Origin: Salminus brasiliensis
Taxonomy: Eukaryota; Chordata; Actinopteri; Characiformes; Bryconidae
Length of the DNA stretch: 64,000 nucleotides
NCBI RefSeq assembly: GCF_030463535.1
Contig: NC_132888.1
Span: 8,351,581-8,415,580 of the forward strand
Direction of reading: 5' to 3'
Under the pieces are notes generated by a model that saw nothing but the letters and a program-made list of their open reading frames with translations, had not been told where the DNA came from and did no database searches. Of the stretch, positions 1-64,000 are shown piece after piece (positions within the stretch are counted from its first letter, which is position 1; every line of letters starts with the position of its first letter). A program made the position numbers and the translations under genes.

Positions 1-828
1 TTAACAGTAGGCTGTGATTACCATCCGATATAATGATCTTAACAACTTCACATCAAGTATTCTCAGCCTCAAACGTCTCTTATCCAATCAGATTTTAGAA
101 CTGAAATTATTCCTTTCCTAATGATGTTGATCATATCAGCTCAGAATGAAAGCTTCATTCTTCACTGATTATAGTTCTTCTCTGCAGAATTATTCAGGCC
201 GATGAGGGGGAGGTGGAGGTGGTGGAGGTGGAGGACAGTAGTGTAAATGACTTGGGTGTCAGCCATCTCCTTTCATTTGTCCGCTGTCATTCCCCTCCAC
301 AGATCCCCGGCCCCCCTGAGAGGAGACACTGGTCTGTTTGTCATCACTTTGCTGCAAACTGTCAGCGCCAGTGCACGCACCAAGCTGTTCTGCCCAGGAC
401 AACCGGGTCACGCTCATCCCCTGGTCCCTAATGAACCCTCCGAGGAGCACCAGCCAAAAACACAGCCACGTCCAGCCTCCTTCAGTGCCCAGCACCACAT
501 GATTTATCACTAACAACACCAACCCTTCAGTCCAGCCAAACTAGCAACAGACTTTGCAAAAAGTAAACCATGCCAAATGTCCTGGCTGTCAGTGTACTTA
601 TTCACGGCTGCTGATTGAAGTGCATAGTGTGCAAATGTGCATCACTGTTAAATAAAAGGTAAAAAGGTTCTAAGTAGAGTCCTGTCTGGGAAACCCAAGA
701 GGAAAGGTGATTATTGTTTTAGTGTGTTTCAGTGATGTGGTGACATGGTTCAGTTTAATGAATGTTGAAAACAACAAATGGCAACTTTAACTGAGAGCTG
801 CAGAGGACTGGTATTATAATTACAGAGA
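1..828. other. Unique intergenic DNA, no gene recognised
   Basis: I see no recognisable gene or repeat family here. A short purine-rich GGAGGTGG-type run lies near 205-240. Open frames on both strands between about 213 and 522 overlap each other. They lack convincing splice signals or known domains, so they are not called. Confidence 0.5.
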
Positions 829-834
829 ATGCAA

Positions 835-1445
835 TTACTACAACTACATCCACTGTTACTACTAATAATAATAATATTACTACCACTACTACTAATAATA
901 ATATTACTACCACTACTACTACTACTACTATCACTACTACTACTACTACTATCACTACTACTACCACTACTATCACTACTACTAATAATAATATTACTAC
1001 CACTACTACTACTACTATCACTACTACTACTACTACTACTATCACTACTAATAATAATAATATTACTACCACTACTACTACTACTACTATCACTACTACT
1101 ACCACTACTATCACTACTACTAATAATGATATTACTACCACTACTACTACTACTACTATCACTGCTAATAATAATAATATCACTGCTAATAATAATAATA
1201 TTACTACCACTCCTACTACTACTACCACTACTACTACTAATATTACTACTACTACTATCACTACTACCACTACTACTATCACTACTACTACTATCACTAC
1301 TACTACCACTACTACTACTAATATTACTACTACTACTATCACTACTACTACTACTACTACTTCCACCCCTACTACCACTATCACTATCACTACTACCCCT
1401 ACCACTACTACTACATCCACTGTTGCTACCACTACCACCACTACT
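835..1445. repeat. Long (ACT)n/(AAT)n triplet repeat tract
   Basis: About 600 bases consist almost only of ACT triplets broken by ATC, ACC and AAT variants. The triplet period keeps long frames open on both strands, giving poly-Leu/Ile and poly-Val proteins that are artefacts. The tract directly abuts a LINE end at 1446 and resumes after it, so the LINE may have landed in or next to an older triplet tract. Confidence 0.95.
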
Positions 1446-1840
1446 AGATCCTTTTGTCCCTCAAGCTATTAGGCTCTTCAATTCTTCCGAGTGGGGATGT
1501 GTGTTATCAATGGACTGAGTGCAATAATTATGGTCAAGTGCACAGGTGCATAAACTGACTATAAGAATTGTATTATGTTCATATTAAGCCACTTGATTTC
1601 TTTATTTATGGATGTATATTGTTACTAAGTCACTTTACATTTGCACACCACGGGCAGGCTGTTTTTTAGACGGAGTGTCAGAGTAGTTATCTTTTTAATT
1701 TCATGATTTCATTATTGTATTAGTATCTGTATCTGTAGTTAGTGTCTTGCCTGTACCTGTTCCTATAGTGTACTACTGTGTTATGCTGCTGGATGCTAAA
1801 TTTCCTTCGGGATCAATAAAGTATCTGTCTATCTATCTAT
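1446..1840 (+). mobile_element. 5'-truncated non-LTR retrotransposon end (Rex1/CR1-like)
   Basis: The first bases encode DPFVPQAIRLFNSSEWG, which resembles the extreme C-terminus of fish LINE reverse transcriptases (a FVPxAIRLxN pattern). A non-coding tail of about 330 bases follows. It ends in a TTCGGGATCAATAAAGT-type motif and a short (TCTA)n run at 1826-1840, the usual 3' end of Rex1/CR1-type LINEs. Everything upstream of the last few codons is missing. The family assignment is from memory and is moderate. Confidence 0.65.
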
Positions 1841-2002
1841 ATTAATACATTACTATATTACCATTACTACAATTAGAGGTATTCCAACTAACCCTATTAT
1901 TACCACTACAACTACTACCACCACTACCACAACTATACCTAATTCTACTACTGTTACTACTATTAACACTAATACTATTACAACTACTGCTACTATTAGT
2001 CT

Positions 2003-2069
<67 letters not shown>
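1841..2069. repeat. (ACT)n/(AAT)n triplet repeat
   Basis: Degenerate ATT/ACT/ACC triplets end in clean (ACT)n followed by (AAT)n, the last about 35 bases long. The tract has the same composition as the one at 835-1445 and lies on the other side of the LINE end. Confidence 0.9.
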
Positions 2070-2070
<1 letters not shown>

Positions 2071-3234
2071 CCATCTTTCTCATACTCTAAACACTACTAT
2101 GCTGCATTCTCATTTTGGTCAGTAATATTTTCTCTAAAACTCTTTGATCAACACAACAGAAAAGGTGCAAAAGAAGTACTGTCTAGTGCAACATGTGACA
2201 AGACTTTCTGGAACCTGACTGAATAGTTTTAAGAATTTTATAATCCTGTGAAATGCTAAATCTAAGTTGTATGCCACTTACTTGAATTGTGCGCACATGC
2301 TGACCAGAGGGACTTGTCAAAACAACAGTAAAAACCATTTAGACAAAACCTACAGGCAGGCACTCACCTTCCTTCCTTTAAAGCTTTCAGTGGGTTTAAT
2401 GGGATATAACTGTAGTACTTTGGGCCAATTTCACCAGAGAACATTTCACAGAAGAAACTGTCAAATGCTGTTTCCTGCTCAGGCAATTCTTTATGCTGCA
2501 TGTCTTGCCTGTCCAACATTATGGAGACAAAGAGAATATACAGGTGTGAATCAATGCTAAATATTGACTTAACGAGACAGGCCTAAACACAGAAATTAAC
2601 AACTTTATTTGCTGCGCCAGTGTCTGTCACGAAGCCCATTCAAAAAGAATTCTAACCGGCCTGCCAACGCTGTCGTCCATTCAGAGCAAGACCCTATTAA
2701 AAGCTCTGGGTTTGATAGAAATATGGTCCCGTAAATGACTAAAGACTTACAAGAGATGAAAGAGAGGCTAGCAGAGGATATTTTACCTCTCTATGAAAGA
2801 CCCATCAAGATGTATCTCCTTTTATGTGCCCCAAAGTTGCTGTATTTCACTCTTTTAATTAGACAGGAAACGAAATTGCTCTGGGGAAAAAAGCTAAAGT
2901 TAAAGGAGAAGGTCTCCATTAGCCATATGTCTGTCACAAATGAAAATAACATGGCCAGCATTTCTTTGGTCCAAATCACAGCCTTCAGCCATTGCATCAC
3001 ATTTGGAATAAGCAATGGAGAAAAATGTTGTGTTATGACTGACATTCAGTCGGCTCTGTTTGACTTCTAGTGAGAAAATGGCCATTTACTGGAATCCAGC
3101 TGGGTAATGGGACCTTGTGTTCTCAGAGCAATCCTGTATGAGTGTATAACGCTGCTTCGTCTGCAACATGAAACATGTGTATGGAGATGAATAAAGCATT
3201 GGTTATATCCATGTACATACAACAGCACTAATTT
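2070..3234. other. Unique intergenic DNA
   Basis: No repeat family or gene is recognised. Overlapping frames of 61-111 codons occur on both strands at 2735-3085, but none carries a recognisable domain or splice context. Confidence 0.5.
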
Positions 3235-3745
3235 ACAAAATTACAGTTATGCCATTTAGTAGACAGTCTTATCCAGAGCGACTTATAAAAGTGCTTAGTC
3301 ATTCACTCAGAATATCCAAAGCTAGTGTCAAACCAAACCCCGAATTCAAGATACTTTTGAGCTCTGACACTGGCAGAAATGAGCCACACAATAACACCAA
3401 TGCAACAATTTGCAAGCAAAACACAATTCCTAGAACCTGAATGTAGAAATTCATAAGCTATGCAAAACTTGTGGAGAAGAACAGGACACAGTAAGTGCAA
3501 TAAAAGCTTTATTAGATCTGAAATTAGTGCTTTATTAAGTGCTCTTGACAGAGATGGGTCTTCCGTTTGAAGATAGCAAGTGATTCTGCTGTTCAGACAC
3601 TGAGGGGTGGTTCATTCCACCACCTTGGTACCAGAACTGAGAATAATCCGGATGCTTGTCTTCCATGCGTCCTGAGAGATGATAGGTCAAGCCGAGCAGT
3701 ATTTGAATGATGAATTGCTCAGTTCATCTCAACAAAGATGTTGGT
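3235..3745 (-). mobile_element. L2-like LINE, 3' fragment (minus strand)
   Basis: Read on the minus strand, the segment ends with the teleost L2-type tail: a CGCTCTGGATAAG-like stretch followed by CTAAATGGC, at about 3246-3290. Inside it, the stretch at 3550-3700 (gatgggtcttc, ccaccaccttgg, gatgcttgtcttc) parallels the better preserved L2 fragment at 50447-51180. No intact frame remains. It is a 5'-truncated, decayed insertion. Confidence 0.7.
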
Positions 3746-6654
3746 ATAGTCTGTAAAAGTTGAATATATGTATTCAACTGTAAAAATATGCTCATTAATA
3801 CTCCTTTTACATGCACTGCCTTACCTTATGCCTTATCTTACAACCTACCTTATAACTGTTTAAAACGTTTTCATGACACAGGTTATACATGTATGAATTC
3901 CCCATCCAGAAACAACATATTAGGATTTTCAATGTGCAAATTTCTCCGTACATTCACATATTCTTATATTGAAGAACCATGAGAACCATGTGAGCTCTAT
4001 GCTCCACCAGAGGGCGGTAAAGAACCTGAATCTTATGTTTTGGTGTTAGTTTCTCGTCCTTTGCTACACACTACACACTAAAGCCCTATTCAGATGAGAT
4101 TAGATGTACATTGATCTTTTTTAAACATTTGACCAATTCACACACAAATGACAGAGATGAGAGTGGCTACTCGATTTACGCAGTGCCGACACCCCCCAAA
4201 AACATGATTATACCAACGTTCTATCCCACTTCGAGTAATAATGAAATTTTAGTGTAAAAAATAGCTACATGTTTATAATACGTTTGTAGGCTGTAGGCTT
4301 CACTACACAATGACTTGCCTAAAGCTAAAATTCTTTGCAGTCCGATACTTCTTTTTGCGGGGGTAGGTTCAACTTTGACTGCAATGCCCACATGAGAGTC
4401 AGTAGACCACTCTAAGGGTCTGAAACATCAATCGAGGTGGCTGATATTGACCTGGACCATATGTTTTATTATATGCCTTGCCTTGGACAGCAAAGCTATA
4501 AGTTGTGGACAGTTCTGCTGGAGTGGACAGTAGGTTGCTTAAGGATCTGACACATCTTATCTGCTTATAGCTACACCATCCTGCTGACCCCACATCGTCC
4601 AATGATGATAGGGCTTGTGAGTCTTAGTGCCCATGGAGTGCTATGGCCAGCATGAGCATCAACTGGACAGGTCAAAGGGCAGAAGTCAGATTAAACTGAA
4701 TCACACTGAATCCCAAACGTACATCTGATCCTGACAACCAAAACAGTTTATAGTGCTGGTAAATTCTTTTTTTATGGGTTTTTGATACTCTTGCCTTTTA
4801 ATAGCACACAGTAGAAACACTACAGCTAATTCACACCAGGTTTTAAAAGGCAGAGTAAAACTGTTGGAGGCGTTTTTATATTTTATAGATTTTTTTCCCC
4901 CTAATTCAATAATATTAGTGCCTGACTGAATACCTTCTTCTGGTGGTGCCCTGCATCATTACACTGAGTGTCGATCTGCAGGTACTCTGGATCCTTGATT
5001 TAAGGGGAACAGAGAGGTCCATTGTTCGTAAACAGTTTTTCCACTGCAAGTAACTGATATTTTATTATGCTTTATTATTGTGATTTGCTGAAATAAACAT
5101 CAACTAAACCTCATGACAGAATGTGTGCAACTGAAGATTTAAAATTAAATAAAACTGGTCATGGTCAATTGCTCGTGTGTTAATCAAGTAAATGAAGCAG
5201 ACAATAAACATCCATCCATCAAAGATTTCTGCACAGTCTCTCACATCTTCCCTCAACTGCATATTCATGAAGGAGAGCCAAGAGTTTTGCATTTTCCCAT
5301 GTGCGCGGCCCAATTTTTATGTTTGTGAGCCAGTTTTGTACATAACAAATAGGCGGAATGCATCCGATTTGCACCTGAAACTGGCGCTAAAAGCTTAGTG
5401 CATCTGGCCCAGGGTGTTTATATATAGCAATATAGTGTACAGACGGGTATTACTGCTCAGTGCTTTTAGAGTGTGATCTAAGAGATTAGATGTAGCAGGC
5501 ATGCCTGAGATTAGGACGGGATAAACTCTAATCCTACCATGCACCTTTAGCCCGAGGAATAAGGTAAACCACTGGAGATAGAGCACATGGGACATTGCAT
5601 AGACAAATAAAATCCGGTCACATATTGTTCATGGCTGATAATTAGGTCTTCTCGACTTCCCTGCATGACGGTGCTTGGCATTTTACGCGGTAAATGCATA
5701 GAAATGAGACTTTTGGTCTTATGGGTGGAACTCTACCCTCTAAAGCATATGCCTGACATTTTAAAGCACAATTGCGATTTTGTTGCCTCACAAAATGCTC
5801 CAAAATGTCATGTATTGCTGCTGACTTTGAAGCATTGCTTGCGATGACAGTGGAGCAAGAATCCAAAGCTGGCAGAAAACATGACTCATTACTGCAGAAA
5901 GGTAGAAATTGGTATAATCAGGCCCGAGCAAAACCTGTTCTGCTGTTTGTTTGATGTATTCCTCAGAAGCCTCCATCTAAACACAGTCATATATATGCAT
6001 CAAATGGAGGCAGATTTTTCTGTTAGTTATTTATTCCTCCTCTGCGATTTTCAGCTTTTGTTTGCTGGGCCCTTTTGTATGCAACGCCATACTGAATCAT
6101 ACCAAATCTGCAACAAAGTCACTAATTACACCAGTTTTAATTGATCTTTGTTTCTAATTTGCTCTGGGATCCACTTCACACAAATGACCGTGCATGATTT
6201 CTTATATTTTGTCCCATATTCTCCCAAACAAGAGCAAGATCTAATTTGATCACTTTCATTTTCAATTTTCTCAATTTATTCACAGTATTAGTCTACTTGA
6301 GCAGCACTGCAGGGTATGCAGTAATAACAAAGACTTGAAATGCACAGCCAATTACGCCATTTATTTAACAAGAGACTTGATGGGTCATTCGTGTGAAGCG
6401 TAAACTCGCTCTAATTGTTTTAATCACGTATCATGACAGAGTACATTTGTCCCTTGAAGTACATGTGTCCATTGATTGTTATTTTTCCTCTGTTTGTAAG
6501 ATACACAACAGGAACTACTTAAGCTCCCGACATAACCACAGGGCCAGAATACCACCACACATGGCCCTGAGGCTTTGGCAAACCGTAGCCTAATATCAAA
6601 TATGCTCAGGCAATGGTGGTATAATGCTGTCAGCAGAGCTTACAAATAAAGGAG
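3746..6654. other. Unique intergenic DNA, about 2.9 kb
   Basis: I recognise no gene or well-defined repeat. Open frames of 60-87 codons overlap on opposite strands between 5192 and 6144 and look like chance. A CTTAGTGCATCTGGCCC motif near 5395-5411 resembles termini of old DNA elements but was not resolved. Confidence 0.5.
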
Positions 6655-6830
6655 CTTCAAATGGTTCTTTGAGTGATGCCATAGAAGATTCACTTTTGGT
6701 TCCATAAAGAACCATGTTTGTACCAGAGCTGTGTGAAGAACCTTTAAATTGGTAAAGAAGCTTAAAATCAAATTAAGGTTCCTTAAAGGGTTCTTCACGC
6801 TCTATTATCTCTATTATAAACATGGTTCTT
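6655..6830. repeat. Foldback element with GGTTCTTT/AAAGAACC arms
   Basis: The segment alternates motifs such as AATGGTTCTTTGAG, GGTTCCATAAAGAACCATG, GTGTGAAGAACC and GGGTTCTTCAC, so it is rich in short inverted repeats. Closely related copies lie at 18295-18490, 25960-26125 and 28925-29060, and shorter pieces elsewhere. It is a decayed MITE-like dispersed family. No coding potential is seen. Confidence 0.65.
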
Positions 6831-6837
6831 GTGGGAT

Positions 6838-7025
6838 CTAAGTGGCTCAACGGTCTAATGCGCTACCATTGTGGCCTGGGAGTCGCAAGGTCTAATTCTG
6901 AGCCATGCTGCTTTGCCATCAGCAGCCAGAGTCTGAGTGAGCACAATTTGCTCCAGGTGGGTAGATGGCGCTCTCTCCCCTCATCACTTCGGATGAGCAG
7001 ATGTTTATATTTCTTGGAGCAATAT
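6838..7025 (+). mobile_element. tRNA-derived SINE (family B), 5' part
   Basis: It starts with an A-box-like GTGGCTCAACGGTCTAA, then a B-box-like GCAAGGTCTAATTCTGAG. The family-specific GCCATGCTGCTTTGCCATCA and a GGGTAGATGGCGCTCTCTCC stretch follow. The last two are shared with 17430-17775 and, inverted, with 24480-24875. The copy stops after about 190 bases. Confidence 0.75.
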
Positions 7026-7032
7026 TAGCAAT

Positions 7033-7068
7033 ATTTCTCTCTCTCTCACACACACACATATATATAAG
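7033..7068. repeat. Short (CT)n(CA)n(TA)n microsatellite
   Basis: A compound dinucleotide run follows the truncated SINE: CT, then CA, then TA. Confidence 0.85.
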
Positions 7069-7394
7069 TTGCTGATAATGCATACAGTGTGAGGTATAAT
7101 GGAGTTATGAAACAACCAAAGTTTGTGAGGGAGGACTTTGCCTGAAGCACTTCCTCTAATCTAAAATCCAAAAAATGTCCATTTCTAACTCCCATGTCTC
7201 CTGAAAGTTTATGCACCCCATCTTTTGCCCATATCTCAGTGATACCCTTCAGCTTTATATCTGTCTATTAAAAAGGGGGTTTCGGCCTTCTTGCTCAAAG
7301 CATAAATCATCCAAAACGTCAACTCTTCGAGTTCTTCTAGTTCTTCCGCTCCTGCACTCCTAAAAATAAAGCTGCTGCAAAGCACTCGTAGATC
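7069..7394. other. Unique intergenic DNA
   Basis: No gene or repeat family is recognised in this stretch. Confidence 0.5.
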
Positions 7395-7855
7395 ATGTCT
7401 GCTTTTTTGGTTTTGCCATGTGCTCCCAAGCACATGGCTCTGTTTGTGTCTTGTCTGCCCTAGCCACGCCTGTCCATTAGTCAAGTGGGTTTTAGTCAAG
7501 TGGGGTTTAGTCATTAGTCAAGTTTAGTCATTAGTGTTTCCACCAGTGTCTCCTTTGTAGCCACGCCCCCTTGTTAGTCCCAGGTGTTCCTTGTGAGTCT
7601 CTTGTTAGTCTCTGTATAAGTACCCCTTTGTTTCAGTCGTCCCTTGTCTGGTCTTGTGCATGTGTGTGTGCAAATGTTCCTGTTCCTGCGGTTGTGTTTA
7701 TGCCAGTTCACGGTTTGTAGATTTTGCCTGTTTATGGGATTTAGGTGTTTATTTGGTAAGCTTTTGCTTGTTTGGTTTCTGTTTTCTTGTCTAGCATTAA
7801 AATATTATCCTGCGAGTACGTCCGCCTCTGTCTTGTGACAAACCACGACACTAAT
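7395..7855 (+). mobile_element. Possible solo LTR (Gypsy-like)
   Basis: The stretch has the organisation of a fish Gypsy-type LTR. It contains CCACGCCCCC and a TATA-like TGTATAAGTACCCC at about 7612. A T/G-rich region with an ATTAAA signal near 7796 follows, and it ends in TCTTGTGACA. A hairpin with 10-bp arms (7415-7424 and 7429-7438) lies near the proposed start. I could not find a target-site duplication, so the limits are approximate and the call is tentative. Confidence 0.4.
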
Positions 7856-9335
7856 CCCAAGTAAGAAAACAGTGGTGAATATTAGAATCTTCGTGAAAAC
7901 TGCGTAAGTTGGTTTTAAGAAGAATTTACATCGTAAGAGCGGTTGAGGAATAAGGCTCCATGTTCGTAATAGAGATGTTTAAGGAACTTTCACTTGATGA
8001 ATTGTTTCTTATCAATTTACAGGTTCTCTAAAGGTTTTCTGATCAGATAAATGAATGCCCACAGCAGCCTTTACTGTTGGGTGTAGGTTCTTGTCATCTT
8101 CCTGTATTGTTTCACTAAAAAGGGCTGAATGGTTAATGGCAGATAATAATGGAATCGATTTAACTCCTTAATGCAGAAAGGCTTATCACACACTAAGGTG
8201 TATTACTTCTGGGGCTTCTGTACAAACTGGCAGGGCTATTCTTTGGTAATAGAATTTTGACCTGACGGCGGTCCATAGCCTGAGGTTAAGAAATTCACCT
8301 TTAGCAAGATGGACATGTTTAATCTCACAGTAATCAACACCCTTCAACCTAAAAAACACCAAAAGATCTTCAGAGATGTGGTCGCCATTATGCTCAGTCG
8401 GTTGCACTACTCCTTGCTGCCGATTTAAAAAAAAAAAAAAAACACTAGGGGCAAAAATGTACAAATGAATACGTATCAGCTCCTATAGTCTTTTAGTAGC
8501 ACGGTTCATAGTCTCCTATAGTCTTTTAGTAGCAAGTTTCAGATGTGACACCAGGTAGCTGAAAACCATCCTGCTCAGTTCTCATAGGTAGGTGCTTTAA
8601 AGGAGTGTTCATGCAACACTGGATTCTACATGCTTCCCAGCCAGCTCACCAGCTGTTTATTGGAGGCAGACACCCCAAGAGTGTTGACGTGGCTGCATAA
8701 GACATGTCCCAGTAACGAATGAGTCTGTTTATAGAATAATTAAAATTAAGTGGCTGATCGATGGCTCTGATTGTGTGTTTGATAGGGATGATCTCGGGGG
8801 ACAGCTAGAGCAGCATGCAGAAACCTCTTTGCCTCAGGTATTAATTAATGCATGGATTTTCTGCCAGTTGCAGCTACAGTATAAAAAGGACCCAATAATG
8901 CTTTCAAGTACAGTATTTTACATCTCCATCGATCTCCGACTGCTAAAGGTTGGCTTGTTCAGCAGAACATTAAACTTTGGGGTGAGAAAGTTTTCACATT
9001 GGTTGGGACATTTCAAAGCAGCTACTGTGATTTTCTTTGACCAGGAGCAGCCCTGCAGTGAAGCGTCCTGTTTAGCTCCGTCAAGAATGAAAGCATTGAT
9101 CGTAAAGTGCCTTGAGGATCAGATGCATTCATGGCTGAGCCTATTGAGCGTGTCAATGTGCTGAAACGAAGGTGACCCTACTCTTACATTCGATTATAGA
9201 CCTAAAAGTGGAAATGCTCATTTATAACCTGAACTTGTCTATATGCATGTTAACTTTGACATAATATGTTGGCTATCGTTGCTATCTGAACTGTGGTGGC
9301 TTAAACACAACATTACGGTTCACAGGGTTGTGGGT
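7856..9335. other. Mostly unique intergenic DNA
   Basis: No gene is recognised. A weak piece of the GGTTCT foldback family lies at about 7965-8035. A run of 16 A lies near 8427. The 129-codon frame at 8775-9164 has no recognisable domain and poor start context, and is not called. Confidence 0.5.
8480..8534. repeat. 22-bp direct repeat, two copies
   Basis: The 22-bp motif starting CTCCTATAGTC and ending AGTAGCA occurs at 8480-8501 and 8513-8534, a period of 33 bases. It is a small local tandem duplication. Confidence 0.9.
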
Positions 9336-9565
9336 TCAATTCAATTCAGTCCAATTCAATTTTATTTCTATAGAGCTTTTCACAGCAAGTGTTGCCACAA
9401 AGCAGCTTTACAGGGATCCGGATCTGAGCCTTTTTTGAGCAAGCCAAAGCCGACAGTGGCAAGGAAAAACTCCCTCACACTGAGAGGAAGAAACCTTGAG
9501 AAGAGCCAAGATTCAAAAGGGGAACACATCCTCCTCTGGTCACCATCGGATAGCACAACAAATAA
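9336..9565 (+). repeat. Dispersed repeat family C, copy 1
   Basis: It begins with repeated CAATTCAATT and TTTTATTTCTATAGAGC. It continues with CACAAAGCAGCTTTACAG, GGCAAGGAAAAACTCCCTC, GAGGAAGAAACCTTGAG and CATCCTCCTCTGGTC. The same ordered blocks recur at 18640-18845 and 22915-23130. It is an abundant fish interspersed repeat of about 200-230 bp. I cannot name its class with confidence. Confidence 0.8.
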
Positions 9566-10944
9566 GACATCAACAAGAATAACTGGACAGAAAGAGTGTG
9601 ATAATGAAAAGCTATGACTAATGTGACAGCAGGTCATGAGTTATGAGAATGTGAGTGAGTGTGAGTGAGGGACACATGCTCATTATTAATGTGTTCATAC
9701 CGTCCATGCTGGTAAAACAGTCACACTGCACAGCTATGCAGTATCCAGGGTGGCAAGAATGAATCAATGCGAGGACAGCATCGCAGCAGGGTAGTGGAGA
9801 GCCGGGTCAGAACAGTAGGATCAGGGCATCTCTGCTCAGTTTCCGCTGTTCTTGTTTGTAATATGCCAGGAGAGTCAGCAGACTGGTGTTTTGGCTGCAG
9901 AGCAATGCAGGCACATCTATGTTTACAGCCATGGAGCATCAACATGGTTCTGATGGTCCAGTTGTTGCGTAATGTTGCTTTACATTGTAGATTTCCTTAT
10001 TCCTTATTCAGGTATATGTATATCTATATAGGCTGAATTTCTTCATAACTGTGATATACAGCTTAGTGTTGGGGTTAGGGGTGTCTGCAATATTTAGTGC
10101 ATGAAACCCAAGACCCATAAACTTCTCCAAATGTTTGCTGTCTCCTGGATGCTCATCCAGATGTGAAATACAGCCATTTTCACTTTTTGCTTGTTGTGGA
10201 AGCTTCAGTCCTGTCTTCAGGAGGTGAAAAACATGCCCAGTGGGGTTCCAGTGAGTCGAACGACTATGCCAGTTAAGGGCAATTCCACTTTTAGCCCTGA
10301 AAAACTCAGCTATTGCTTTACAGTAGAGTGAGGCAGAACCTAACACTTTTAGTTTTTGATTTATTAGCCTTATTTGATCAAGATGAATACCTTTATAAAA
10401 ACATCCCACACATCTCTGCTGCAAATGAGACTGTGGACTTTATTTCCAGCACCTAGAGTTTGAGAGGCTTCTACTGAAAGCAGAGGGAGTGTGGAGGTTG
10501 TACTTTAACCTGGCGAGCCCTCGCTGTGGGGTTTATATGCTTCAAAATAGTCCTATGTCAAAGTCACCAAGAGAGTAATTAAAATGTATCGGTGCGAGTT
10601 CTCTAGCTCAGTAATCAAAAAACCTCTGATGATGAAATAAGTTGCTGCTGTGGTACAAAAATACTTTTCAAGATGCATCTTGGGAAATCTTGAGAAATTC
10701 TGTCAAACTCTGCAGAAGATGCTGCTTTGGGAACATGACAAGATGATAAATGCCATGTTCTACCTGAAACTGTTTAACAACAGAAGTTATCCAGCTTATT
10801 TTTTTACCTTATGTTAGTTTGTAAAACACTTTCCGTTATGTTTCAGGCTCTTGTGCTAGTGCAGGGTCATATGCAGCAGGAATCCATCTGGTTATTGCCA
10901 TTAGTTCACTTTGAGGGTGGGTGATATGGCATAAATCTGGATAC
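9566..10944. other. Unique intergenic DNA
   Basis: No gene is recognised. The longest frame is 138 codons on the minus strand at 10008-10424. It has no domain, no homology I recognise and no splice context, so it is left uncalled. Confidence 0.5.
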
Positions 10945-11215
10945 AGTCGCACCTGTCAAGAGGTGGATACATTGGTGTTAAAAGCAGGGCGAATGAGCAA
11001 GCATAAGAATCTGAGCCACTTTGACAAGAACCAAACTGTGATGGCTAGACGACTGGGTCAGAACATCTCCAAAACATCAGGCAGGTCTTGTGGGGTGTTC
11101 CCGGTATGCAGTGGTCAATACCTATTAAAAGTGCAGCATAGGACAACCGGTGATCCAACATCTGGATCAAGGGAACCAAAGACTCACTGATGGGAAAATG
11201 AAGGCTAGGCTCCAA
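10945..11215 (+). mobile_element. Tc1-like transposon fragment (family T1), 5' half
   Basis: The frame at about 10960-11185 encodes pieces typical of the N-terminal region of a fish Tc1-type transposase: [19 protein letters not shown] followed by a decayed [12 protein letters not shown]. It lacks the catalytic DDE region. Unlike the copies at 31555-31905 and 56555-57070, it continues into the interior (about 11190-11215) instead of jumping to the 3' end, so it comes from a full-length-type copy. Confidence 0.75.
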
Positions 11216-14200
11216 ATCCACAGAAGAGCTGTCACAAAAAAATAATTATTAATAATAATACTACTAATAATTGTAATATACTTATATATGTTTGGCTATG
11301 TTCTAATGCTACATCACCTTTACCTCAACCAATCATCAGCTTCCACCTGTCTTTAAAAGACCTGTTTATACACACCTTTTTGCTGATATTTCGTCTTTTC
11401 CTTCTATACTCCCTGCCACCACTAGGTTGGTCCCACCCATTGCCCACAGGACTGGCTCCGCCTCTACCTTCCATGTATGATAGCATCTGGGGGGTCCAGA
11501 TTTTACAACACCTGGGCCAATGACGGGACCAAATACTTACAATTATTATCAGATTGTTAAAATTATTATCAAGATTAAACGGTTTTCATCTTGCACGCTT
11601 GCTTCTGGAGTCTTCAGGTAGAACTGATGATATCCATGATTCCGATGCTCAGAAAAGCATATTCCATCCCCCTGGAAAAACTCAATCTTCATCTCATCAT
11701 ATGTCTATAAGCCTTTGTCCCAGAGCTTTTCACACATTTTGTGTACTTTTCATCTAACTGTAACCTGACCTTTCGGCTCTTATCAGTGGTGTGTGTCTTG
11801 TAGAAACCCACAGGGATCATACTAACCTGTTCTTCTCTTTATGGTCATCTTTGACACATCTGCCTGTGCATCTGTGATAATGTTCTTGCCCTGTCTTCTT
11901 TGGTCTGTCATGTCTGCTATTATAAGAATTAAAATGCAATAAAAGCATCATTTGAGATTTAATCAAACACTATTACAATCATAGAGCAATGCCACAGATG
12001 TCACATGTAATAGAGATGTGTGAGTGTAAGGAACATTTTAAAGGTTGGAAGAACCTGCACTTAATGTGAAGATTATTTACCATTATAGATTATGTACAAT
12101 TACGAGGGCAATGGGATCTATCATTATGAGAGCAAAGCTGTGAACAATTCTGCAGTTTAAAACACATCATGAATCAGACCTGGACTTTTTGTTAGGACGT
12201 TTCTCAAGAATTCATTGAAAAACATTTTTAGCAAGATATTGTTCAATGATTTGTCCTGCAGCCAAGTGGTTCTTCTACAGCATCCCTAAAAGAACTACAG
12301 GTAAAGCACCTGTATTTTATAAGATTGTATAGTCTATTGCACATCTATTGGGCTTGTTCCCATTAGCTTGTAGAAGATCCAGGAGAAATCAGAGCCTACA
12401 GTCAGTCAATGCTGGATGCTGGTTACACAGTTGTAACATGCCAAAGTCAGAGAAAGCCTTCGGCCACTCAGACATAGGCTCCACTGTTGCTGACCTGCTC
12501 TGTAGGTGGTCAAACATTTGATACCAGAAGGAAGGCTTATATTAACCTTTAGATTGCTTCTAATCAGGACATTACACAGACCTTTAATCAGAGTGACAGG
12601 AAAACAGGTCATGCCTACTGGGCAAAACAAGCTGGGACAGTGATAAAGACGTATTTTCACATAGAGGTCTTTACCTCCATTTCACAGATACAGTATGGCT
12701 ACACTGACTCGTAGTATGTCATGTCTGTAAAAACCATGGAAGGACAAAGGAAGGAGGATATTGGGCTTTATCGCTTTGTTGGCCCAGAGTTTTGCCTTAA
12801 ATGCTCAGCTTAGATAGGCAGTAAAAGACAGGTTAACCCTTAGTTATTGGCAGCAATAACAAAAGCATGGTTTAAGTTGAGGTTTACTGAATCTTGTAGC
12901 TCTCGTGAAAGTAAAAGGAGATCATTACAATGATTTGAATTTGTTGGAAACCTACAGTTTCCTCTGTTTTTGCATTTTTGCAGCATGGTTCTCACCTCTT
13001 GGTATGAGATTAAAGGGAAAAGCTGTTTAGGGTGCAACCTTTCAATACAGAACATCCATACATCCATCCGTCTTCTTCCTGGTCAAGATTGTGGTGGGTT
13101 CAAAGCAGGAGCTCCAGTAAGATGTTGCTGTGTCCCACTAAAATCATGGCGGTAAAAAGTCAATTTTATCCTGAATTGTTGGGTAGAACTACAAGACATG
13201 CCATGCAAATTCACTACAGGTACAAAATTTCCCATAGTGCCCAAACATTTTTCCCAAAGCTTGAGCAGCTAAAGCTTTCAGCCAGAGCCAGTGTAATTCA
13301 GTTTCTGTGAGTAATGGACATTCATAAATATATGAAATATGTAAATATAAATGTAAATATATATTAAATATAAGAAAATTAGCCATGCAACAGACAAAGT
13401 AATGATAGCTCATAGCTGTATGTCTTGGTTATTGGCTTTTATAACCGCATAACCCACCAATACAACATTTTAGACAGCAATAACGAAGCAAAGGCATTAA
13501 TTAAACTAGCACAAGCCTCAGTCATGTTAGCATAGGCTTTATTTATGCTAGCTAGTAAAAGGGGCATTGTTGACACCTGATTTTACTTATGAAGGATATT
13601 TCACCATTTCTATATTCCAATTCCAGTGTTTGAATATTCTTAATTATCTAAAATTTATAAAACGCTCTCAAAATGACAATGATATCGTTATCGTCATTAT
13701 TTCTGGGGCAATACATTGTCCAAAAGGCCTAATTTAGCATTGCCAGTTCATCTACCATGTGTGTTTTTGAGAGGCAGGAGGAAACCACAGCATACAGAAG
13801 AAACCCACACAATCATGGAGAGACACACCAAACTCCTCAGAGACAGAAACCTGAGCGAGGATTGTACCCAAATCCCCAGGCCCCTGGAGCAGTGGTGCCC
13901 CAATGTATCACCCCAATACAAGGTGAATAGAATTAATGGTGTTATTGTCTCTTTTCATTTAGATATGTGGTGACTTCTCAGTTATACAGCAAATACAGTA
14001 GAAATAATTCCTCTGGACTTCTTTGGGACTAAAAGAGAGTCAAGGTGAAAGGCCTGACCTGCACAATGCTTGACTAGATATAACTAGACTGACTCAAGAC
14101 GTCCACTTCGGGGCCTTTGGTCTAATCCTATCCAAGTAAATTGAAGTTCCGCTGTTTGGGCAGAAGTTTCATGGCTGTCACTATAAGTGCAGATATTTTT

Positions 14201-14534
14201 TACAGCGTAAGAGGTCATCAACTTTTATGAGCCTGGCTATGTTTTCACGGCCAGAGCGCTGAGCATGCATGAACGAGCAAACGCAGGAGAGTAGCTATCT
14301 CCATCAATGATGGCAGCTTTTACTGCGGCTGCCTAAACGTCTTTCTCATAAAAACTGCAAAAATACTATGTGAGTGAAGATGGAGCCATGTCATGGCTAA
14401 AACTGTCCTCCACTTTGGTCTGAAGTTGAATAGGCAAACTTTTAAAAAAACAAAGATGCCAAATGGGTTCTTTGGAGAAATGGAGTAAAAGAATCCATTT
14501 TGATTCCAATTAGTTGAGGGTTTTCTTTTTTTAA
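11216..14534. other. Unique intergenic DNA with AT-rich patches
   Basis: An AT-rich (TAATAA)-like patch lies at 11240-11280 and another at 13320-13375. Frames of 60-92 codons occur on both strands without recognisable content. A weak foldback-family trace is at 12010-12300. Nothing else is resolved. Confidence 0.45.
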
Positions 14535-14605
14535 CCTCTATTGAAAAGGTTCCTTTAGGAACCAGAAGTGGTTCCTCTTGTATGGCTCCATCTGAATTAC
14601 TGAAT
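14535..14605. repeat. GGTTCTTT foldback-family fragment
   Basis: A short piece carries AAAAGGTTCCTTTAGGAACC, AGAAGTGGTTCCTCTTG and TATGGCTCC, diagnostic of the foldback family described at 6655-6830. Confidence 0.55.
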
Positions 14606-15769
14606 ACTATACAAGTCTGTAGAGAAACCTTTATTGTGCTCCTCCCTCCCTGTTCCCTGTTTATGATATGCTGATTCATGTCAGATGAATTGCCTCTTAG
14701 CTAGTCTGCTCTTCTCTAACTGGCTGAGAAGCTTAGTGCATAATGCATTAGCTCTTTGATTAGCTTTAAGCACCAAACACTGGTGTGTGGAAGTGGGCTG
14801 GAGTCAGTTAAAAGCATAAGAATGCAGTTACTCCAGATTATCCCCATTTTCTGTGCTTTCCTCCAGGCCGCATTGACGACTATTAGGTATCCTCAGATAT
14901 CTTGTGTGTCGTCCATGTAAAACTGACAGCTCTGGACGTATATTATCTGTTTCTCCTGCTCTAATTCAGTTTCTCTTTTGAAGCAGGCCGTAAACTCTAA
15001 TCAGCTGTGAGTAACAGCCTTATTAACCTGCTCTCAGATGGATTGGTACACAAGTCATCAATTTGCTCCCTGAAAACTCGCTTTAAGTTTCTCATCCATC
15101 TTTGTCGGCTGCAATCAGAGACTTCATCACTCAAGCTGGCGAGGCAGGCCAGCAGGAGCTAGTAGTGATCCATAAGCCTGTTCCTCCCTCTCGCTCTCGC
15201 TCCCTCTCGACTGCCAAGTTCGGCCATCAGCCACCCTGACCTGCCACTCTCTGTCAGAAGGACCTCTCTGGAAGATTGTCCAGGGCAAGAACCGAGCAGA
15301 GACCCAATCAGAGTCACGGTGCGCTAGCAGAGGTGGCTAGAGTAGCCTGAAGCCAGAGTGGAGCAAAAGTGTTGTTACTTTACTGAGATAATGATTCAAG
15401 AAGTGAGTAAAAAAGTATAGTCTCCTTATAGAACCTCAGTGGTAGTGCATCCATTGGCATAGGCATTAAGGTCCTTAATTGAGATCCTTTAGGCCTAAAA
15501 TGCTCATACTCATAGAGGGACCTGCAAAAGATCAAATTTCTGAACCCAACAGAACACAATGAGCTACCACTCATATTTACAGTCAGTGATATTCACATAT
15601 CTACAACATCCAGGCCCAGCATGACGTTTAACTCATGAAACTCATCCAGCCCATTGGGAATCAGCAAGTGATTGGTGGTTACCTACTTGTTATTGGTAGC
15701 TAATCTGACATTTGGACAGTTTCAGGTATTTTGGAGTTCACATCCCACAGGATCTGTCATGTTCCTGTC
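14606..15769. other. Unique intergenic DNA, possibly conserved non-coding
   Basis: This stretch has no visible repeats, balanced composition and many homeodomain-like TAAT cores at 14740-15070. That would fit a conserved regulatory element, but this cannot be shown from one sequence. A CT-rich run lies at 15180-15210. Confidence 0.35.
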
Positions 15770-16230
15770 ACATCAGCTACCTGGTGAAGAAGGCCTGTCA
15801 GCATCTCTAACACTTTAGACGGCAAAGGGACTCCAGACTGCTCCCCGAGGTGCTGTGGAACGTCTACACCCGCACCATCCAAAGTATCCTGAAGGTGAAC
15901 ATCATAGCCTGGCTTGGAAACAGCACCAAGCAAGACAGACAGGCTCTCCAGAGGGGGGTGCATTCAGCTGTGCGCAGTCCATCTACAACAAGCGGTGCTG
16001 GACCAAGGCCAGGAAGATTGTGAAGGACCTCAGCCATCCAAACAATGGACTATTCTCACTGTCGCGGCCGGGGAAGTGCTTTCGCTCTTGGTGAACACAG
16101 AGAGGATGAGGAAGGGTTTCTTCCCACAAGCAATTTAGAGTTTGAACCAGGACAGTAACTAGGATTTTCCCCCACACCTCACATCATGCACAGGACTTTT
16201 CACTGCACATATCGCTGATTATTATTATTA
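15770..16230 (+). pseudogene. Rex1/CR1-like LINE reverse transcriptase remnant
   Basis: Shifted reading frames between about 15855 and 16138 encode LINE C-terminal motifs. These are HSAVRSIYNKRCW, then KARKIVKDLSHPNNGLFSL, a PGKCFRSW-like block, and NTERMRKGFFPQAI before a stop. This is the thumb and C-terminal end of a non-LTR reverse transcriptase, with the KARKI..D.SHP..G..F pattern common in fish Rex1-type elements. At least two frameshifts and the lost catalytic domain make it dead. A short 3' UTR follows (CTTTTCACTGCACATATCGC). Confidence 0.75.
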
Positions 16231-16639
16231 TGACTTCCTGCTGTGTTGCACAACCGCCGCCCACAGGCCCAAATAAGCCTCATTTCCGGCTTGTTTGTGT
16301 TCATGTGTGTTTGGTTCTGTTCAATAGGTTTGATTCATGTTCTTTTGTGCTGATTCATTGGTCATGGTTTTGTACCTGAGACTGGGAGTACTTAAGGAGC
16401 TTTACCCCCTTTGTTCACTGCCGTGAATTGACTCCGTTGGAATCTCTGGGATGCTTAGAGATTCCGCACGCATGACCGGCGTGTTCAGGACGGATCTAGG
16501 TTGCAGTTCATGTGCAGGCGAGGTTCTCCGACTTCTATAGAGGCAAGCAAGGTGCGTTCACTTCCATTTTGGTTCCAAGGCGACCTACGTTCAAGGCAGC
16601 ACGCTGCAAAGTCAGGTAAGGTCGGCCTTGCCCTTCGGT
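16231..16639 (+). other. Possible LTR-like fragment
   Basis: A T/G-rich stretch (16285-16380) is followed by a TACTTAAG box, then a more GC-rich region with CpGs (16440-16640). This layout resembles the U3-R-U5 order of fish LTRs. No boundaries or target duplication were found, so this is a weak suggestion. Confidence 0.25.
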
Positions 16640-16659
16640 CTAGCGGCTACTCATTTTTG

Positions 16660-16815
16660 TAAAGGTGTTTTTACAGGTTCTTGGAAGAGTGCTTAATTTG
16701 GTACAGAAACTTTCCATCATGTAAAGGTTCTTTAGTCATTTTAAAGATATTCACAAATCTGTTTTTCCCCAAATAGGGAAAACATGGTTCTTTCATGGCA
16801 TAACGCATAGCACCC
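16660..16815. repeat. GGTTCTTT foldback-family copy
   Basis: Motifs TTTACAGGTTCTTGGAAGAG, AAAGGTTCTTTAG and ACATGGTTCTTTCATGGCAT match the dispersed foldback family. The copy is degenerate. Confidence 0.55.
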
Positions 16816-17239
16816 TTTATTCGAGTCTCTTTGGACTCCCATCTCTGCGCATTAGCATCTTCTGCAAGCTTTGCCAGTCTGATGACATGCACTGTCAGGC
16901 ATCTGAGGATCCACCATGTCTCTAATCCCTGAGATTGAGAATGAGGCTCTTAGTCCGGGTGGTCAAAGAGAGGTCATTCTTTAATAACTGCAAAGTTGTG
17001 CTGAAAATAGAACCGCTTTGGGAAAGAGGATATTCAAGTGTCTGTTCTTATGTTAAAGAACCCTTTGTCATCTAACTGTGCCACGAAAGAGAATGTGGTG
17101 GCAGTTGCTCTCTCATCTTTATCTTCTGTGATGCCATTTCAAAATGTAAAGGAGCTCAGATATCACTGACTGCCTTTCCATCACTTCAGATGCTTACCTC
17201 AGAATAATAAGCATTACTTGTGCATATCAGTATTGCAGC
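16816..17239. other. Unique intergenic DNA
   Basis: No gene or repeat is recognised, apart from a possible AAAGAACCC trace near 17055. Confidence 0.45.
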
Positions 17240-17325
17240 GCTACTATTTTTTGAAAGGTTCTTTAGGCAACCAAAAGTGGTTCTTCTCTGAAAGACCCTT
17301 TTTGGCACCTTCATTTTGGAGACTG
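17240..17325. repeat. GGTTCTTT foldback-family fragment
   Basis: GAAAGGTTCTTTAGGCAACC, AAAAGTGGTTCTTCTCTG and GGCACCTTCATTTT mark one end of the foldback family. Confidence 0.6.
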
Positions 17326-17429
17326 TGCAGAATAAATTTCCAATACTGCATAGAGACCACCGCTAATTTATTTAACAATTAAAACAGACGTTAAGTAAAA
17401 TTTAGAGGGAGAACATATGTATTAAACAG

Positions 17430-17800
17430 TGGCTCAGCAGTCTAATACACTACCACTATGGCCCACTGGATCATAAGCATCCCAAGCCATGCTGCTTTGC
17501 CATCAGCGGCCGGAGTCAGAGAGAGCACAATTGGCCGTGTTCTCTGCGGGTGGTTAGATGGAGCTCTCTTTCCTCATCATTCTCAATCAATGTTGGCTGG
17601 CAGAGTCATATGTTAGCTGGTGTGGTGGAGCTGCTAACATTGCCAGAAAAAGGTGGTGACTGGCTTTACATGTATTCGAGGAGACCTGTGTTAAGTCTTT
17701 ACCCTCATAGTGTTGGAAGCATTGCTAGTGCTAGGGGGAGTTACAAATGGTGGGGTTAATTGGCAGTGCCAAAATAAAAGAAACAAATATATTTAAATAA
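17430..17800 (+). mobile_element. tRNA-derived SINE (family B), near full length
   Basis: The head GTGGCTCAGCAGTCTAATAC is followed by a decayed B box, then GCCATGCTGCTTTGCCATCA, an AGAGAGCACAATTGGCC block and GGTTAGATGGAGCTCTC. A body of about 170 bp ends in an A-rich (AAATA)n tail at 17770-17810. At roughly 350 bp it is the longest plus-strand copy here. It relates to 6838-7025 and to the inverted copy at 24480-24875. Confidence 0.75.
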
Positions 17801-18294
17801 ATAAAAAAAATGGCACAGAAACCTTAATTACTAAATGTAATATCTGACATTACATTCAGTAATTAGACAGTTTCGGTATTTAGTTCATCCATCTTTTGCC
17901 TTTATTACAGATTCCATTCCTTTCAGGGGACACTTTCAGATCTTCAGGGAGGGAGAGCTTTCCACACCTCGTCCTCTGAGAGGTTTGTTGTGAACATTTG
18001 TGAGTCAGTACGATCAGTAAGAGCTTCTTGGTCAGCTCCACATCCTTTCACACCCACAGCACTCAAAAACACATGAACACTTTAAATCTGATTAGTGAAT
18101 TTTCATCAAAGATGAAAGCTGTATGTGCCGTTTATCTGATGGCAACGGTTTTGGTGGTCTATCCAGTCTTGCACATTTGCTAGGCATCCCCAAGTCTCTT
18201 TGAATCTTTTTCTGAATTTCAGTTCTGAGGACTCCATGTGCATCTGTTTTTCCTTGATCGTCTTGTTCCTTATGCAAGTGGATAATCGTATGTA
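17801..18294. other. Unique intergenic DNA
   Basis: No gene or repeat family is recognised. Confidence 0.5.
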
Positions 18295-18490
18295 CACCTT
18301 TGGTTCCATAAAGAACCATGAAGAACCATGTCTGTAATAGAGATGTGTGAGTATAAAGAAGCTTTTAAAGATCTAAAGAAATCTTCACCTGATCTAAAGG
18401 TTCTTTGCCAGTTCAAAGAGTTTTCACACCCTCTATCACGAGCATGGGTTTTCATGGCATCGCTCAAAGAACCATTTGATGTACCTTAAT
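18295..18490. repeat. GGTTCTTT foldback element
   Basis: GGTTCCATAAAGAACCATG is followed by a second AAGAACCATG, GTAATAGAGATGTGTGAGT, paired AAAGATCTAAAG blocks, GGTTCTTTGCCAG, and GCTCAAAGAACCATTTG at the end. Inner and outer motifs are inverted relative to each other, as expected for a foldback MITE. Confidence 0.65.
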
Positions 18491-18639
18491 TTTAAAGAGA
18501 GAAATAAGGAGCAGGTAAAGCATTAATGGGTCAGTTACAACAACTGCAAGTGCATAGTGGGCCAAACCAGCCTAAACTGTAGCAACCATCTATACAATTT
18601 GTCATCACTTTGAAACTCATGGCTGGGCTATATCATCAA

Positions 18640-18845
18640 ATCAGATCAAATCAAATTTATTTGTATAGCACTTTTTATAATAAAGCAGCTTTACACAATC
18701 AGTAATTAGTAAAACACAAGAAAAAGACCCCCAGTGAGCAGCCAAGGGCAACACTGTCAAGGAGAAGCTCCCTCAGAGCTGGAGGAAGAAACCTTGGGAG
18801 GAACCAAGACTCACAAGGGGGACCCGACCCATCCTCCTCTGATCA
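18640..18845 (+). repeat. Dispersed repeat family C, copy 2
   Basis: It has the same ordered blocks as 9336-9565: AATTTATTTGTATAGCAC, AAAGCAGCTTTACAC, CCCCCAGTGAGCAGCC, GGAAGAAACCTTGGGAGGAA and CCATCCTCCTCTGATC. It is closer in sequence to the copy at 22915-23130 than to the copy at 9336. Confidence 0.8.
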
Positions 18846-18884
18846 GAACTATTTATAGATTATTGATAAGTCACTGAACCACCA

Positions 18885-19100
18885 AATCTGTTTTACTGCT
18901 CAGGTGTGACATGTGGCCCTACCATGTCAAATGACCTGCAGTGAACTGAAGCCACATGCAGCTCTGTTCCAGCACACAGATTGAAGCCAAGTCATCAGCA
19001 TCTTTCCATGATGGCATGTGGGCCAGATAAAGGTGTATGTGTGGGCCAGAACTGGGCCATGACTCATTTGCAATCTGGGAAAACAACATATTTAAACAAA
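18885..19100. repeat. TGTGGCC/CTGGGCC-rich dispersed repeat
   Basis: Repeated words such as GTGTGACATGTGGCCCTACC, ATGTGGGCCAGATAAAGG, GTGTGGGCCAGAACTGGGCC and CAATCTGGGAAA recall an old fish interspersed minisatellite-like element. A related inverted copy occurs at 38935-39240. Confidence 0.45.
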
Positions 19101-21499
19101 TGGCAGTGTGTGGGAGCAGAAATTATCATTATCTCAATAGATAATATTGAGAATATTACTAAACCAGTGGGTGTAGCTATAAAGTTTTGTTAGAGTATTG
19201 AGGATTTACCATTCCTACCAGTAACTTCCATTTAACACTGTGATTGCAGCCCTGTTGGAGCTATCCACAGTGCTGAAATCTTACTTTAGCAAAAGGTAAG
19301 CAAAATGCTCTGAACTTGTGTCTGCTTCCTGTTTGTTTCCCCCCTGTGTTCTCTAGAAATGCTCCAAGTTTTTTAGCAAACACTCTTCCACAGCTAACTA
19401 CGACCATTCATGATGCTCAGCCCTCTGGGGGCCCGCTTTATGTCCAGGACCTCTCTTTCAATACATGATGCAGCAGCGAAGAAATAAAACTCGGGGCTAC
19501 AATAAAGGCCAATTTATAGCTGTGCTGGAGCTTGGGGAGTAAATGAACCAAATTGATCAGAGATGTTGTTTCCTTTAGTAATGAGGAGTTTCAGGCCTCC
19601 CTGTGGAGGGAAGAGCCCAGTCCGCAGGCAGGCTGGGCCATGGCCAGCCCGCAATGAGATCCGCTGGGATTGCCTCTGCTGAGAGATGATGGTGGCACAA
19701 TCAGCCACAAAGGACTCATATCAGAGACCAATTAGGGACAAAGGCATGTCAGGTGGAAAGTGGGTGAGCCGGCAATGGTGCAACCCTTTTCTCCTCTGTG
19801 AAAGCTTATTTTCAGCTCACTTTTTCACTATAGTTACTAGAAGTGCTAAACCTTTCAGGGTGTGTATTATGGAAAACCAAAAGTACTGTCTTTTTTACAA
19901 TGAAATAGCCTGACATGTTTTATTAACAGTTGAAGATATTTTTTGTCACAAAAAAACAGTATTACACTCATTTGTTAGCCCCGCTCACTGACACTGTGAA
20001 GAGGGTTTCATCCTGGACTGTTTTTTGAATGAGACATAGTACAGGAACACCAATCAGAACAGAGATCAGTCTTAAAGGCAAAGTAACAAAAACGGCAGAA
20101 AAATTGGCAGAAAAATCAACATCCTTAAAACTGAAGTGTTTGTTTGACCTGTTGACCATTTTTCTTTAAAAAATATTTTTATATTTTTAGATTTAATGCA
20201 TCAGGAATGTAGGGATCACATCAGATTTTTAACTTAACAAACTAAAACTAAAACTAAAAATGGTTTTATTGCTTATACATTTAAAAAGTTGCCTTTAAAA
20301 TTACATTTTAAAAGTAAATTTACACAAAATCTGTATGTATTTTTGTATGTGTTTCATTCTGTGCACACATAATATTTGTACATAATTTGTATGTAATTGT
20401 GTTTAATAGAATTTAATTCTCTTATTAATTTACTTTAATGTATTATTAAAGTAATTATTAAATTTATTAGATGTTATTGTTATTTCTTTGTTGCCACTTA
20501 TGTTAATTATTACACTGATGATGCAAAGCTTTGTCTTTAAATGGTTAATTATGATTGTTTGTGGTTTATTTATGTTCATTGTATGTGATCTTCAAGGGGG
20601 AAGAAATGAGAATGTGAAAAATGGATGAAATTGACCCTTCGCCTTTTTAGTAAATAGAAAGCTGCAAATAAGAGAATTTAATGATTTTACCTTCATAGAA
20701 TCCAAAAAAAAAAAACACACACACACACACACTAAGCTATTATATTCCCTCTCCGGCTCACTCACCGATCAGTAGCACAGTAAGAGATTATTTGTTTTCC
20801 TTTTTACTCTCTTAGTGCTTGACAAGTGTGTGGTTGCTAACCTTTAATAGCGGATCAATACTGCAGTGAAACTAGCGCAAACTGTAGCAAGAGCAGACAA
20901 CCCACAAAACAAAGCCCTCCTTCCCCTTTCAAGTCTCAGTCCATCACCAGCCCGGCGCAGGAGAAGATGGGTGGGAATATGATTAGTGGGATTGGTCGTG
21001 GTTCATCATGGTGATGCGAGGTTTCTCCATCACACAGGGAGAGATGACTAAATGAAGGCCTTGACAAAGATGTCAAAAGAATAATTTAATTGCATGAGAT
21101 GCGTTTTCCTTCTCACGTACAATGCTGGTGTTTAATTGGATCGTCTCGAGCTCCTGCAGACTTCTGCTTTCTAATCAATAGCTGTGCCTCAGGCCTGGTT
21201 TACAGCAGATAGAGAATAGAGGGGCAAAGGCGAAAGAAGTGCGAATGCAATTATAAATGGATACAGCTCTGCAGATTGAGCAAACTGCATGGGTCACAGA
21301 CAGAGCATGAATACAAGCCCTAGAACTGAACCTTCCATCGTTAGAAGGGGGGGTGAGGTAATGAACGTTCTGATTGCTTTTCCTATTGGGTAGTGTATGG
21401 TGGCCTGAACACATTAACAAACAAAAAAACACATCAGCAGCATGAAAACAACAGCTAGATCAAAAACATGCTGGCCAATTGAAAAAAGCATGGCAAGCA
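19101..21499. other. Unique, partly AT-rich intergenic DNA
   Basis: The stretch 20160-20560 is strongly AT-rich. An A11 run followed by (CA)9 is at 20704-20732. The rest, including 20800-21180, is complex single-copy-looking DNA without a recognisable gene. Confidence 0.5.
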
Positions 21500-21534
21500 A
21501 ATTACAACAAATTCATAAACATAGCAGTACATTT

Positions 21535-22130
21535 AAAAAAAATCACAACCGCATATTGAAAAATACAACAGTAAATAAATAACACCACAGTAAATAAAAA
21601 ACACCACAGTAAATTAAAAAACACAACAGTAAATAAAAAACACCACAGTAGATTACAAAACACAACAGTAAATTAAAAAACACAACAGTAGATACAAAAC
21701 ACAACAGTAAATTAAAAAAACAAAACAGTAAATAAAAAAAATCACAACCGCATATTGAAAAATATAACAGTGAATTCAAAAACATCCCAGCACCTTTTAA
21801 AACATGACAACAAATTAAAAATATGCTAGCAAAATAAAAAAACACAGCAGCAAATTAAAAAACACAACAGTAAATATAAAAAAACACAAGAGCAAATATA
21901 AAAACACAACCGTGAATATAAAAACACAAGAGTAAATAAAAAAATGCTAGCAAATTTAAAAACACAACAGTAAATAAAAAAACACAACAGTAAACATAAA
22001 AAACACAACAGTAAATAAAAAACACACAACAGTGAATAAAAACATGCTAGCAATTTTAAAACACCATAGCAAATTCACTAACATGCTAGCAAAATAAAAA
22101 ACACGACAGTAAATAAAAAACTCATTTTAA
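21535..22130. repeat. AT-rich minisatellite, unit about 19-21 bp
   Basis: About 25-30 diverged tandem units follow the pattern AACACAACAGTAAATAAAA, with variants carrying CACCACAG, ATGCTAGC or CCGCATATTG. The sub-block AAATCACAACCGCATATTG occurs twice, at 21539 and 21739, which points to an internal segmental duplication of about 200 bp. Frames through it on the minus strand (poly-FYLLLCFL) are artefacts. Confidence 0.9.
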
Positions 22131-22914
22131 ATGACCCTAGCGTATTCAAAAACCATTCAACTATTTCAACTATTTAAAAACATTAAGCCAATTTAAAGAT
22201 GACATTTCTCCTCTATGTTCCAAAAGACCAGGGTATATTTTCAAAGCCTTTTTGCAAAGTTTTCCAAGGACGCCAGTAAATCTTGAATGTGCTAGTAATT
22301 AATTCCCCTTTCATTTATCTGTATTCACAGCGGATATTTATTTATTTGTAGAGTCTTGTTTGTTAGTCTCTGTCCCCTGCAAAGCCAGGAGACACGGAAT
22401 AGTGTGCATATTTGTCTTTGAGCAGACGGAACCTTTCATGGTCGTGAGCCTGGAGACAGCGCTTACATCGAGGCACAGCCTTTATTTTTTATTTTTGTAG
22501 TGAAAGTGCGGCTGCCCTTTAAGCTTCATTTCTTTTAAGTTCATTAGCTCTTTTCATCTTTGAAGATCTTCTATCTTGCTCCACATTTATTCATTAGTGA
22601 GTGCTTGTTCTTCAACATTTAAAACAAGCACACAATCAAAGCAGCATCCTTGTCCAGCTTTGTCTACCTTGAGGACATTTGATGTCTCCTCACATCAGAA
22701 CCGAAAGCCTACCACTAGCAGAGGCTAAAGAAAAGGCAAGGACACACTTGCCTCTACAAAATGTACTACTGAATAAGGAACAGCTGTGCTTGCATTCATG
22801 TTTGCTTGCTTGTGGTAAAACCCTTTAAAATGTCCTCAGACTTTCTGACATTTTATTTTTTAACCTGAAGTCATTTATGACATTTGTGTGCCTTTATGAG
22901 CAAAAGCGAACAGA
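22131..22914. other. Unique intergenic DNA
   Basis: No gene or repeat is recognised. The T-rich stretch 22480-22510 is the only simple tract. Confidence 0.5.
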
Positions 22915-23130
22915 CTGTTGTCGTCACAAAGCAGCTTTACATAAATAGTGATTAATAAAAGACAGAGACAAAGAAGAAAGAAGAAATAACATAAGACATG
23001 ATGAATCAAAGACCCCCAGTGAGCAGCCAACAGCGACAGTGGCAAGGAAAAACTCCCTCAGAGCTGGAGGAAGAAACCTTGGGAGGAACCAAAACTCACA
23101 AGGGGGACCTGACCCGTCCTCCTCTGATCA
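22915..23130 (+). repeat. Dispersed repeat family C, copy 3
   Basis: GTCACAAAGCAGCTTTACAT, CCCCCAGTGAGCAGCC, CAGTGGCAAGGAAAAACTCC and GGAAGAAACCTTGGGAGGAA recur in the order seen at 18640-18845. The first block (CAATTCAATTTTATTT) is missing, so it is 5'-truncated. Confidence 0.8.
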
Positions 23131-23554
23131 AAACAATTTATAGATTAATGATAAAAATTACCAAACCAGATGCAGCAGATAGTTAATAATGGTGATATTA
23201 ATAGTGGAAGATAATTAAGAGTCCATTTGGTGAGCAGTATCAGAGTGTGTCTGACGACTCCGGCAGGTCTGACTATAACAGCCTAGTTAAAAGGAGAGAG
23301 CCAGAAGGTAACACAGACATGGGAGCACCTTGAAAACGCATGCATCTATCTGCTCCACCAGCATCTCAGTGTACTACAGTGTAAATGACCTCTGCTCTGG
23401 CTGCCCTGTATTGTGAGTCATTCAAAAAGCAGTCCTGACTGAAACACCTTATAATTTTGGGCAGGACTGGCCTGGACTAAACTGCTGGATATGCTGGTGG
23501 ATATATGTAAATGCATTGACTTCAAGGTCAGTTTTTGATGTCAGCCTCCTTCTA
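23131..23554. other. Unique intergenic DNA
   Basis: No gene or repeat is recognised. Confidence 0.5.
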
Positions 23555-24455
23555 TACACTCATTATACCAAGAACTTCATTGGGAACAAAATATGTACAT
23601 CTACATTTTTACGCAATCACCTAATCAGCCAACCATGTGGCAGCAGTGCAATGTAAAAAAATATGCAATCAGCAACCATCAGAATGGGAGACGAATATCG
23701 CGGTGAGTATGAGCATGGCAGGATTGTTGCTACCAGAAGGGCTGGTTTGAATATTTCTACAAGTGCTGATCTTTTGGGATTTTCAGCACAACAGTCTCTA
23801 GAGTTACTCAGAATGTTGCAATAAAGTTGCAAAAAATTAAATATCCAGTGAACGGCGATTCTGCAGTTCTGCAGATGGAAACACCTTGTTAATGATAAAG
23901 GTCAACAGAGAATGGTCAGACTGTTTGGAGCTGGCAGAAAGGATACAGTACCTCAGATAACCACTCTCAGAATGCACAACAACACATGCACAAGACCAGA
24001 CCAGGTTTCACTGCTGTCAGCCAAGAACAGAAAGCTGAGGCTGCAGTCAGCACAGGTTCACCAACACTGGACAGTTGAAGACTGGAGAAACATGGCCTGC
24101 TCGGACAAATCTCACACAGATGGCAGGGTCAGAACTGGGCACCAACAGCATACATTCTTTGACCCAATCTGCCTTGTGTCAGCAGTCCAGGCTGGTGGAG
24201 ATTTTGCTTTAAGGCCAGAGCCTAGAGTATTGTTGCTCACCATGTGCATCACATGACCACAATTTACCATCTTCTAACAACTACTTCCAGCTTGATGAGG
24301 CAAACCGGTCTCATGAACATGACAGCGAGTTCAGTGTTCTTAGGTTTCCCAGTCTTCCCAGTCACTGGATGTGACTCCAGTAGAACAGTAGGCTCAGGAG
24401 TTTTTGAATATCTTGTGAAATCCATAACATGAAGAATTGATGCTATTTTGAGAAC
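23555..24455 (+). pseudogene. Degenerate Tc1-like transposon (family T2), about 0.9 kb
   Basis: The 5' end (ATACACTCATTATACCAAG and AATCACCTAATCAGCCAACC) resembles the terminal region of a common fish Tc1-type element. Further in, AGCATGGCAGGATTGTTGCT, CAGCACAACAGTCTCTAGAG, GGTCAACAGAGAATGGTCAG, CTGTCAGCCAAGAACAGAAA, CAGTTGAAGACTGGAGAAAC and CTTGTGTCAGCAGTCCAGGC follow in transposase order. Frameshifts and internal deletions break the frame. The last piece, AATATCTTGTGAAATCCA..ATGAAGAATTGA, is near the 3' end, and the terminal repeat is replaced by poly-C and a SINE. Confidence 0.8.
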
Positions 24456-24466
24456 AAATACCCAAT

Positions 24467-24479
24467 TACCCCCCCCCCC
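24467..24479. repeat. Poly-C run at Tc1/SINE junction
   Basis: A run of about 12 C lies exactly between the Tc1 relic and the inverted SINE. Confidence 0.85.
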
Positions 24480-24875
24480 TCCCAACCAAATGTTTCCATT
24501 CTACATAGCCAATTACCCAACCCACTTGTTAGTACTCTCCCCCCTTACATGTAATGGTGAAAACTGACACATGCCTCCTCTGAAACATGAACAACCAGCC
24601 ACCGCCTCTTCTCGAAATGCTGCTGATGCAATGCCACCAGGCAACCAACACGCTCTGAGGAAAACACTGGATACCCAGTTCTGCTGCATCGACTTGCAGA
24701 CACTTGTGCAGTCCGGCATCACACTGAAGTGATGTGGAGAGAGAGCCATCAACCCACTCAGAGAGAGCAAGGCCAATTGTGCTCTCTCCGATACCGGCTG
24801 CTGATGGCAGGCAGCAGGACCTGGGATTGGAATCAGTGATCCTCAGGTCATAGTGGCAGTGCCTTAGACCTGTTT
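24480..24875 (-). mobile_element. tRNA-derived SINE (family B), minus strand
   Basis: Read on the minus strand it begins near 24870 with AAGGCACTGCCACTATGACC, then CAGGTCCTGCTGCCTGCCAT in place of the GCCATGCTGCTTTGCC block. AGAGAGCACAATTGGCCTTG, the GATGGCTCTCTCTCC block and the body follow, ending at about 24480. It lies inverted directly against the end of the T2 Tc1 relic. Confidence 0.7.
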
Positions 24876-25499
24876 GTGATATGGGCCCTTTAATAATCCT
24901 TAATTTTACATTTTATCCCATGTATGTACTGAAAAAGGAAGCTTTATGATGTGGACATGCACACATTTTAAGGGCTTAATGCTGCTCTTCTGCTTCTGAA
25001 AGGGGCTCTGGAGAGCAGGACCATCCATCGGTCAGATAGACTGGAGAAGCGTCCCATCCCTATGCTCCATCCCTCTCTCTGTGGAGAGCCTGTAAAAGTC
25101 AGGGAGATATATGTAGCATGCGCTCTGACATAAGCGCCCGTGTACAGCTAATGCAAATGAGAGGCTGTAGAAAATGGGATTGTGGTGCTCTGAAGGTTAT
25201 CGCTGCATGTCTGGCTGCTGGCAGCTCAGTGGTAAATACGCTTAGAGAGAAGACACAGGGACTCTTCCGAAGCACCGCAGTGAAGATGGGGAGCTGCTCC
25301 GTGGCCCTCTAGAAAATGCAGCTTTTAATTACTGGGGGTTTAATGAAGCACAAGTGTGCCGTCCTGGTATAGAAATAGTTCAGCGCTCAAGGTTGTTGTG
25401 TTCTGTTGTTCTTTTTGACACAAAAATGGTCAGTCCATTTTATTAAAATACAATAATATTAATTTGTGAGCTCTCTGGAATTAGTGAGTGAACATTTTT
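24876..25499. other. Unique intergenic DNA
   Basis: No gene or repeat is recognised. Confidence 0.5.
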
Positions 25500-25785
25500 G
25501 TACTAAACCTCATATGGATCCGCAAAAACCTTGTATCAAAATATAAAAAATGGCAACTTTACAGGAGAAGGGGAAAAAATCTTAAATTTCTATGGAAGTC
25601 AATGTAAAAAGATTTTACTCCAAGTAACTTAGGAGCATTTCTATTTATCCATTAATCATGGAATGTATTGATTACACAACCTGAGTCACCAGAAATCAGG
25701 ACAGAAAGAGAGCAGGGTGGAGGGAGTGGTCTCCAAGAGTGAGCATTTATCTCCTGCTTGACCATGGACGCTTGGTATTTGTTGG
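25500..25785. repeat. Unnamed dispersed element D, copy 1
   Basis: The blocks ACCTCATATGGATCCGC, ATGGAAGTCAATGTAAA and GGAGCATTTCTATTTATCC are followed by a 116-base segment at 25670-25785. The 3' segment recurs almost exactly at 26953-27066, and the 5' blocks recur more loosely at 28240-28360. I recognise no family. It is not coding. Confidence 0.65.
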
Positions 25786-25959
25786 CTTTTGTCTATACTT
25801 TAATACATAACTAATAATATATTCATAGAATATTTTGGAGATATACGTTTATACGTTTATGTTTAATATATTTTCAATGATCTGCTCAAGATCTTGGTGG
25901 TACTCATGTTACTCATATTGACTTGACTGATTTATAACTGTACACACAGACTGGTTGAA

Positions 25960-26125
25960 CAAAGATTGGTGATTGGTGAACAACCTTTACATTAAGTCAA
26001 AGGTTCCTTAAGACTTCTTCACACTCTCACATCTCTAATATACACTTCTTTATGAAAGCAAATGGCTCTCCTATAGAATCACTCAAAGAACCATTTGTAG
26101 CACCTTTATTTGTTTATTTAAAAAT
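25960..26125. repeat. GGTTCTTT foldback element
   Basis: CAAAGGTTCCTTAAGACTTC, TTCACACTCTCACATCTC, GGCTCTCCTATAGAATC and ACTCAAAGAACCATTTGTAG match the family ends. Confidence 0.6.
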
Positions 26126-26952
26126 AAAAGAGTAAAACAACATAGAAGTATTTCATAGAATCTTCCATAAAATGTATTGATCTCAGCGTGTCACAAAAAC
26201 TCAGTAAAACATTTATTTTTAATGTTTTGCGTTTATTTATTTATTTATTTATTTTTTACGAGACCAATGAGAGACCCTTAGAAAAAAACAGTGATACATA
26301 TTTCATACATATACACTGTGTAGCATTTTTTTTAACTTTATGCTAATAATTTCCACTCATGCTGGGCTAATCCTGGCCCCCCAAGTGGTCAAAAATTCAG
26401 TTTTCATTTCAGTTGATGATGAAATACCGAGGTGACCTTCTGAATGTTGATCCACCCACTGGGCACCTGGCAACATATGAAGCAGAAAAGCCTCTGATTG
26501 GCTGCTTTCTACCTTGCTCATTATCGACCTACTAACTTCATTTTTCAAATGTATGGCGAGAGACCTGCTAAAAGGGTGGGTTAGATTTAGCATCACTTGA
26601 AATAGTTAAACTGAAGGTGCCCACAGTAGGCCCCAAGTCAGTGAGACACAATGAAAGTACCTCTGGAACCCAAAATGTAAAATCCTTGCTTTTCTAAGTG
26701 TTAAAAAGCCAAGCACAATGTCCTCTGTAGTCACATGTACAAGTGCAAGCAAGCAGCGAGGTCAAGCTGACCCTCAGCACTACATGTAAAAAAAACCCTA
26801 AGGAGAAGCAGGGGTTTGGGATCAGTCACAGGCAGCAAGACGCGGGACGACGTCTTTGAGAGGCTGGATGTGTCACCCAGCCAGCTGCCTCATCAGACTG
26901 CCCCACGACACCACAGAGCACAATTCAGCTCAGCCTGACAGCCTGTCCACGC
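26126..26952. other. Unique intergenic DNA with (TTTA)n
   Basis: A (TTTA)n run lies at 26232-26256. The remainder shows no gene or family. Confidence 0.5.
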
Positions 26953-27066
26953 GATTACACAACCTGAGTCACCAGAAATCAGGACAGAAAGAGAGAGGGG
27001 TGGGGGAGTGGTCTCCAAGTGTGAGCATTTATCTCCTGCTTGACCATGGACATTTGGTATTTGTTG
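26953..27066. repeat. Dispersed element D, 114-bp copy
   Basis: This is a near-identical direct repeat of 25670-25785, with only a handful of differences. It includes CACCAGAAATCAGGACAGAA and ATCTCCTGCTTGACCATGGA. Confidence 0.9.
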
Positions 27067-28239
27067 CTCCTGGGCTCCCCCTACAGTCAGGGAGTGTCCA
27101 TTGCAGTAAATACAAATCACGCTTTGAGCACCCCCTTCATGGAAAGCTGTACATGTGCATTTGTTGACAAGCTGAGCGATCTAGAAGTGGCGTCTGAAGT
27201 GGGAGAAGCATGTGGACTGAGATCCCGTGCAGCTCCATCCAGAGTGCAGTAGCAGCGTTTGGCCTGGAGTGGCAATGCTAGAGACGCCAATCCTCCTACT
27301 GAAGTAAGTGGAGCTTCAGCATGATCTTGAAGCTGTTATTTTAAGGTAAAATTATTGCATCATGCTGCTTTAACTAAATACAGTGTTTCAGTCCATATCT
27401 CAGCTTCCTCACAATAAATAACTTGCAGATGACAGTCAGGGCTGGCAGAGCGAGAATTACAACGAACGCTCTGTCTACCAGTTAAGATCGACAAAGCTTT
27501 TGGGAAACTGGGCACAGACCAGTATAAACATGCACCACCGCTCAGAAAGGACTGAATTATGCTGCAGCATTGGCACAGAGGAAGATGAAGATTGCAGTAT
27601 TTCAGTATCAGCAAAGTAAATAAGGAGAAATTTGAGAACTGTTGATGGTCGTGCAGAAATTAGGCCCAGCCTTGTTAATGGACGGATAGCTTGGAGCTTG
27701 AAAACAGTTGATGTTCTAAAATGGGGCCCAGAAAGCAAATCATATGTGTAGTTTGTCCTAAAGCATACCCAGCTCCACTAAACTGAATGGAAATAATAGT
27801 GGCTCACCCTTAGAACTGTATTCATTACTGTAGTAGTAACAATATGTAGTGTGTTGTTTGTGGCACTCCATGCCCCTTCCTTCAGGGCCGGGCCAACCTA
27901 AATCTCCTTCCAAGAAAATGTATACGTTTGTAGTCCGGATGGAAACCCATTTCAGCCTAGAACTGTTTTTACACTAAATTTAGCTATTTTAAACAACATA
28001 TGGCAGAATTTATTTTTATTTCCTCGAGAAAATGAGCCATTATTCCAGTGCATTCGGTGATAAACTCAAGAAAAGAGGCATCTTTTATGTAAATTCAGTG
28101 ATAATGTTGATGCTGCTGGCAGAAACAGACTGAGAGGTGAAAGGTGAGCACTGGCTTCCAGATAAATCTCTTCTGCCTTTGTTGAAACTCTGTGCTTTAA
28201 TGTTCCAGATTTTTCAGTTCTCGCCTTCCCACCTTACAA
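27067..28239. other. Unique intergenic DNA
   Basis: No gene or repeat is recognised. Frames of 70-103 codons around 26856-27252 overlap on both strands and cross element D, so they are not called. Confidence 0.5.
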
Positions 28240-28360
28240 ATTTGTTTTATAGAAACCTCATATCTTCAGAGCTTTACATGATAAGAAAAAAAACCTTAAC
28301 TTTCAGTGTAAGTCAAGGTATATAGAAATTAATTTGGAGCATTTCTATTGGTCCATTCAT
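28240..28360. repeat. Dispersed element D, diverged 5' blocks
   Basis: AGAAACCTCATATC, the AGTGTAAGTCAA block and GGAGCATTTCTATTGGTCC run parallel to 25505-25650, but the copy is more diverged. The 114-bp 3' segment is absent here. Confidence 0.45.
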
Positions 28361-28924
28361 TCAGAAAAAATATTTCCATATATTATGGAAATACGCCTGT
28401 TGAAAAAAGTACTAATACGAGTAATAATCACTGTGGATTGTGGCTCCTGTCTCTCACTCACGCTTGTGCTTATTTACCAGGAGATGACGGAATTACAGAG
28501 TTTGTTCCCTTGTGGGTTAAATAGTCACTCGCATTTTCTGATTTTTGGGAATTCGGATTATGGGATTATGGAAATGCGGGTACCGTCTATTGTTCCACTG
28601 TGTTGTAGAACCCCTACCATTCCTCTAAACTGTTCACAGTATCCCAGAGCAGGACAGTTTTGATGAGAACGTTGTTTAGAGGAAGTTCAATAGTAATGAC
28701 GTGCAGGTGGTGTGTTTTTCACACAGGAAAATAAAAGCGGATCTCATCAGGTCCCACTGGAGACGTATTTTTATGACAAGGGTAAACAGAATCCGGTTAA
28801 AGTAGATCCAGATACTATCCAGATACAAACCACATGTTAGAATTACAACAGTAATAGAACAACACAAGTAGAAATAAGGTTTTATTAGATGACAAAGAAG
28901 CCTTTTTAAGGCTTGAATGTCCTT
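28361..28924. other. Unique intergenic DNA
   Basis: No gene or repeat is recognised. Confidence 0.5.
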
Positions 28925-29060
28925 CACTTAATAAAGGCTTGTTTTCTAACTAAAGGTTTTTTACACTGACTCAACTCTGACAAAAATGGTTCCTCCTAGA
29001 ATCAAAAGTGGTTCTTCTATGGCATCGTTCAATGGCATCACCCTTTGTTGTAGCTTCATT
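28925..29060. repeat. GGTTCTTT foldback element
   Basis: AACTAAAGGTTTTTTACACT, AAAAATGGTTCCTCCTAG, AAAAGTGGTTCTTCTATGGC and a final GTAGCTTCATTTTTCA match the family. Confidence 0.6.
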
Positions 29061-29099
29061 TTTCACTGAAAATGTTCAAATAAGAAATGGAGTTGACTT

Positions 29100-29265
29100 T
29101 ATTTCAACATTTCAAAGCACTCTTTCCCTCACTTGTTTTTTTGCTCTTTTTTTGCCTATATCTGTGTTTTAATATTTTATCCTTGTGGAGACGATGTGCA
29201 TTTCAAGTCGACATCACTGTGGTTGGACTTGTAATGGAGTAAAGTATCCTATCCTATCAGAATGT
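29100..29265 (+). mobile_element. LINE 3' tail fragment
   Basis: A T-rich stretch is followed by TATCCTTGTGGAGACGATG, GCATTTCAAGTCG, a GTAATGGAGTAAAGTATC end and a short (CCTAT)n run. This is the usual form of a fish non-LTR 3' tail and its terminal short repeats. Confidence 0.5.
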
Positions 29266-29749
29266 AGATTTGATTTTGCTAGTACATCTGTTTCAGACAC
29301 ACTCACAAGCATTATAAAGACACGTCCAGTCAGAACCTCTCAGATCATGAGTCGCTGCTGAAATAACATGCTGCCCCTTCCTCCCAGTGCTGAACATTAC
29401 TAATTCATGCTCCTGTCAGTCTTGATCTTAAAGCGTCTCTTCCGCTTGCCTATCTGTTTATGCTGCTGTTATTTAATGTTTAACAGAGCCTGTCTTTACT
29501 GTAATGGAAGAGAAGCTGCCCTGGCCACACTGACAGGCTAACTAATCTTCCTCTGAGGCTGTGATGGGAGATGGGTGCGGCAGACAAGACGAGAGAACCA
29601 CCACTGCTGATAAGTGGCTTCAGATACAAGTCATTGTATAAGATACCTCAAGCCGAGCTTGGATCAGCAGGCCTATGCAGGGAGATACCAGCTAATTTGA
29701 TACACCTGCCACTGACCTACACTCTGACCTGTTGATCAGAACCTGGCTA
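29266..29749. other. Unique intergenic DNA
   Basis: This is complex, repeat-poor DNA without a recognisable gene. It is a possible conserved non-coding region, but no evidence beyond composition is available. Confidence 0.4.
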
Positions 29750-29835
29750 CTATTAGGGGTGTAACGATACATGTATTCGCACCGGATGTCACGATCTGAT
29801 GCACACAGTCGTACGAAGAATGCTGATAGTAAGGG
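29750..29835. repeat. hAT-like terminal fragment
   Basis: AGGGGTGTAACGATACATG and TATTCGCACCGGATGTCACG resemble the end of a fish hAT-type element. The opposite end was not found. Confidence 0.4.
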
Positions 29836-29917
29836 CGATGAGATAGAGAGCAGCCGACTGACAGTAGAACAGTACACTGAGTGAAAGTGGAAACAGGTGA
29901 AACATTGATCAGACATA

Positions 29918-30378
29918 CACTAAATGGACAAAAGTATTGGGACACCTGCTTGTTCATTGTTTCTTCCAAAATTTACACTGTCTCTACTGTCCAGGGAAAG
30001 CACTCTACTAGATTCTGGCAAGAGCATTAGTGAGGTCAGGATGTTGGAGGATCACTGCCTCAACTCACCCACAACTCTTCAACTCATCTCAAAAAGCACT
30101 GGATGGAGCACCAACCATCATTCCAGAGAACACAGTTCTTCCACTGCTCCACAGCTCAATGCTGGGGGGCTTTATACCCCTCTAGCCCACGCCTGGCATT
30201 AGGCATGTTTAGCTGCTCTGGAGAGTCCTGGAGAGGCCAGTACCTCTCTGCCAGTACAGGGACTAGACAAGCTGTGTGTATTTGTGCATTTGCACATCTG
30301 TGTCAGCAATGGGTGCACCTTAAAGTAGCGGAATGCATTCATTACAAGGGGTGTCCACAAACATTTGGACGTATAGAG
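29918..30378 (+). mobile_element. MITE family M1, near full length
   Basis: The left terminus CACTAAATGGACAAAAGTAT follows a TA, and the right terminus ends CACAAACATTTGGACGTATA. The ends are inverted and imperfect. The interior carries ACAGTTCTTCCACTGCTCC, TCAATGCTGGGGGGCTTTAT, GCACATCTGTGTCAGCAATG and AGCGGAATGCATTCATTA. Four other copies in this window share that order. It has no coding capacity and depends on a transposase elsewhere. Confidence 0.85.
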
Positions 30379-31194
30379 GAGGAGAAAGACAAAGACAGTC
30401 CCCTCTTCTCAATATTTGTTTTAACATGACCTTGTCCACATGGCCTCACAATTTCTCTCAAGGGAATCCCAGAGACCATCTTGAGAGCCATTAAATTACT
30501 TTATTAGCTCAAGTGAAGTTGATTATATGAGCCATCAGAGGGATGAGGGATTGAGAGAACACAAGTGTCGACTTCGTTGCGAAATCATTGCGACGTTCCT
30601 TTTTCACCCCCCCCCCCAAACATTTAGCTAAAGCTGTTTATTAGCTATAACCACAATCAAATGGTCAAGATTTCAAATCCATTAAGCTGCAAAGTACTCA
30701 ATTTTTAAGGTGACTGCCAATATGGCTTCATTACTGTACTCTGCTAGTTAGTTGGTTGCATGTTAGCATGATTGATCAGAGTCACCAGATGTCCTCGTTT
30801 TCCCAGATGTCCTCGTTTTCCCAGACGTCCTCTTTTCAGGATCTAAAAATGCATTCAGCCAGGAATTCTAAGTGACATAAAATGTTCAGGAATTCACTCT
30901 GAGTTGACGTTGCTTCTACAATCGCCTCATATTTGAACAATTTATCATTAACTTCTCTTTAATGATGCAAGAATGAGCAAGAGATGGACAGAGCGGGAGA
31001 CAGGAGATTGACTCCAGCCTAAAAATGCATGCAACAACCTTGTATCCCTGTTTTTGCACTTTTACAGGAGACTGAATGGAGATAATTTGGCCATAGAGGC
31101 TATGAAGGTGATTGACTGTTCTTTGGTAAATGAATATATGTCGATGTACTAATATAGTTGCAGAGGCAGACAGGAAGGGTTTGGAGTTGTCACC
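30379..31194. other. Unique intergenic DNA with small simple repeats
   Basis: A poly-C run of about 11 is at 30607-30617. No gene is recognised. Confidence 0.5.
30785..30840. repeat. 18-bp tandem repeat, three copies
   Basis: The unit CCAGATGTCCTCGTTTTC starts at 30785, 30803 and 30821, the last with changes. Confidence 0.9.
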
Positions 31195-31435
31195 CTAAGC
31201 ACACCCCGCTATAACATCACAACAGCACCACTGTGAGTGACTCGTGGTAGTGGCACGTAAAAGTGTGCTGTGCTGGTGTGGGTATATCTGAGAACAACCA
31301 ATGACCAATGAGGAAAGTGTAAAGACTCATCTGCTCATGGAAACAGATGACCTACAGTCTCTAAACATACACCCGAAAGGTGTACCACTAAACTGGGTGT
31401 TTCTAATAAAGTGGCCAGTCACTGCTGTGCTGAGA
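31195..31435. repeat. Non-autonomous DNA transposon fragment
   Basis: GTAGTGGCACGTAAAAGTGT, GAACAACCAATGACCAATGA, CTGCTCATGGAAACAGATGA and a GTTTCTAATAAAGTGGCCAG end resemble an old fish Tc1-derived element. A very similar end (GTTTCTGATAAAATGGCCTG) recurs at 31918-31937, about 510 bases later, so this element may bracket the next one. Confidence 0.5.
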
Positions 31436-31554
31436 ATGATCTTCTTAAGGTCCCTTTCCATTGATTGAGAGAGATGGAGAGGTGGGCGGATAAATTGGGT
31501 AGCAACATCTGAGCTGCAGTAGTAAACCTAGTTTACGAAGTCTTACTTGTGCTG

Positions 31555-31940
31555 ACATGACAGATTTGAGCGTTCGGGGCATAGACTCAACAAGACCTCT
31601 GAAGGCGTCCTGTGGTATCCGGCACCAAGACGTTAGCGAGAGTGAGTAGTGAGCTTTTATGAATCACATCAATGAGCCTTAGTTGGACAAGACCTTGTCA
31701 CTGGTTTTCCGGTTCCTTCTTGAACCACTCCTTGGTCGGTACTGACCACTGCATACGAGAAAAACCCTTCCAGGCCTGCCTGATGTTTTGGAGATGTTCT
31801 GACCTAGTCATCACCTTCAAAAACTCACTGTTCACTGCCTAATATGTAGATCCCAACCTTTGACAGATGAAGCCACTGTAGATGAAGATAATCTATGTTT
31901 TCCACTTTATATATAGTGTTTCTGATAAAATGGCCTGTTA
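31555..31940 (-). mobile_element. Internally deleted Tc1-like (family T1), minus strand
   Basis: On the minus strand GTCAGAACATCTCCAAAACA and TATGCAGTGGTCAGTACC (about 31730-31800) match the 5' coding part of family T1. GCTAACGTCTTGGTGCCGGA (31600-31640) matches the 3' coding end. The central catalytic region is gone. The junction lies in the same place as in 56555-57070, so both descend from one deleted founder. Confidence 0.75.
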
Positions 31941-32403
31941 CTGTAGGTACAAAGCAAGCATTTCTTATAACCTTGCATATACTTGAGTTGAGTAGACATG
32001 GCTACTTCCTCCAGAACTTGCGAGAGAGAAAAACCAAGCCGAGAGGCTTGAGGACAGAGAAAAGACGAAGATCGACTTCCAGCTCCTGCTGAGCAGATCC
32101 AGCCAGCAAGGCTGTGAACATCAGAAAACCTGCTTCGTTTTTTTTTTTTGGGTCCTTTTCCCTCATCCCTTCCGCTTGAGGCCATAAATCAAAGGTTTGG
32201 CTCTGCGTGTGTATCAGTGTGTGTGTCTGTGTGTGTCTGCGTAGGTGTGAGAATAACTGCTGATCTGTCATAGGAGCTAAATGGCGGGAGTGACTTTGTG
32301 TGAGGCAGAGAAAGGGCAGAGTCGCGGCTGCTGCTCCACTATCTGCTTTTCTCACCAATCTACTTACTACAGCTTCCACAAATGAGAAGGGGTCGGTGTG
32401 GGG
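31941..32403. other. Unique intergenic DNA
   Basis: A T10 run lies near 32145. A TG-rich patch lies at 32205-32245. No gene is recognised. Confidence 0.5.
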
Positions 32404-32424
32404 AAGAGAGAGAAGGAGAGAGAG

Positions 32425-32474
<50 letters not shown>
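32404..32474. repeat. (GA)n microsatellite
   Basis: Nearly pure GA covers about 45 bases inside a longer purine-rich tract. The Ser-Leu and Arg-Glu frames through it are artefacts. Confidence 0.95.
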
Positions 32475-32476
<2 letters not shown>

Positions 32477-33599
32477 AAATTTATATTTCTCTGTGGAAGC
32501 ACAGCAGTCTTGTTTTTGTTATCTCTCTCTATTCATCCCTGGATTATTTTTGGAGAGAATCGCAAATGAAGTTCTGCCCTCTATGCCATTCAATTGAAGC
32601 GCTGCAACTCTTGGATTTACAGCCACCCCCTTGTCTATTTATTCAGCACCCCCACCCCCTCCCCCCCATCCCATCCCTTGTTTCTCATTTGTTTTGGATC
32701 AGAGAGAGGATTCGGGGATCTAAACAGGCATTCAGTGCTCCGGGAGGTGAATAGGTGGCGTCCTCTACATTCAGCTTCATTAGGGAACTGGATTCATTCA
32801 TCTGGATGGTATCAATGGCATTTCTACTAGAAGACTCTGGGAGACATGAGTCATAAATGTAATCTTGACAATTAATGAGATGGGAACAATGCTAGCAAGT
32901 TAAAACTAATGACTGTCATTGGCGTAGGCCCCGTCGTCAGCCCAGGTCTTGCATCAGCGGGGCTCTCGCAGATCCTGCCGAACTTAGGAAAGGGGGCAGA
33001 GCCTACCCCTGATGGTTGATGCTTGCTGTAAACACTTGTCTTCCATGAGGAGGCCTGTGGAAATGGTTAAGCGAACACACACTCACACACTCTCACACAT
33101 TCAACAATCACAATGTTTTGTCTATTTATTAGCATTTATTCAAATGTTCTTTATTTTTTAGATCAAATTAACACCTACAGAGAAATAGGCTGTGTCCCAA
33201 TTGTCTACTACAGACCCACACTATAAGCTATAGACTATGTACTAATCTTAATAGTGCTGGCTTGGCCGTGTACCAACCAGTTTTTACTAACAGGACGTGA
33301 GGAGGCATTGCTTTGCCAACATCCGTCATTGCTCTAGCAGGTTTTCCAGCTGCCGTTGCACTTGCCTCCTTATTCACCATTTATTCTCATAATTGTTCCA
33401 GGTGTGAGAAGCTCCACCCTTTGTGTTGTGTTGCATTGTGGGATAACGGCTGTCATCACCACAGGTTCTGAGGATGCATCATACATATCTGAGTATACTC
33501 AACCTTGACACTTTTATCTACACCACATACTACATACTCAAACTAGTAAGTATTAGTAATTAGCACACAACTGGGACGCACCCATATAAATAGATGGGG
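32475..33599. other. Unique intergenic DNA
   Basis: C-rich at 32640-32670, with short CA-rich words at 33075-33110. No gene is recognised. Confidence 0.5.
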
Positions 33600-33604
33600 C
33601 AAAA

Positions 33605-33845
33605 AAATAGATGGGGCAGCAGTGGGTCAGCGGTTAGTGCACCAGGCTATCGATTCCCGGGCTCGGCAAGCTGCCACTGTTGGGCCCTTGAGCAAGGCCC
33701 TTTGCCCTCTCTGCTCCCTGGGTGCTGGAGTTGGCTGCCCACCGCTCTGGGTGTGTGTCCTCACTGCCCCTAGTTCACTAGTGTGTGTGTGTGTGTGTTC
33801 ACTACCACAGATGGGTTAAATGCAGAGGACACCCGTAGCTTTAGC
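33605..33845 (+). mobile_element. tRNA-derived SINE (family A)
   Basis: The head GCAGTGGGTCAGCGGTTAGT and a B-box-like ATCGATTCCCGGG are followed by GCAAGCTGCCACTGTTGGGC, GCCCACCGCTCTGGGTGTG, a CTAGTTCACTAGTGTGTG block with (GT)n, and ACCACAGATGGGTTAAATG. The usual tail (GGTAAAGGTGCACG) is missing, so it is 3'-truncated. Confidence 0.85.
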
Positions 33846-33859
33846 TATTATATTGGTCA

Positions 33860-34065
33860 GTAAAGCAACACACACTTACAAACATGCACAACCACAACCC
33901 TCACATCCCAGACTCATACACACTACTTCCATTCATTTATTCCACCCCCACACATACAGCCAACCCCCTACACACATAGACAACACCCACTCATTTACTC
34001 ATACTCATCATCCCCTTCAACACACACCCCACCCCCACCCTTACCTACACACTCACACACATCCA
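33860..34065. repeat. Cryptic CA/CACC-rich tract
   Basis: About 200 bases are almost free of G and dominated by ACAC, CCCAC and CATAC words. It follows the truncated SINE A and may have grown from its tail. Confidence 0.8.
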
Positions 34066-34574
34066 CATGTTTCATCAGGTTCTGAAACAGGACTGGACAT
34101 GTTTTGTGTTCGGTGGTCAGACACAGTTACAACCTGTAGGCAATTTCATTCCTACTGACTGCAGCTCCATCATCTATCAGGATCTGTCTGAATGCAGTGT
34201 AATCAGCCCCTCAGCCAGCAATCACTTAGCATGGTGTGTATATATGTGTGTATGTGTGTGTTATGGTTGCCAGCTGTCAAGGACTGGCCTTGGGACTGAA
34301 TGATTTAGTCAAGGCCTCTGGGAATGATAAAAACTCTTGTATGGTTGAGATTTGTGGTTTTTAATTATTAATTAGATTAAACCATAACATTCTCTGGCTT
34401 ATTATTCAGTAATTAGATCATCAGTTAAGACAATGCAAACTGCCTGTGTCTTCTTATGGTGTGTCCTGAGCATTATCTCAGTTCTTAAAACCCCAGGGCT
34501 TATTATTCAGTAACTACAGTTAAGGTGTATGTAAAGTTCGTAACGGACAGGAGGGTTCTGGTCATTTGAAGAAT
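34066..34574. other. Unique intergenic DNA
   Basis: A (TG)n patch lies at 34232-34260. No gene is recognised. Confidence 0.5.
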
Positions 34575-35092
34575 TAAATCAATCAATCAGCCTTTATTTT
34601 CACAAGAAGTACACTGACAGTGACCCTTCATTTTAATGTAGCCATTTTTATTGGAACATTTACAATAAACAGGGATTGAAAAAAACAATAGTATTTAATC
34701 AACTGAAACTGAAATTAACAAAAGTAAATATATAAATGAAGAAAGAAAACAAAAAAACAAAACAATTAAAATAACAAGATTAGTAAAACATAAAACATAT
34801 GATGTATTTATTAAGACAGAACAATATAATACATAAAAAGTAGAAACAGAAATGACTGAACTAAAATAAACAAAAAAATAAAAGCAATAGTATGTTGACT
34901 TAAAATATAAATTTGAGTTAAAATAAATAAGCCAAAATGAGTTTTTAAAACAAGTCATTCCTTAAGAGCAAATAGGGAAGCTAGAATGAAGCTAAACTAA
35001 TTAAAATAACTGACATAATTAATAAAAAATAATGTCAAAAATGATAAAATAAACAACAAAAATAAGCAACAAAAATAAAAGTAGTAGTAGTA

Positions 35093-35127
<35 letters not shown>

Positions 35128-35190
35128 TACATTATGAAGGAATGATTAAAAAAACCAAATAAATAAATAAATGAATAAATTAAAAATAAA
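34575..35190 (-). other. Probable LINE tail plus AT-rich low-complexity DNA
   Basis: An AATCAATCAATCAGCC start followed by TTTATTTTCAC looks like a LINE 3' end on the minus strand. The rest is very AT-rich, with (AGT)n(AAT)n at 35078-35126 and AAATAAATAAATGAATAAAT at 35158-35180. Confidence 0.5.
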
Positions 35191-35384
35191 ATAACTTGAA
35201 TGTAAAACAGATCCTGTTGGAACAGTTCCAGGCAGAGTGGGATTGGTTAGGAATTAAGAGTTTAAAATGCTTGGGTGGCACCAGCGAGAGGTCAGCAGCC
35301 ATGTTCATAGTGCAAATAAAGCCCCTCTCATCCTTCCAGATTGCTGTCAGATGGATTTATCAACCCACATGTGCATTTGTGAGT

Positions 35385-35429
35385 GTGTGTGTGAGTGTGT
35401 GTGTGAGTGTGTGTGTGTGTGTGTGTGTC
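35385..35429. repeat. (GT)n microsatellite
   Basis: GT repeats interrupted by GA. Confidence 0.9.
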
Positions 35430-35884
35430 AACTGGTGTCAGTCAGAGCTGCACACATTCAGCCGTTCAGCCGTTCTGCTAGTAGGCTGTTGTAGGCAGCT
35501 GTTAAGGGTGCAGTCTGAGGGTTTCTTCTGTTGATGAGTGACTCAGACTAAAGCCTCATGTCAGAGATACCCCTTAACTCACTGCAGTCTTCAATGACTT
35601 AAGACATGTCTGAAAGAAGCCTGACTCGGTTGTAAATATCCCCCCTCCCTCCTTTGATGAGAAGCGGGTGAGTCACCAAGGCATAAACTCTTTCACTGTG
35701 TAAACTGTGAGCATCTAAGCACACATCCCTCTACATCTGGAGCTCACTCACAGCTCAAATGTGCTGGGTTTAAAACCCTACTGAATCCACTGAGCACTGG
35801 ACTGGAGCATTGACTGAGTGCTGCACAGTCAATCAGTAGCAGGCTGCTGTCCTCCAGTGGTCATCATGGTACATTACATATTGC
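35430..35884. other. Unique intergenic DNA
   Basis: No gene or repeat is recognised. Confidence 0.5.
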
Positions 35885-36245
35885 ATAACTGATGTTTGTG
35901 GACGCCCCTTTGAATGAATGCATTCAGCTACTTTAAGGTAGCACCCATTGCTGCTACAGATGTGCAAATGCACACATACACACACAGCTTGTCTAGTTCC
36001 TGTTGAGAAGTATTACCAATAGAATAGGACTCAATAGAGCAGATAAACAGGAACCTATTGGCACCATGCTGCCTAATGCCAGGCGTGGTCTAGAGGGGTA
36101 TAAAGCCCCTCAGCATTGAGCTGTAGAGCAGTGGAAGAACTGTGTTCTCTGGGTTGATGGATTGTTCACCATCTAATACATTTGTGAGGAGTTGGGGTGG
36201 TGATCATCCAACATCCTGACCTCTCTAATGTTCTTGTCCCTGGTA
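35885..36245 (-). mobile_element. MITE family M1, 5'-truncated, minus strand
   Basis: It starts with the right terminus inverted (GATGTTTGTGGACGCCCC), then GAATGCATTCAGCTAC, CAGATGTGCAAATGCACAC, GCCAGGCGTGGTCTAGAGGG and ATCATCCAACATCCTGACCT. The outer TIR with the GGACAAAAGTATTGGGACA motif is absent, and the copy stops inside the ATGTTCTTGTC block. Confidence 0.8.
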
Positions 36246-37274
36246 GGACTGTCCTATGAAGGCTCCTTCTTAGTAGTCTATGGGTCACGCAAATGGACCA
36301 GTCTAGCAAAGTGGTTTGATGACATCACCAGAAAGGTCCCGTCTCTTGCAATTGCAGTGCCAAACTTTGGGCCTGTTGCATTGTACCTCTTGCTTTTTTA
36401 TTTCTTCATGGAAATGAATTGGAACTCTGCTCCGGAGGCTCTGGAGGCTCCGGAGTTGTATGTGAACTGAGAACTGCCTGGAAGGATACATCAGTTGTGT
36501 CCTCAAATTCACTCCGAACTGCATTTCTAGGCTGTATACAAAGTGTTCTTGACTTTGGAACAGCTTTCTCTGATGCAGCGGTCAAGAAATGCAGCCTTCC
36601 TCAGCTTTGGAGAACTGCTAGAGCTTTGAGGTTCACAGTTTGTCACTTACCTCTACTCTCATTGTTCCTCTGTGCCAAGATAAACACAGCCTTCCATTCT
36701 GGGACACCGTTAATAATAAACTCCATCATTAATAGGACAGTTTGTCGTTTTCCTGCTTTAATAAACAGCTTATTACTTATGTAGAATAGATCGCATGTCG
36801 AATGTCAATCAGGCCTTTCCTCCTCCTCGTCACAGCAGGATAGAGTTCCTAGCTAACAGCCATCAGCACAAAAGCCATAAACTTTATGATCCCTGTTTAG
36901 GCCGTGCTTTCTGAGTTGGACCGTACTGCAAACACTACAGTGACCCCCTGACCACAGCAGATAAACATTCCTGTCACTCACAGTTTGATGTTTTGAGTAA
37001 TTTAGTAACTCTCCCACAAAGTCAGACAGTTGGCTCAGTGCTCTATGAATAGTAACAGACATGTTGTCATGCAGAGCAGGGGTGGGGGGGTGGGGGGGTG
37101 GCAGGATCTGGCTCGGATCCCTGGCCGCAGTCGGCCTGTCTGGACTGGGATTAAGAGAAAGGCCTTGAATCACATCCTCCAACAGGGAGGCATCCGTTTT
37201 CTCCAGGCAGTTCCTTTCACTCTTCTTTACTGGAATCTCCTCCTTCTGCAGACCCCGAGGAGGGTGGTCCCCTT
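36246..37274. other. Unique intergenic DNA
   Basis: A plus-strand frame at 36228-36470 and a minus-strand frame at 36853-37182 are open for 80 and 109 codons, but they show no family or splice context. A poly-G patch lies at 37081-37098. Confidence 0.45.
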
Positions 37275-37425
37275 GGAGAGTTCTCTCTCTCTCTTGCTCC
37301 TCCCCCCTTCTTTCTCCTTCTCGCTCTCTCTCTCTCTATATACTTTTCTATCTTTCTTAGTCTCTCCCTCCTCGCTCTTTCTCTCTGCCCCCCCCCCCCT
37401 TCCCCCTCCAAGTAGGCCATCACAG
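37275..37425. repeat. CT-rich tract with poly-C
   Basis: CTCTCTC and CTCC words fill the tract. A run of about 12 C lies at 37388-37399. A second (CT)n patch lies at 37578-37612. Confidence 0.9.
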
Positions 37426-38017
37426 GCCCGTGACCGCCAACCTCAGCCTGCCAGTCTGCCGTATCCCTCTGTACGTCTCTTTCCAAGAATAAATCAAACG
37501 CACCACGGCTTTCAGGGAGTGTATCTCAGTTTGATCTTGTCAAGTGTAGCTACTGAACACACCACAAGAATGTTAAACTCTCTCTCTGTCTCTCTCTCTC
37601 TTTCTCTCTCCATAAGCGAGTGCCTCAAATACTGTCATTTATAGTGCATTTTTTCTACGGTTATTTTTTTACCGGCTGAAAATAGAACTTTAAGAGAAGT
37701 GTGAGAAGCTGAAATGACAGCCGAGGTGACTGTCTTGATCAAACCGAGGAACTGTCTTCTGTCTTTTTAGTTAGTTTGCCTCTATTCCCCAGAAGACTTC
37801 TATTTATATCTGCTGTTTGAGTGAGACGAGCTACCAGAGAAGGAAACCTTCACTATGAATTTCATGCCTACACATTAGCATCACTACCTATTAGCACTGA
37901 ATTATCCTGTTCAACAACACTCAAACAACCTTGCTATACGTTTATAACAGGATAGCATAGGCTAGTCAACCCATTCACAAATCTGGTATTGTGGTAAATG
38001 GCCATATATGCACATAC

Positions 38018-38060
38018 ATCAGCCATAACATTAGCACCACTGACAGGTGAAGTGAAAAAT
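38018..38060 (+). mobile_element. Tc1-like (family T1) terminal fragment
   Basis: CCATAACATTAGCACCACTG and ACAGGTGAAGTGA match the start of the family T1 copy at 56555. Only the terminal 40 bases or so remain. Confidence 0.65.
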
Positions 38061-38127
38061 ATGTATATGTTTATACACATTGATGTATGGCTAAAATAGA
38101 TGTCCCATTTAAAATGTATATTTCAAA

Positions 38128-38665
38128 ATGTTAGATATTAGATTAGATATGCATTCATATCAGTCTAAGTTGAGTCATGTCACTCCTCTACTGCGTTCTC
38201 TTCACTGGCTTCCTGTAGCTGCTGCCCACATCAGATGTAAAACCCTGATGCTGGCCTACAAAGCCAAGAGTGAACCAGCCCCTCCATCCACGTGGCAATG
38301 GTCAAAAGCCGATCTGCACCAAGAGCCCTTCCAGCTTCAAGTACGGCTCGGCTCGACCCGCCATCCCTTAAGATCCACGGAAGACAAACGTCCAGGCTTT
38401 TTAATCTGTCCTGCACCAAAGTGGTGGAACGAGCCTCCCCTGGGTGTCCGAACGGCAGACCTGACTGAAGACCCTACCTCCTCCGAGAGTACTTTGGCGA
38501 AGTGTAGTGACGAGTATTGTGGTCTCCATACTGACTACTGTAGTTTAGTAGTATCTAAGCTTAGAGGGATCATTTGGATCCTAGTCTATACAAACTAGTT
38601 CTTTCTGAATAAAGATGGAGAAGAATGTCTGCTAAATGCCTTAAATGTAAATGTATATATTTACA
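38128..38665 (+). pseudogene. L2-like LINE 3' end, decayed reverse transcriptase C-terminus
   Basis: The frame at 38128-38520 encodes [20 protein letters not shown], then RCKTLMLAYKA, and later CPAPKWWNEPP followed by VRTADLTEDP. This is the C-terminal region of L2-type reverse transcriptases (H.TP.L..LHWLPV...I..K...L.YK). A GAATGTCTGCTAAATGCC tail with ATGTAAATGTA repeats ends it at about 38655. The polymerase core is missing. It is the plus-strand counterpart of 50447-51180. Confidence 0.85.
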
Positions 38666-38934
38666 TATTTCTTGTATATACTTCTAGCTATATGTCATAT
38701 GTTTTAAATCTATATATTGACATAATGAAGATTTCTATATTGGAAGATTGTAATTATGCCTTCTCAGGTGCTTAAATATGCAGGAATGTTTCTGTTGTGG
38801 TATCAAACTGTTGTAAACATTGACCTGCTTAGTTTCAATTAGCTATCAATGTCAATTAGCTAACAGCATATTCCAGTGTAGTCGTATGGATAGACTAATT
38901 ACATGAGGATCTGTATACAATACTAAAAGCTTTA
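38666..38934. other. Unique intergenic DNA
   Basis: AT-rich, with no gene or family recognised. Confidence 0.5.
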
Positions 38935-39240
38935 TGTCCCATATGGCTTCTCTGAATGGCCCAGTTCTGGCTCACATACATTCTACGCATTCGTCCACAG
39001 TGACAGTGATGACTTAGTTCAAATCTGGGACGCAGGTGGGTACAGTTAGGCCGCTTTTGCTGTACCAACATTTCACATGGTAGGCTTCATGTGAGCCACA
39101 TGTGGCCTGGGGTTCAAATGCCATGACAAACCTGGCTGCTGCATCTGGGTTTGAGCCCGTAATACATTTGTCATTGCCGTAACTAACCCGTAAGTATTTG
39201 GGCCAGAATCGTCTGCTATCTGGGATGAAGCCATTTTCCT
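38935..39240. repeat. TGTGGCC/CTGGCCC-rich dispersed repeat
   Basis: GGCCCAGTTCTGGCTCACAT, GAGCCACATGTGGCCTGGGG and TTTGGGCCAGAATCGTCTGC recall, in part inverted, the words at 18885-19100. Confidence 0.45.
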
Positions 39241-40190
39241 CTCACAAAAGAAACAGGCATGATGAGGCGAATTGCTGCTGCTGGGTGTCAAAGCCTTTGA
39301 AAAAGGAAACCTGGCTGATTCAGTCACTCAGCTCTGCAGTGATCGCTCTGTACATTCTCACATAAATCTGTCTGAGATCACACCATTTTTTAATCTGTAG
39401 AACATGTCCACAACATGCCAACTATTAAATACCGTACTTACCAATAAAATAATTTCCCCTTCTACTTTAAATGCAAACGTATGAGACATGTTTGATCATG
39501 TTAGTCATTTTGTTTGAATGATCCTTCTCTGCTTTAGGAGAAAAAAATGACTCCACTGACATATCCTGTGCGTATCACTCACAACAGGCTGGCAGTAAAT
39601 CAATCAGTTGAGGAATTCACTCCGGTTTAATGGATATAAAGGGAGAGACGTGTCAGAGGTGTCATGTCATAAAATGTACAATCATGTCTCATTTAGGGGC
39701 AGGTCAGCTTTGTAGTCGACTAAGAAGTAATCTTTTTTTTGGTGAAACCTTGTAGTTTTAGATTATTTTATTTTATTTTAGTCCTGTATGTTTTGATAAA
39801 CCACATATATTGTATCTATTCCAAATTAATAAATGTACTGCTGAATATTAGTATATTATATTTTAGAATATGGCCTTCAGCCAGCCTGTTTAGATGTTGG
39901 GTGATGAAGACTGATCTACTTCTGTCCTTCTGATGTTTCATCCATTTCAACTATGATTCCTGTTAGAACTGAATTAATATAATAATATAATAAAGGCATC
40001 TTATCAACACGTAATATTAATATCAAAATTAGATTAACAGTATATATAATACAATAAAGCACACATTTCTCTCAGATATGAGCAGTTTTTATTATAATTA
40101 GGTGTTTAAAGAATAAACACTTATAGAATATAATTCAGGCATTCATGAAATCATGCAAGTTATTCAAAAAGGTACAATTTACACACATTA
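39241..40190. other. Unique, partly AT-rich intergenic DNA
   Basis: 39740-40180 is strongly AT-rich. A TTTTATTAT motif at 40087 would read as a polyadenylation signal (AATAAAA) on the minus strand about 1 kb beyond the bhlha9 stop, but AT-rich DNA gives such motifs often. Confidence 0.45.
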
Positions 40191-40668
40191 CACATTATAT
40201 GCCAAAATGTTTGTGGACACCCACTCTAATGAATGTTTTGAGGTTGTACCCATTGCTGACACAGATGTTCAAATGCAAACACTGTAGAATTGCCCTGCCA
40301 ATAAAATAGGACAGCTAAACATGAACCTGTTGGCATCATGCCTAATGCCACACATGTGCTAAAGGGGTATAAAGCCCCCCAGCATTGATCTGTGGTATGA
40401 TAGAGCTCTATCCAATACATTTGGGATGTGTTGGGGAGTTGGTGCTACTTGGTAATCATCCAACATCCTGACCTCACAATGACCTCACTAATGTTCTTGT
40501 CAATTGCTGAATGCAATCAAATCCTCATTGCAATGTTCCAAAATCTAGTAGAAAGCCTCCCCTGGACAGTGGAGACCAATAAAAGCAAAAGCAGGATGGA
40601 TTTTTTTCATCCTGACCCTAATTTCAGAAAAACAGAGCAGGTGTCCCAATACTTTTGTCCATATAGTG
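40191..40668 (-). mobile_element. MITE family M1, near full length, minus strand
   Basis: It begins CACATTATATGCCAAAATGT and ends AATACTTTTGTCCATATAGTG, the inverted terminal pair of the family. Between them are TACCCATTGCTGACACAG, ATAAAGCCCCCCAGCATTGA, ATCATCCAACATCCTGACCT and CAATGTTCCAAAATCTAGTAG. It lies about 160 bases from the vestigial bhlha9 copy. Confidence 0.85.
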
Positions 40669-40830
40669 CACTTACTGTAATATACAGTACATTTAACCTG
40701 AGATTAATTTTCCCATTCTTTCTTAAAGGTACACATTTCCCCATCATCATATTCCAACTGCTCAGGTCTAGACTAATACAAAAGGTGACCGATACAAGGT
40801 AACACTGCATTAAACTAATGTAGTCTGTGT

Positions 40831-40955
40831 ATCCTGGTACATCTGCATATGAGGAGATACCACATGTTAATGGGGGCTCTGGTTCTGGCCATAGTTGACT
40901 GGTTGGTCCAGAAATCCTTTCCGTTCTGTTCCTCCTCTTTTCCGGCACTCCCCCA
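40831..40955 (-). pseudogene. Vestigial partial copy of bhlha9 C-terminal coding region
   Basis: Read on the minus strand in the same frame as bhlha9, the segment encodes ECRKR, a short diverged stretch, then KGFLDQPVNYGQNQSPH, a TAA stop, and HVVSPHMQMYQD. The matching region of bhlha9 (residues 136-181) reads [23 protein letters not shown] and [12 protein letters not shown]. Over 40831-40920 against 41370-41459 I count about 14 mismatches in 90 bases. An in-frame loss of about 6 codons lies between the two blocks. The bHLH domain and the last 85 residues have no counterpart here. The copy is non-functional because of the stop and the missing domain. It is a fragment of a former duplicate, in tandem orientation. 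Confidence 0.85.
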
Positions 40956-40974
40956 AGGTGCCAATACTTTGGAG

Positions 40975-41050
40975 TTATGGAGGTTCTTTAAAGAGATGCC
41001 ACTTTTTTGGAACCACTTTTGGTGGTGAAATTATCTTTTGGATTTAGGAG
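40975..41050. repeat. GGTTCTTT foldback-family fragment
   Basis: GGAGGTTCTTTAAAGAG, ATGCCACTTTTTTGGAACC and ACTTTTGGTGG match the foldback family. It lies between the vestigial copy and the bhlha9 stop codon. Confidence 0.5.
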
Positions 41051-41111
41051 TAGTCTGTAAATGTCATAAGTGCACAGTCAACTAAGGTACTGTAGGTTCC
41101 ACTAGTGTCTG

Positions 41112-41912
41112 TCAGTGCATGCTGAGGGACTGCTGAAACCCTGAGCACTGCAGGTAACCCTGCTGCCAAGGGAACGGCACAGCAGAAGCATCCACAAAGC
41201 AGTCCATGTGGTCCTGATGGCAAGTTGCCTTGAAACCGTAATGATAACTAGTGGCTCCTCCATAGTGTGACTGAGCTAGGTCCTCCTGAGGGTGACCATA
41301 GTGTCTGTGGGTCATGTATGGCTGAGGACTTTGACTGTAGTGAGGGGAAGGAGCAGGGTTTACAGATCCATCCTGGAACATCTGCATCTGAGGAGACACC
41401 ATATGTTGATGGGGGCTCTGGCTCTGGCTGTAGTTCGTTGGTTGGTCCATGAACCCTTTGGATGCTGCAGAACTCGGCTCCTTGTCTTTTAGTCTTGTCC
41501 TGCACTCAGGATGACCACAGGATGAGGTTTCAGCTCCTAAAAGCATGGACAGTGCTGATATGCGGTGGATGGCCCTGCGGAGAGTCGCAATCTTCGACAA
41601 GCGCTTGCCGTTCAGGTCATGCTTAAGGGTCGTGCGCAAAGCATTGAAGGCCTGATTGTAATCCAGGATCCGTTTGCGCTCCCGGACATTGGCTGCAACC
41701 CGCCGGGCTTTGGAACGAGGAGGCCGGCTGCGCTTCTTAGCAACTCTGGACATCTCGGCCTTGCTGGCCCGAGGTCCACCATCGCTTTCTGATGCAGGAG
41801 GTGATCCCTTCAGTGGTTCTTCACTGCTGCTGTCTTCTCCCAGGCCCAGTGGACAACTCTCTTGCTCATCCTCTGAGAATTCCGATTCTGTGCTGGTGCT
41901 GGACATGCTCAT
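41112..41912 (-). CDS. bhlha9: Class A basic helix-loop-helix protein 9
   Basis: This is a single-exon transcription factor of 266 residues. Residues 1-50 are acidic and Ser-rich. A basic stretch rich in Lys/Arg (59-71) leads into the bHLH domain at about 70-124. The DNA-binding basic part reads [13 protein letters not shown], with the E-box-contacting Glu at 78. Helix 1 is [14 protein letters not shown], the loop is KHDLNGK, and helix 2 is [25 protein letters not shown] motif (132-137) follows and resembles CGHxEC in mammalian BHLHA9. The C-terminal half is Gln/His/Ser/Tyr-rich and ends with a WQQGYL block, again similar to the mammalian end. In vertebrates BHLHA9 acts in the nucleus of limb or fin bud ectoderm. 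Human duplications around it are linked to split-hand/foot malformation with long-bone deficiency. The ATG at 41912 has A at -3 and is the first after an in-frame stop at 41928-41930. A second ATG is at 41906. The length exceeds human BHLHA9 (about 235) but fits a fish orthologue. The identification is strong and no splice signals interrupt the frame. Confidence 0.95.
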
Positions 41913-42095
41913 GTTTAGTAGAGCAACTCACCACGTTGAGCAAGACGACTGCGAGTGATGTGCCTTTGTGTCAAGTAGGTTGGGTCCACCAAACACCACA
42001 GAATCTTAAGCAGCGACTTCTTAGGTTCTCACCATCTCAGAATCCTCCCTCGTCTGCGGTTCGACTCACTTTGGCTCTGCCGGGACGAAAGGTGC

Positions 42096-42103
42096 TTTTA
42101 AAA
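42096..42103 (-). promoter_or_regulatory. TATA-like box upstream of bhlha9
   Basis: TTTTAAAA, flanked by C and G, lies 184 bases upstream of the ATG. It would place transcription start near 42068 and give a 5' UTR of about 155 bases. It sits in a locally GC-rich patch. This is inference from position and motif only. Confidence 0.45.
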
Positions 42104-42121
42104 GGCAGTCAGTGGGTGCAT

Positions 42122-42127
42122 CACGTG
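42122..42127. promoter_or_regulatory. CACGTG E-box near bhlha9 promoter
   Basis: A palindromic CACGTG lies about 20 bases upstream of the TATA-like box on the minus strand. It could bind bHLH or bHLH-ZIP factors. Confidence 0.4.
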
Positions 42128-42424
42128 GGCCACTCGCCTCCAAGCAAAGGTGTACTCTGTGTTTAGAAGAGGCCTCCAGGCAAATCCAGTCATCAGTCAA
42201 CAGCCCCTGACACACCTCCTCTATTCACACAGTCTGCAGCGTACTGTGATGAAAGTGAGCTGTGCAAGACTGAGGAAGGAATATAGTCAATTCTGGAGAG
42301 CAAAAATATCCACAAGGCATGTTTGTCCAAAGGTCTGAGATCAGCAGTGAAATCGCTTCTGTTTTGCATTCCAAGTTTTCTATTCTGAATAAGAATGTCA
42401 GCAAAGCACTTCGAGTGAACTCCC

Positions 42425-42515
42425 TTAAAAATAAAGGTATTTCACATGTTCCAAAAGTGGGTTTTCTATGGCACTGCTCAAAGAAGCCTCTGAGCACCTT
42501 CGGTTTTTTTCAGAG
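42425..42515. repeat. GGTTCTTT foldback-family fragment
   Basis: ATGTTCCAAAAGTGGGTTTTC, TATGGCACTGCTCAAAGAAG and GAGCACCTTCGGTTTTTTTC match one end of the family, about 300 bases above the TATA-like box of bhlha9. Confidence 0.5.
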
Positions 42516-44640
42516 TGGACATTAGCATTTGGCCCCCTTTCGCTGTAATGGCAATGTGCACTCAAGCTGCCATGGACATCACTCTCTACAAGAGCTTCTG
42601 ATAAATAGACCAAGTCCATCTAAAAGTCATCTGAACTCAAGATTAGATATGAGGAATAAGACAAAAATATTGTTATATAATTATTTTATACAAAAATAAT
42701 TCAATATTTTTGTATAAAAGCATTAATATGGTCAGCGGCACAAATTACACTTAAATATTTACCGAGAAATATTTCATCTTGACGTTACTTCATTAAAACT
42801 TTTTGTCTGTTTTAACTTTTCAGACACTTCAAAATGTCCTCAGACATTTGTGTGTCGTTACATAAATACTGTATCAGTCAAAAGTTTGGACACAATTGGT
42901 TGAAAGTGTGCTGAACGTCATCATCTTAAAAATATCATCTTAACAACACAAAACGTAATTAGGATGTCGTGGCTGGGGGGTTCAAGTAGGCCGAAGTTGT
43001 AAGGTGAACTGAAATGAGGCTATTAGATAAAGGAGAGATTGTGGCTATTTATTGATCTTATTAAAATGAGTAAATGTTGATGTATTAATGTACATTGGCA
43101 CACTGTAGGTGCAGGATTTCCAGCCACAACATCCTACAGTGGATACCCATGTGTCCCCAGTGCCCTCTTTTTTCAAGTATGGTCACTACTATGGTATATA
43201 CATTTATAAATACACTAATTACATTTAAATGTTTACCATTAAATTTTAATTACTTTGAAATCTTTACCATTAAATGTTTACCATACGTCAATATTTCTTC
43301 TTCATTTTACTGCACAATAACTTTTCAGTGTTTTCTCTGCTTTTCTCTCTATTTAGAAATTATAATTACATGTTGATCTATTTCATTTACTTCCAGTAAC
43401 AGAATTGAAAACTACAAGTCTGTCTTTTTAACAATTACCTACTGCATGCCAGCTGACGCCATGAAAATTCCATTACCGACAAAAGAATGAAGGTCATCAT
43501 CAGTCATGTTCATTCACATTTGTGAGGAATTATGCTGAAGTAGATAATAACTGACTCATTTCTACTTTAATTAGACTGCTGTGCTTTAATACTGCCTTAT
43601 CCTATGCCAAACGTTAAAACGACTTAACATGCAGGTTATGATAATCCATCCGAGTGCGGAGAAAAACTGACCTTATAATGATAAAATGACTTTTCACGAG
43701 TCGGTAGATCATCTATAATTCATAAAATCTGCTTTTCGTGCAGAAGAGGTAGAGTTTTCATCTAGGCGGATCGAGATGGATCACCGTTGCTTTAGTCAAG
43801 GCCTTTGGAGAAAAAAGCTGAGCACTCATCACAAATTACAGTTTCATCTGACGGTTCTCTGAAATGCTCTACTTCACAGCGTCTCACCTCTCCTGTGTCT
43901 ATCACTTCTGTACCTGTGTAGGACCACAATTAGCACTGAAATTGAATGTGGTCACTGGCCTCAGGAAAGCACACGGACATTTGGGTGGCCTATAAAAGAA
44001 CTGGTTGAAAAGGACTTAAATATTTTCCAGTAGCTTCTCCATCTGGTGTCTTCTTTTATCCCCGTCCTCCTCTGTGTAGCCACCCTCAGCTGTCAGATTG
44101 TTTCTGAGAGGAGCAGAACTGTTTGTCCAAACATGTAGATGGCAGTATTTTGAAGCTCTAATAATAGGATGCCGTGCATGTCTGAGCACCTAACTGTGCT
44201 GTTTCCATTTATTATTTATGGCTCTTTTTAATTAATTATTGTTTGCTTTCCCTGCTTTCTTCTTTAGAGCTGGCAAAATGTCTCAAAGCCTTGTTAACAG
44301 TAGAAGGCAACGTTCTTTCTGGAGTACCTAGATCTAATTAATCAGCACGGTTTAGTGCCAGCTAATCACTTCACACCTGATGATGCAATCTAACTAGTCT
44401 ACTGAATGAAACACTTGAGCCATTTATTTAAAAGGCCTGGAGTCAAAGGTGGCTCACTTACAGTACACTCCTCAAATTTGATGTCAAAAAAGGGCTCTTA
44501 TGAACATGGGGCATCTTTTCCTAAATATTTTCTTAACCCTTAAAACAGCCTATGGCCTGCCAGTGAGTCATAAGTGTTATTACAACTTCTATGACCAAAG
44601 AATAGCTCCACCAGTCCAGGGACTGAACCAATCCCATATA
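42516..44640. other. Unique DNA upstream of bhlha9, possibly regulatory
   Basis: An AT-rich inverted repeat lies at about 42665-42715. A transposon-terminus-like TCAAAAGTTTGGACACAATTGG lies at 42877-42898. From 43430 to 44420 the DNA is repeat-poor with many TAAT and TAATTA cores, which would fit conserved enhancers of bhlha9. No gene is recognised. Confidence 0.4.
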
Positions 44641-44665
44641 AGAAAACACTGATGTCAGGATCTTC

Positions 44666-46098
44666 GTGAGAAACTGCGTAAATGGATTTTAAGAAGGCTA
44701 AGGCTGACAAGTAAGTCTCAACGCTATAGAAGAACCACTTTTCCCAATGCATGACCGTTACTCAAAAATATGACTCCCACCGACAGCACAATGAATGCTC
44801 TTCAAACAAGCTGACAACCATCTTCAGGCCCTTCTGCTGAAGCGAAGGACAGTTAATGTACAGCATTTTATTTACCAGCATGCTTGATAGTTAGATTCTA
44901 ACCATTTCTGGTTAATTGAGTCATAACATTAAATAAAAAATGTCTTTTTATCTGCTGTTTATCTTCAGAAACTGTCTATTCTATTTGGACAAAAGTATTG
45001 GGACACATGCTAATTTGTGAGAAACTGCGTAAATGAATTTTAAGAAGACTAAAGCTGGCGAATAAGTCTCAAAGCTATAGAAGAACCACTTTTCCCAATG
45101 CATGGCCGTTATTTAAAAATATGACTCCCACTGACGGCACAATAAATGCCCTTGAAACAAGCTGACGACCATCTTTATCCCCTTCTGCTGAAGCGAGAGA
45201 GTTAATGTACAGCATTTTATTTACCAGCATGCTTGATGGTTAGATTCTAACCATTTCTGGTCAGTTGAGTCATAAAATTAAATAAAAAGTGTCTTTTTAT
45301 CTTCTGTTCATCTTCAGAAACTGTCTATGTTATTTGGACAAAAGTATTGGGACACATGCTCATTTGTGAGAAACTGCATAAATGGATTTTAAGAAGGCTA
45401 AGGCTGGTGAGTAAGTCTCAAAGCTATAGAAGAACCACTGATCCCAATGCATGGCCGTTACTCAAATATGATTCCCACCGACAGCACAATGAATGCTCTT
45501 GAAACAATGTTTAATGACCCCAAGCTATGCTTATGACCTCGATTCGACCTACCAGAACAGCCAAACCTTACCTTGCTTACTTAACATCTCTTCAGCTTGG
45601 AATTATTGCTTTCAGGTTCCTTCAAACACTAATTTACAACCTTTATCTGAAAGGCTGTGGCTCTGAGCTATTACAAATAGCCCGCCATTCCATGAGGCTG
45701 TGTGTAAAAGTGAGAAGGGCACTGGTCAAGACAGGTATCCCCTCGTAATGAGAGTGGTTCTCTTTGTTCTTGCAGCAGCGAGGCCTGCTTTATGAGGAGC
45801 AGGGCCGCAGCCAAGCCTGGAGCTATGGCATCTAAGCCCAAAGATCATATCAGCCAAGTGAGTGGTGGGGCTATAGCACTTAGATACTGGATGAGAGGTC
45901 ATTTCAGACATTGCTTCCTTCCTTCCCACCTTTTTTAGTGCTAGCCACTGAGAGGCTGATTAGGAGCTGACGATCATCTTCAGTCCCTTCTGCTGAAGAG
46001 AAGGAGAGTTAATTGACGGCATGTTTTTTTTTTACCAGCATGCTTGATAGTTAGTTGAGTGTCTTTTTATCTTCAGTTTATCCTCAGAAACTGTCTAT
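44666..46098 (+). repeat. Tandem array, about 350-bp unit, with insert
   Basis: The unit begins GTGAGAAACTGCGTAAATGG at 44666, 45017 and 45366, giving periods of 351 and 349. Each of the first two units ends with a MITE-like TTTGGACAAAAGTATTGGGA terminus. The third unit is broken at about 45507 by 458 bases of unrelated DNA and resumes at 45966 (CTGACGATCATCTTCAGTCC). It then runs into a complete M1 MITE at 46099. The break between units lies about 40 bases inside the MITE end. Confidence 0.9.
45776..45857 (+). other. Exon-like segment with splice-site motifs
   Basis: A pyrimidine-rich TTCTCTTTGTTCTTGCAG precedes 45776, and CAA followed by GTGAGT ends at 45857. This makes an 82-base segment with strong acceptor and donor motifs. 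One frame is open throughout and reads SEACFMRSRAAAKPG, then AMASKPKDHISQ. I recognise no protein. It lies inside the 458-base insert of the tandem array. It could be chance or a captured exon. Confidence 0.25.
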
Positions 46099-46592
46099 GC
46101 TGTATGGACATAAATATTGAGACACATGTTTATTTGTTGTCTCTTCTGAAATCAAGGGTATTACAAGAGTTGATCCTGCTTTTGTTGGAGTAACTGTCTC
46201 TACTGTCATGAGAAGAAGGCTTTCTGCTAGATTTTGGAGGAGCATTGCTGTGAGGATTTGATTACATTCCTCAACAAGAGCATTAGTGAGGTCAGGAGGT
46301 TGGGTGATCACCACCCCACCTCATCCCAAACTCCCAAACTCTTCCCAAATGTATTGGATGGAGCTGGGAGAGCTTTATAACCCTCTAGCCCACACGTGGT
46401 ATTAGGCATGGTGCCAATAGGTTCACGTTTATCCATACAACTATTCCATTGGCAATACTTCTCTACAGGGACTAGACTAATAGCTGTGAGTGTCAGTGTG
46501 CATTTGCACATCTGTGTCAGCAATGGGTGCAACTTAAAGTAGCTAAATGCATTCATTAGAAGGGGTGTCCACAAATATTCAAAGACATAGTG
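46099..46592 (+). mobile_element. MITE family M1, full length
   Basis: The left end ATGGACATAAATATTGAGAC and the right end CACAAATATTCAAAGACATA form the diverged inverted termini. The inner blocks (TTGATCCTGCTTTTGTTGGA, GATTTTGGAGGAGCATTGCT, TTTATAACCCTCTAGCCCAC and GCACATCTGTGTCAGCAATG) follow the family order. The left end continues directly from the 350-bp array. Confidence 0.85.
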
Positions 46593-46639
46593 TATTCCTG
46601 TAATGGTCTCCAGTTTATCGGGCCTGAGCCATCCATGTG

Positions 46640-46832
46640 GGCAGTGGTGGCTCAGCAGTTAGAGAGCCGGGCTCTCGATAACAGGGTGCCCCTTGGCTGC
46701 CCACCGCTCTGGGTGTGTGTGTACTCACTGACCGTAGGTCACTAGTGTGTGTGTTCACTACCACAGATGGGTTAAATGCGGAGGACACATTTCACTGTGC
46801 GGTGTACAGGGACAAATACGTGCACCTTTATC
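46640..46832 (+). mobile_element. tRNA-derived SINE (family A), internally deleted
   Basis: The head GGCAGTGGTGGCTCAGCAG joins directly to GCCCACCGCTCTGGGTGTG, so the GCAAGCTGCCACTGTTGG block is lost. The 3' part (CTAGTGTGTGTGTTCACTAC, ACCACAGATGGGTTAAATG and AAATACGTGCACCTTTATCC) is complete. Confidence 0.85.
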
Positions 46833-47292
46833 CTACCCCAGTTTGTTTTTGACGGTCAGGTGTGTTGACGTGATATCCTGCTGGGCGTGTAAGGTGATTT
46901 CCACAGCAGCCATAAAAGGCAAATTGGTTTTTGTTAGCGGAAAATAAAGTTGCTTAAGTGGGAATTACAACACGGCCCTTCCTTTACTTGTTCTGCAATT
47001 ATAATGTAATGTGCAGGTTGCTTAAATACAGGTCTGTGGATGCTGCGGCTCTGCGTGTGCTCTGTAATTTAAAATTACATTAAAAATGCCTATGTTTGCA
47101 TGTGCAACAACCTGCAATGTGTTTGCCAACAAAATACCCCCTCTGCCATCTCCTGATAATCAGCAGATACTGTGACAAAACCGTCCCTTATTGTGCAGTT
47201 ATGTGCCCTTTACTGCACATCATATGCCTAATGTTGTCTTTTATGCTGACGGCCCATATGGAAATCTAATATATGGCCATACTATATATACC
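46833..47292. other. Unique intergenic DNA
   Basis: No gene or repeat is recognised. Confidence 0.5.
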
Positions 47293-47370
47293 AAGATAAG
47301 ATAAGATAAGATAATCCTTTATTAGTCCCACAGTGGGGAAATTCTCAGTGTCACAGCTGAAAGGGATAGC
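47293..47370 (-). mobile_element. LINE 3' tail with (GATAA)n, minus strand
   Basis: A (GATAA)n run at 47294-47313 is followed by TCCTTTATTAGTCCCACAGT and GGGGAAATTCTCAGTGTCAC. On the minus strand this is the classical fish Rex1-type 3' end. Only about 75 bases remain before the M2 MITE. Confidence 0.7.
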
Positions 47371-47376
47371 AACATA

Positions 47377-47896
47377 CACTATATGGAAAAAAGTATTGGG
47401 ACAGCTACATATCATACTTACAGGAGCTTTTATGACATCCTATTCTAAACCCATTGACATTAATATGGAGTTGGTCCCCCTTTGCAGGTCTAACAGCAGC
47501 AGGTCTGGAGCTCTGCAGTTATTGGGTCAGTGTTGGAGACATTTCTGCACTATGCTCTGAGCTCAGCGCTCTGTAACTTCACATTGTCTGACACTTCGTG
47601 GAGTTGCTGTGGTTCCTAAATTCATCTGTTCAATAATACCACTCACAGCTAATGGTGGAAGATCTAGGAGGTAAGAAATTTCACCAGCTTACTTGTTGTT
47701 GCAGCAGTGGCTCTTACTTCAGAACCATGCAGGAGTTCAGTGAGCTCTTTAGAACCACCAATTATTTCACTAATGTGTGTAAAGGCAGACTGCATGGACA
47801 GGTGCTTGATTTTATACATCTATGGCAATGGGACTGAATGTGAACACTTGAAATCAATGATTAAGAGTGTGTCCTAATACACTTGTCCATATAGTG
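47377..47896 (+). mobile_element. MITE family M2, full length (520 bp)
   Basis: The left end CACTATATGGAAAAAAGTAT and the right end ACACTTGTCCATATAGTG are inverted. They are nearly the same termini as family M1. The interior is unrelated to M1. It includes TAATATGGAGTTGGTCCCCC, CTCTGCAGTTATTGGGTCAG and GCAGACTGCATGGACAGGTG. The left end is preceded by TA. No coding capacity is seen. Confidence 0.8.
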
Positions 47897-49319
47897 CATC
47901 ATCCAGAATTGGGCACATATTTTAAAATATGAATACATATACATGTACAAATGCTTTGGGCACCTAAGCGCTTTATTGAAAAGCATGTCTCTCAGGAATA
48001 AGAGAGTTTTTACTGTAGAACCTCCAGATCCCATTAGAACAGATGCAGGTAAATAAATACAGTAAAAAGAAAGACGTTTTAAAGAAAGTAGGTGAGATTT
48101 TTTGAGCTAGTCTGAAGAACAAAGCTCAGTCCAGATTTCTTCTGGACGCCTCCAGCCAGCACAGGGGTTTGTGTTCTCTCATTGGGAGAGCATTGGAGAT
48201 GTTTTAATACCATGACTTTTTGTAGGAATATTATTATTATTTATTCTAACATCAGTGTTTTACTGAGGAAATATGCATTTACTGCCCAGATTAGCAGCTT
48301 TGACCTTCAACTTTGTCACAGGTGCCCAAAACCTTTGCACAGTAATGTATGCAAGCATTATATATTGGACACATATGCAAAATATATGAATTATACATAT
48401 GTTTTTAAATATATATGTACATCAAATAAAAAGATCATATTTGTATGTCAAATAGCAAATAAGTTGGTATATAAATATATATATGTGTGTGTATATAATC
48501 ACATATATAAGGAATATAAAGTAAATTAATATGCTGTAATATATGTTTTGTGATTTAAGTCTATATATTGCCATGTATCAGATTTCTGTATGGGGTAAGA
48601 TTGTCCAGAATGTCCAGTTTTTGTTAGACTGAAGAAATGGAGAAGGTCACACAGTTCGGGACAGCCGTGAGAATGCCTGTGTAATTGCCTGTGTCTAAAA
48701 GCACTGTTTTTTGCTCATGCGAAGAAGAAAGGGCTGGGGCCTGAACACTAGGCACTAGGAACCGTCTGAGGGCCAGGAAAGCTGTAATTGAGGGCTTGTT
48801 TCCACTCTTGGGCCGTGGGAACATGACTGTTTTCCATGAAACTGAACAGTGCTAAAACGGTACAGCTGTTTAATTGCCATTAAAAAATAATGAAAATATC
48901 AAATCTCTTCTTTGTGAAAAAGATTGAACGTCTGATAAAAGACTCATCATTCATTCAGTATTACTTATGTCAACAAAGCTTTCTTCTGGAAATTAATCAT
49001 GACTCAGGTCACTCTTTGGACTCTTTGTCAAACAAGACACAACTTGTTTATTTATGTGTGTGTGTGTGTGTGTGTGTGTCCTGGTGGGCCTACTTTTTCT
49101 TCAAATGTACAAGGCCTTAGTTTGGCTTGCTCATGATCACTTGAAAGGTTAAAAGCAGCCTTTGGCTAGACACTTCAGCCTAATGGCTTCACTCAGAAAT
49201 ACATAGCTGAGTTGTTGAGTTCCCAGGTCTGCAAACTGATCTTAATGAATTAGGCAATTTACACCAATTGATTATATGAGTGGTGTGATAGAAGGTGGGG
49301 TTCATTGAACTGTCTGGAT
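47897..49319. other. Mostly unique, AT-rich intergenic DNA
   Basis: TATA-rich stretches lie at 48340-48530 and a (GT)n run at 49055-49079. No gene is recognised. Confidence 0.5.
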
Positions 49320-49404
49320 ATATTTTAAAGGGTGCACTCTTTAAAATGGGTTCTTACAGGGTTCTTCAGAAAAGGCAATGGGTTTATATAGAAGCATGAC
49401 CACT
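49320..49404. repeat. GGTTCTTT foldback-family fragment
   Basis: GGGTGCACTCTTTAAAATGG, GTTCTTACAGGGTTCTTCAG and a GACCACTCAAAGG end match the family. Confidence 0.5.
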
Positions 49405-49459
49405 CAAAGGCTACGTTCACACAGCAGGTAAAAGTGGCCCAAATCCGGGCAGTATGTGA

Positions 49460-49685
49460 TGTCCCGGCCAGTTCGTTCCCTCAAACCACAATATAATAAG
49501 AGGGGAAACACAATGGGTTAAATTTCAACACAAACATGATTTAATATAAATATTCTAATATAAAAGTCTAGGGGAAACACAAAAACAAGAAAAGTAACAC
49601 ACAAGGATCATGGGTAGAATACAAAGGTGTGTGGCAATAAGCCAAACAAGGGAGGCCCAACAAACAAAGTAAAGGATCCAAAGGC

Positions 49686-49752
<67 letters not shown>

Positions 49753-49879
49753 ATCTGGAGGAGAGGATAGGATATCCTCTCCTAGGTGTCCTTAATCAGT
49801 AGTCAGCCAAGCATCACCCTTCCCAAACCTACACTGCCCCCGCAGGTCAGGCAGAGTGCCAACACACAGGGTCGTAACA
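49460..49879 (-). mobile_element. Solo LTR with 4-bp target duplication
   Basis: The insert begins TGTCCCGGCC and ends GTCGTAACA, so it has the TG..CA limits of an LTR. It is flanked by GTGA on both sides (49456-49459 and 49880-49883). Removing it restores continuity of the host element. The minus strand is the likely sense, because TGTTACGACCC and T-rich, U5-like DNA then follow in order. A long (GA)n tract lies inside at 49690-49749. No internal retroviral genes are present, so it is a recombination remnant. Confidence 0.75.
49690..49749. repeat. (GA)n microsatellite inside the LTR
   Basis: About 60 bases of nearly pure GA, CT on the proposed sense strand. Confidence 0.95.
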
Positions 49880-50446
49880 GTGACTAGATGGGTTATCTGT
49901 GGCAGTGTGAACGGTCGAAACACACCATTTTCATGTTCTGATTTGGGTCACTTTTATATGTGGTATTGAAATCTGATACATATCTGATTTTCAGCAATTC
50001 AACACAAACTTCGCTGAGGAGTAGGGAAACTAGCCGATAGACAGCAGTTAAGGAGCTTTTCAGTGGCTGGATAGCAAGGTAACAGAATCATTTGTGGTAG
50101 CATCTCTGTTCAAACTAACTTAGGCTGATATCCCAACAAGCGTTCCGACCGAACACGACCACTGGAGGGCGCTGCTGCAGCGTCAAAGACAAATAAAAAG
50201 CTTTAAACGGAAGTTTAAAGAAATTTAGGACGAAAACCAAACAAGAAGTGGCCGTGGCCAAATACTGTTCCCCTTCTACACACAAGCGCGTACACATTTT
50301 CTGTGATCAGCCCAGCTATCAGCCACTATCAGCCACTGCATGCATGTATGAGTCAGTTTAGGAGTGTGAACTGTTCAGACGAATGTCAGATTTCAGACGA
50401 ATGTCAGATTTAGGAGTGTGAACTGTTCAGACGAATGTCTTCAAAT

Positions 50447-51180
50447 ACATTTACATTTACTTACGACTTACAAAAGTGCCTTACAAAACACAAACCTCAG
50501 CTAGTTTGAATAAAAGATACCTCTAAGTTAAGACACTACTAAACACAAGTCAGTAAGTATTCTATTCGCCCAAGTATTCTCAAAAGAGGTGGGTCTTCAG
50601 GACAGAAAAAAGCCTGGATGCTCGTCTTCTGTGGATTTTGAGGGATGGTGGGTCGACTGAGCCAAACTTGAAGCTGGAAGGGCTCTTGGTGCGGATCAGC
50701 TTTTGACCATTGCCATCAAGTATGGAGGGGCTGTTCCAGTCTTGGCTTTGTAGGCCAGCATCAGGGATTTGAATTTGATACAGGCAGCAGCTACAGGAAG
50801 CCAGTGAAGAGAACACAGCAGTGGAGAGACATGGCTGAATTTAGGAACGTTGAAGATGACCGTGCCGCTGCATTCTGGATTAGTTGCAGGGGCCTGATGG
50901 TGCGCAGAGGAAGACCAGCCAGAAGAGAGTTGCAGTAGTCAAGTCTTGAAGTGACGAGAGACTGAACAAGCACCTGGGCGGCCTCTCTAGAGAGGAAGTG
51001 TTGAAATACAAGGTAGAGGTTTTCAAGGTTGAACCTTTTGAGCCTTATGGCTAATATAACATCAAAAGGACTTCCACTATTGGAAGAAGCCTCTTCAGTA
51101 CTATCCAGAACCGACTGCAAGTTGACCTGGCCAGATGTAGCAAAACACAAATCTCTTGCAGGCGCCACAAAACTAGCCTG
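50447..51180 (-). pseudogene. L2-like LINE, reverse transcriptase 3' fragment
   Basis: The minus strand at 50791-51168 encodes [20 protein letters not shown] followed by [16 protein letters not shown]. This is the L2 signature S.LDYCN.LL.GLP....LQ..QN.AAR near the end of the polymerase. Below 50790 follow [11 protein letters not shown] and a decayed C-terminus, then a 3' tail with (TACATT)n-like repeats at 50447-50470. The catalytic YXDD region is not present, so it is 5'-truncated. The frame stays open for 125 codons, which makes it one of the younger insertions here. Confidence 0.85.
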
Positions 51181-51957
51181 ACGTCTTAAAAATGACCCGA
51201 GTGCTAATCATTCTGACAGACAGAGCATACCAGTAATCATCAGTCACCTTGTATAAATCAGTGCCTCCTTAAAGGTACACAGGGGAAAAAACTATTCAGG
51301 TCATAAATTGTGCTAAGATTTGTAAATCTTCAGTGAAGCCTTAGTAATGAGAGGTTGCTTTTCAGCAGTTATTAGAAGACTGTGACAATTTTATAGATGA
51401 GCTACTTTTAAAGAGGTGGTTAAGCATGAGAACTATGCCGGAAAATTAGAGGTCCACTTGGAGGACATGATTTAAATGTTTACCTCTTTATTACTGTCCC
51501 TGCTGTTAACACGCTCAAGAGTAAAGCAGGGGTTACTCAGCTGTCTGAAAACAACCCACATCGCACTCTGGGGAGGGCAAGGCCTCTAAAGTGTAATCTT
51601 TGCAGGGTTCAGTGCATGCACTGCATCATAGTTTCCATCTGTATGTATGAGAACCCTCATGTATACAGATGATATGACATAATGCTAAGCTTGCGTTACT
51701 ATGAAGTTCAGCCTAGTGCAGTTCAAGCAGCTGCTTAGGAGGCCCTGACATCCAGAGCATAACATGCATACAAAAACAGGCACTGACAGACACTGTATGA
51801 TAGAAATAGCTACTGGCTGACCATCTTTACTGTCTGGAATTTCTATAATAATACATCTGTGCATTATTATGCACTTCACTAACGACGCCTATTTTGGTAC
51901 AAAATATATGCATACATGCAAATGAGCTGGTTTTATTTCATTTTAGCCTTAGGTCAC
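51181..51957. other. Unique intergenic DNA
   Basis: No gene or repeat is recognised. Confidence 0.5.
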
Positions 51958-52235
51958 AAGGTAAAGGTGCAAGTGCACAAGTGCAAGGTGCATTTGACCC
52001 ATCTGTAGTAGTGAACACACACACACACACATACACACACTAGTGAACTAGGGGCAGTGAGCACACACACACCCAGAGCGGTGGGCAGCCAATTCCAGCG
52101 CCCAGGGAGCAGAGAGGGTAAAGAGCCTTGCTCAAGGGCCCAACAGTGGCAGCTTGCTGAGTCCGGGTATCAGACCCACAACCCTGTCATCAATAGCCCG
52201 GAGCTCTAACCGCTGAGCCACCACTGCTCCTAGTC
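51958..52235 (-). mobile_element. tRNA-derived SINE (family A), near full length
   Basis: It reads inverted from the tail (AAGGTAAAGGTGCAAGTGC), through GACCCATCTGTAGTAGTG, (CA)n, CCCAGAGCGGTGGGCAGCC, CAACAGTGGCAGCTTGCTG and CAGACCCACAACCCTGTC (B box), to TCTAACCGCTGAGCCACCAC (A box) at 52207-52226. Confidence 0.9.
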
Positions 52236-53334
52236 AGTACACTGTAGACTGCAGAGTTTGCTTATAGGTGAAAGCATTTACTGAGTATGTGAAGACCTAA
52301 GATTCCTCTGCCCAAAGCACATTGTTCCAGAAGTCCTGGATTTTGTCTAGATCTTCTCTGGCAATCCTTAGTCCTGCCTTGTTGTTTGTTTTTGACTGCC
52401 TTGTCGGCAGCTGTTTCACTTGTAAATGCTTTACGACCTTCTGAGCATCAACAACCTTCCTTCTGAACTAAATACCTGAAGCTTAAATAAGACAGGCTCC
52501 TCCAAACTCCTCTCATATGCTGGATTTGCACTACTTTTAGTATTCTAGTCATTTAGCTAAAGTGACATCAATAGACTCTTGGGGAAAATCAAGTGTTAAA
52601 CTGTATAGTTTAATTTACGATTTAACTATAATTTAATTTAAACCATAACAGTGTCTAAACAAGCAACCTCTCACTTAGAGATGTCTGAAGAACAATGCCT
52701 CTCAGGCCACAGGCACTTGCTTATCAAGGGCTTCCTAATTAATTCCGCTTGTTTTCTTTACCTAAATCATATGTATTCATTTCGGGGGGTTCCCAAACGT
52801 TTCACAGTGATACCTGCAGGCGAGCGTAATGGTGTAATGGAAATGTCTGGGACCTCCTGAGCCCTCTATTAAAGGGCCTTGTAAAACGAAAAAAATACAA
52901 CAGTACATTGTCGGCACATGCCTGTCCCTGATCTAGGCTCCTCTAGCTGGTTTGTTGGCAGAGCAGCCTGTCCTCTGGCAGAGGCGGGATGAGCTTACGA
53001 TAAGGGGGGTGTCCTGTCTTGTTGGGAGAGGAGGAGTCGGTACTCTTTTTATACTTGCTGACTCACTGGCCATAGAGCTGACTCCCGGATGGGCCTCCGT
53101 CTGAGGAGGGGAGATAGAGGAGGAGTAGAAAGGACCCAACGTGATTCACTGTTAACTCTTACATTAGATGTACTCTCACCTAAAGGCACTGTTTCAGTTG
53201 TATATCTATATATTTGAGTCAAGTCTAGCTAGAACTCGAATTATTACTCTGTATTATGGAAATGATATGCATTCCTTAGAGTGATAAGCCTTACAGAAAA
53301 AAATGGCCAAAGTCTTATTAAGAATAATGTGTTA
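52236..53334. other. Unique intergenic DNA
   Basis: No gene or repeat is recognised. A minus-strand frame at 52933-53139 has no recognisable domain. Confidence 0.5.
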
Positions 53335-53394
53335 ATCTAACTTATGACAAACCACAGATATGTGAATGTTATAAACCTCATGCAGAATCCCCTT

Positions 53395-53690
53395 CTCGCA
53401 CATTGGATGACACTAGCTGTATTGGGTGATGGAAGGTGTTCATTGTAGAGGTGCACTAATTGCTTTGTTAACACTCGCCAGAGTCGCCGATTCCCTCCGG
53501 CATCAATGGCCCGTGGGGCACCACTGTTATGCCAATGCCACTGGGAGGCAGAATTCCATTCACGTGAGATGCCGAAGTGACGGTGGACACTTTGAGTGAC
53601 CACCTTCCATCACCCAATACAGTCCATACCACAATGTCTCGCTAGTGTCACCCGAGCCAAGGGTGGTTCTTCTGATATGACTGTGACTCT
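53395..53690. repeat. Foldback element E with perfect 22-bp inverted repeat
   Basis: CTGTATTGGGTGATGGAAGG (53417 onward, 22 bases to 53438) is exactly reversed at 53601-53622. The right arm continues into GTCTCGCTAGTGTCACCCGA and GCCAAGGGTGG. The same right-hand sequence recurs at 55262-55365. It is a MITE-like element, family not recognised. Confidence 0.75.
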
Positions 53691-54220
53691 GATCATATTT
53701 ATTTACACTTATTTACAAATGAACGATCAGTGACAACAGTCATGTGCCAAAAAGTTTGCATACAGGCTGTACTTATGCAAAAGTTTGGACGCACCTGGTT
53801 AAATGACAGATTTTATTGATTTTCTAAGCATAAGTAAATGAAGCTCTACAGAAAACAAACTTAATAATAAATATATATTTTCTGCACATTTAAAAGGACA
53901 TGTTTATGGTTATTTCCTGAATTTATGTTCTAATGGGAGAAAAAAACACAAACATAACATTGAGTTTTGAGTTACTTTTGAACGCACCACATATTTAGTT
54001 TGTTTGTTTGCTATGTTACATAAATAAATAGCAAATAAACAGTAATTATGTTTAGAAATACATTTAATTCAACCAGAGGCACCAAAGCTTTGCATAGGAC
54101 ACATGTCATTTAACTATCACATACAGATTATTTAAAAGACAATTATATGCATGTCTCACAGTGTTTAGTCACATGAAAAAGGTCAATAAAAATGTACAAA
54201 ATCAGGTTTACTTTTTAATA
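53691..54220. other. Unique or old-transposon DNA
   Basis: GCAAAAGTTTGGACGCACCTGG at 53778-53799 resembles the terminus of a DNA element. The rest is AT-rich and unresolved. Confidence 0.4.
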
Positions 54221-54430
54221 AAGGTAAAGGTAAAGGTGCACGTATTTGTCACTGTACAGCGAAATGTGTCCTCCGCATTTAACCCATCTGTGGTAGTGAA
54301 CACACACATACTAGTGAACTAGGGGCAGTGAGTACACACACACCCAGAGCGGTGGGCAGCCAACTCCAGCGCCCGGAGAGCAGAGAGGGTAAAGGGCCTT
54401 GCTCAAGGGCCCAACAGTGGCAGCTTGCCA
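54221..54430 (-). mobile_element. tRNA-derived SINE (family A), 5'-truncated, minus strand
   Basis: It runs from the tail AAGGTAAAGGTGCACGTATT, TGTCACTGTACAGCGAAATG and ACCCATCTGTGGTAGTGAAC, through CCCAGAGCGGTGGGCAGCC, to CAACAGTGGCAGCTTGCC. The tRNA-like head is missing, so it is truncated at its 5' end. Confidence 0.85.
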
Positions 54431-55084
54431 TTAATAATAACACAATCCAGTTGTATCTGTAGCACCCAACCAACCTGAACAACAATCTGAGTAATTTGGC
54501 GCTGATTTTTAGGTGATAATCATAACCATAAAGTGAGCAAAGCTGGTCAAAACCAACCACAACCGACTTAAACCTGTAATTGCAGCAAAATGTGGTTCTA
54601 CGGCATTCTCGTATAAAGGCGTTGAACACTCTTGATCAATCTGATTTTTACAATTTTACCGTAGGAACATATTAGTGTGAACTTACTGCTGTAACCTGTG
54701 CAAGAGTCATTTTTAACCCAGACAAATCACTTTAAAGAAGCTTGAGTACTTTTGAATAACTGTAAACATCATTTCGAGTCAGTAAAGCCCCCTAAATGCA
54801 GGTGTGCACTAGTTCTATTAGATAGAATGGAAACATTTGGGATATAGTGTTTGTCAGAAAAGCTTGTCAGAATTAGCTGCAAAACATGAAGCCATGAATA
54901 AACCAGTTCAGTTGCTAGATCCCATCTTGAGATTAGAATTAGAGATTCCATAAAACTGTGTGTTTGTAACCTTCTGTGTAACCACTGTGTGTGAAGAACC
55001 TTCGCTTGATGTAAACCTGCAGTCTCATGGTTCTTCACACTCATTCCTCAATTTGAAGGTTCTTCACATTGACTGATGTACTCG
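54431..55084. other. Unique intergenic DNA
   Basis: A GGTTCTTCACACTCATTCC foldback-family trace is at 54970-55075. No gene is recognised. Confidence 0.45.
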
Positions 55085-55370
55085 CTTATTTATGGGTCAT
55101 GCAGCAAACTCAGTCCCGTGCCATCTGTGACGTCCCGGGCTGAGTTCATTCCAAACCAGGGGTTTCTGACATGTCTGTGACAGTGGGTGAAGGGTGGTAG
55201 CATCCCAGAAACTGCTAACTTCGTGGTATGATCTAGAGCCGCCGTAGTGAAGGTGTACTGAGAATGGACTTCTCGCACACTGAGTGACCACCTTCCGCCA
55301 CCTAATACAGTCCATACCACCACGTCTCGCTAGTGTCACACGAGCCAAGGGTGGATATTCTGATGCACGG
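55085..55370. repeat. Element E, second copy (right half)
   Basis: GAGTGACCACCTTCCGCCAC, AATACAGTCCATACCACCAC, GTCTCGCTAGTGTCACACGA and GCCAAGGGTGG match the right end at 53590-53680. The left portion carries different DNA (TGACGTCCCGGGCTGAGTTC), so the interior differs between copies. Confidence 0.6.
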
Positions 55371-55394
55371 ATTCTTCAATTTAAGGGTTCTTCA

Positions 55395-55720
55395 CATAGT
55401 AAAAATACTATATCACGATATTTAAAGACACAATATTTTTTTTTGTTTCGCAATACACGATATTTATCATGATTCATGTAATCACAGACTAAATACATCA
55501 GTAGAGACAGATTCTTATAAACTGCTATTCAGATCCTCTCCTGTACTGAATACAGTGGGTTATACTCAACATCTGCTGCTCTTCATCTAATTAAACCAGT
55601 CTAATTACACTGTTAGTAATGAAACCTGCAGCTGATCAGTGTTTATTAAGCATTAACAGTATTCTTTAATATGCTGAGAAAAGCAAAAAATAAAATTTAT
55701 CATGATATGATACGTGTTTT
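55395..55720 (+). repeat. AT-rich MITE F, copy 1
   Basis: CACGATATT-type ends surround ATCACAGACTAAATACATCA, TTCAGATCCTCTCCTGTACT, CAACATCTGCTGCTCTTCAT and GATCAGTGTTTATTAAGC. The same blocks occur inverted at 58440-58715. Confidence 0.75.
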
Positions 55721-56554
55721 TAATGTAATCGCTCAAAGAAACAATTATTAAAGGGACCTTTATTAAGATTATTAGTTATTGCTTGTTTAACCTCACTGTG
55801 CGTCAAGACCTAACTGTAAACTGTAAGCTACTCTGTGTGTCCAGCAAAGAATTTCATTCCTATCATGAAGGCTGACATGCTGACAGCTTGTCTGTTGGCC
55901 CATGATGAGTCGTTTTGTAGTCAGAAGCTCTGGTGTCTTTGCATTGCTTGTGATGGTTCGTCTCCATGGTGAAGGCCAGCAAGGCAAACTAAGCCAATCT
56001 GACAAAGACGAAAGCCCTAATGATGATTTGTGCTCACCAGCATGAGCTCGTTATATATCTCCATAAATTAGACTGAGCTGGACTGTCAAATAAAAGGAAG
56101 GTTTCAATGTGGTTTGCACTGAATCATGACGAAGGGCCTGCATTTCTCCATCAGCACCGCCTTCTGCTGTGGCATTCCAGGAGAGTGAAATATGATCAGT
56201 TAATAATACTGATTGGCCAGGCTGTCAAGGCAAGGCATATGACATCACCGATGGCCTTTCTATGGCACAGAGCTTTGATCAAGGCTAGGTTGCCGAATAC
56301 CTGTATAGCAGCATTACAGAGAGAGAGTGGCCTAACATTAGCTGAGCCACTTCTCTACAATTAAAGCAACCTTTCCCTCATAGATAACATTGCTAAAGCC
56401 CTGATTTATGCTCAGCCTGACAACCTGACAGCATGTCTCTTCTGTTTGATCTGCTTTAGCTGCAATGACATGTCCTGTAGTTTGCTTCTGTTATGGCCCA
56501 GGAATGTAGACTATTTCTGCTTCTCCCTTCCATGTTCAGGATAAAAGCAAGAGA
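55721..56554. other. Unique intergenic DNA
   Basis: No gene or repeat is recognised. Confidence 0.5.
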
Positions 56555-57070
56555 TAAACCATAACATTAGCACCACTGACATGTGAAGTGACAAACATTG
56601 ATTATCTTCGTCTATAGAGGCTTCTGCCAAGGGGTGGGATGTATTAGGCAGCAAGTAAACAGTCAGCTCTTGAAGGTAATGTGTAAAAAGTGCAGGGAAA
56701 ATGGGCAGGCGTAAGAATCTGACCACTTTTACTAAGGCAAAATTGTGATGGCTTGCTGGCTGGAGGGTCAGAACATCTCCAAAACATCAGGCAGCAGGTC
56801 TTGTGGGATTTTCTGGAATAGAAGGTCAGTATCTACCAAAAGTGCTCCAAAAAAGGACAACCAGCGAACCAGTGACAGCATCATAGGCACCTAGGGCTTA
56901 TTGATTAGATCCATGGGGGCCCGACTTTACCAATTACAAGACTTATAGGATCTGCTGCTAAAGTCTTGGTGCCAGACACCACAAGGCACCTTTAGAGGTC
57001 TTGTGGAGTCCAGGCCTTGAATGGTCAGATCTGTTGTGGTGGCACAAGGGGGCCCTTCTTTAGTTGTAAT
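56555..57070 (+). mobile_element. Internally deleted Tc1-like element (family T1)
   Basis: It begins with the terminus CCATAACATTAGCACCACTG, then GCCAAGGGGTGGGATGTATT, TGGGCAGGCGTAAGAATCTG and GTCAGAACATCTCCAAAACA (N-terminal transposase). After GGGCTTATTGATTAGATCC it jumps to GGATCTGCTGCTAAAGTCTT and GGTGCCAGACACCACAAGGC (C-terminal end). About 700 bases of catalytic domain are missing relative to what I know of full-length relatives. Confidence 0.8.
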
Positions 57071-57164
57071 AATCCACTAAAACTTATCACCCAGATAAAA
57101 ATATTCAGATCTGGGCAACAGGACGGGATGCAGTAGAGGGACCCATTTGGTTGACATTTTCAAA

Positions 57165-57475
57165 TGACTAGAGGGATATAAAGCATTGAGCTGTGGAGCA
57201 GTGGAACTGTGTTCTCTGAAAAGATGGATGGTGCTCCATCCAGAACTTTTGGGATGGGTTGGGGATAAGGTGGGGTGGTGATCATCCAACCTCCTGACCT
57301 CACTAACACTCTTGTCACTGAATGCAATCGAATTCTCACAGCAATACTAGTAAAATCTAGTAGAGAGCCTGGAGAAAGTTACTCCAACAAAAGCAGAATA
57401 AACCATTTTTTATCTCCTTGATTTAAGCAGAAACAATGAATGAGCAGGTGTCCCAATACTTTTGTCCATAAAGTG
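57165..57475 (-). mobile_element. MITE family M1, truncated, minus strand
   Basis: TAGAGGGATATAAAGCATTG, GTGGTGATCATCCAACCTCC, CTAGTAAAATCTAGTAGAG and CCCAATACTTTTGTCCATAA follow family order. The right-terminal third is missing. Confidence 0.8.
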
Positions 57476-58329
57476 TATACTGTACAAACTCTGGTTTATT
57501 GTTTGAATGATTCCGATATTACAGTTTAAGGGGTTAAATCACCATAACAAGATGTACATCATAAATAAAAGCATGGTAAACAGCTGTAAGGACTGTTTGT
57601 GGAATGCTAATGTAGGTTAATGCTTTATGTCTATTAGATATTACAGCCATGGGCGTAAACTGTAGTTGCCATTACCTGTTACTGCAGTGTAACCTGCTAT
57701 GGTCCGGTTACACTCAACGTCTTATTCCTGTCATATTCCTGTGTACTTCCAAGAGGCGTTCACAGAAGCCAGTGTCCATCACAGTATCCCCAGAAATCTG
57801 AATCCGTCAGACTTCAGTGGGTCCTAAAGATAGGCTGAGGAGTTCCCTTCCTGTTAAAAGGAATTTGTTTAAGTCAGGATTCATTTTTTTCAGCATATAG
57901 CAAATCAGGTCTTTATTATGTATCAGAAAAATAAGATTCTATTCCAGTAGTTTGGAATTTGTGCATACTTTACTTTACACAACATACCCTGTGCTCATTT
58001 TCTAGATATATACTTGTAGGGCCACTCAGTAACAACAGTAGAAAATTCATTTTCACATAATCATTTTTCAATCTCGCTTTATCCCTTAAAATTAAACAGT
58101 TAAACATATGTATACAGTATATATAGTATGCACAAATTATATATCATATTGCTCATTAAAAAAGCAGTCCAGACTGAAACAGACAGAGCTCAATTGCTGT
58201 AGGCTGAATAGGTGAACATACTGTATACTGAGTTGTTTATAATAAAATAAGCTAATATGTGTCATTTAAATTCCAGTTCACTGTGTATAGATTTGATTAG
58301 CCTTTGGTCTTAGTCTCAGGTCTATCTTC
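57476..58329. other. Unique, AT-rich intergenic DNA
   Basis: No gene or repeat is recognised. Confidence 0.5.

Positions 58330-58332
<3 letters not shown>

Positions 58333-58388
<56 letters not shown>
58333..58388. repeat. (GA)n microsatellite
   Basis: About 54 bases of pure GA. Confidence 0.95.
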
Positions 58389-58391
<3 letters not shown>

Positions 58392-58439
58392 TTATATTTA
58401 GTATATTAGAGTATTAGTATCCTGATAAATTTATTTTTT

Positions 58440-58715
58440 TGTGATTAACAAAATGCTTTTTTTAAGCATATCGAGGATATTTTATAATAAACACTGATTG
58501 ACTGCACATTTCATTATAAACTTTAATTAGAGGTTTAATTAGATGAAGAGCAGCAGATGTTGAGTATAAATCACTGTATTCAGTACAGGAGAGGATCTGA
58601 ATAGTAGTTTATAAGAATCTGTCACTACTGATGTGTTTAGTCTGTGATTACATTTATTGTGATAAATTTTGTGTATCACGAAAATACTATATTGTGATAT
58701 AGTATTTTTACCATT
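58440..58715 (-). repeat. AT-rich MITE F, copy 2 (inverted)
   Basis: ATAATAAACACTGATTGACT, AGATGAAGAGCAGCAGATGT, CAGTACAGGAGAGGATCTGA and TGTTTAGTCTGTGATTACAT are the reverse of the copy at 55395-55720. Its outer end runs into the TA microsatellite. Confidence 0.75.
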
Positions 58716-58719
58716 TTGC

Positions 58720-58840
<121 letters not shown>

Positions 58841-58854
58841 AATTGACACAGAAT

Positions 58855-59014
58855 AATAGACAGACAGATAGACAGATATGGTATCTATATTTAACAAAAT
58901 ATTGGTTTACCAGATAGACAGATAGATAAATAGACAGACAGATAGATAGACAGATAGATAGATAGACAGATAGATAGATAGATATATAGATAGATAGATA
59001 GATAGATAGATAGA
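58855..59014. repeat. (GATA)n/(GACA)n microsatellite
   Basis: GATA and GACA tetramers are interrupted once by about 40 bases (58878-58910) and end in about nine pure GATA units. Confidence 0.95.
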
Positions 59015-60023
59015 TTATAAGGACCTAAGAGTGAAAGGAAAAAGGTCTAGAAACAGGCCTATATTTGACTGCTTTAAACAATCCACAACTATTTCACTAT
59101 ATCATTTTAGCCATTTGGCCATTTTAGCCTTAACAATGGTGTGGAATGTACCACATTTCCGTTATGACACACTGTCAGGTATAACGAATATCATTTTTGT
59201 GATCAGATCAGAAATGTGATTTATTTTTACAGCTATACAAAAATCCCTCTCAGTGTTTCTCAGGATGTGCATTAGCAGCCCCAAACTCTCTTCTCTCAAA
59301 CTGTTCGAGAGCACTGACTGCCCTCCTCTGGCAAACTAGAGACAATACAGCGTCCTCTCTAAGTGCTCCTCTAAACCATAACAAACCATGGAACATGAAA
59401 ACAGTATCAACAGTGGGTCAAACAGCTGTGCACACACATGTAGGCGTTTAGTACTGAAGGGTTTCATGGGAAATAAGCTGGATATAAATACCAGCAGGAT
59501 GCAGTTTTTTTTTTACTAATAATAAAAATGATCGACTCTGCTGGACTATGGAAACTATATATTAGATACACTGTATATGGACCAACCTTTTACAGGTCAG
59601 TCTTCAGCTTCATGCTTGTGAAGTCACCGCTTTGAGTCTCATTCATGGGTGTTACCATAAACCACAACAACTTCCTCTCGTCCCCTGCAGAGCCCTTTAG
59701 GTTACATGGTGGTTGTTTTTAATAAGATGTGGCCAATAAAGCATATATTAAGGCTACAGTACTATATTACCTTGTGTCTTGAGATATTATTTCATGGCCT
59801 CCATATCCCAGCTAACATCTCCATGTGGGGCCTCTATGGGTAGCCCAACTTGTTGACCCCACTGTTCAGGGTCAGTTTTTCTGGGCCCGGTTTTCTCAGC
59901 ACGGTTATCTAAGCATATTCAGGGCTACAGAATCGTTCTGTGGGAGGGCTTAGTGAACAGATCCACGACTGGCTCCATATTTGGGTCATACTGAGTCTTT
60001 ATATTTCCTATAAGTACAAAGAT
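59015..60023. other. Unique intergenic DNA
   Basis: No gene is recognised. A T9 run lies at 59505-59513. Confidence 0.5.
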
Positions 60024-60040
60024 AAAAAAAAAAAAAAAAA

Positions 60041-60146
60041 AAGGTAAAGGTGCACGTATCTGTCACTGTACAGCGAATTGTGTCCTCCACATTTGACCCA
60101 TCCGTGGTAGTGAACACACACACACACTAGTGAACTAGAGGAAGTA

Positions 60147-60212
<66 letters not shown>

Positions 60213-60366
60213 GCGGTGGGCAGCCAAGTCCAGCACCCAGGGAGTGAAGGGCCTTGCTCAGAGGCCCAACAGTGGCCCAACAGTGGCAGCTTGCTGAGCC
60301 CAGGTATCGAACCCACAACCCTGTTATCAATAGCCCAGAGCTCTAACCACTGAGCCACCACGGCAC
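60041..60366 (-). mobile_element. tRNA-derived SINE (family A), full length, with expanded (CA)n
   Basis: An A18 run (60024-60042) abuts the tail GGTAAAGGTGCACGTATCTG. GTCCTCCACATTTGACCCA, a (CA)n of about 58 bases (60152-60209), GCGGTGGGCAGCC, a GGCCCAACAGTGGC duplication, TATCGAACCCACAACCCTG (B box) and TCTAACCACTGAGCCACCAC (A box, 60339-60358) follow. Confidence 0.92.
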
Positions 60367-60576
60367 CCTAATAAGACTAGTGTTCCAGTTTAGCACTCTT
60401 CACATGCACAGACCCCCTGCCCAGTTCATCCAACATGGCCTGGCCTTAGTAACCATTTGGTCCTGCAGTGGAAAAGAGGCCAAAATATGTACAAACCCAC
60501 TCAAAGCCCATGCTTGCCTGTAACCCACCTGGCCCACGTTCCACCCATGTGAGCTTATATTATTTCATTTTAATTT
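60367..60576. other. Unique intergenic DNA
   Basis: No gene or repeat is recognised. Confidence 0.5.
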
Positions 60577-60930
60577 GTGGCCACAATTTATTATCTTGTG
60601 GGCTCTACATATTATTTCTTGGCCACTAGAAACTTAATTCGTGGCCTCATGTAATTATTCAGTGGGCTCTACATATTATTTAGTGGCCACTAGAAACTTA
60701 ATTTGTGGCCTCATGAAATTATTCCGTGGGCTCTACATATTATTTAGTGGCCACTAGAAACTTAAATCGTGGCCTCATGTAATTATTCCGTGGGCTCTAC
60801 ATATTATTTAGTGGCCACTAGAAACTTAATTTGTGGCCTCATGAAATTATTCTGTGGCTTTAATATATTATTTAGTGGCCACTAGAAACTTTATTTGTGG
60901 CCTCAAGATATTATCTTGTGGCCATGCCTT
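60577..60930. repeat. 64-bp tandem array with dimeric order
   Basis: The unit starts GTGGGCTCTACATATTATTT at 60598, 60662, 60726, 60790 and (diverged) 60854. A partial unit starts at 60918. The spacing is 64 in every case. Units 2 and 4 differ at one base. Units 1 and 3 share TCGTGGCCTCATGTAATT where 2 and 4 have TTGTGGCCTCATGAAATT. Confidence 0.95.
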
Positions 60931-61234
60931 ATTACAACAACTACCATGTCATCTAAGTGGCTCTGCAGAGTGCAGAGGATTTGCTGTACTGATGCTGAGT
61001 ATGGTGCAAACCATGCTGGGAGAGTATTTAATACATTTCTCAATTATTAAAACAATAACATTGTCTAATCGGATGAGATGTAGTTACTATCATTTACACA
61101 GTTTTCTACTTTTGTCAGATGCAGTTGACTGACGGAGTGATGTTTGGTGAACTGGCCACAAAACGGTAGTACAGGTTTATACATTTCTTTTCCTGAAGAA
61201 AAAGGTACAGATCCCTCCTGTGTTTCTACAGATC
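60931..61234. other. Unique intergenic DNA
   Basis: Two copies of ACAGATCCCTCCTGT lie at 61207 and 61230. No gene is recognised. Confidence 0.5.
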
Positions 61235-61440
61235 CCTCCTGTCTTTGTATATTCTGTATTTTGTGTAATTTTGTATTTTTTAATTATTTTTATATTTTTA
61301 TAGAATTTTTATATAACTTTATTTGAATATGTTTAGTATGTATATAGTTGTGTCTTCCTGTAGAGCATCAACCTGAGCCTCACCACAAATGTCCTGACAT
61401 GTTGTGCAAATGACAAATAAACCTGAAACTTGAAGGTAGG
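61235..61440 (+). mobile_element. LINE-like 3' tail fragment
   Basis: T-rich DNA is followed by CTGTAGAGCATCAACCTGAG, TGTCCTGACATGTTGTGC and a TGACAAATAAACCTGAAACTTGAA end typical of fish non-LTR tails. Confidence 0.45.
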
Positions 61441-61829
61441 CCAAACAAATGCAATTTAGCTTTTAGCAAACAGTAGTAGTTTCCTGACAAAGACATGTTT
61501 AGTGTCTGAAGTTGGCATTTTTAGTTTTGCAATGCAGCCAGCAGGCTACTGTAGTGTAAAATTAACAGAATGTAATGTAACCCAAATTAAGACAATTAGA
61601 TCAGTCTTATAGCACCTCTCCAAACTGACTTCACACCCAAAACAGGTCAAAGACAACCAACTACTATCTGGGAAAGTGGAAAATAGAGCAAATCAGATTT
61701 GTTGTCCTCTATTCTTTGACTGATTAGGTTTTATTTGTAGTGAAATGCACCAGTTTTCTACAGAGCTCCTAAAGTACCAATAATTAAAAAACATTTTTTA
61801 GAGACCTAAACCGTTCCATTCAGTAAATT
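61441..61829. other. Unique intergenic DNA
   Basis: No gene or repeat is recognised. Confidence 0.5.
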
Positions 61830-61839
61830 CATTCCCTCG

Positions 61840-63175
61840 ATAATAAAAGGTTGTTAATTGTTTATTAAATATGGGGAACTGTTTATGAAATGGAGAGAAT
61901 GGATTGTTATATCAAAAGGACGCTTTATTAAACGGAGTAAACAAATTATTATACTTATGGAACAGACTGCTTACCTGAGGGGATTTTTCTTTAAATAAAG
62001 GAATGATTTATTGTATAAAGGGTAGGATTTTATTTTTTTGATGAGGGAATGATTTATTAAATGAAGAGAGCAGATTATTATAGCGGGGGGGGGGGTTATT
62101 AAATCAGGGGAACAATTTATTAAATCAGGGGAACAATTTATTAAATCAAGGAAACAATTTATTAAAGCGGGGGGGGGTTATTAAATCAGGGGAACAATTT
62201 ATTAAATCAGGGGAACAATTTATTAAATCAAGGGAACAATTTATTACATCAAGGGAACAATTTATTACATGGGGGAACAATTTACTACATGGGGGAATTC
62301 TTATTAAATCAAGGGAACAGTTTATTAAACCGAGGGATTTTTTATTAAATTGGGATAACGATTTATTAAATCAGGGGAATGATTTATTAAATCAAGGGAA
62401 CAATTTATTAAATCGGGGGAATTCTTATTAAAGCGGTGGGATTTTTATTAAATTAGGGGAACAATTTATTAAATCAAGGGAACAATTTATTAAATCAGGG
62501 GAACAATTTATTAAATCAAGGGAACAGTTTATTAAATCAAGGGAACAATTTATTAAAGCAGGGGAACAATTTATTAAATCAAGGGAACAATTTATTAAAT
62601 CAAGGGAACAATTTATTAAATCAGGGGAACAATTTATTAAATCAAGGGAACAATTTATTAAATCAAGGGAACAATTTATTAAAGCGGGGGGGGGGGTTAT
62701 TAAATCAGGGGAACAATTTATTAAATCAAGGGAACAATTTATTAAATCAAGGGAACAATTTATTACATCAAGGGAACAATTTATTAAAGCGGGGGGGGGG
62801 GTTATTAAATCAGGGGAACAATTTATTAAATCAAGGGAACAATTTATTAAATCAAGGGAACAATTTATTACATCAAGGGAACAATTTATTACATGGGGGA
62901 ACAATTTACTACATGGGGGAATTCTTATTAAATCAAGGGAACAGTTTATTAAACCGAGGGATTTTTTATTAAATTGGGATAACGATTTATTAAATCAGGG
63001 GAATGATTTATTAAATCAAGGGAACAATTTATTAAATCGGGGGAATTCTTATTAAAGCGGTGGGATTTTTATTAAATTAGGGGAACAATTTATTAAATCA
63101 AGGGGACAATTTATGAAACCGGGGAAATGGTTTACTAAATTGGGGGAACAGATTATTAAATCAGGGGAACGATTT
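61840..63175. repeat. 21-bp minisatellite with higher-order duplication
   Basis: The unit is GGGAACAATTTATTAAATCAA and variants. From 62085, runs of 11, 9, 11 and 11 G replace a unit start (62085, 62169, 62686 and 62791). Spacings of 84 and 105 are multiples of 21. The block 62164-62480 recurs at 62786-63104 with a shift of 622-624. Because 21 divides by 3, a minus-strand frame of 158 codons (INCSLDL repeats) stays open. It is not a gene. Confidence 0.97.
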
Positions 63176-63229
63176 ATTTAATTATTTAATTATTTCATAT
63201 TTATTAATTATGTAATAATGTTTATTATA

Positions 63230-64000
63230 TTTAGAAAAAAAGAGCTCTAAACATCATTTTTTCCACCGGTTTTAAACATCATTTACCTTGATACTTTCCT
63301 TGATAGTCTCACTCCAGCTCATATCTGCATGTATTTCTGATGCTCGAAACGCCGCCCAGGCAGAGCTGGATTGGGCATCGCCAATGTCTCCACTTCTGCC
63401 CTGCTGCACTACAACCCCCCTCCGGCCGGGCACGTTTACTCACTCGCTCCCTGCGCTCTTAAATGGAGGATCGGCCCTCTGTAGGGGCGACGATTGCGAT
63501 ATATTTCACCCCCGGAGCAGAGAATGGGTCAGGTCGGTCGAAATTATCGGTGAACAATGATCAAAGCTGCTGTCAGCTCCAGGACGAGGAAACGCAGACG
63601 AAGAAAACAGGTTGGTGGAATGCAATGTAATCCAATGCTGTGTAGCGGTGGCAGATCCAGGTTCAGAAAGTCGAAATCCGCTCCGGGATTTTGCTCCGAC
63701 TGCCTGGACGGCTCCGCCGCGCGGAGCCGTCCAGGCAGTCGGAGCAAAATCCCGGAGCGGATTTCGACTTTCTGAACCTGGATTTCGGTTAGCTCGCATG
63801 TTAGCTCCTATTAACTTCATTAAACTCCAAATATCGACACGCAGTCGCTTGCATTAGGGACTGTACGCACATAGGAGTACCGTGACTTGCCGGTCGGCTG
63901 TGTTTTGGCCATTGATTGATGACTGCCGTCGACATTTGTGCAGCTTTGGTAGCCGGCTGTCGTGCTGTGTATATGTAAGCTGCCTGGCTAGCAAAGTGTG
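63230..64000. promoter_or_regulatory. CpG-rich region, possible promoter or first exon of next gene
   Basis: After 63 kb of AT-rich DNA, the stretch from about 63345 to 63960 is GC-richer with many CpGs (GCCGCC, CGCCGCGCG, CGACG, CCGGTCGG). It is the kind of region where a vertebrate gene starts. No confident coding exon is seen, and the window ends before one could be confirmed. In mammals the bhlha9 neighbours are ABR and the TUSC5/YWHAE side. Which gene would start here is unknown. Confidence 0.4.
63655..63783. repeat. Perfect 63-bp-arm hairpin with 3-base loop
   Basis: The left arm 63655-63717 and the right arm 63721-63783 are exact reverse complements over all 63 bases, with CGC as loop. 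The arms begin ATCCAGGTTCAGAAAG. Complementarity stops at once outside the arms. It sits inside the CpG-rich region and is itself GC-rich in its inner half. Confidence 0.98.

Follow-up and report, generated by a model that had tools for sequence, protein, structure and literature searches.

The perfect 63-bp inverted repeat in the window (the whole 64-kb stretch of DNA analysed here) is one copy of a dispersed palindromic, MITE-like DNA element, probably an old insertion whose arms would have been re-templated in place by hairpin template switching. We give this joint reading a probability of roughly 0.7. Palindrome instability is the subject of a review (PMC7999016); long perfect palindromes should not last, yet many are present in this genome. 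The perfection of the window copy is best explained by later arm-to-arm copying, with template switching as the likeliest mechanism.

Results

The palindrome and its surroundings

The initial annotation had described a 63-bp inverted repeat with a CGC loop in a CpG-rich setting. The repeat is exact, with 63 of 63 positions of the two arms complementary, and the setting is borne out by a CpG island. The features referred to below are as follows.

63251-63930, no strand: CpG island around the element (GC at least 50%, CpG observed/expected at least 0.6)
63617-63787, no strand: 171-nt stretch absent between the two matching parts of the related sequence P0001, similarly in P0003
63643-63654, plus strand: left terminal end TAGCGGTGGCAG, agreeing with the family end CARNGGTGGCRA at 9 of 11 scored positions
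63655-63717, plus strand: left arm, 63 nt
63718-63720, no strand: loop CGC, 3 nt between the arms
63721-63783, minus strand: right arm, the exact reverse complement of the left arm
63784-63795, minus strand: expected site of the right terminal end, agreeing at just 4 of 11 scored positions

When the 64-kb window was simulated ten times under a first-order Markov model, the longest perfect arms were 9-13 nt (loop of at most 29 nt), which excludes a chance origin of the 63-nt arms. The predicted fold of positions 63640-63800 has an energy of -147.1 kcal/mol as RNA and -91.8 kcal/mol as DNA, and neither value was equalled by any of 200 shuffles. The only other perfect palindrome in the window with arms longer than 15 nt (loop of at most 29 nt) is a perfect (AT)n run of 83 bp at 58722-58804, which is trivially palindromic (arms of 41, no loop) and has an (AC)n run next to it. 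No second copy of the palindrome arm was found elsewhere within the 64-kb window, and an Rfam scan and a tRNA scan of the whole window gave no match. Searched as exact patterns against viral and genome contigs, pieces of the arms matched a single bacterial contig, a match read as chance, with flanks unlike the element, and otherwise nothing. Megablast of the palindrome sequence against E. coli genomes gave no match, translated arm pieces joined as one query matched no protein, and the matches listed by a literature text search for words of the arm sequence were judged unrelated.

The CpG island is the second longest of eight such stretches in the window; in 4-kb blocks before position 60000 the CpG observed/expected ratio is 0.23-0.42. 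Directly left of the island lies a minisatellite (62096-63182) in which a 21-bp unit recurs about 52 times. Beyond the right edge of the window, the NUFIP2 coding ORF (L050:3136-4938, plus strand; Pfam PF15293, E 2.8e-237) begins some 3.2 kb to the right of the palindrome. Possibly, the island is the promoter or first exon of this plus-strand gene. Taken together, the island and the NUFIP2 exon about 3 kb rightward make a promoter setting of the palindrome plausible, as far as sequence can indicate. A Pfam scan of six window ORFs found one with a match, and an exon scan of the window gave four weak candidates. A bHLH gene consisting of a single ORF (41115-41927, minus strand; Pfam PF00010) presumably resembles bhlha9. 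A tandem repeat at 44666-45507 has 2.4 copies of a 349-bp unit with 90% matches.

A dispersed family of palindromes

The window's own genome (1,066,335,885 bases, 103 contigs) was searched with positions 63600-63840, and the best 40 of 82 first-look candidates were scored. This query gave at least 80 matches at 40 places, the window's own among them. All 39 of the 39 other places matched on both strands, which makes every one of them a palindrome, whether perfect or decayed. Identity to the window palindrome over the matched part is 73-88% at these loci. Additional places came from queries with two near-perfect copies, L021 (23 new places; best 40 of 220 candidates scored) and L078 (18 new places; best 40 of 400), and with the decayed copy L018 (25 new places; best 40 of 418). 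The resulting sample comprises 105 fetched copies and the window copy, 106 in total, with two partial pieces beside fetched copies omitted; sampling followed similarity to four selected copies and was not random. L067 and L036 each have another copy of this element, a partial one, close by.

The family element is palindromic and about 145 bp long, has ends near CARNGGTGGCRA and shows the arm consensus CAGAGGTGGCAAATCCAGGTCCAGAAAGTAAAAATCCGCTCCRGGATTTTGTTCCAACTGCCTGGGCGGCTCTGCTG. As in MITEs, short copies with terminal inverted repeats are dispersed, here over 106 places. Judged from the numbers of first-look candidates, the family probably has several hundred copies. No paper on this palindromic family was among the matches listed by a full-text literature search.

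Target duplications and terminal ends

Arm distances were calculated over 65 aligned positions in the 106 copies, and copies with arms at most 4% apart are called near-perfect. Far above chance level, the 8 bases left of the 12-nt end equal the 8 bases on the right. When a jitter of 2 was allowed, at least 7 of 8 bases matched in 9 of the first 40 copies, compared with 1.03% of 1,560 controls. At a fixed offset the same level was reached in 8 of the 39 near-perfect copies and in 7 of the 43 copies with arms more than 16% apart, compared with 0.036% of 11,130 cross-copy controls. When 46 of 60 copies were scanned more widely, 12 duplications were detected, with 1.49 expected. A minority of copies therefore carries a target duplication of fixed length, 8 bp, as MITEs do. 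An 8-bp target duplication is a mark of hAT elements, and members of the hAT superfamily have short ends starting near CA-G. The duplication seen here is of the hAT length, and because of these 8 bp we infer that the element was moved by a hAT-type transposase.

Both ends are kept, at a cut of 9/11, in 8 of 39 near-perfect copies and in 9 of 43 copies with arms more than 16% apart; copies with both, one or neither end number 8, 21 and 10 in the former and 9, 24 and 10 in the latter class. At its left outer end, L019 has a short direct duplication of AATCCAGG, such as a misplaced template-switch return might leave. In the window copy no 8-bp target duplication was detected, either with a jitter of 2 or in the wider scan. 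Since its right end matches the family end at 4 of 11 positions, this end has been lost or overwritten.

The gap in related sequences

Used as a protein query, a minus-strand ORF through the palindrome led to P0001, one of nine candidates at E of at most 1, and P0001 in turn to one further sequence, P0003. Both are known here as translated ORFs alone, apparently chance reading frames across this same non-coding DNA in other organisms. Both match the window at 63616-63360; a second, weaker match lies at 63929-63788 for P0001 and at 63898-63812 for P0003. The second match scores 51 in both sequences, and the maxima of 60 shuffles each were 36 and 38. Because the two matches of P0001 adjoin, the stretch 63617-63787, which consists of the element and 26 nt to its left, is without counterpart there. 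An unsplit alignment also reaches weakly into the palindrome and raises the downstream score by 21 for P0001 and by 5 for P0003, below the 51 of the split reading. The gap may instead be a loss in the lineage of P0001 and P0003.

Arms of near-perfect copies resemble their own partners

The arm distances fall into two groups, with 36 copies at 0-2%, 3 at 2-4%, a single copy at 4-7% and 66 above 7%. With so few copies at 4-7%, one-step resets are a better fit than base-by-base repair. In all 39 near-perfect copies the nearest arm is the copy's own partner, the nearest other copy being 5.3-15.6% away; the own partner is nearest in 46 of the 106 copies overall. The window copy has identical arms, its 1.6% distance lying entirely in loop columns, and its nearest other copy is 10.8% away. 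When arm partners were permuted among the first 60 copies, the observed mean distance was never reached (0/20,000).

Departures from the consensus in the 39 near-perfect copies affect both arms in 312 cases, one arm in 20, and differ between the arms in 3. Most of the symmetric changes are common to several copies and are therefore not independent events. In the near-perfect copies of the first 60, only one symmetric change is a base absent from every other arm. Under a very strict criterion, no 14-mers were present in both arms yet private to one copy.

Partial tracts were also found. The inner 45 bp match, with at most one unmatched position, in 47 of the first 88 copies, and the outer arms (33 bp) are unlike in 27 of these 47. 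With a cut-off at the 98% level of 175 flank pieces, both outer arms are element-like in 8 of the 27, one in 16 and neither in 3. Five of the 8 (the window copy, L019, L054, L057 and L080) differ mainly in the terminal part; L025, L045 and L084 have clearer partial tracts, the second arm of L025 being doubtful. Hairpin self-templating predicts tracts of this kind, beginning at the centre and ending abruptly.

Near-perfect copies do not look young

The two copies of a target duplication are identical at insertion, so that the duplication serves as a clock for the element. In the near-perfect copies with a duplication of at least 6/8 (11 of 39), mismatches amount to 11/88 in the duplications versus 7/713 in the arms (P 2.6e-7), and with at least 7/8 required to 5/64 versus 4/518 (P 0.0012). 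In copies with arms more than 16% apart, of which 11 of 43 have a duplication, the values are 13/88 and 177/702; this age comparison omits the 24 copies with arms 4-16% apart. These 11 decayed copies have mismatches all along, 24-38 per palindrome against the own reverse complement, and some others among the 43 combine an inner tract that matches with outer arms that do not. Duplications are retained about equally, in 11 of 39 near-perfect and 11 of 43 decayed copies. Because their duplications differ as much as those of decayed copies, the near-perfect copies do not look young.

The contrast varied among the three sets of copies. In set 1 (first 60 copies), mismatches were 6/40 in duplications versus 3/325 in arms (P 7.9e-5). 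It had been predicted before set 2 (28 held-out copies) and failed there, with 1/24 versus 2/194 (P 0.3, not significant) and two of the three duplications at 8/8. In set 3 (last 18 copies) it held at the same thresholds, without a prior note, with 4/24 versus 2/194 (P 0.0015). In the pooled copies, though not in set 2 alone, the arms resemble each other more closely than the age of their locus would permit. As the contrast in set 2 is not significant, some near-perfect copies may be young; L063, L074 and L078, with near-perfect arms and 8/8 duplications, may be such cases. In general, perfect arms do not mark young insertions. The mismatch of the outer ends was dropped as an age clock; L074 and L078 have perfect duplications yet unlike ends. 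The history of the window copy is read from its relatives because it is without a duplication, and just 11 of the 39 near-perfect copies keep one.

These data bear on an unlikely alternative, in which a perfect hairpin is synthesised afresh from one arm by fold-back at every transposition, as proposed for Angel, copies afterwards only decay, and perfect arms mark a young insertion. Such a model has been published for zebrafish Angel, as described in excerpts of PMC12628747, and it explains symmetric changes and perfect arms equally well. It would fit L063, L074 and L078, and insertion by local homology could account for the fact that most near-perfect copies are without one end or the duplication. 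Against it, the duplications and ends of near-perfect copies are as worn as those of decayed copies, and L045 and L084 have identical inner arms with outer arms that have diverged yet are still element-like.

Weaker alternatives

Selection for a hairpin RNA or a cruciform, which would keep the arms paired, is highly improbable. The stable predicted fold and the location in a CpG island speak for it; against it stand the lack of an Rfam match in the window, the arms more than 16% apart in 43 of 106 copies, and arms that are identical, more than just paired.

Even less credit can be given to a single template switch that turned unique promoter sequence into a new palindrome. Perfect arms, a tiny loop and the missing target duplication of the window copy agree with such an event. 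The window query alone retrieved 73-88% identical palindromes at 39 other loci, and the left arm runs on into the terminal end of the family. As an origin, the single switch is refuted by the dispersed family and survives only as a route of arm refreshment. One branch of the initial annotation took the repeat to be very recent, by fork template switching; template switching stands as the likeliest cause of arm identity, and the remainder falls, since the palindrome belongs to a dispersed element as one of its copies and was not made new from unique promoter DNA.

The other branch of that annotation, an assembly or library fold-back artefact, is practically negligible: the palindrome is known here from assembled sequence alone, but its flanks are unlike on both sides and, in one assembly, 39 of 106 loci are near-perfect palindromes that differ from each other.

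Discussion

For the preferred reading, an old element with arms rewritten in place, we propose the following course. After insertion, during replication or repair, one strand would fold into a hairpin, on which the polymerase would copy one arm from its partner, beginning at the centre, before returning at some variable position to the template it had started on. With every event of this kind the arms would become identical again, and the ends, or in some cases an entire outer arm, would be left unlike. The copied tract of the window copy would extend to the arm end, with the right terminal end and any target duplication gone; the right end was presumably lost in such a template-switch event. 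As the mechanism we infer template switching at the hairpin, in preference to mismatch repair inside an extruded one. On balance, we consider it fairly probable that the old insertions, probably hundreds, form a standing record of hairpin template switching, in which decay would be followed by a one-step reset from the centre outward, with 39 of 106 copies near-perfect at a given time.

If the arms are rewritten in place, the family would be a natural reporter of the frequency, reach and end points of template switching at hairpins in a vertebrate germ line, and the perfection of a palindrome would be unusable for dating an insertion.

The family shares with hAT-type MITEs the 8-bp target duplication and short ends starting near CA-G. 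Unlike in hAT-type MITEs, the whole element is one palindrome. Angel is a palindromic zebrafish MITE in which, as in the window family, the arms stay paired though copies differ. In the model of Izsvak et al. for Angel (1999, J Mol Evol 48:13-21), as relayed in excerpts of PMC12628747, the nascent strand folds back, recopies the element, is released as a hairpin and inserts elsewhere; Izsvak et al. are also cited in PMC2872659. Angel and the window family are both short elements able to fold back on themselves. Compared by description only, the Angel model has an extrachromosomal hairpin before insertion, whereas the duplications of the window family suggest that much arm copying takes place after insertion.

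In a 2026 survey of the human genome, the longest perfect arm reported measures 140 bp (PMC13155455). Template switching makes the arms of inverted repeats identical in yeast coding genes (PMC8604942) and also occurs at RNA hairpin stems (PMC8794818; see also PMC7954356). According to the portions of these reports used here, the yeast and RNA systems have in common with the window family that one arm is overwritten by its partner in one step, which results in a perfect repeat. They differ in scale: the yeast arms are 7-16 bp (PMC8604942) and the largest switch pattern in the RNA work is up to 59 bp (PMC8794818), shorter than the longest tracts of the window family, a single mobile-element family that shows matching stretches of 45-70 bp again and again.
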